26,596 bases of DNA, from IMG/VR virus record IMGVR_UViG_3300042554_001348, positions 1 through 26,596 of that record; one strand, given 5' to 3'. Both the position numbers and the translations under genes were made by a program. The stretch comes from a virus. Below are positions 1-26,596 of this stretch, piece after piece; position 1 is the first letter of the stretch; every line of letters begins with the position of its first letter. The notes under the pieces were generated by a model, which was not told the DNA's origin, did not search any database, and worked only from the letters and a program-made list of their open reading frames with translations.

Positions 1-961
1 GTAAGGTACTAGGGATTCCAAGAAGTAAAAGATTCCCCTCTTTGGCGATTTCCCGCCGCTGAATTAGGGGGCCAAGTATGTCGCCTGTAAGTGGGTTTTC
101 GATGACGTTGCTACCATTGACAATCACTGGCGGCTTGTCAGGATCGGCAAGACTGCCTACAAAATTTAGTATAACAGATCCTTCGTTTTCTCCCAAAACA
201 TCCTTTTGGACTGCATAGCTGCCTTGGAAAAACGGAATGGAGCCTGGGAGTAGAGTTTTGTATCCGACTGCGGGGATAAACTTGTCAAAGGTTTCAAAGT
301 TCGTCTCAAACGTGTAGGTCATCTTAAAGTAATAGAAACACACGCCATACAGGATTCGCTCCCATTTGCAGTCCGTGAATCGCACGCATCGTTTCGGGAG
401 TCCCCAAAGTGGGGCATCATTTACCTTGTTAATCAGCAAATTGATAAGACTGATAGGCAGGGTGGCCGAATTAAAAGACAATGTAATTGCTGGATAGCTG
501 ATCTTTTCTTCGACTTCCGGCCCGATCATCGGCTCATAGTTTACATGCAGAAGCGGCTTACCGTTACGGTCGGTCTTTTGTTCGCGGCTGACATGGACGA
601 AATCCCCAGAGATAGCTACTGGCTCTAGCAAGGGGTTTTCGATCTGAGTATCGTTACAACGAAACATGGGCTTCGTTGTAAACTTTGAGTTCACCAGCCA
701 ATCGGCGCAGGGATCGCCTTCCCGAATATCCCGGTGCGGCGCAATAGTAAGTTCGGGTGTACGGAATGCCCAGGGATCATAGTCGTTGCCTTCGACATAG
801 GCACTACCTATGGGATGAAGGGTATTGACCATCTGCAAGACGGTTTCGGGGCCGTCCAGGTAGTCGTCGGTTCGGTAGTGCCAAGTCAGATCGTATGTAC
901 GATGTCCTTCGTCATCCCGATCCATTGTCTGATTTTTCAAACCGATTAGATATGCGGTCAT
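1..961 (-). CDS. Tail-tip-position protein, partial (3' end beyond window)
   Basis: An open frame starts with ATG at 961 and stays open for 320 codons to the left edge without a stop, so the gene is truncated by the window. The start overlaps the tape measure stop as ATGA, which supports this start and translational coupling. The protein begins MTAYLIGLKNQTMDRDDEGH. It is mixed alpha/beta in composition, with no signal peptide and no clear membrane segment. I do not recognise the family from sequence. Its place directly after the tape measure is where siphophages encode the distal tail or tail-tip (baseplate hub) proteins, so a tail-tip structural role is inferred from order only. The antisense frame at 734-949 is a shadow of this gene. 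Confidence 0.8.
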   Translation of the reverse strand, partial: MTAYLIGLKNQTMDRDDEGHRTYDLTWHYRTDDYLDGPETVLQMVNTLHPIGSAYVEGNDYDPWAFRTPELTIAPHRDIREGDPCADWLVNSKFTTKPMFRCNDTQIENPLLEPVAISGDFVHVSREQKTDRNGKPLLHVNYEPMIGPEVEEKISYPAITLSFNSATLPISLINLLINKVNDAPLWGLPKRCVRFTDCKWERILYGVCFYYFKMTYTFETNFETFDKFIPAVGYKTLLPGSIPFFQGSYAVQKDVLGENEGSVILNFVGSLADPDKPPVIVNGSNVIENPLTGDILGPLIQRREIAKEGNLLLLGIPSTL

Positions 962-3900
962 GGTGTTGACAATCCCGAGGCAGTAAGGTTTACTTGACTG
1001 TTTATAGTATTTTTGACAATTTGACCCAGTAAGGTATTTGTCAGTACCAGTTGAGCGACTGTCGGAGATTGGCTAGCCGCACCCCCGGCACGCATTTGCC
1101 GAACACGTTCTGCTTGCTCAGCAGCCTTCTTGGAGTAGTCGCTGCTGTACATAGACATTGCATCGGATGCTTTATATGTTACACCACCAGCAAGAAGACC
1201 TTTGCCGTACTGTCCTTGGTATTTAGCAGCTTTAGGATCTTCCGGCTTTGGCGGCCCCATTTCTTCGGTGCCCCGTTTGATCGTCTGCATAACATCGGCC
1301 ATCTCGGTTTTGATGGTTCCGATGCGACTATCAAAGGCGTTTGTGGCCTCTGCATCAGCCTTTTCTCTTGCTTTGGTCGTTAGATCCGCTTCATTTTGAA
1401 TTATCTTACCCATTCCTTGAGCGTGATCCATGCGACCTTTATTTGCTTCTTCGGCGGCCACCGCACGTTCTAGCATCAATGTACGCAATTCTTCTTCGCG
1501 GGTGATTCGCCGTTGTTGTACATCTGCATTTAACTTGTCAATTTCTTTATTGTAATCTACGCTGCTGCTAAAGAAACTCTTAATGTACAACCATTTACCT
1601 TGAATATAGGAAACTACATCGTCCCACATATTTTGTATCATAACAATAACATGGCTGAATGTATTTTGCATTACAACACCCGCCACTGCCAAAGCATTTA
1701 CAACACGAACAAACCCTATGCCTGTGTTTATGGCAAGCGAGCTATACATATTCGTCCAGGCATTCAAAAACCCGGTAATAAAGCCGCGACCAATGCCATA
1801 CACTTCTCTTAGTCCGACTCTAAATGCTAATTCCAGTCCTAGCATGGCTAATGTTCCGGCCTCTTGAAACTGACCTTGTAGCAAGGCTTTAGTAATACCT
1901 TGAATAACAGGAATCACAATGCCTTTTAATTCCTCAAACTTGCCGCCCAGAAATCCTAACATTTCCGAACCCATACCGCTGAAATATATAATCGCACCAG
2001 TGGCGAGAGCTATACCTGCTATTACCAAACCAATCGGAGACATCAAAAATGCTAAAGCGCTTCCGATCATACCGATGATAGGAACAATGGAAGCAAACAG
2101 CATCTTAATAGGAAGCAGTACAACCGATAAACCCTTCAACGTCGAAAACGCAGATGCTAACCACCAGCGAATAACAGCTACGGCCATACCCATAGAATGA
2201 AAAGCTAGGATGCCGATTACTGCCAACTTAATTATACGCGCAAGTTGTTGGACCGTTTCATAGTTGTTCGGGTCGTCAAACCATTTAGAAATAGCTTGCG
2301 CCAAGTCTAAAGCCTTCTTCAAGGCTTTTTCAATATCGCTTTTCATCGCATTGAAGATGTCCAGGCCCATCTTTTGCAGCAATTCTTTAAGCTGGTTTAT
2401 CATGCCTCCGATGCTTTTATTCATCTTTTCGGCCATGTTTGCAAAACGGCCACCAGCGGAAGTTTCTGCTTTTAGCGCCTCTACAACGTCTTTGGACGTA
2501 ATCAAACCGGCTTCCTTGGCTTTGTTGACACGCTGCATGGCTTGTTCCATCGTTTCATTGCCTCTGCGTGTTTGCTCGGCAATGGTTACAAGTGGGTTGA
2601 AACCTTGCTCGGTCAACTGCCGCAATTCATTACCTTGCAGTTTGCCCATCGAAGTGATCTGGGACATAGCAAACATAAGCAAATCAAGACGCTGTTGGCT
2701 TCCACCAGCTACATCTCCCAGCATCTTCATATTTGCGATTGTATCTTTAGCCGACTGGCCGTAAGCCATCATATTTCTAGCAGCGCTCGCCAGTTGCAAT
2801 GTCTGGTAAGGAGACGCCATCGCATACGTCTGAATTTCCTTCATAATCGCAGCAGCTTGTGCAGCAGATCCAGTAAAGGCTTGGATGGCTACTTGGTTTT
2901 GTTCAAAACCGATAGCCATATCCAATATGCCTTTGGAGTGCTGTGTAACCGAACGAATAGCATTGGCGTGCATGTAGATATCGGCACGCGCGGTCAATCC
3001 ACCACCTAATCCACTCGACCCTGCGCCTGATTTAGATCGCGATTTTGCATCTCGTTCGGATTGTTTTTGTAATTTGTCTTGTTCTGCTTTGACTCTTTTG
3101 GCTTCTCGGATCTTTTTATCGGCTGTTTCTTTTGCGTCCCGTTGTTCTTTCTTTTGTTGTTCTTCTAGTATTTTGGAGTTGTATTTGACCATTTTAATGT
3201 ATTCATCGTTTTTGGTCTTTTTAGCGGCTGCTAATTCCTTATCGTTTTTCTCTTGTTGCAATTTCGCCTTGTCTAGCTCTTTGAGGTACGCATTGTTTGA
3301 TTTTTCCCGTTGAGCAGCTAATTCTCGTTCCTGCTTTGCCCGATCTTTGGACTGCATGGACGATAATTGCTGTCTGTTAGGCCCGTGCATAGCGCCAGGA
3401 GGTAGGTTAGCCGACGATTGCTTACCTCCTAATAAAGCATTAATATCAGAAAAAGCACTTCTGGCACTAGCAGCAGCCGTGTTAGCGGCGTTGGCTATTC
3501 CGAGGTAGGCTTCGCCTACCGAGACAATCTTCGGCTTTGCTTCGCCCATTGCTGAGTTTATATCAGTATAAACACTTCGTACTCTGCTACTATTTGTGGC
3601 AGTTGTATTGGCAGCGTTGCTTAGTCCGAGGTAGGCTTCACCTACCGATACAATCTTAGGCTTGACTTCGCCTAATAAACCGTTTATATCAGCGTAGACG
3701 CTGCGTACTCGGCGGCTGCTTGCAGCCGCCGTATTTGCGGCGTTGCTTAGTCCGAGGTAGGCTTCGCCTACCGAGACAACCTTAGGCTTTGCTTCCCCTA
3801 ACGCTGTATTTATATCAGCGTAGACGCTGCGTACTCGGCGGCTGCTTGCAGCCGCCGTGTTTGCGGCGTTGCTTAGTCCGAGGTAGGCTTCGCCTACCGA

Positions 3901-4365
3901 GACGACTTTTTTCTCAGCTTCCCCCAACGATAGATTTATGTCAGCGTAGACGCTGCGTACTCGGCGGCTGCTTGCAGCCGCCGTGTTTGCGGCGTTGCTT
4001 AGTCCGAGGTAGGCTTCGCCTACCGAGACAACCTTAGGCTTTGCTTCCCCTAGTAAACCGTTTATGTCAGCGTAGACGCTGCGTACTCGGCGGCTGCTTG
4101 CAGCCGCCGTATTTGCGGCGTTGCTTAGTCCGAGGTAGGCTTCGCTAAGCGATACAACCTTTGTAACAGTGCCGCCTAATAAGCTATCAACATTAGTATA
4201 CACTGCCCGCATTTTACGGGCAGTAGCAATAGCGCCAGATACCGGTGCTTGTAAACTGCTTAATGAATCAGACGCATCTTTAACGGCGTCGTTGACAGTT
4301 TTGGTAAGGCCAGACGAATCCCCGAGTATCTTCACTCGCAGCGGCGGAAGTTCTCTTTCAGACAT
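958..4365 (-). CDS. Tail tape measure protein with 42-residue N-terminal repeats
   Basis: A protein of 1135 residues, the longest in the tail module, placed right after the chaperones as expected for a tape measure. Residues 72-281 are five 42-residue tandem units (typical text SVGEAYLGLSNAANTAAASS), flanked by degenerate units at about 36-71 and 282-314. Residues about 336-444 are a Lys/Glu/Gln-rich predicted coiled coil. Residues about 458-680 resemble the phage tape measure domain, with the conserved region around MSQITSMGKLQGNELRQLTE. Residues about 720-850 are strongly hydrophobic (several potential membrane segments), typical of tape measures that take part in DNA entry. It sets tail length and sits inside the tail tube. 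ATG at 4365 lies 6 bases after the upstream stop. Confidence 0.93.
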   Translation of the reverse strand: MSERELPPLRVKILGDSSGLTKTVNDAVKDASDSLSSLQAPVSGAIATARKMRAVYTNVDSLLGGTVTKVVSLSEAYLGLSNAANTAAASSRRVRSVYADINGLLGEAKPKVVSVGEAYLGLSNAANTAAASSRRVRSVYADINLSLGEAEKKVVSVGEAYLGLSNAANTAAASSRRVRSVYADINTALGEAKPKVVSVGEAYLGLSNAANTAAASSRRVRSVYADINGLLGEVKPKIVSVGEAYLGLSNAANTTATNSSRVRSVYTDINSAMGEAKPKIVSVGEAYLGIANAANTAAASARSAFSDINALLGGKQSSANLPPGAMHGPNRQQLSSMQSKDRAKQERELAAQREKSNNAYLKELDKAKLQQEKNDKELAAAKKTKNDEYIKMVKYNSKILEEQQKKEQRDAKETADKKIREAKRVKAEQDKLQKQSERDAKSRSKSGAGSSGLGGGLTARADIYMHANAIRSVTQHSKGILDMAIGFEQNQVAIQAFTGSAAQAAAIMKEIQTYAMASPYQTLQLASAARNMMAYGQSAKDTIANMKMLGDVAGGSQQRLDLLMFAMSQITSMGKLQGNELRQLTEQGFNPLVTIAEQTRRGNETMEQAMQRVNKAKEAGLITSKDVVEALKAETSAGGRFANMAEKMNKSIGGMINQLKELLQKMGLDIFNAMKSDIEKALKKALDLAQAISKWFDDPNNYETVQQLARIIKLAVIGILAFHSMGMAVAVIRWWLASAFSTLKGLSVVLLPIKMLFASIVPIIGMIGSALAFLMSPIGLVIAGIALATGAIIYFSGMGSEMLGFLGGKFEELKGIVIPVIQGITKALLQGQFQEAGTLAMLGLELAFRVGLREVYGIGRGFITGFLNAWTNMYSSLAINTGIGFVRVVNALAVAGVVMQNTFSHVIVMIQNMWDDVVSYIQGKWLYIKSFFSSSVDYNKEIDKLNADVQQRRITREEELRTLMLERAVAAEEANKGRMDHAQGMGKIIQNEADLTTKAREKADAEATNAFDSRIGTIKTEMADVMQTIKRGTEEMGPPKPEDPKAAKYQGQYGKGLLAGGVTYKASDAMSMYSSDYSKKAAEQAERVRQMRAGGAASQSPTVAQLVLTNTLLGQIVKNTINSQVNLTASGLSTP
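3424..4152 (-). repeat. 126-bp in-frame tandem repeat inside the tape measure gene
   Basis: Five consecutive 126-bp units (4152-3523) plus a shortened unit (3522-3424). The unit is exactly 42 codons, so copy-number change keeps the frame. The copies encoding residues 72-239 are nearly identical in DNA, while the outer copies have diverged, which suggests recent expansion from the middle. Four units carry a palindrome with 10-bp arms (CGGCGGCTGC, 2-base loop) at 3710-3731, 3836-3857, 3962-3983 and 4088-4109. A second hairpin, GGTAGGC-TTC-GCCTACC, recurs in most units. Confidence 0.95.
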
Positions 4366-4371
4366 CTTAGA

Positions 4372-4686
4372 TTACTCCGGGGTTATTCCAAAAATAGACA
4401 GCCAAACTGACTTGCTATCTGTGGCCTTATCGGCTTCGGATGCAGGTGCTTCAAATTTGAGCAAGTGATCCTCGATCTTTGTTTTTGCTCCCTGGGAAGC
4501 AAAAATGGCCTGCATCGTTGCCGCAGCATACCAGTCTGATTTGTCCCTGTGATTCCGACGCATTGTGAAATACGTCTGCCAGTTATCAAATTCAGACACC
4601 GTGGTAAGTTGCTTGACCAACGACACAGGCCATCCGAGTTCATGCGACAAGTGATACCAAAGGTATTCCTCATCGCTGAGTGTTAG
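4372..4686 (-). CDS. Tail assembly chaperone T-like extension, made by -1 frameshift
   Basis: This frame is open from the slippery site at 4686-4692 to a TAA at 4372-4374 and adds 104 residues to the 119-residue upstream chaperone, giving a fused product of about 223 residues. The joined text reads LTLSDEEYLWYHLSHELGWP just after the slip, and the frame has no good ATG of its own near its 5' end (a TTG at 4650 is the only early candidate). The arrangement matches the lambda G/GT type in which a short chaperone and a frameshifted longer form are both needed to load the tape measure for tail tube assembly. It lies directly before the tape measure gene. The end of the frame is 6 bases from the tape measure ATG. 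Confidence 0.85.
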   Translation of the reverse strand, partial: LTLSDEEYLWYHLSHELGWPVSLVKQLTTVSEFDNWQTYFTMRRNHRDKSDWYAAATMQAIFASQGAKTKIEDHLLKFEAPASEADKATDSKSVWLSIFGITPE

Positions 4687-5042
4687 TTTTTTTCGTCGCC
4701 CTCGTCGTCGCCAAGTTTGTTCAACTTCCTGGCGATTTCAAACATGGCCCGTTGAGCGCCGTCCGGCCAATCCTGAATCTTCGACTCTGGCAACGCCTTT
4801 CCTTCTGTGTCATAGACGCAGAACGAAAGCAACGTGCTATACAGGCCCTTGTAGTCTTTGATCCCGACAACCTCACCAGTGTTTTGGTCTACCCGGCTAC
4901 GCTGTGACGTCTTGTTGAAATACTCGTCGCGCTGTGCGCCGGTCATTTCCTTTACAAAGACCTTTACAACATTGCCATCGGCATCCATTTCCAGTTCGAC
5001 TGGCTGGGATTTCCGAACTACCGAAATCTTCATCGCTTCCAT
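4683..5042 (-). CDS. Tail assembly chaperone G-like
   Basis: A 119-residue protein between the tail tube gene and the tape measure, the usual position of the tail assembly chaperone. It begins MEAMKISVVRKSQPVELEMD and ends in an acidic stretch LGDDEGDEKN. The last sense codons form A AAA AAC in the correct phase for -1 slippage, immediately before the TAA stop. ATG at 5042 follows a GAGGG at about 9 bases; a second ATG three codons later is possible. It is expected to coat the tape measure during tail assembly and to be absent from mature tails. It is the first gene after the strong terminator that follows the tail tube gene, so its level is probably lower than that of the tube. Confidence 0.82.
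   Translation of the reverse strand: MEAMKISVVRKSQPVELEMDADGNVVKVFVKEMTGAQRDEYFNKTSQRSRVDQNTGEVVGIKDYKGLYSTLLSFCVYDTEGKALPESKIQDWPDGAQRAMFEIARKLNKLGDDEGDEKN
4686..4692 (-). promoter_or_regulatory. -1 programmed frameshift slippery heptamer A AAA AAC
   Basis: On the minus strand the chaperone frame ends GAC GAA AAA AAC TAA. The heptamer A AAA AAC fits the X XXY YYZ rule in the zero frame. A one-base backward slip moves ribosomes past the stop into a frame that stays open for 104 codons. The first base of the zero-frame codons is 2 modulo 3 and that of the extension is 0 modulo 3, which is exactly the -1 relation on this strand. I did not identify a convincing downstream pseudoknot. Confidence 0.85.
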
Positions 5043-5059
5043 ATTCTTTCACCCTCTGC

Positions 5060-5089
5060 AAAAAAATGGCGAACACTGCTGTTCGCCAT
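5060..5089 (-). terminator. Intrinsic terminator after the tail tube gene
   Basis: Read on the minus strand, a perfect 10-bp stem ATGGCGAACA / TGTTCGCCAT (arms 5080-5089 and 5066-5075) with a 4-base loop is followed by a run of T (plus-strand A at 5060-5066). It lies between the tail tube stop (5114) and the chaperone start (5042), so it limits read-through from the abundant tube gene into the chaperone and tape measure genes. Confidence 0.93.
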
Positions 5090-5113
5090 AATAAACAAAT
5101 CAAACAGCCAGCA

Positions 5114-5578
5114 TTAAGGCGCAACTGTAGTCGTAGTCGTAGTAGCAGTGGTTCCCACTGTGAATACCGGTGCGACTTCGGCTGGCGTTGCTGCTGTGGA
5201 CAAGTTGCTTGGCTCCAATTCCAAGGTAGCTTCTGGTCGTTCGCCTTCCTTCAAAGCATCTTGGGTGAACTTGCTGACGATGGCGTAGAACACCAAAGTA
5301 CAACCGTCTGGGAAGGTAATCGTGATCGCTCGGTTTGTGCCGAGGATGTTGATGACCTGACCGTAAACCCGAGAGTCGTAGGCGACTTTGATCGAAACAG
5401 TGTCAAGCGAAACCAGGGCCTTACCGAGCTTGGTTCGGTAGCGGCTATTTCGCATGGTGGTTTGATCGATAGCCCCGCCCGAATCCAAGCCTGGAGGCGT
5501 TACTTCGATTTCTTCAAACAATGCCGTGATCCCGGAAATGGAGATCAGGGTCTTGTAACCGTCTTTCAGTAGCGGCAT
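5114..5578 (-). CDS. Major tail tube protein
   Basis: A 154-residue protein beginning MPLLKDGYKTLISISGITAL, placed after the tail terminator-like gene and before the chaperones, where siphophages encode the tail tube. Its core (to about residue 130) has the alternating beta-rich pattern of tube proteins, for example a segment ITITFPDGCTLVFYAIVSKF. The C-terminus is a low-complexity Ala/Thr tail (TVGTTATTTTTTVAP). No sheath gene lies nearby, so the tail is probably non-contractile. ATG at 5578 follows GGAG by 9 bases, and the gene is followed by a strong terminator, consistent with high expression. The function rests on gene order and general features rather than a diagnostic motif. Confidence 0.78.
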   Translation of the reverse strand: MPLLKDGYKTLISISGITALFEEIEVTPPGLDSGGAIDQTTMRNSRYRTKLGKALVSLDTVSIKVAYDSRVYGQVINILGTNRAITITFPDGCTLVFYAIVSKFTQDALKEGERPEATLELEPSNLSTAATPAEVAPVFTVGTTATTTTTTVAP

Positions 5579-5584
5579 TTGTGC

Positions 5585-5974
5585 TTACTCCAGAGTTAGT
5601 CTGAACTGCTGTGTGTATAGATACCGGCGGGTTTGTTGTTCCTGTCCAGCAAACCCTATTGTATTAGATTTCGTAATTACCCGCAATTTTTGGCCGTTGG
5701 AGAGTGTGAAGTCATAGGCGGCATCGGTAATACCCCCTATAGACTCCAAAATGGCCCTTGCTGACGAGTCTTGGCCCCTGACCATTACATGGAGCAGGGG
5801 GTGCTGATCGGTGATTCCTGTACGCATCCTGCGTTCTTCCATGCGTCCCCGGCCAATCTCGTAGATTAGAATCACGTTGTCCGGCTGATCCGGCGCGTGA
5901 TTCACAAACACCGTATAACCGGTATTGAGAAGATTGGCTTCGATAAGTTCCGCGAATGCTAGTGCTGGGTTCAT
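5585..5974 (-). CDS. Tail terminator-like / minor capsid protein
   Basis: A 129-residue protein, MNPALAFAELIEANLLNTGY, with the N-terminal helix then beta pattern typical of small tail terminator proteins (DUF3168 or minor-capsid-like families): a helix, then a strand around TVFVNHAPDQPDNVILIYE, and a later strand pair RRYLYTQQFRLTLE at the end. It starts by ATGA overlap with the gp10-like gene and ends 6 bases before the tail tube ATG. The expected role is to cap the growing tail tube and join it to the head. The family call comes from position and fold pattern; moderate certainty. Confidence 0.7.
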   Translation of the reverse strand: MNPALAFAELIEANLLNTGYTVFVNHAPDQPDNVILIYEIGRGRMEERRMRTGITDQHPLLHVMVRGQDSSARAILESIGGITDAAYDFTLSNGQKLRVITKSNTIGFAGQEQQTRRYLYTQQFRLTLE

Positions 5975-6381
5975 GCTCGCATCACATAAGTTGTAATTAT
6001 GTTAGAAATCTCGCCTATATCGCGGTTTATCCCGGCTTGCAGGAATAGGGCTTGGCCGTAGGGGTGCTTGTACCACAAGGTTTCATGCTGATTGACAGCA
6101 TATAGGCTGGGGTCTTTTTCCAGGCCCATTTCGTCGATAAAACCGGATACTTCGAAGCCGTAGCCTACGACAGTCTCCGTAGACCAGCCTTTTCCGTCCT
6201 GGTAGTAGTCAGCGGACGCCCGCAACGCCCCGGTATCCAGCGGCACCAGTTCGTTTGTATTGTCCAGCAAAGTCTGGGCCGCTTCGGCACAGCCTTTCTT
6301 GAAAGCCGAGCCGGTATCCTTTTCGTAGCGTTTGAGGGCCTTAGCAAGAGCGCCAATGCCTTCGATCTTGATCCTGGGCAT
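5971..6381 (-). CDS. HK97 gp10-like tail completion protein
   Basis: A 136-residue protein starting MPRIKIEGIGALAKALKRYE, with the typical features of the HK97 gp10 family: an N-terminal helix of the 'L..L.k.l..l' kind, then a helix with TLLDNTNELVPLDTGALRAS, whose VPLDTGALRxS motif is a hallmark of the family. It joins the tail to the head connector. I chose ATG at 6381 because it forms a TAATG overlap with the upstream stop; a longer form from TTG at 6390 adds only three residues. It ends in an ATGA overlap with the next gene. Confidence 0.82.
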   Translation of the reverse strand: MPRIKIEGIGALAKALKRYEKDTGSAFKKGCAEAAQTLLDNTNELVPLDTGALRASADYYQDGKGWSTETVVGYGFEVSGFIDEMGLEKDPSLYAVNQHETLWYKHPYGQALFLQAGINRDIGEISNIITTYVMRA

Positions 6382-6725
6382 TATGCACAAGCCTCGTACA
6401 AAGACTCTGTATTACGCAAATTTGGCGTTTCTGAGGACTTTAAGACTTCGTAGATGCCATCGTTCTGTTTTGGGGTGTCCCAGTAGGCTACGGTAGCCAT
6501 AGTTCCGAGCTTTATCAGGCCGCCGACTTGTAGCCGGGTTTCTGTTATTACTTCTACTGATGACATTACCCTAGTATTAGTAGAAGTGATAATTTCTTGC
6601 AGCCGGTCTTCCCATCGGCAAGTCATCTCGGTAGGCGGACCCCAGATCGGCTCACCGGTTTTGGCTGTCCCGGTTCGTTCCCAGTAGACTAATGTTTGGC
6701 GCTGACATCGCTTAATTAGAGACAT
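6381..6725 (-). CDS. Head closure / head-tail stopper-like protein
   Basis: A 114-residue protein, MSLIKRCQRQTLVYWERTGT, beta-rich, with a central segment RLQEIITSTNTRVMSSVEVI and a later YWDTPKQNDGIYEVLKS. This resembles small head-closure proteins that follow the adaptor gene in HK97-like and SPP1-like phages. It overlaps the adaptor gene by 14 bases and the gp10-like gene by one (TAATG). AGGA lies about 12 bases before the ATG. The role, closing the head channel after packaging, is inferred mainly from order. Confidence 0.68.
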   Translation of the reverse strand: MSLIKRCQRQTLVYWERTGTAKTGEPIWGPPTEMTCRWEDRLQEIITSTNTRVMSSVEVITETRLQVGGLIKLGTMATVAYWDTPKQNDGIYEVLKSSETPNLRNTESLYEACA

Positions 6726-7116
6726 CGGATTCTATGTCCTTTCCTCCCCAAACTAGGGAGAAAGCATTAGCCATGCCAGAAATCACAGATTTGTTCCAAC
6801 GGGATAGCTTGCCACTGGTATCTAGCTGCATCGCGGTCGCGCCGTAGTGCGTGATTCCTAGCCCGTCCGATAGCCGAACTTGGTAGCTAGCCTGGATCGT
6901 TCGCACCTGTTCGCTTTGAATCCGGGGATCGCTGATGCCGATCAAATGGGCCGCTAAATATCGCTCCACCATTTCCAGCGTTTGCGCCGATGCTGCCGTG
7001 CCGATGATGTTCGTCACCATTAGGCTAGCATCGTCGATGAAAGGCTGGATGTCCGGGATCAGCACTTGGTCGTAGCTAATGATCTTTTGGACTGCGGCGA
7101 TTGTTGTGCGTGCCAT
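6712..7116 (-). CDS. Head-tail connector adaptor (DUF4054-like)
   Basis: A 134-residue, largely helical protein. The N-terminal part, VQKIISYDQVLIPDIQPFID, followed by a helix ending ERYLAAHLIG, is the pattern of the DUF4054/gp6-type adaptor family that binds beneath the portal. ATG at 7116 follows AGGAT at a short spacing, located in the end of the fibre-like gene. It is the first gene of the standard connector series, but is separated from the capsid gene by about 10 kb, which is unusual. Confidence 0.75.
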   Translation of the reverse strand: MARTTIAAVQKIISYDQVLIPDIQPFIDDASLMVTNIIGTAASAQTLEMVERYLAAHLIGISDPRIQSEQVRTIQASYQVRLSDGLGITHYGATAMQLDTSGKLSRWNKSVISGMANAFSLVWGGKDIESDVSN

Positions 7117-7118
7117 GA

Positions 7119-9254
7119 TTATCCTACGATACTTCCGAGAGCCGCTGTGTTACCAGCAGTGGTTGGAACTTGTACAGTGAACTTTCGGGACGATCCGGTT
7201 CGGTAGACGATGTACGTTGCACCTTTGATAAGGTTGCTGAACTGGACTACCCCGTTGTTGTCGGCGGTACCGGTTCGTACAGCGTCTTCCATGACGATTC
7301 CAGTGCTTCCGACCGGCGGGGCCGAGGCTTGCAAGGAAACCTGGGCACCGGCCTGTACCGTACCGTTGACGTTGTAGACAACCCAGTAACCCGTGCAGAA
7401 AGGAGGGTCGCTTGGCGTTACACCGCCCCCGGCAGCCGTCATCGTGTATGTCTGGGTGACATTGCCACTGACAACCAAGGAAACCGGGGAGAAGCTGAAA
7501 TTGGTTGCTGTGATAGCCACGGTCCAGGTAGCATCGTCGATGCTGAACGTCGCCAAGCCGGAAGCATTGGTTTGCAGTACATACGCCTCGCCCGTGCGAG
7601 AGATGCGAACTGTGGCGTTTTGGATCGGGTTAGCCGAGGCATCGCGGACAGTGATAGCCACGGTCCTAGCACCTGATCCACCGATATTGGTAAGGGAATT
7701 TACCTCTGTCAGAATATCCTGTGCCGTTGCTTCCAAGGCCAGCGGGGCGACTGCCGAGGAAATCGCGGCTGCAAGCAGCGATTGGTCTGCTGGATCGCTT
7801 GGCAGGTTATCCGTCTTGGCCTTGATTGCGGCGACATTATCCCAGTCTTCGGCTGGATCATTATGGGCTGGCATCATTACATAGGCAGAAGTGGTATCTG
7901 GTACGACAGCCCATTGTCCATTTGCCGTATGCGTCTTAATCGTTGCCACCTTGGTAGAACCTACATAATCGGTGACTACGGCAAGCTGATCTTGACCCGT
8001 TCCTGACCGGATGAAGACTATTTGGCCGTTGTAGCAATCGTCTACGCTGCTTGCCGAGGCATTCAGCGTAATCGTGGTGGATGTTCCGGCTTGTGCCAGC
8101 CCTTCGTTGACCGAATCGCGGCCAGGATTGCCGATAAGGACAAACTCGGAAGTATTATCTGGGTTGACACGCCAATCGCGGTCAACTGTGGCCGTCTTGG
8201 TAGTGCCGTTGTACTGGAGAATCAAGCGGCATTGACCGGCACCAGTCCCAGCTTCGATGAATACCAATCCTGGGTCGTAGATGCCGTTTGTGGCAGATGC
8301 GCCCGCATCGAACTGGATCTGGTTATTGCCGGTTCCTGCGCCTTGGGCCGTGCCGGACCAGATAATCGAGGCTGCGACTTGTCGCAAGCGGCGACCTGCC
8401 GAGCCTGCGAGGTTGTAGGTCGCGCCGGACAGGATCGCATTCCAGACCGCATCGCGGTTCTGGTTGGCGGTTGGGATATCGGTAACGGCGGCTGGATTAG
8501 CCGGGAGATTGTCTGTCTTGGCTTTGATAGCCGCCACTTCGGTATCGATATAACCGGCGATGGTTGCCAACGTGCTGTTGACCGTAGCGAACGATGCAGC
8601 AATATCGCTGGCGTCTGCGGGGTCAACCGGAAGGTTATCCGTTTTTGCTTTAATAGCCGCTACCTCGGTATCAACATAGCCGGTCAGCGTATTGACCAGC
8701 CCGGTGAGGCTGGAGAAGCTGGCAGCGATGTCGCTAGCATCGGCTGGATCGACAGGGAGGTTGTCTGTCTTAGCCTTAATAGCGGCGACTTCGGTATCGA
8801 CGTAGGTAGCGAGCGTATCGACGCTGGTTTGTGTTGACGCAGTTTTGGCCGCATCGTAGGCTGAGGTTAGCGTAAGAGCATCGGTTACGTTCTTGATTGT
8901 GGTGTTGCTGAGGTTTACCGTAGCTGTGGCATTGGTGATCTTGGACTGGTCAGTACCAGCATACCCAGATACGTTGCTAGCCGAGGTGATTACGGTACGT
9001 CCATCACCAATGCAGGAAGATTTGAAAATGACTACGCTGAATGACTCTGCATTAGTCTCAGCTTGAGTTGGGGTATAGCTCCAGAAGCCACTGGTAGCAT
9101 CTGCTGCAAGCGTACCGGATGCTGCTGTCCAAGCAGCAGTTCCGATTTGAACCCGTGCTGAGACACCAGTAGTTTGTACCGTACCATCTGCGATTAGGAC
9201 AACCTGACCGACAACGAATGGTGGTGGAGATGCTGCATTGCGTGGATAGCTCAT
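7119..9254 (-). CDS. Fibre-like virion protein with AAIKAKTDNLP repeats and a carboxypeptidase-regulatory-like domain
   Basis: I chose ATG at 9254, which makes an ATGA overlap with the LamG gene (711 residues); an upstream TTG at 9296 would add 14 residues. The N-terminus MSYPRNAASPPPFVVGQVVL opens a region of beta-rich, Ser/Thr/Ala-rich text. Four copies of a linker VAAIKAKTDNLPxxPA occur, the first two followed by DASDIAASF. Two central beta segments carry matching motifs (GQ/AGTGAGQCRLILQYNGTTK and RSGTGQDQLAVVTDYVGSTK). Near residues 540-610 is an Ig-like carboxypeptidase-regulatory domain (VRDASANPIQNATVRISRTG). It is probably a tail or head appendage that contacts the host or surface glycans. 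No enzyme motif is visible. Confidence 0.78.
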   Translation of the reverse strand: MSYPRNAASPPPFVVGQVVLIADGTVQTTGVSARVQIGTAAWTAASGTLAADATSGFWSYTPTQAETNAESFSVVIFKSSCIGDGRTVITSASNVSGYAGTDQSKITNATATVNLSNTTIKNVTDALTLTSAYDAAKTASTQTSVDTLATYVDTEVAAIKAKTDNLPVDPADASDIAASFSSLTGLVNTLTGYVDTEVAAIKAKTDNLPVDPADASDIAASFATVNSTLATIAGYIDTEVAAIKAKTDNLPANPAAVTDIPTANQNRDAVWNAILSGATYNLAGSAGRRLRQVAASIIWSGTAQGAGTGNNQIQFDAGASATNGIYDPGLVFIEAGTGAGQCRLILQYNGTTKTATVDRDWRVNPDNTSEFVLIGNPGRDSVNEGLAQAGTSTTITLNASASSVDDCYNGQIVFIRSGTGQDQLAVVTDYVGSTKVATIKTHTANGQWAVVPDTTSAYVMMPAHNDPAEDWDNVAAIKAKTDNLPSDPADQSLLAAAISSAVAPLALEATAQDILTEVNSLTNIGGSGARTVAITVRDASANPIQNATVRISRTGEAYVLQTNASGLATFSIDDATWTVAITATNFSFSPVSLVVSGNVTQTYTMTAAGGGVTPSDPPFCTGYWVVYNVNGTVQAGAQVSLQASAPPVGSTGIVMEDAVRTGTADNNGVVQFSNLIKGATYIVYRTGSSRKFTVQVPTTAGNTAALGSIVG

Positions 9255-12200
9255 TGTATTCCCGATCCTAACATTAAGGGTCGTCGTCTGTACCAAGCAC
9301 CTTTGAATCCACCAGTGTTAATGGTTTCTGTGCCGAGTATGTATCGTTCTCGTTGTGGTCTGAATCCGTAGCCTCTGCCACCGAGGTACAAGGCTCGGAC
9401 TTCCTGGGCTGTTAAGGCACGGTTGTAAATACGAAGGTCGTCGATTCGACCATCTACAGAGTATTCAAAACCGCTGAAACCTAATCTACCAATTCTTGCG
9501 TTAGCTACCGAGGCTGTGGGAGTGATGCTTACTGCCGATTCGCCTTCTTGCGACCCGTTATAATAAACCTTTGCTGTTTGTCCGTCCCATGTACCGCAAA
9601 CAAAAATCCACATATTAGTTGGTAATGTCGTTGTTCCTGTTGCCGCATAGTCGCTTACTTGAAAAAAATTGAATGTTATTTTTTGAGTAGGCCCTTGCCC
9701 CAAATAGTATGCACCATTATTCGTATCTCTATTTCCATGTATAAAAAGAATTTGACGTTTTACTGAGCTATAACTCGGGTAGGTTCTATTAAAAACCCAT
9801 GCACAAACTGTCACCTTATTTCCAAGTGTAGGTAATGCAAATTTATTGCTATTTGTTGCTACTAGCACTTCGTTAGACTTGCTTACAGTTCCATCGAAAT
9901 CCAAAGCACCAAGTCCACCAGATGTAACCCAATCGGTATTGGGGTCCATATTAGTCAACGTACCGTGGTTCTTATACGGTGACTTGTCCTCTAGTCGTAA
10001 TCCAGTAGGTCCAAGGCTAGGTATCCAGGCACCTACAAGACCTTGCTTTAGCTTGCTGGTATCAACTGCTGGTTTTGGTTTGGCTGGTACTGGTGCATCG
10101 ACGTAGATGGTTTTCTTAGATGTAGTACGCTTGGCTGGAGTTAGACCGTATCCGCGACCACCAACGTAGAGTTGATTGATTTCTTGGGGGGTTAATGCAC
10201 GGTTGTAGATGCGAATGTCGTCGAGTCGAATTGCATTGTATTCGCCTAATACACCCGGACCACTCGTTGATTGCTGACCGGCGTAATTCGCTGCAATTGC
10301 TATACCAACGGAAGTATCTGGCGTGCTACTTAGTGCTGGAGGGGTGAACGATTCTTCCCGTCCATCCCAACCTAAACGAACAATCGGTGAGGAAATTGAA
10401 CCGTCAATGGTCCATGTTAAAAAGTTCAAACGTCCTAGAGTTGGAACGACTGAATATGCGACACGAGTGTACGTTCCGTCTGATTTAGAGCAATAATAGG
10501 AAAACTCTCCGGTCCCATAACCCGCCAATTTAATTAACCGATGGCTTGTAATTTTTGAGTATTGAGTAAACAGCGATCCGTTTGCACCGCTTGATTTTAG
10601 ACACCAAGCGGTAATCGTCATTGGTACTTGCAAAGATGAAAGAGGGTTGACGATTGGTAGCGTTATCGCATCATTCACCCCATCGAAATCCAAGGCACCT
10701 TTACCTCCACTGGTAATCCAATCGGTGTTTGGGTCCATATTGGTAAGGACACCATCATTGTTACGGCCACTAACATCTCTCAACCGTGTTCCGGTTGGAC
10801 CTAGACTTGGGCACCATGCACCAACAAGTCCAGTGGTTAGGGTGTTCTTCTTCTTGGGTTTGCGTATGCTGATCTTGTTTAGGTTGGGGCTTGGGTCGGT
10901 GTAACCGACTTTGATACGCTGCTGCTTTAGTCCATAGCCTCGGCCACCTTGGTATAGTTGGTTAATCTCTTGACCTGTTAATGCACGTTCATATACCCTA
11001 GCATCGTCCCATTGTGTTCCGGTAAATGATGTCGCTCCTAATGTTCCTCTGAACAGCCCTGCGATAGCAAAACAATTAACTGTAGTAACACCACCACCAA
11101 TTGTGTTGAGATTAGCGATTCTGACACCGTTTTGCCAAAGACTCAGGTATCCTGCCCTATCTCGAACAGCTACAAGGTGTCTCCAGTTTGATGTTGACCA
11201 TGAGCCACCTGCTACAGAGGCATCACCACCAGCATCGCTACGATTGAAAATTGAAAGATTATTTGTACCGCTTCTGCTAACTATTAACCAAGAGCTTGTG
11301 CTTGTTTGACTGGATAATCCTGCGAGAGTAGCACCTGCCCCTGATACTGTGCCAGTATGCCAAAAAGAATAACTCACTGGTTGTGCAGTAAGCTCAAGAC
11401 TCTTTGATAACCGCATCACACAGATGTCATCTGTTCCGTCACAATCTAACGCCAGCTTCCCGCCACTCGGAATGTAGTCCGTATTGGCATCCATATTAGT
11501 CAGGACACCGTGGTTATTACGACCAGATACGTCGAGTAGCCTAGTGCCATTAGCACCAAGACTAGGACACCAAGCACCGACTAAGCCATTGAGTAGTGTG
11601 TTGTTCTTGCGTGGCTTGCGTCTGACTGGGTTGGATGATGGCCGAGGTATCGTAACGCCTTGGAAGGATCGTCGTCGTGGTGGTTCGCGGAGCATACCAA
11701 CGCCACGCCCGCCGGTGTAGAGAAATTGGATTTCGGATGGTGTTAAAATTCTATTCCATATACGAATGTCATCTGATTGCCCATTCATTGGGAATGTACT
11801 AACTGTTGGATACATTTTTGCGATAAAAATACTGTTTGTTCCATTGTCTGCGTCTACGCCCCCGTTTCCAGTCCCGGCGTATCTTGTCATGCTCAGCCAC
11901 CCTGTTTCGGGTGAAGCTACATATAAATTATTTGCCGTAGATGAGTTTCCAAAATGTGTTGCTGTAAAAAAATACCAACGATTAAACACGATCGTGTTTG
12001 TCGTTCCGATGGAACCGTTACCCCCATTATTTGTAAAAAACGAAAAACCACCCAATGGAGGGCCGAATCCAGAATTTAACCCAACCCAAAATTGCCTTGC
12101 GGTACTAGATGCTTTAGCTGCACAAGTATGCCAACCTGTTTGGCTTTTGTAGTTAAACCAACCACTGATAGAAAATCCAGCATCTGTTAATGGTATTTTT

Positions 12201-12424
12201 GAACCAAGGTCAACATAATCATCCGTGTTATCGAAATCCAAAGCCAGCCCGCTTCCACTAGCAACCCAGTCCGTACCTGGGTCCATATTGGTGAGCGTGC
12301 CATGATTGCCGTAACCACTAATGTCAGCTAATTGCAAACCAGTAGCACCAGTGAATGATGGACACCATGCACCTACGAGTCCTTCACCCATCCATTCGCT
12401 ATCTCGTTCCCAATAGGCAATCAT
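9251..12424 (-). CDS. Four-unit LamG/concanavalin A-like lectin-fold virion protein
   Basis: A 1057-residue protein built from four LamG-like jelly-roll units at about residues 16-245, 280-499, 532-760 and 795-1020. Each opens with GLVGAW(C/I)PS, then G.LTNMD..TDW and ALDFDG, and closes with DDIRIYNRALT...INQLY.GGRGYG. Units are joined by Lys/Arg-rich linkers such as RKPKKKNTLTTGLVGAW. LamG3-type domains bind glycans or proteins, so a role in adsorption or capsid/tail decoration is inferred. No signal peptide or membrane segment is seen. ATG at 12424 overlaps the upstream stop as TAATG and the 3' end overlaps the next gene by ATGA, so it is co-translated with the fibre-like gene. Confidence 0.88.
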   Translation of the reverse strand: MIAYWERDSEWMGEGLVGAWCPSFTGATGLQLADISGYGNHGTLTNMDPGTDWVASGSGLALDFDNTDDYVDLGSKIPLTDAGFSISGWFNYKSQTGWHTCAAKASSTARQFWVGLNSGFGPPLGGFSFFTNNGGNGSIGTTNTIVFNRWYFFTATHFGNSSTANNLYVASPETGWLSMTRYAGTGNGGVDADNGTNSIFIAKMYPTVSTFPMNGQSDDIRIWNRILTPSEIQFLYTGGRGVGMLREPPRRRSFQGVTIPRPSSNPVRRKPRKNNTLLNGLVGAWCPSLGANGTRLLDVSGRNNHGVLTNMDANTDYIPSGGKLALDCDGTDDICVMRLSKSLELTAQPVSYSFWHTGTVSGAGATLAGLSSQTSTSSWLIVSRSGTNNLSIFNRSDAGGDASVAGGSWSTSNWRHLVAVRDRAGYLSLWQNGVRIANLNTIGGGVTTVNCFAIAGLFRGTLGATSFTGTQWDDARVYERALTGQEINQLYQGGRGYGLKQQRIKVGYTDPSPNLNKISIRKPKKKNTLTTGLVGAWCPSLGPTGTRLRDVSGRNNDGVLTNMDPNTDWITSGGKGALDFDGVNDAITLPIVNPLSSLQVPMTITAWCLKSSGANGSLFTQYSKITSHRLIKLAGYGTGEFSYYCSKSDGTYTRVAYSVVPTLGRLNFLTWTIDGSISSPIVRLGWDGREESFTPPALSSTPDTSVGIAIAANYAGQQSTSGPGVLGEYNAIRLDDIRIYNRALTPQEINQLYVGGRGYGLTPAKRTTSKKTIYVDAPVPAKPKPAVDTSKLKQGLVGAWIPSLGPTGLRLEDKSPYKNHGTLTNMDPNTDWVTSGGLGALDFDGTVSKSNEVLVATNSNKFALPTLGNKVTVCAWVFNRTYPSYSSVKRQILFIHGNRDTNNGAYYLGQGPTQKITFNFFQVSDYAATGTTTLPTNMWIFVCGTWDGQTAKVYYNGSQEGESAVSITPTASVANARIGRLGFSGFEYSVDGRIDDLRIYNRALTAQEVRALYLGGRGYGFRPQRERYILGTETINTGGFKGAWYRRRPLMLGSGIQ

Positions 12425-13026
12425 TATCCTATTGTTTCCCCTTCATCTACGATTGCTTCCACTGCGAATACCAAGTCCAAGCCACTGTTGTTGATGGTTC
12501 GAATTTCGTAGATGTCACCACCTGGGATATAGAGTCGTCGTGCATCGCTCAGGTTGGCTACAGTATCACCACTGTTGCTTGCAATCCGCAAGTTACGCTC
12601 CAGGGTGAACGTAGTACCACTGATGGATGCAATCCTACAGAACTGTAGTCTTGCTCCTCCAGAGACGCTTAGGCAAAGAGTGTCGCCAACTGCAAACCCA
12701 GTAGCCGAAGTAACCGAGATGGTACTTGCACCAGCAGATGCACCAGCACTGAGAGTAGTTGCCGCTGCTGCTGTGGTTGGACCCTGGGCAACTACGTCAT
12801 AGACCTGACCTGGGAATACGATGTTGTTGCCATCTGAGTTACGGACAGCAACGTAGCCAGCCCTGGTTGGTGTAGTCGATGCGGTACGCCCAATCCAGAC
12901 AAGCAGGGTCGCACCGATCTTAGAACGTAGGTCCAAGGTGCGTAGCGTACCCAAAGAACCATTGGCAAGGATGCCAACTGGTTCGATGCTGGAAAAGCTA
13001 GGTTGAGTCTTATAGACGTATGGCAT
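12424..13026 (-). CDS. Small beta-rich virion-like protein, unknown
   Basis: A 200-residue protein, MPYVYKTQPSFSSIEPVGIL, with no family I can name. It has a Thr/Ala/Ser-rich middle (TTAAAATTLSAGASAGASTI) followed by a segment ISVTSATGFAVGDTLCLSVS and IASISGTTFTLERNL. The latter two look like the 'G..vGD.v.....g....v.sisg.tltl' motif frequent in phage fibre and baseplate-decoration proteins. It sits between two other beta-rich small genes and the LamG gene and overlaps the latter by TAATG, so it is likely part of the same appendage. No enzyme motifs or membrane segments. Confidence 0.72.
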   Translation of the reverse strand: MPYVYKTQPSFSSIEPVGILANGSLGTLRTLDLRSKIGATLLVWIGRTASTTPTRAGYVAVRNSDGNNIVFPGQVYDVVAQGPTTAAAATTLSAGASAGASTISVTSATGFAVGDTLCLSVSGGARLQFCRIASISGTTFTLERNLRIASNSGDTVANLSDARRLYIPGGDIYEIRTINNSGLDLVFAVEAIVDEGETIG

Positions 13027-13035
13027 GGATGCTTC

Positions 13036-13527
13036 CTAGAACAAGTCGTAGACCGGAGCAACGCGAATGAAGTGGTTAGCCGCAGTAGCATTCAACGCTG
13101 CAACACTCGAATGCACTACGAAGAATACGACCTTTTGTGGAACGTCGCCTGCGAAAATGTCGCTTAGGAGACGTACCCCGAAGTCGTAGCCAGCATTACT
13201 TGTCGTATCGTTTGCTGCTTGGAATGCAAGGCGACAAGCGGTGAGCTTGTTGGATGCAGAAGAAATGGTTCTTGCTGCATCGGCTGTAGAGAAAGTATCG
13301 GGATACCCGGTTCCGTTATAGCCGATTGCCCAGATTTCAAGCGATCCTGCTGTTGGAGATGTCCCAGTGGTGAGCTTTGCTGACACCCAGGCATCTCGGT
13401 AACCGTTGGTGGTGTTATCCCATTCGGCACTTTGACGACCAACGAGGAGCGTGCTGCTGGTTGCTAGAGAAGCAATGGTGCAAGTGAGGTCTACACTTGC
13501 TACATAGGTTGTTTTGGCCTGACCCAT
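13036..13527 (-). CDS. Small beta-rich virion-like protein, unknown
   Basis: A 163-residue protein starting MGQAKTTYVASVDLTCTIAS. The pattern 'LASSxTLLVGRQS...DNTTNGYRDAWVSAKLTTGTSPT' resembles a family of short hypothetical proteins that I have seen next to phage fibre genes; the rest (EIWAIGYNGTGYPDTFSTAD, later KVVFFVVHSSVAALNATAAN) is beta-rich. A virion role is inferred from that pattern and from its neighbours. The gap to the next gene is 9 bases. Function unknown. Confidence 0.72.
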   Translation of the reverse strand: MGQAKTTYVASVDLTCTIASLATSSTLLVGRQSAEWDNTTNGYRDAWVSAKLTTGTSPTAGSLEIWAIGYNGTGYPDTFSTADAARTISSASNKLTACRLAFQAANDTTSNAGYDFGVRLLSDIFAGDVPQKVVFFVVHSSVAALNATAANHFIRVAPVYDLF

Positions 13528-13537
13528 TTAAGATTCC

Positions 13538-14092
13538 TTATTCAACTGGTGGTTCTGGTTCTGGTTCAATTGGATCAACCGGAAGTTCTGGTTCTTCTGG
13601 CTGTGGTTCTACTGGTTCTTCCGGCTCTGGCTCTGGAGGTGGTGGAGGGATAATGAACAACCTCTCAACATCCGATGATTGGATGTTGTCCTCTTGTTCA
13701 CTTGCCCTGAGCAATGGACTTGCTTGTGCTTCGGTCAGTCCGAGTCCACCCAGTTCGTGTGGTGCTGTGAGTGCTGACCTGATGATCGGTAAACCGAAGT
13801 CAGGTAGGGAAGACTCTGGTACACCGGGAGCCATGAATGCGTAGACTTCGCTTACGATTGGATTGTGCTGTGCGATTGCTTTGATTGTTTCAAGTACGAC
13901 GACTGCGGTTGTCGGATCGTTTGCATAGCATGCAATAACACCCATACGGCTAAGGCGAGTTTGCTTGTAGACCTTAGGTGCTAGCTCCCTGCAACGTACT
14001 GCACAATCAGCAAACAACCGAGCATTGAATAGCTCAGTTGCTACTGGATCGTTATCGATTAGTTGCTGGAGTGCTTCGAATGTGATGTTCAT
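13538..14092 (-). CDS. Helical protein with a Pro/Glu-rich C-terminal tail, unknown
   Basis: A 184-residue protein, MNITFEALQQLIDNDPVATE, with a mostly helical first half (to about residue 90) and a C-terminal tail from about residue 148 made of Pro, Glu and few Val (PPPPPEPEPEEPVEPQPEEP and on). The tail is likely an extended, acidic, polyproline-like arm. ATG at 14092 makes an ATGA overlap with the upstream TM/coiled-coil gene. I do not recognise a family. It could be a linker, a periplasm-spanning protein or a virion component. It ends 11 bases before the next ATG. Confidence 0.7.
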   Translation of the reverse strand: MNITFEALQQLIDNDPVATELFNARLFADCAVRCRELAPKVYKQTRLSRMGVIACYANDPTTAVVVLETIKAIAQHNPIVSEVYAFMAPGVPESSLPDFGLPIIRSALTAPHELGGLGLTEAQASPLLRASEQEDNIQSSDVERLFIIPPPPPEPEPEEPVEPQPEEPELPVDPIEPEPEPPVE

Positions 14093-14457
14093 GTTCGGTC
14101 GGGCCTGTACGGTGGGACTACCCTGGCATCTTGTAACTTCATGTGTTCATCGATATTATCGACTCTATCGGTCAAACTATCTACTTTTCCCTCGATCCTA
14201 TCGAGCCTCGCGGGGATCTCGGAAAGCCGCTGCAAGCTGCTCGATATTTCACGCATCGTGGTATCCACGGAGTCCAGATGCCGGAAGGCGCGGTCCCTGG
14301 CAGGGATCAGGATTTCTTTGGCAGCCCAGGTTGAAGCACGCCAAATGGCGTAGCCCAGCACAGCAGCCACTACGACTAGAATGCCCGCAGCGGTGTAATT
14401 AGACTCGGTAAGGAAACGGTGGGCTTGATTGGGGTCAACGGTTTGTGCCAGAAACAT
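14089..14457 (-). CDS. TM plus coiled-coil protein, spanin-like candidate
   Basis: A 122-residue protein with one predicted membrane helix near residues 23-41 (AAGILVVVAAVLGYAIWRA) and a long heptad-rich coiled coil at about 58-108 (DSVDTTMREISSSLQRLSEI and RLDRIEGKVDSLTDRVDNID). This layout resembles inner-membrane spanin (Rz) proteins or XhlA-like holin partners, but there is no diagnostic motif. It overlaps the thioredoxin-like gene by 23 bases and the next gene by ATGA. It belongs to the candidate lysis group with the peptidase. Alternative: a membrane scaffold protein. Confidence 0.68.
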   Translation of the reverse strand: MFLAQTVDPNQAHRFLTESNYTAAGILVVVAAVLGYAIWRASTWAAKEILIPARDRAFRHLDSVDTTMREISSSLQRLSEIPARLDRIEGKVDSLTDRVDNIDEHMKLQDARVVPPYRPDRT

Positions 14458-14962
14458 CGTTTACGGCCTTTCTTTTGTTCGCAGAGAACGATTCGGGGGT
14501 TAGCCGACCTACAAATGAAAAGTCCACACCGTCTGCATCTTCTACTTCGTACCAAGGGTACAGCTTTCCGGGGATTCCTTGACCGTCATCGACGATTTCG
14601 ACTCGCCATCCCTTTTCTACCCAGATACACAATTTTGCCTTGTCCTGCTCGCAAGCCACGCAGCTAGGGATTGTGTGCATCACAATCCGAGCTACGCGAA
14701 CAGGGGCGACTTTCTGTTCGTTGTTCGGTTCGTTGCGATTCAGTTCTTTTTGCAAGGCGTCTAAATTGCATTCACAGCCGTCACAAAAGCACCGTTCGCC
14801 GCATTCGCACAACGGATTGATGCAAAGTACAGAAGCGTCTCTGGCTTCTTTTTCTTTTGCATCGTCTTCCCATTTGCGGATTCCGACTAAGAACATGCCG
14901 CTAGCCAGCAAAGCCATCACCGTAGCAAAGACGATTTCCTGTACTCGTTCTTTCCGGTTCAT
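14435..14962 (-). CDS. Membrane-anchored Cys-rich thioredoxin/glutaredoxin-like protein
   Basis: ATG at 14962 overlaps the peptidase stop as ATGA; an upstream in-frame start at 15007 adds 15 residues but lacks that coupling. The 175-residue protein has an N-terminal membrane helix (residues about 9-28, EIVFATVMALLASGMFLVGI). A Cys cluster follows with C47, C52, C54, C58, C60, C63 and C65. A C-terminal domain has VARIVMHTIPSCVACEQDKA, with CVAC at 101-104, then GWRVEIVDDGQGIPGKLYPW, a glutaredoxin-like layout with a Pro in the cis-Pro position. A redox role at the outside of the membrane, or in maturing disulfides of nearby proteins, is an inference. Substrate unknown. Confidence 0.78.
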   Translation of the reverse strand: MNRKERVQEIVFATVMALLASGMFLVGIRKWEDDAKEKEARDASVLCINPLCECGERCFCDGCECNLDALQKELNRNEPNNEQKVAPVRVARIVMHTIPSCVACEQDKAKLCIWVEKGWRVEIVDDGQGIPGKLYPWYEVEDADGVDFSFVGRLTPESFSANKRKAVNDVSGTNR

Positions 14963-15852
14963 ACCTTGTTTCCTACAAATACCCAGAAGTCGTGATACTT
15001 GGTGCATTGGAAGGCGTCTTGCATGGTCATCAGACCGAATCCGTCTTCTCCCCAGCCTGCCGAGCCGGTAGGACCGTACATGGGGTCTTTAGAAGGCCCC
15101 CAGGAGTTTTCTACGTCCGGGTGGACCATATCTTCACCGTCTACCCACTTGCCGCTATGGAACAGCGTAGCATGGTTTCCAGGGCCGCTGCCTTGCTGGA
15201 TATACCCGTTGCGTAGGCGCATGGAAGCATTGCTGACATGCCACGCATGGACGACTTGGTGATCCCGAGCAATAGCAGACGCTAGGGCAATTTTGAATGT
15301 CTGGTAGTCGTTGACTGGTAGTTTGTAGCACTCGAATGTCGTGTACAGCTTAGCCGCGACAGCAGCCAATCGCAGCCACTTATCCGGCACTTGTCTGCGT
15401 AGGTAGACATCGTGTGGAATGGTGTAGCTTTGGTCTTCGCTGGTCAGTACACGGGGAGCGATACCTTGCTTGCTAAACTCCATGCCATCCTGGAGAAGCG
15501 AGCCGCCATCACGACCACGGTTGATGTTCATGTACAGGTAGCAGTCGCTCAAAACGACATGCTGCAACCCGTCCAAGTCGCGGCGGTTGTGGAAGGCGTT
15601 TACGGTGGCGCTGGCGTTACATTTGCCGAGGTTGGCTTGGTTAATGATCCAGCGTGTGCGGCGCTTCCGCATGGCCTTGTAGACGTCGCCATCTAGGGAT
15701 TTCTTGATGTCCTCTTTTGGCAAGTAGAAATTCTCGCCGTAGACTGGGACATCGGCCACCATCGCGCGTTCTGCCGGGCTTGGTACTTCGCAACCCGTGT
15801 AGACTCGGGTGCCATCCGGCAACAAGAAGTATTGGAGATCCTCAACGCTCAT
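14959..15852 (-). CDS. Papain-like cysteine peptidase (C1 type)
   Basis: A 297-residue protein. Catalytic features: Gln72 and Cys78 in NQANLGKCNASATVNAF, His226 in GPGNHATLFH, and Asn248 in ENSWGPS, which is the papain order Gln-Cys-His-Asn. A short N-terminal stretch (residues 1-65) could act as a propeptide; no signal peptide or membrane segment is visible. ATG at 15852 overlaps the upstream membrane protein stop (ATGA). Such peptidases occur in many uncultured phages. Possible roles are cleavage of host envelope protein during lysis or infection, or virion maturation. No peptidoglycan hydrolase is otherwise recognised in this window. Cys21 and Cys103 are non-catalytic. Confidence 0.85.
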   Translation of the reverse strand: MSVEDLQYFLLPDGTRVYTGCEVPSPAERAMVADVPVYGENFYLPKEDIKKSLDGDVYKAMRKRRTRWIINQANLGKCNASATVNAFHNRRDLDGLQHVVLSDCYLYMNINRGRDGGSLLQDGMEFSKQGIAPRVLTSEDQSYTIPHDVYLRRQVPDKWLRLAAVAAKLYTTFECYKLPVNDYQTFKIALASAIARDHQVVHAWHVSNASMRLRNGYIQQGSGPGNHATLFHSGKWVDGEDMVHPDVENSWGPSKDPMYGPTGSAGWGEDGFGLMTMQDAFQCTKYHDFWVFVGNKV

Positions 15853-16247
15853 TTAAGGGAGTCCTCCAATTTGTCTTTCCAAGGAGCGATCTTGCGAATC
15901 TTTAGAATCGCACGATCCTTAATATCGACATAGCCGACTAGCGGCGGTGTGATCTTTTGGGCTGCTGCGTCATCGACTAGCGGCTTTGCCCAAGCGTCGT
16001 CTTTGTCAGCGTTGATGTAGCCAGCCAGTTTATTAGCAGCCACAAAATCCGCCGCACTACGGACAGCCAGCGTTTGCTGTACTGTTGCCGAAGTCTTTTC
16101 GTTTACCAGTACAAGGGTTGCCCCTTCAACGCTGCTTGTTTTCTTAAATCCCCAGTTGCCTTTGAAATCCAATGGCAACTTAGGGCCGAGGACAAGCAGC
16201 AAGCCGCCCGCTATCAACAGCGGGGCGGCTAGCTTTCCTATGTCCAT
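15849..16247 (-). CDS. Small membrane protein, unknown
   Basis: A 132-residue protein with an N-terminal hydrophobic segment (residues about 6-22, LAAPLLIAGGLLLVLGPKLP) and a soluble remainder with a mixed pattern, DFKGNWGFKKTSSVEGATLV. It could be anchored with the rest outside, or the start could be an uncleaved signal. It lies in a run of three small membrane genes and overlaps the papain-like peptidase by ATGA. A holin-like or peptidase-partner role is possible but not shown by any motif. No family recognised. Confidence 0.72.
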   Translation of the reverse strand: MDIGKLAAPLLIAGGLLLVLGPKLPLDFKGNWGFKKTSSVEGATLVLVNEKTSATVQQTLAVRSAADFVAANKLAGYINADKDDAWAKPLVDDAAAQKITPPLVGYVDIKDRAILKIRKIAPWKDKLEDSLK

Positions 16248-16249
16248 TG

Positions 16250-16564
16250 CTACACCTTTAGTGAAAACAGTAGCTTAATAATCGATTGCAGCGCATCCGA
16301 GGCGTCCATAGTCGGTGCCGACTCGAAGTATTTGAACAGCGTATCCGCTGCTGCAATAGCATCTTCGCGGCTGACTTGACCTGGAACGACCGGCTGTGCC
16401 TTGTCCTTTTCGGCCTTATCGCTGTCTAACTTATCGAGGAGTTGTTGGAGTGCATCGATGACTCCTGGGGCATTGTCCTTGGTCTTTTTATTGAGCCAAG
16501 ACCAACCGCCCATAACAGCACCGGCAAGAGCCATAAGTGCGCCAAGAATCGTTGATGTATCCAT
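16250..16564 (-). CDS. Small membrane protein, holin-like candidate
   Basis: A 104-residue protein with an N-terminal hydrophobic helix (about residues 6-22, ILGALMALAGAVMGGWSWLN), a charged helical middle (LDKLDSDKAEKDKAQ) and a C-terminal amphipathic helix (DALQSIIKLLFSLKV). Length and layout would suit a holin or holin accessory, but this is only a topology argument. The start overlaps the upstream stop as TAATG. Confidence 0.68.
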   Translation of the reverse strand: MDTSTILGALMALAGAVMGGWSWLNKKTKDNAPGVIDALQQLLDKLDSDKAEKDKAQPVVPGQVSREDAIAAADTLFKYFESAPTMDASDALQSIIKLLFSLKV

Positions 16565-16827
16565 TATTTGTCCTCGTAAACCAAAGCGAGAAGATCGTCG
16601 TCGGACAGGTTTGCGGTTTCCTCGCCCTTACGGCTTCGGAAGAATTTGATAGCGGCCATCACCAATTCGATAATCAAAATGACGGTAGCCGGATCAATGC
16701 CTACTAACTGTTCGTCTTCCTTGAGCGCGGCTTTGATTTGTTCCTCGTCGCCGTTGAATTGGTCACGGTATTTGCGAGCCAATCGAACTGCTAGAAGCCG
16801 CTGAAAAAAGGGAATACGTTCAGCCAT
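16564..16827 (-). CDS. Small membrane protein, unknown
   Basis: An 87-residue protein, MAERIPFFQRLLAVRLARKY, with one hydrophobic or amphipathic segment at about residues 46-64 (PATVILIIELVMAAIKFFRS), flanked by charged text. It starts by TAATG overlap with the gene before it and ends with TAATG overlap with the next. It is one of three consecutive small membrane proteins in front of the peptidase, which may together form a lysis or membrane module. No motif supports a specific function. Confidence 0.66.
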   Translation of the reverse strand: MAERIPFFQRLLAVRLARKYRDQFNGDEEQIKAALKEDEQLVGIDPATVILIIELVMAAIKFFRSRKGEETANLSDDDLLALVYEDK

Positions 16828-17015
16828 TACTCTGCCTTTGCGCCTTTCTTTTTAGGCTCGTCGGCAGCCACAGAATCCTCGACTTTGGCGAACTTTTGGT
16901 CGCCGAATACCGCAACAACGTCGCGGTCTGATTCAAACACTTCGCCTCGTCCTACCACCACTAACGGCTCATTCGAGACAACGTGCGAACCATCCAAAAC
17001 TTTATACTTAGCCAT
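16827..17015 (-). CDS. Short basic-tailed protein after the capsid gene, unknown
   Basis: A 62-residue protein, MAKYKVLDGSHVVSNEPLVV, with a likely small beta domain and a basic C-terminus (EPKKKGAKAE). It has a good ribosome binding site (AGGA 8 bases before ATG at 17015). It is the first gene after the capsid terminator. Similar short proteins downstream of capsid genes are often structural or head-completion proteins, but no family is recognised here. Confidence 0.66.
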   Translation of the reverse strand: MAKYKVLDGSHVVSNEPLVVVGRGEVFESDRDVVAVFGDQKFAKVEDSVAADEPKKKGAKAE

Positions 17016-17038
17016 GCTGCTTTTCCTATGCTCCTCGT

Positions 17039-17082
17039 AAAGAAACCCCGACCATACGCAGGAGCTAGCGATATGGCCGGGG
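17039..17082 (-). terminator. Intrinsic terminator after the major capsid gene
   Basis: Read on the minus strand, CCCCGGCCATA (17082-17072) pairs with TATGGTCGGGG (17056-17046) through 11 bp including one G-U, with a 15-base loop, and is followed by TTTCTTT (17045-17039). It lies between the capsid stop (17116) and the next ATG (17015), so it should reduce transcription of the downstream insert relative to the capsid gene. Confidence 0.88.
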
Positions 17083-17115
17083 TGCAGCGGGTGGTCAAAT
17101 TGTGTGCGTTACAGA

Positions 17116-18168
17116 TTAGACTGAGTAATGCACGATTCCGCAGTTGCCAGCTTGGTCCACCTTCATTTGTGGGACCATCATAGCCATGACTCGGAACTTC
17201 TCCAGCAAGCCGCCGCGCTCTTGCCATTGAACGGTTTGGATGTCCATGCCCATAACCGTCCGAACAGTGCTGGAGTCCTCTTGCACCAAGAGAAGCTGCT
17301 TACCGGTGAGGTAATCGCAAACTTCGACGCTGGAGATTTGAGGGATGTTAGCAATAGCTCGCTCCAACGGGGTTGGATCGTACAAGCTGAATTGCCGCAT
17401 CATGTATTGCAGATACCCGGTCGAGTACCACAACTTGAAAGGTCCGTAACGGAACTTGTCGTAAGCTGCGGAAATCATCGCCAAGACATCGTTATAGGTT
17501 GCAGTTGGCGTCCAACCCCCGCCAGCAGGATCGGTTGCAGATCCAGTGATTCGGCTTGGGAAGTTAATCAACCCGTACAAGGTTGCTCCGCCGAAGGAGA
17601 AGGTACCGAAAGTACCGAGGTGCAACTTTTCAGCTTCCTCAGCAACTTTGATCGCAGCCAATTCCAACATCGACGTATCGAGAGGGGTGTTACCCTTTCG
17701 GCTAGTAGCGAGTTGGCGGCTCGACATGGTGACTTCCTTGCTGATGATCGGCAAAGGAAGGTTGACCAAATCGTAGATTGGGCGATCATTGTCTCCAGGA
17801 GACAAAGCATCCATCGTAACGCGAGCCGCGCTGATGTCGGACTGACGTTCGTATTGGTAAACCGTGGTTCCGAAGCCGTTAGGAATGTCAACCGACAATC
17901 CCGAGCCGCGAAGCCAGTTGACAATCTTGAGCCGCTTGCGAGCAGCCTTGACAACTACATCATCGATTTGCTTCCACTCGTCTTTACGGAGAGTGGCACC
18001 GGCGTTCGTGACAAGTGCCTTAGCACTGCCGTCAGCCTGCTTTACGCTGATATAGGATTTGCCATCATCACCAACGAATGGACGCAGAACACCCATGTCC
18101 CCGTTGGTGGCTAAGAGTTGCGAAGAAATGTTTCCGGTCGCAACGCCGTTGAGGATAAAATCTTCCAT
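17116..18168 (-). CDS. Major capsid protein, HK97-fold type
   Basis: A 350-residue protein, MEDFILNGVATGNISSQLLA, in the head module directly after the decoration-like gene. It has the size of HK97-fold capsid proteins. The text 'VNLPLPIISKEVTMSSRQLA' followed by a long helix with EAEKLHLGTFG matches encapsulin-like capsid relatives in the spine helix region. Later 'LWYSTGYLQYMMRQFS' and 'GMDIQTVQWQERGGLLEKFR' fit the A-domain and the closing strands. Specific family not certain. ATG at 18168 has GGGA about 11 bases upstream. It is followed by a strong terminator, in line with very high expression. No separate scaffold gene is obvious; see the protease gene. Confidence 0.88.
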   Translation of the reverse strand: MEDFILNGVATGNISSQLLATNGDMGVLRPFVGDDGKSYISVKQADGSAKALVTNAGATLRKDEWKQIDDVVVKAARKRLKIVNWLRGSGLSVDIPNGFGTTVYQYERQSDISAARVTMDALSPGDNDRPIYDLVNLPLPIISKEVTMSSRQLATSRKGNTPLDTSMLELAAIKVAEEAEKLHLGTFGTFSFGGATLYGLINFPSRITGSATDPAGGGWTPTATYNDVLAMISAAYDKFRYGPFKLWYSTGYLQYMMRQFSLYDPTPLERAIANIPQISSVEVCDYLTGKQLLLVQEDSSTVRTVMGMDIQTVQWQERGGLLEKFRVMAMMVPQMKVDQAGNCGIVHYSV

Positions 18169-18187
18169 TTCGTTCTTTGTCCCTTGC

Positions 18188-18622
18188 TTAGATGAAGCGA
18201 ACCATGATAAGTTCTTGAGTTGCCACGTTGGAGGCTTCTTCGACGACTGCGAAGACCTTCGACGGGGTGCCCGTGGTTTTGATGAGCGTTCCGTCGCCGC
18301 CGGAGATCAGGAGATCACCGATTGCTACGTTTTCGCTAGCCTTGAGGCGAGCGTATCGCTTTGCACCGGGGATGACCCATTCAGCGTAAACGCGAGTTGC
18401 AGCAGCCGCAGAGTCATCGACTCCGTAGCCTTGCAATGCGTCTTCGTGAAGAATCAAGCTAGCGCCAGCGCCGCCCGAAACATTGTGTACGTTGCATTCG
18501 GTCGCCGAGGTACGACGAACGATCATGCCGGGTTTGAGAGTTGCACCAGAAGCGACCAAGAACTCCTCTTGTACACCGTCTGGGCCAGCCAATCGAATAG
18601 TATCTGCTACTGCAATAGTCAT
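18188..18622 (-). CDS. Head decoration protein-like (DUF2190/gpD-like)
   Basis: A 144-residue protein, beta-rich, with a pattern known from capsid decoration proteins of the DUF2190/gpD kind: an early 'FLVASGATLKPGMIVRR' and later 'ARLKASENVAIGDLLISGGD' with GDG turns. It lies between the protease and the capsid gene, the usual position of decoration or stabilisation proteins. It would bind trimers on the outside of the mature capsid. Start ATG 18622, 6 bases after the protease stop; 19 bases separate it from the capsid ATG. Confidence 0.75.
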   Translation of the reverse strand: MTIAVADTIRLAGPDGVQEEFLVASGATLKPGMIVRRTSATECNVHNVSGGAGASLILHEDALQGYGVDDSAAAATRVYAEWVIPGAKRYARLKASENVAIGDLLISGGDGTLIKTTGTPSKVFAVVEEASNVATQELIMVRFI

Positions 18623-18628
18623 GTTTTC

Positions 18629-19984
18629 TTAGCCTTGTGCCGAGAAAGTGGATGGGGGAAAGAAACCTTCTACAACCGTTGCCTTGTTGGTTACGGGAGC
18701 AGCCGACCCGGCATAGACCGGAGCCTTTTCAGGTTGTGCGACAGGCTCAGCGGCATTAACAGCAAATGCGGCGAGCTTGGTAAGCGAAGCGGTTGGCATC
18801 GCGTTTAGTTCGTCAGCAGAGAAAAGGTTCTTCTCGTTTGCAACGATCTTTTCAACCAATTCTTTGCGGTGGTTGGAGTTGACGGCGAATGCTTCTTCGA
18901 TTTGTGCTTTAACAGCAGCAGGTGCCGATGCCAAAAGTTCGTCGAGATTCTTTGGAGCTTCGTTAGCGACTGGAATTTCGACCGTTACGGTACGCTCCAA
19001 CTTTGCTACCGCCGCTACTTGCTCGTCAGTCATATTAGCAACGAAGTCTTTGTGTTCGTCGCCGAGCGCTTTTACAAGGGCTTCTTTGTTCATGTTGACC
19101 TTCTCATTGGTAACAAGAGGTTTGTAAGATACTTCTCGAACAACTTGTATTCGATTCCCTAATAGTTTAACCGAATCGTTGTCAATAGTAAAATTTTCTT
19201 GAAAATAGTCTTCGCCGATCTCATAAATAACATAGTCAGCGTAGACTTCTTCTACTTCGACCCAGTTTTCCATAGAAATCTGCATTGGGTCTTTGGGGCC
19301 GTAGGCTTCCTTCACGGCGTCCGTTACGTCCTCTACCAAGCTGGAGAGAGATTCTTCGTTGGTAACGAGATTCTTGGACACGGATCGGATATAGCGGGCT
19401 TTGCTAATATCCTCTTGTTTCTTGTTGACTAGCAAACCTGCGCCGTCTGCTAAGCTGCATGCGCCTACGCCGTTGAGAATAACAGCTAGATGGTCTGGGC
19501 GGAAATTCTTGGCTTTTCCTGCGTATTCGCGGCCTTCCCAGACGCCGGATGACATTTCATTGTCAACGAACAAACCAGTAGAAACTTCTACTGGCTGGTT
19601 CTTGTTCATGGCCTCTTTGATGCGCTGGCCGCCGGGCACTACATCCAAACGGCTTTCTTCAAACCATGCTTCAGCCCGAAGTTTCTTGGTTTTGCTGTTC
19701 CAGGAGGCATTTAGAACCATGCCTACGCTGAACTGCTCGATAGCCTCTGGCAAGCAGCCAGAGACTTTAGAACCATCTGGAGATTCTGGGTGCCCAACTG
19801 TGATCGGCTTGTGATTCCAGCCCGTTACAGACTTGGAAATCTCTTTGCCATCGTAGTATAAAGCACCCTGATTGCCTGCGAAAACCCCTTCCAGGATCAT
19901 TACCACAGGCGCTACAAGGTAGTTACGACCTGCGAGTTGCTTTCTTTGAACTTTGCTCGACAGGTTCGCTACTAACTTCTCCAT
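18629..19984 (-). CDS. DUF2213 prohead protease with C-terminal scaffold-like region
   Basis: A 451-residue protein. I chose ATG at 19984, 5 bases after GAGGT; GTG at 19987 would add one residue. The N-terminal about 180 residues resemble the DUF2213 phage protease-like family, with ITVGHPESPD (His65), EVSTGLFVDN (Ser135) and DHLAVILNGV (Asp164-His165), a set compatible with a serine-protease arrangement. Residues about 190-451 are charged and helical, low in hydrophobic content until a Pro/Ala-rich end, as expected for a scaffold. This suggests an encoded protease-scaffold fusion that shapes and then cleaves the prohead. It overlaps the Cys-rich gene by 62 bases. Confidence 0.84.
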   Translation of the reverse strand: MEKLVANLSSKVQRKQLAGRNYLVAPVVMILEGVFAGNQGALYYDGKEISKSVTGWNHKPITVGHPESPDGSKVSGCLPEAIEQFSVGMVLNASWNSKTKKLRAEAWFEESRLDVVPGGQRIKEAMNKNQPVEVSTGLFVDNEMSSGVWEGREYAGKAKNFRPDHLAVILNGVGACSLADGAGLLVNKKQEDISKARYIRSVSKNLVTNEESLSSLVEDVTDAVKEAYGPKDPMQISMENWVEVEEVYADYVIYEIGEDYFQENFTIDNDSVKLLGNRIQVVREVSYKPLVTNEKVNMNKEALVKALGDEHKDFVANMTDEQVAAVAKLERTVTVEIPVANEAPKNLDELLASAPAAVKAQIEEAFAVNSNHRKELVEKIVANEKNLFSADELNAMPTASLTKLAAFAVNAAEPVAQPEKAPVYAGSAAPVTNKATVVEGFFPPSTFSAQG

Positions 19985-20309
19985 CACTTACCTCACTGGG
20001 TTGGCTTTGCGCGACGAATTTATCGCCGATGCAGAAAAACCTTGGGATATGGTAGCCGTATGACATGGCTAGTGGAGCAGACTGCAAATCAAACAAAATG
20101 CTCTTGAGAACGCTCGCCACTTCCTTTGGATTATTATAACTGATGCTGTTGCAATCGCAATTTTCGCAGCAATCGCATTGCTCTTGGCTGCATCCTTGCC
20201 ATTGCGCATCGTGTACGAGCAGCCCAAATTTGTAGGCTGCCATGAGGATGTCTCCGCTTTCGACAGCGGTTGCAAACTCAGCGGCTAGTTCTGGATGGAA
20301 ATTGTTCAT
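19923..20309 (-). CDS. Small Cys-rich protein, unknown
   Basis: A 128-residue protein from ATG 20309 (MNNFHPELAAEFATAVESGD). A longer version begins at TTG 20399 just after the portal stop; its extra 30 residues are basic and have no strong ribosome binding site, so I prefer the ATG. It contains a tight Cys cluster, GCSQEQCDCCENCDCN, that may bind a metal. No family recognised. It overlaps the protease gene by 62 bases, more than other junctions here. The gene stays open and lies between portal and protease, so it is probably real. Role could be packaging or head assembly. Confidence 0.68.
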   Translation of the reverse strand: MNNFHPELAAEFATAVESGDILMAAYKFGLLVHDAQWQGCSQEQCDCCENCDCNSISYNNPKEVASVLKSILFDLQSAPLAMSYGYHIPRFFCIGDKFVAQSQPSEVSDGEVSSEPVEQSSKKATRRS

Positions 20310-20400
20310 TGTGATTATTGGCCTTGTTTTGGAGGTTGTACGACGTTTTGGAGTTGAAAGTGCTTGTTCTATGCTCCAATTATACCGATCTATTCGCAAT

Positions 20401-21909
20401 CTAATTCTTAGGCGGGTTCAAAACTTGCGCAGGCGTTTTGCTCGGATCTTTGGTATCGCCGGGCTTAGGCACTGCTGGAATGCTGGATGGGACGTTGTTT
20501 TGTTGACCTGTCATGCCTTTTGCAAGTTCTTGCAGCACCACGGAAAGCTCGGTACGCTTGGCCTTGGTGATTGCTTCGGCTTCCTCGAACGACAGTTTAA
20601 GGAACTTAGTCAGGAACTCAGGCAATGGAATCAAGGCTTCTGCACCGGCAGTCGCGTAACGGGCCAAGGCTTCGGTGCGTTTCAAGCCGACTTCTGCCTT
20701 TTCCGTTTCGGTCATTTCTGCCAACGGAGTCCATTTTACCCGAATCGACTGCGGTTCGCCGTCTTTCTGCTCAGTTGGCGGCAGCGCGCCATACTGTTGC
20801 AGTCGTTCGATGACTGGGTGGATGATTACCGGGGTGACGAGCATATCGCGCCGTAGGGCGATTTTCTTTGTCCATGCCTTTTCCTCAGCGGACGACATCT
20901 GCATTCCGCTGGTAGATCCCAGCAGTTTGCTGACTGGGATGCCCTTGGTGGTGGAAATAAGCCGTAGGCAGTTATCCACAAACGGCTGGGGATTGGAAAT
21001 CTGTGGTTGTAGGGACTTCATGGACACGCCAACACCGGCGAAATACCGGGACAGCCCTTGTTCCCATTTGAAAATCTCGTCCTTGATTCCCTCGCGGTCA
21101 TCCTCAGTTAGTTCCCCATTTTGAGGATCTACCTCGAAAGAATACCCAGGAAATCCGCCTTTCCAGTACATTTCCCCGGCACCGGCGTTGATTTTTCGCA
21201 GATCGAACAACCGATTGAAGACGTTTTCCATCCGTGGAAAGCCGAAAATCTCGCTTGTGGTGTTACCGACGTCGGCGACATGGACGACTCTTGACCAGTG
21301 GACGGAGATTGTTTCTGTAACCGGGGTGGCGTTGACATCCGTGTAGGACGCAATGGAATCTTGGAAGGTCAAATCGTACAGCACAGGGAGGCCGTAACGG
21401 GGGTTAGCACGATCTGTTTCATACTTGGAGATTCTAGCCGAGGATTCGTCGAAGACGCGATAGTACAGCACTTCTGCTGATCCTGGGGCATCTGCTACGC
21501 CATCCTCAGTGAATCCGGGCGCTGGGGCAGAGAAGTCTTCCCCGTCATCCAATCCGATAAACAGAACACCGTAGCGGCCAATGCCGGAAATCGTGTCAAG
21601 GCGAACCAAATACGAAAATAGTTTTGTGCGGGTGCTGAGTGTTTCTACAGCAGATTCAAACGGGGTTTTCCGTTCTTCGTCCGTTTCGTAAACCATCGGA
21701 TACTCGTTCCAGGATTCTTCTGGTTCGAGGTTTACGACCCTCGCCGCCACATCATTACGGCGGTACATCAGAATGTAGTCGTCAATGGTGATGTTCTTGG
21801 GGTAGCCACACTCCTCGTCAACATCCCTAGAGCCGTAGCGGCCATCCAAGAGATTGTCATAGAAAGAGGCCCTGGACAGCAGAGCGTTGAGGATGAAGTT
21901 GTCTTTCAT
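20401..21909 (-). CDS. Portal protein (DUF1073-like)
   Basis: A 502-residue protein starting at ATG 21909, which overlaps the terminase stop (ATGA). The opening half matches the DUF1073-type phage portal: early text 'DDYILMYRRNDVAARVVNLE' and 'WNEYPMVYE', then 'LVRLDTISGIGRYGVLFIGL', and YYRVFDESSARISKYE. The clip/stem part follows with AGEMYWKGGFPG and SKLLGSTSGMQMSS. The C-terminal part is charged and helical and ends Pro/Lys-rich. It forms the dodecameric DNA channel in the head vertex. Neighbour order terminase-portal-protease-capsid is standard. Confidence 0.9.
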   Translation of the reverse strand: MKDNFILNALLSRASFYDNLLDGRYGSRDVDEECGYPKNITIDDYILMYRRNDVAARVVNLEPEESWNEYPMVYETDEERKTPFESAVETLSTRTKLFSYLVRLDTISGIGRYGVLFIGLDDGEDFSAPAPGFTEDGVADAPGSAEVLYYRVFDESSARISKYETDRANPRYGLPVLYDLTFQDSIASYTDVNATPVTETISVHWSRVVHVADVGNTTSEIFGFPRMENVFNRLFDLRKINAGAGEMYWKGGFPGYSFEVDPQNGELTEDDREGIKDEIFKWEQGLSRYFAGVGVSMKSLQPQISNPQPFVDNCLRLISTTKGIPVSKLLGSTSGMQMSSAEEKAWTKKIALRRDMLVTPVIIHPVIERLQQYGALPPTEQKDGEPQSIRVKWTPLAEMTETEKAEVGLKRTEALARYATAGAEALIPLPEFLTKFLKLSFEEAEAITKAKRTELSVVLQELAKGMTGQQNNVPSSIPAVPKPGDTKDPSKTPAQVLNPPKN

Positions 21910-23324
21910 AGTACACCTAGTCTGGTTTTATTCTTCTCTAGCATAGAAAACGCCCCCGAGGACGCATCTACTTGGTCATCGTGTTTGCCGTTCGGGAAGA
22001 ACGCCAGTTCTTCCAGGTATGCTTTGGTGTATTCCCCTTTGACCATGTAGACGTTGTTAGCGTTTACCTGTACGGAGAACGTATCGGCGCGGATTTCTTT
22101 CTTGCCGGATGCCTTGAATGGCACAACTAGATAGCCGGAAAGCCGCTTTACCGTGTCTTTGGCCGAATCTACTCCAGCCGATCCCGGTTCTTGCTCAATG
22201 CCAATGCGGACAGCTTTACCGTCACGGGCAGCAATGCTTAGGATCTGCCGTTCTCGCTCCTCTGTAGACCATTGGCCCCTGGCTACGTCCAAGATCCAAT
22301 AGCTACCGTCATTGTGCAGACCCATTTTTACGCCTACCGACCAGTCGCCGCCATTCTTGGTGCATGCGCGATCCCAGAATCGGACAATCTTTTTGAACGA
22401 GTCAATTCCTGGTGGATATTCGACAACGTGGATGCGATCCGACTTGAACATACCCCCACCAAGGGGGATAGGATCTTGCAGGATTTGCCCCGCATACCCA
22501 AACTGACCCATTTCCGCCAGCATCCGGTCTAAGATCGGACGGGATAGCCGCACTGGGTCGAATAGACCGTCAATGTACTTATCCCGGAGATAATCCGGCT
22601 TTACTTTAGGTGTGATCTCTCCAGGCAGACAAACGTGCTTCACCCTTTCTGCACCCCGATTTAGATACAACTCCGATGGGTCATTTTGGTGCAATCGCTG
22701 CATCACCACCATCGTAGTCGTAACATCTTTGTCTACCTTACGGGAAGAAATCGTCTCCTTACACCATAAGTTTGCCGTCTCAAGATCCGCCTTAGACCGG
22801 ACTTCTCGCGGATTGATTGGGTCGTCGATTACGATAGCATGCGCGTGCATACCCGTTACCGAGCCTCCAACAGCCACCGCATAGCGGTCGCCGCCCTTGG
22901 TATTTGCCCAATGGCTTTTGCTGTTGGTGTCTTTGGATAGCTGGATTTCGGGGAAAGTACGCTGATACAAGGGACTTTCCACGATTTGCCGCGACTTTCC
23001 CGACAAATCCAGCGCCAATGCGTCCGTGTAAGACGCTCCAATCATCCGTAAATGGGGCATTCGTGTCCACGCCCAGGGAGTCAGCATAACGCTAAAAAGC
23101 GTCGATTTCGTCGTTCCTGGGGCGATATTTACGAGCAAATCGTGAGGATTTGCCTCTCTGCGAAAGATTCGCTCCATTGCGTCTTGAATCTCGTCGCATA
23201 AATACTTAATATGCCAGTTAAATACGGGCGGATCTTTACAGATTGTGTGCCAGAAATGCTTAACGAACTCGTAATACGAGTCGCGGCATACGCTGGCAAG
23301 CAAGCTATAGTATTCTAACTGCAT
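21906..23324 (-). CDS. terL: Terminase large subunit
   Basis: I chose ATG 23324 (472 residues), which follows AAGGA by 10 bases; a GTG at 23330 would sit only 4 bases from the same AAGGA. Walker A: NIAPGTTKST at 66-75; Walker B: AIVIDDPI at 163-170; motif III-like TTTMVVMQRLHQND at 202-215. Nuclease residues: Asp318 in RFWDRA, Glu378 in GIEQEP, and Asp449, 450 and 453 in KHDDQVDASS. So both the ATPase motor and the DNA-cutting domain are complete. It packages DNA through the portal. No small terminase gene is recognised upstream. The start region lies inside an inverted repeat. Confidence 0.95.
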   Translation of the reverse strand: MQLEYYSLLASVCRDSYYEFVKHFWHTICKDPPVFNWHIKYLCDEIQDAMERIFRREANPHDLLVNIAPGTTKSTLFSVMLTPWAWTRMPHLRMIGASYTDALALDLSGKSRQIVESPLYQRTFPEIQLSKDTNSKSHWANTKGGDRYAVAVGGSVTGMHAHAIVIDDPINPREVRSKADLETANLWCKETISSRKVDKDVTTTMVVMQRLHQNDPSELYLNRGAERVKHVCLPGEITPKVKPDYLRDKYIDGLFDPVRLSRPILDRMLAEMGQFGYAGQILQDPIPLGGGMFKSDRIHVVEYPPGIDSFKKIVRFWDRACTKNGGDWSVGVKMGLHNDGSYWILDVARGQWSTEERERQILSIAARDGKAVRIGIEQEPGSAGVDSAKDTVKRLSGYLVVPFKASGKKEIRADTFSVQVNANNVYMVKGEYTKAYLEELAFFPNGKHDDQVDASSGAFSMLEKNKTRLGVL

Positions 23325-23349
23325 AGACACAAAATCCTTATGCAGTTAG
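23315..23349. promoter_or_regulatory. Perfect 11-bp inverted repeat in the divergent gap
   Basis: CTAACTGCATA (23315-23325) pairs with TATGCAGTTAG (23339-23349) across a 13-base spacer. On the minus strand the spacer carries AGGA of the terminase ribosome site, and the ATG falls in the 3' arm. In RNA it could fold into a hairpin hiding the start; in DNA it could be an operator between the two divergent gene series. No clear -10/-35 pair is visible. Confidence 0.65.
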
Positions 23350-23384
23350 GATAGCATCACTGTTACTTATTTTCAAGCAATCCC

Positions 23385-23813
23385 ATGAATACATCACAAG
23401 AGAACATGATCGAGCCTCCAACAAGGGCTGATTTGGCAAAACTGGAACGCGCTGCGAAAAAGGTTCTGACATTTACGCAGAACCAGGACATTCGCAACTT
23501 CTGTAAAGGATTCCTAGCCATCGCCGAGCAGCTTGATAAGTATGTAGAGTCGCTCTACCCCTGTTTTTCGATGCTAGAGCACGAAATTCGCAACAATGGC
23601 TGCGAAATGCGGCTAGAACCGGATGGCATTTTCCGGCTTAGGGATGCAAAAGACGAGGTAATTATCACCGGCAGCACCCTAAAAGACCTGCTAATCAACC
23701 TCGTTTTGTGGCAAGGTGAGTGGCCCAGCGAGGAGTTTTTAGAGGATTGTGCGGTAGAGGAAGACGATATTTTTGAACCAGATCGGCGAAAAACGCCGAA
23801 GCAGCGTCCCTAA
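23385..23813 (+). CDS. Acidic small protein, unknown
   Basis: A 142-residue protein, MNTSQENMIEPPTRADLAKL, divergent from the terminase. The first 75 residues are mainly helical. A small beta part follows (MRLEPDGIFRLRDAKDEVII), and the end is acidic then basic (VEEDDIFEPDRRKTPKQRP). No family recognised; a small terminase is unlikely, since it has no visible helix-turn-helix and is on the other strand. The start could be ATG 23385 or ATG 23406; neither has a strong ribosome site. A strong terminator follows the gene. Confidence 0.66.
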   Translation: MNTSQENMIEPPTRADLAKLERAAKKVLTFTQNQDIRNFCKGFLAIAEQLDKYVESLYPCFSMLEHEIRNNGCEMRLEPDGIFRLRDAKDEVIITGSTLKDLLINLVLWQGEWPSEEFLEDCAVEEDDIFEPDRRKTPKQRP

Positions 23814-23834
23814 AGACCGACTATTGCTGATACA

Positions 23835-23858
23835 GGCCCCGAATGCGGGGCCATTTTT
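23835..23858 (+). terminator. Intrinsic terminator after the first plus-strand gene
   Basis: Stem GGCCCCG (23835-23841) / CGGGGCC (23846-23852), 7 bp, loop AATG, followed by ATTTTTA. The T run lies only on the plus side, so it ends transcription from the left. Because the next gene starts at 23890, that gene probably has its own promoter or uses read-through. Confidence 0.88.
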
Positions 23859-23889
23859 ATAGGTTTTTGTAGAAGTTAGGATCACCGGA

Positions 23890-24462
23890 ATGAACAAATA
23901 CTCGCACGCTTTGTCAGCGTTTGTATCGTCGTTGCAAATCAACGACATAAAGGACGCTTGGGAGGCCATGAACGCGATGGCTACGGGTGCGGCTTGCATG
24001 GCGGACACAATTAACAGCTTAATCGGCCATGAAACGGCTGAGGAGCAAAACTCTGAGGCTGTTTTGAAGCGGCTGGATAACATTGATACGCTGTTTTGCG
24101 CGGTTGGCTGGGTCAGCACCAATATGCCGTTCGACAACAGCGACGATGCGCTGTTTCGCTACCTAGATGCGGTATCTTCGGCTGCGGCTACTAAGTTTAT
24201 GCTGGGCTGCCGGGACGATGCGGACGTAGAAGCACAGTGCGTCCACCTGATTCGCGGTTCGGTGATGGCATTGGTCAATCTGACGATGGCGCCGCTAGTG
24301 GTCAAGCACTGGGAAACGCTGTCTGAGGAGCTAAAAGTCAGCATCACCGAAGATTTTGTCGGCACTTACAACGAAGCCATCGAAAGACTCTCCCTCAAAT
24401 GGGGGGATTTTTTGTTGGCTCGTAGCTGTACCCCGAACCCCCATATCAAAGGACGCAAGTAG
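23890..24462 (+). CDS. Helical protein, unknown
   Basis: A 190-residue protein, MNKYSHALSAFVSSLQINDI, mostly helical, with no membrane segment or signal. Several Cys residues (C36, and more at VQC/ARSC positions) are spread out. No domain recognised. Its length and composition are compatible with a small regulator or structural protein. A ribosome binding site is weak: GGA 9 bases before ATG. It ends 19 bases before the next ATG. Confidence 0.62.
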   Translation: MNKYSHALSAFVSSLQINDIKDAWEAMNAMATGAACMADTINSLIGHETAEEQNSEAVLKRLDNIDTLFCAVGWVSTNMPFDNSDDALFRYLDAVSSAAATKFMLGCRDDADVEAQCVHLIRGSVMALVNLTMAPLVVKHWETLSEELKVSITEDFVGTYNEAIERLSLKWGDFLLARSCTPNPHIKGRK

Positions 24463-24481
24463 TTAAAAAAGGAACTACAGC

Positions 24482-24736
24482 ATGACTTTACGAGGTTTAA
24501 TCCTGCGTCATCTAGGCTTACAGCCTAGCGATCCCCGACTACCGGTGCACAGAGCCGAAAACAAGCAGTTTGTAGACTATGCTGGCTATGTTTGGACGCT
24601 GCATTACGGCCAAAACATCGTAATGCTGCACTGCAAAGAGAGGAATGTAAGGCTGCAAGCCGAGCATCTGTCGGATTTGATTGTGTTTTACAGTGTCGAG
24701 GAATTTGTACTGTACATAAAGGCCCTGCAAAAATGA
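24482..24736 (+). CDS. Small protein, unknown
   Basis: An 84-residue protein from ATG 24482, with AGGA 8 bases upstream. It begins MTLRGLILRHLGLQPSDPRL and has a compact beta-like middle, YVWTLHYGQNIVMLHCKERN, and a C-terminal helix (SVEEFVLYIKALQK). It is too small to place in a family. Its stop overlaps the next ATG (ATGA), so it is coupled to the secreted protein. Hypothetical. Confidence 0.7.
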   Translation: MTLRGLILRHLGLQPSDPRLPVHRAENKQFVDYAGYVWTLHYGQNIVMLHCKERNVRLQAEHLSDLIVFYSVEEFVLYIKALQK

Positions 24737-25200
24737 AGATTTTCAAGTTTATTGGGGCTTTGCTAGCTACTTTTGCCTGGGCTGCGGTAACAGCGCCATC
24801 CAGTCCGAAGCCACAGACTGAGGAAACCTGGATAGACTTGATAGAAGTGAACCACTTCTACAATAAACAGGGTATTCATGTCTATTCACAGGTCATATAT
24901 TGGAGAGAATACCCCACAGTCGGCCTAAACCGGTCAACGCTGGCAGCCATAGGCTACCAGTTGCTAGGCCAAAATCCCGCACCGGGAGAATGGCCGATGA
25001 AGACTAGCCGAGGTTACGAGCAGACTCGGCTTATCACCGTCGAGAATCGCCAAAAACGGGTCACCATCGCGTCCAGATACTACCGGGAGTCTCATACCCA
25101 GGTAGACCCAGAACGCGAGTCTGCGGCCCAATTTTGGAAAGGTAGAGGGATCATGGATATTTCGTTTGATTTTTTACAACCAAGCAAATTGGAGGATTGA
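24733..25200 (+). CDS. Secreted protein with N-terminal signal peptide, unknown
   Basis: I chose ATG 24733, which overlaps the preceding stop as ATGA; the frame is open further upstream but that is not needed. The 155-residue protein starts MKIFKFIGALLATFAWAAVT, a positive N-end then hydrophobic core, and a likely cleavage after the Ala-rich part (before PSSPKPQTEE). The rest has Tyr/Arg-rich text such as GIHVYSQVIYWREYPTVGLN. No enzymatic motif. It may act in the periplasm or at the surface, for example in superinfection exclusion, but this is a guess. It is followed by GGAGG of the next gene. Confidence 0.72.
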   Translation: MKIFKFIGALLATFAWAAVTAPSSPKPQTEETWIDLIEVNHFYNKQGIHVYSQVIYWREYPTVGLNRSTLAAIGYQLLGQNPAPGEWPMKTSRGYEQTRLITVENRQKRVTIASRYYRESHTQVDPERESAAQFWKGRGIMDISFDFLQPSKLED

Positions 25201-25202
25201 AA

Positions 25203-25856
25203 ATGGCAGGAATATGGAACAATGACGAGACGCGCCCAGTCGAAAATACCCGTGCCAAGGTGTACATCGACGGGGCATATCTCGGGGAATGCAATCTCAA
25301 GGTAAACGTGGAATGGGAAAAGCCGTGGCCGACTTCAACAATGGAATTGTTTGTAAGCACGCCGAAAGAGCCGGAGGTTATAGTTATAGGTGAAGGGTAC
25401 CGGCTGCTAGGGCCAGGGGAAAAGCTGTACCCTGGCGATGAAGTCTACGACAACTTTATTAAGACATGGGTAACAGTAGTTCGGCAATGGGACGTACCGT
25501 CTCTATGCGAGCAAATATCGACTTACAAATACAGACGGCGTAACCGCTTCCAACCTACAGAAGTCGTGGTATGCGCCGCGAATACTTTTGATGTCTACGG
25601 TAAACTGGGAACAGTTGTTGGGCCAGACGGTTCTTCCAACATGATCCGGGTGATATTTATGACTTCGGATGGGCCGATAACTCGGGCTGTCTCTGGTTGT
25701 CACTTAGCCCCAGTCCCAGCATACCGAGCCGCCAAGTACCAGGAACTCCTGCAATCTTACGACAAGGTAAAGGCTGAAAAGGACAAGGCCGATTTGGCCT
25801 CTACGTCAGCCTCCATTAAGCTGAAATCTGTTTTGGACAAGTTCAAGGGCATCTAA
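25203..25856 (+). CDS. Small-barrel plus coiled-coil phage protein, unknown
   Basis: I chose ATG 25203, which has GGAGG 7 bases upstream, not the TTG at 25197. The 217-residue protein has 'GYRLLGPGEKLYPGDEVYDN' at about residues 64-83, a 'Y(R).L..GE.l..GDEv' pattern seen in many short phage hypothetical proteins. Then comes a possible SH3/KOW-like barrel, GKLGTVVGPDGSSNMIRVIF, ending in LAPVPAYRAA, and a C-terminal coiled coil, SYDKVKAEKDKADLASTSAS. No known function; the GDE motif family is uncharacterised to my knowledge. A strong hairpin lies after the gene. Confidence 0.74.
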   Translation: MAGIWNNDETRPVENTRAKVYIDGAYLGECNLKVNVEWEKPWPTSTMELFVSTPKEPEVIVIGEGYRLLGPGEKLYPGDEVYDNFIKTWVTVVRQWDVPSLCEQISTYKYRRRNRFQPTEVVVCAANTFDVYGKLGTVVGPDGSSNMIRVIFMTSDGPITRAVSGCHLAPVPAYRAAKYQELLQSYDKVKAEKDKADLASTSASIKLKSVLDKFKGI

Positions 25857-25887
25857 TCCCAGGACAACCGGCAGTTCATACGCTAAA

Positions 25888-25915
25888 CTGGACGGGGTAA
25901 ACCGGCCCCGTCCAG
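25888..25915. other. Strong hairpin without T run
   Basis: Perfect 10-bp arms CTGGACGGGG (25888-25897) and CCCCGTCCAG (25906-25915) with an 8-base loop, in the 86-base gap between two plus-strand genes. No T tract follows on either strand, so it may be an RNA processing or mRNA-stability element, or a weak terminator. Confidence 0.7.
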
Positions 25916-25942
25916 CACCAACCCAACAGAGGTTACAGCGCA

Positions 25943-26161
25943 ATGAACATCTCTTACGAATTTGCCGCATCTGCCATCGCGTTTATCTTCCTAGTAATGG
26001 AGATACGCACTCTCCGTCACCGTGTAGCCCAGCTTGAAATGGAAGCCCTAAACGCTGAACACGATCTCCAGTACCAATGGGACTACAACAACGAACGCTG
26101 GTCCCAGGTAAGCGATAACCTCCAGAACATATACCAGCTTCTAGGTAAAGACGACTTCTAA
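25943..26161 (+). CDS. Small single-TM protein with coiled coil, unknown
   Basis: A 72-residue protein, MNISYEFAASAIAFIFLVME, with one membrane segment (about residues 5-19) followed by a helical/coiled region (RTLRHRVAQLEMEALNAEHD) and a Tyr/Trp-rich part. GAGG lies about 10 bases before the ATG. It is the last gene of the plus-strand series and ends just before the terminator. Its membrane-plus-coil topology would suit a small membrane accessory, but no function is shown. Confidence 0.68.
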   Translation: MNISYEFAASAIAFIFLVMEIRTLRHRVAQLEMEALNAEHDLQYQWDYNNERWSQVSDNLQNIYQLLGKDDF

Positions 26162-26185
26162 TTCCCTATCCGTCACCGCTACTAA

Positions 26186-26212
26186 CCCCAGGCTAATCCC
26201 CTGGGGTTTTTT
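26186..26212 (+). terminator. Intrinsic terminator of the plus-strand series
   Basis: Stem CCCCAGG (26186-26192) / CCTGGGG (26200-26206), loop of 7, followed by six T. It ends the plus-strand gene series and marks the start of the non-coding repeat region. Confidence 0.9.
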
Positions 26213-26219
26213 CGTATCT

Positions 26220-26309
26220 GCACCGGGGACGCTGGGGACGCTGGTTAGCACCGGGGACGCTGGTTAGCACCGGCTGCACCGGCAGCACCGGCAGCACCGG
26301 GGACGCTGG
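26220..26309. repeat. Mosaic of GC-rich direct repeats
   Basis: A 16-bp word GCACCGGGGACGCTGG occurs at 26220-26235, 26248-26263 and 26294-26309. It is interleaved with TTAGCACCGG (26245, 26264), a short extra GGGGACGCTGG and a run of GCACCGGCA-like units. Spacing between TTAGCACCGG copies is 19 bases. No gene is credible here; the core of the word is shared with the tandem array at the right end. Confidence 0.9.
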
Positions 26310-26335
26310 ATTACAGTTTGGTAATCCGAGTTTTT
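26308..26335 (+). terminator. Hairpin GGATTAC/GTAATCC followed by T run (possible terminator)
   Basis: A perfect 7-bp stem (26308-26314 / 26321-26327), loop AGTTTG, followed by GAGTTTTTG. It may be a second terminator for the plus-strand series, or part of the AT-rich tract that follows. There is no gene immediately before it. Confidence 0.4.
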
Positions 26336-26470
26336 GAAATTTATAAAAATTTTGCGCGTAGCTTGCCACCCCAGCCACCCCCTCGTCCGGGGGGATAGGT
26401 GCCCCGCGAAGGTGACCCCCTCCCCAGGGGGGTTAGCGTCCGATAATGTTTGTTATGTTCGGCTTGCAAT
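26328..26470. other. AT-rich tract and C/G-rich hairpins, non-coding
   Basis: A strongly AT-rich tract (about 26330-26352, TTTTTGAAATTTATAAAAAT) is followed by two GC hairpins: CCCCC (26378-26382) with GGGGGG (26389-26394), and CCCCCT (26416-26421) with AGGGGG (26426-26431). I see no gene. AT-rich next to repeats recalls replication origins, but no initiator gene or standard DnaA box was identified. Confidence 0.6.
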
Positions 26471-26596
26471 GCTAGCACGGAGATGCTGCTAGCACGGAGA
26501 TGCTGCTAGCACGGAGATGCTGCTAGCACGGAGATGCTGCTAGCACGGAGATGCTGCTAGCACGGAGATGCTGCTAGCACGGAGATGCTGCTAGCA
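26471..26596. repeat. 17-bp tandem array at the window end
   Basis: The unit GCTAGCACGGAGATGCT repeats exactly, without spacers, for 7 copies plus 7 bases, ending at the window edge. Every frame on both strands meets TAG, so it is non-coding. At each unit junction TGCTAGCA is a perfect palindrome, and CTAGCA can pair with TGCTAG of the next unit. True array length is unknown because the window ends inside it. Confidence 0.97.

Follow-up and report, generated by a model that had tools for sequence, protein, structure and literature searches.

A minus-strand locus of an uncultivated tailed virus of microbes holds two overlapping tail chaperone frames that very probably form a lambda-type G/GT cassette, in which a downstream stem-loop most likely promotes the -1 slip, possibly together with an upstream Shine-Dalgarno-like (SD-like) GAGGG. 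The DNA that we analyzed, hereafter the window, is an IMG/VR virus record of 26,596 bases. Our assignment of a lambda-type G/GT -1 frameshift follows from three results: the slippery heptamer is conserved in phase, the T half belongs to Phage_tail_T, and the G half is predicted to fold like the tail assembly chaperone in PDB entry 2OB9. Overall, this is an ordinary kind of frameshift with a slightly unusual signal.

Gene order and the slip site

The structural genes on the minus strand are arranged in the order terminase, portal, capsid, connectors, tail terminator, probable tube protein, G, T and tape measure. The probable major tail (tube) protein (5114-5578, minus strand) is encoded directly upstream of G, in the position of lambda V, and is weakly assigned (Phage_TTP_12, E=0.035; phrog_41, E=0.25). 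The tape measure protein of 1135 aa (958-4365, minus strand) matches PF20155 TMP_3 (E=2.8e-20) and several phrog tape-measure families. Between these two genes the G and T frames overlap, T being -1 relative to G.

G encodes a G-like tail assembly chaperone of 119 aa (4683-5042, minus strand) with an ATG start and a TAA stop (4683-4685). A first-pass annotation had placed A AAA AAC right before this TAA in the phase for -1 slippage, and the G frame indeed ends GAC GAA AAA AAC TAA, with the heptamer A_AAA_AAC at 4686-4692 (minus strand) adjoining the stop codon. It had also described a -1 frame open for 104 codons and ending 6 nt before the tape measure ATG; we found that this T-like extension (4372-4686, minus strand) runs from the C at 4686 to a TAA at 4372-4374 and that the ATG begins at 4365, so all of the coordinates hold. 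The -1 frame begins LTLSDEEYLWYHLSHELG (its start is also given as LTLSDEEYLWYHLSHELGWPVSLVKQL), and the predicted G-T fusion product is 223 aa long.

In-phase A_AAA_AAN occurs only once among the 8,267 codons of the 31 predicted genes of the window, in which the remaining X_XXY_YYZ heptamers amount to 16 occurrences altogether. Because this is the sole occurrence and every relative found likewise has such a heptamer in phase (see below), the site is not a matter of chance. Nor is its spelling imposed by codon bias, since in the window AAA is used for 205 of 433 Lys and AAC for 229 of 392 Asn.

Other features of the window were also observed. The tape measure gene contains a 126-bp tandem repeat at 3470-4161 (minus strand; 5.5 copies, 84% match), corresponding to 42-aa repeats near the N-terminus, which could be a route to stepwise change of tail length. 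Upstream on the same strand, a frame at 9251-12424 encodes a structural protein of 1057 aa with four tandem Laminin_G_3 (ConA-like lectin) domains and overlaps by 46 bp the next gene (7119-9296, minus strand), whose product has repeated AIKAKTDNLPxDPAD segments and weak Ig-like and carboxypeptidase-regulatory-like matches and is possibly a tail or fibre component. The end of the record falls within a perfect 17-bp tandem array of 7.5 copies (26470-26596), which might reflect either the limit of the assembly or a repeat between genes.

Conservation of the heptamer and identity of the two halves

IMG/VR scans that used the T half or alignments built from it yielded 42 viral loci, and tblastn yielded two relatives among annotated phages, Burkholderia phages KS9 and Bcep176. 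The G half gave no match by tblastn against 50,697 phage records, and neither of two scans across bacterial and archaeal genomes detected a relative. All T-half relatives found, the 42 loci and the two Burkholderia phages, carry an in-phase A_AAA_AA(C/G/A) with the same two frames and the same -1 sense. The first-pass annotation had suggested that related phages be compared for conservation of the heptamer and for a fused protein, and both expectations were borne out: the in-phase heptamer was present in every one of these relatives, and KS9 and Bcep176 are annotated with a joined CDS, the frames of Bcep176 being labelled 'lambda G equivalent' and 'lambda T equivalent'.

A_AAA_AAC is the heptamer in most relatives; A_AAA_AAG was found in L023, L028, L029, L030, L032, L033, L039 and Bcep176, and A_AAA_AAA in L031, L040-L043, L047 and KS9. 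The heptamer lies directly before the G stop in the window and in L004, L005, L012, L019 and L037, one codon earlier in L010, L016, L024, L025 and others, and 7 to 11 codons before the stop in L047, KS9 and Bcep176, and its phase is preserved at every shifted position.

The T half matches the Pfam family Phage_tail_T (PF06223, E=1.4e-6) with 29.1 bits against a cutoff of 25.9, as do all members of the T alignment (17/17), which makes it a homologue of lambda gpT. The G half is related to known tail assembly chaperones both by sequence and by predicted fold: it matches phrog_344, tail assembly chaperone (E=1.8e-4), as do 14 of 18 relatives, and the best PDB match of its AlphaFold model (pLDDT 77) is the HK97 tail assembly chaperone 2OB9 (prob 1.00, E=1.7e-3, a moderate TM of 0.50-0.59), with no other match close. 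The T-half model, whose pLDDT of 73 is mediocre, matched no solved structure. Together with the order G, T, tape measure, these assignments agree with the lambda G/GT arrangement recognized in the first-pass annotation.

Three explanations that dispense with ribosomal slippage can be considered. If T were a separate gene with its own start within or just past the overlap, a candidate would be the TTG at 4648-4650, which opens a T-frame ORF of 92 aa and has a counterpart at the same place in L004. However, initiation at this TTG would delete the conserved EEYLWY segment (an annotation without the -1 join likewise drops this start of T), the TTG is absent in L005, L010, L012, L016, L019, L024, L025 and L037, and the in-phase heptamer in all relatives would be left unexplained. 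Across 19 junctions, no ATG, GTG or TTG start is conserved in the T frame between positions -30 and +57 relative to the heptamer, and we consider a separately initiated T very improbable. RNA polymerase might instead slip on the A run, the fusion then being made from edited mRNA, and the window does have a run of seven A at the site (4687-4693). Many relatives, however, have only six A with the frame offset unchanged, the bacterial cases reviewed occur on stretches of about nine A or T (PMC5009743), and the junctions have three ribosomal features, namely a heptamer in codon phase, a stem spaced by 5-9 nt and an SD-like element, leaving this possibility scarcely credible. Runs of seven A are also prone to indel errors, so that a homopolymer error in sequencing or assembly, or a broken gene, might be suspected. 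Against this, independent contigs have the same frame offset, as do dozens of diverged relatives, of which several combine six A with a changed junction. Because L002 and L003, near-identical contigs from other metagenomes, share the seven A beside a synonymous difference, and because so many relatives keep the offset with six A, we regard an error as having a negligible chance. Programmed ribosomal slippage thus very probably accounts for the junction.

Elements flanking the heptamer

The junction had been described initially as a simple site with no evident pseudoknot, a description that we found misleading since GAGGG (4699-4703, minus strand) and a two-tier stem-loop (4640-4679, minus strand) flank the heptamer, 6 nt upstream and 6 nt downstream, respectively. 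In the window, the stem-loop has an energy of -18.8 kcal/mol and consists of an outer stem, UCA+GCGAUGAG/CUUGUCGC+UGA with a bulged A, and an inner stem, AUACC-UUU-GGUAU; its z was -4.7 against dinucleotide shuffles and -3.2 against synonymous recoding. Such a stem-loop was formed in 10/10 sampled junctions of the A_AAA_AAC group (the window, L004, L005, L010, L012, L016, L019, L024, L025 and L037), with spacers of 3-9 nt, and in all ten it was more stable than after synonymous recoding (z -2.2 to -4.1, mean about -3.5). As the sequences are related, they do not count as ten separate tests, the number of distinct outer stems being roughly four or five. When the whole G-T region of the ten was scanned, the extreme segment began 12 nt downstream of the first base of the heptamer, with a mean of -16.7 kcal/mol and a z of -3.5, and the runner-up places away from the junction stood near -2.5. 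Against dinucleotide shuffles, the mean z was -3.7 for these ten versus -0.5 for 12 other junctions. The structure is therefore non-random.

The inner stem in the group is GUACC-UUU-GGUAC, from which that of the window differs by a two-sided change. Outer stems vary yet all pair, as in L005 (CGCCAG/CUGGCG), L012 (CUCGAAAGCGAG/CUCGCUUUCGAG) and L037 (GGUGACGAG/CUCG-UCACC). Counted in a fixed register, 43% of outer-stem cells were paired and covariation was weak to modest, and this low pairing arises because the register of the outer stem shifts by one or two bases between lineages; the case for the outer stem is built on the energies of individual sequences, compared with two types of null, and not on covariation. 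Rfam gave no match to the window at gathering thresholds, and the junction region had a match at chance level only. By the same tests, the stem-loop was not significant in L023, L030, L032, L040 and L043, which have A_AAA_AAG or A_AAA_AAA, was marginal in L031 and L039, and was not found in KS9, Bcep176, L044, L046 and L047. The link between heptamer type and stem-loop is imperfect, since L044 and L046 have A_AAA_AAC without the stem-loop, and it is confounded by phylogeny, the tree having many open forks. In L031 (A_AAA_AAA at 2992-2998) we also saw a different stem-loop of 10 bp just downstream of the heptamer, which was not significant against synonymous recoding.

For the upstream element, pairing was scored with an assumed E. 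coli anti-SD core, which may differ from that of the host. The pairing energy peaked sharply 3-8 nt upstream of the heptamer, with a mean of -5.98 kcal/mol at 6 nt across 28 junctions. In a non-redundant set of 22 junctions, the window included, the mean best duplex energy was -6.24 kcal/mol, as compared with -1.66 at matched positions elsewhere in the G genes (reached in 0/20,000 resamples) and -4.32 after synonymous recoding of the junctions (pooled, p=0.0003). The element is thus non-random, and as the recoded value falls between the other two, the signal stems partly from the amino acids of the acidic linker and partly from codon choice. For the window junction alone, the score was not better than that of synonymous recoding (p=0.56). 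The position of the element is conserved, at 6-7 nt from the heptamer and 10-11 nt from the second codon of the heptamer. GAGGG is not a start signal for T, because the T frame has no ATG, GTG or TTG behind it at a distance suited to initiation. Its effect on slippage is uncertain, since it is about 4 nt nearer to the heptamer than the AGGGAG of dnaX (6 nt versus 10 nt by the same count) and SD-like -1 stimulators are reviewed as being located 9-14 nt upstream (PMC5009743). The strongest SD-like elements that we found, GGAGG in KS9 (L035) and Bcep176 (L036), at -9.5 and -10.3 kcal/mol, occur where there is no downstream stem-loop.

The frameshift may be real while the stem-loop and the SD-like motif are non-stimulating by-products of the protein sequence, namely EYLWY and the acidic linker; this bears only on the stimulatory part of our explanation. 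The acidic D/E/G linker by itself gives about -4.3 kcal/mol of anti-SD pairing, in that pairing the window on its own does not exceed its recoded versions, the Tyr-Leu-Trp-Tyr codons favour the inner stem, and the relatives with AAG or AAA heptamers largely go without the outer stem. On the other hand, recoding that preserved the amino acids gave less stable structures than all 10 junctions of the AAC group, the outer stems pair despite sequence differences between lineages, and the SD-like energy surpasses synonymous recoding when the junctions are pooled. We consider the by-product explanation unlikely, although it deserves real weight, and favour stimulation, most likely by the stem-loop and possibly by GAGGG.

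Comparison with known frameshift systems

The original survey of G-T frameshifts is reportedly that of Xu et al. 2004. In lambda, the tape measure protein binds both G and the G portion of GT, T recruits the tube subunit, and the G:GT ratio, which is 30:1, matters (PMC5009743). By analogy, the majority of ribosomes in the present virus would stop at the TAA after A_AAA_AAC and release the 119-aa chaperone G, and a minority would move back by one base at the heptamer and produce the 223-aa G-T fusion; G would coat the tape measure protein, the T part would recruit the tail tube protein, and slippage would set the G:GT ratio, which is presumably what matters. As to efficiency, frameshifting in HK97-like tail chaperone genes has been measured at 6-7% (PMC3711429).

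The cassette is like that of lambda in its order (tube, G, T by a -1 shift, tape measure), in the membership of T in Phage_tail_T and in a heptanucleotide slip shortly before the G stop. It differs in that the lambda heptamer is G_GGA_AAG, whereas here A_AAA_AAC is followed directly by the stop codon, and in that the lambda site, by the same tests, has neither an SD-like element (-2.1 kcal/mol) nor a stem-loop (z +0.7). The closest annotated relatives of T, with 27-30% identity and a joined CDS, are KS9 (gp11/12) and Bcep176 (gp69/69'), Stanholtvirus. Like the window, they have an SD-like element, a strong GGAGG, upstream of the heptamer (A_AAA_AAA in KS9, A_AAA_AAG in Bcep176), but in them the heptamer precedes the G stop by 11 codons and the downstream stem-loop is absent by the test used. 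HK97 gp13/gp14 shares the G fold (2OB9) and an annotated -1 frameshift, although its likely heptamer is G_GGA_AAA and sequence identity is low, at 14-15%.

SD-like stimulators and stem-loops are used by dnaX and many IS elements (PMC5009743, PMC3711429, PMC4066793). The E. coli dnaX signal resembles the present one in its SD-like element, its A_AAA_AA(G/C) heptamer, its short spacer and its stem-loop (-18.7 versus -18.8 kcal/mol), which here also lies a few nucleotides downstream of the heptamer (by 6 nt in the window and by 3-9 nt across the group). It is unlike the present signal in that its SD-like element is placed further upstream, its heptamer ends in G, and its shift shortens the protein, whereas the G-T shift lengthens the product. 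In E. coli, A_AAA_AAG is reported to shift far more readily than either A_AAA_AAC or A_AAA_AAA (PMC5009743), and so the stem-loop may compensate for a weak heptamer. We propose tentatively, at somewhat less than even confidence, that one group of uncultivated tailed phages has gained at its G/GT shift a dnaX-like composite signal, consisting of an SD-like element, the weak A_AAA_AAC and a conserved stem-loop, and that the stimulator may offset the weaker heptamer and keep the G:GT ratio, the relatives with A_AAA_AAG or A_AAA_AAA being mostly without the stem-loop. These related sites, whose heptamers differ in reported strength and which have or lack the stem-loop, form a natural series bearing on how a phage holds its chaperone ratio constant.
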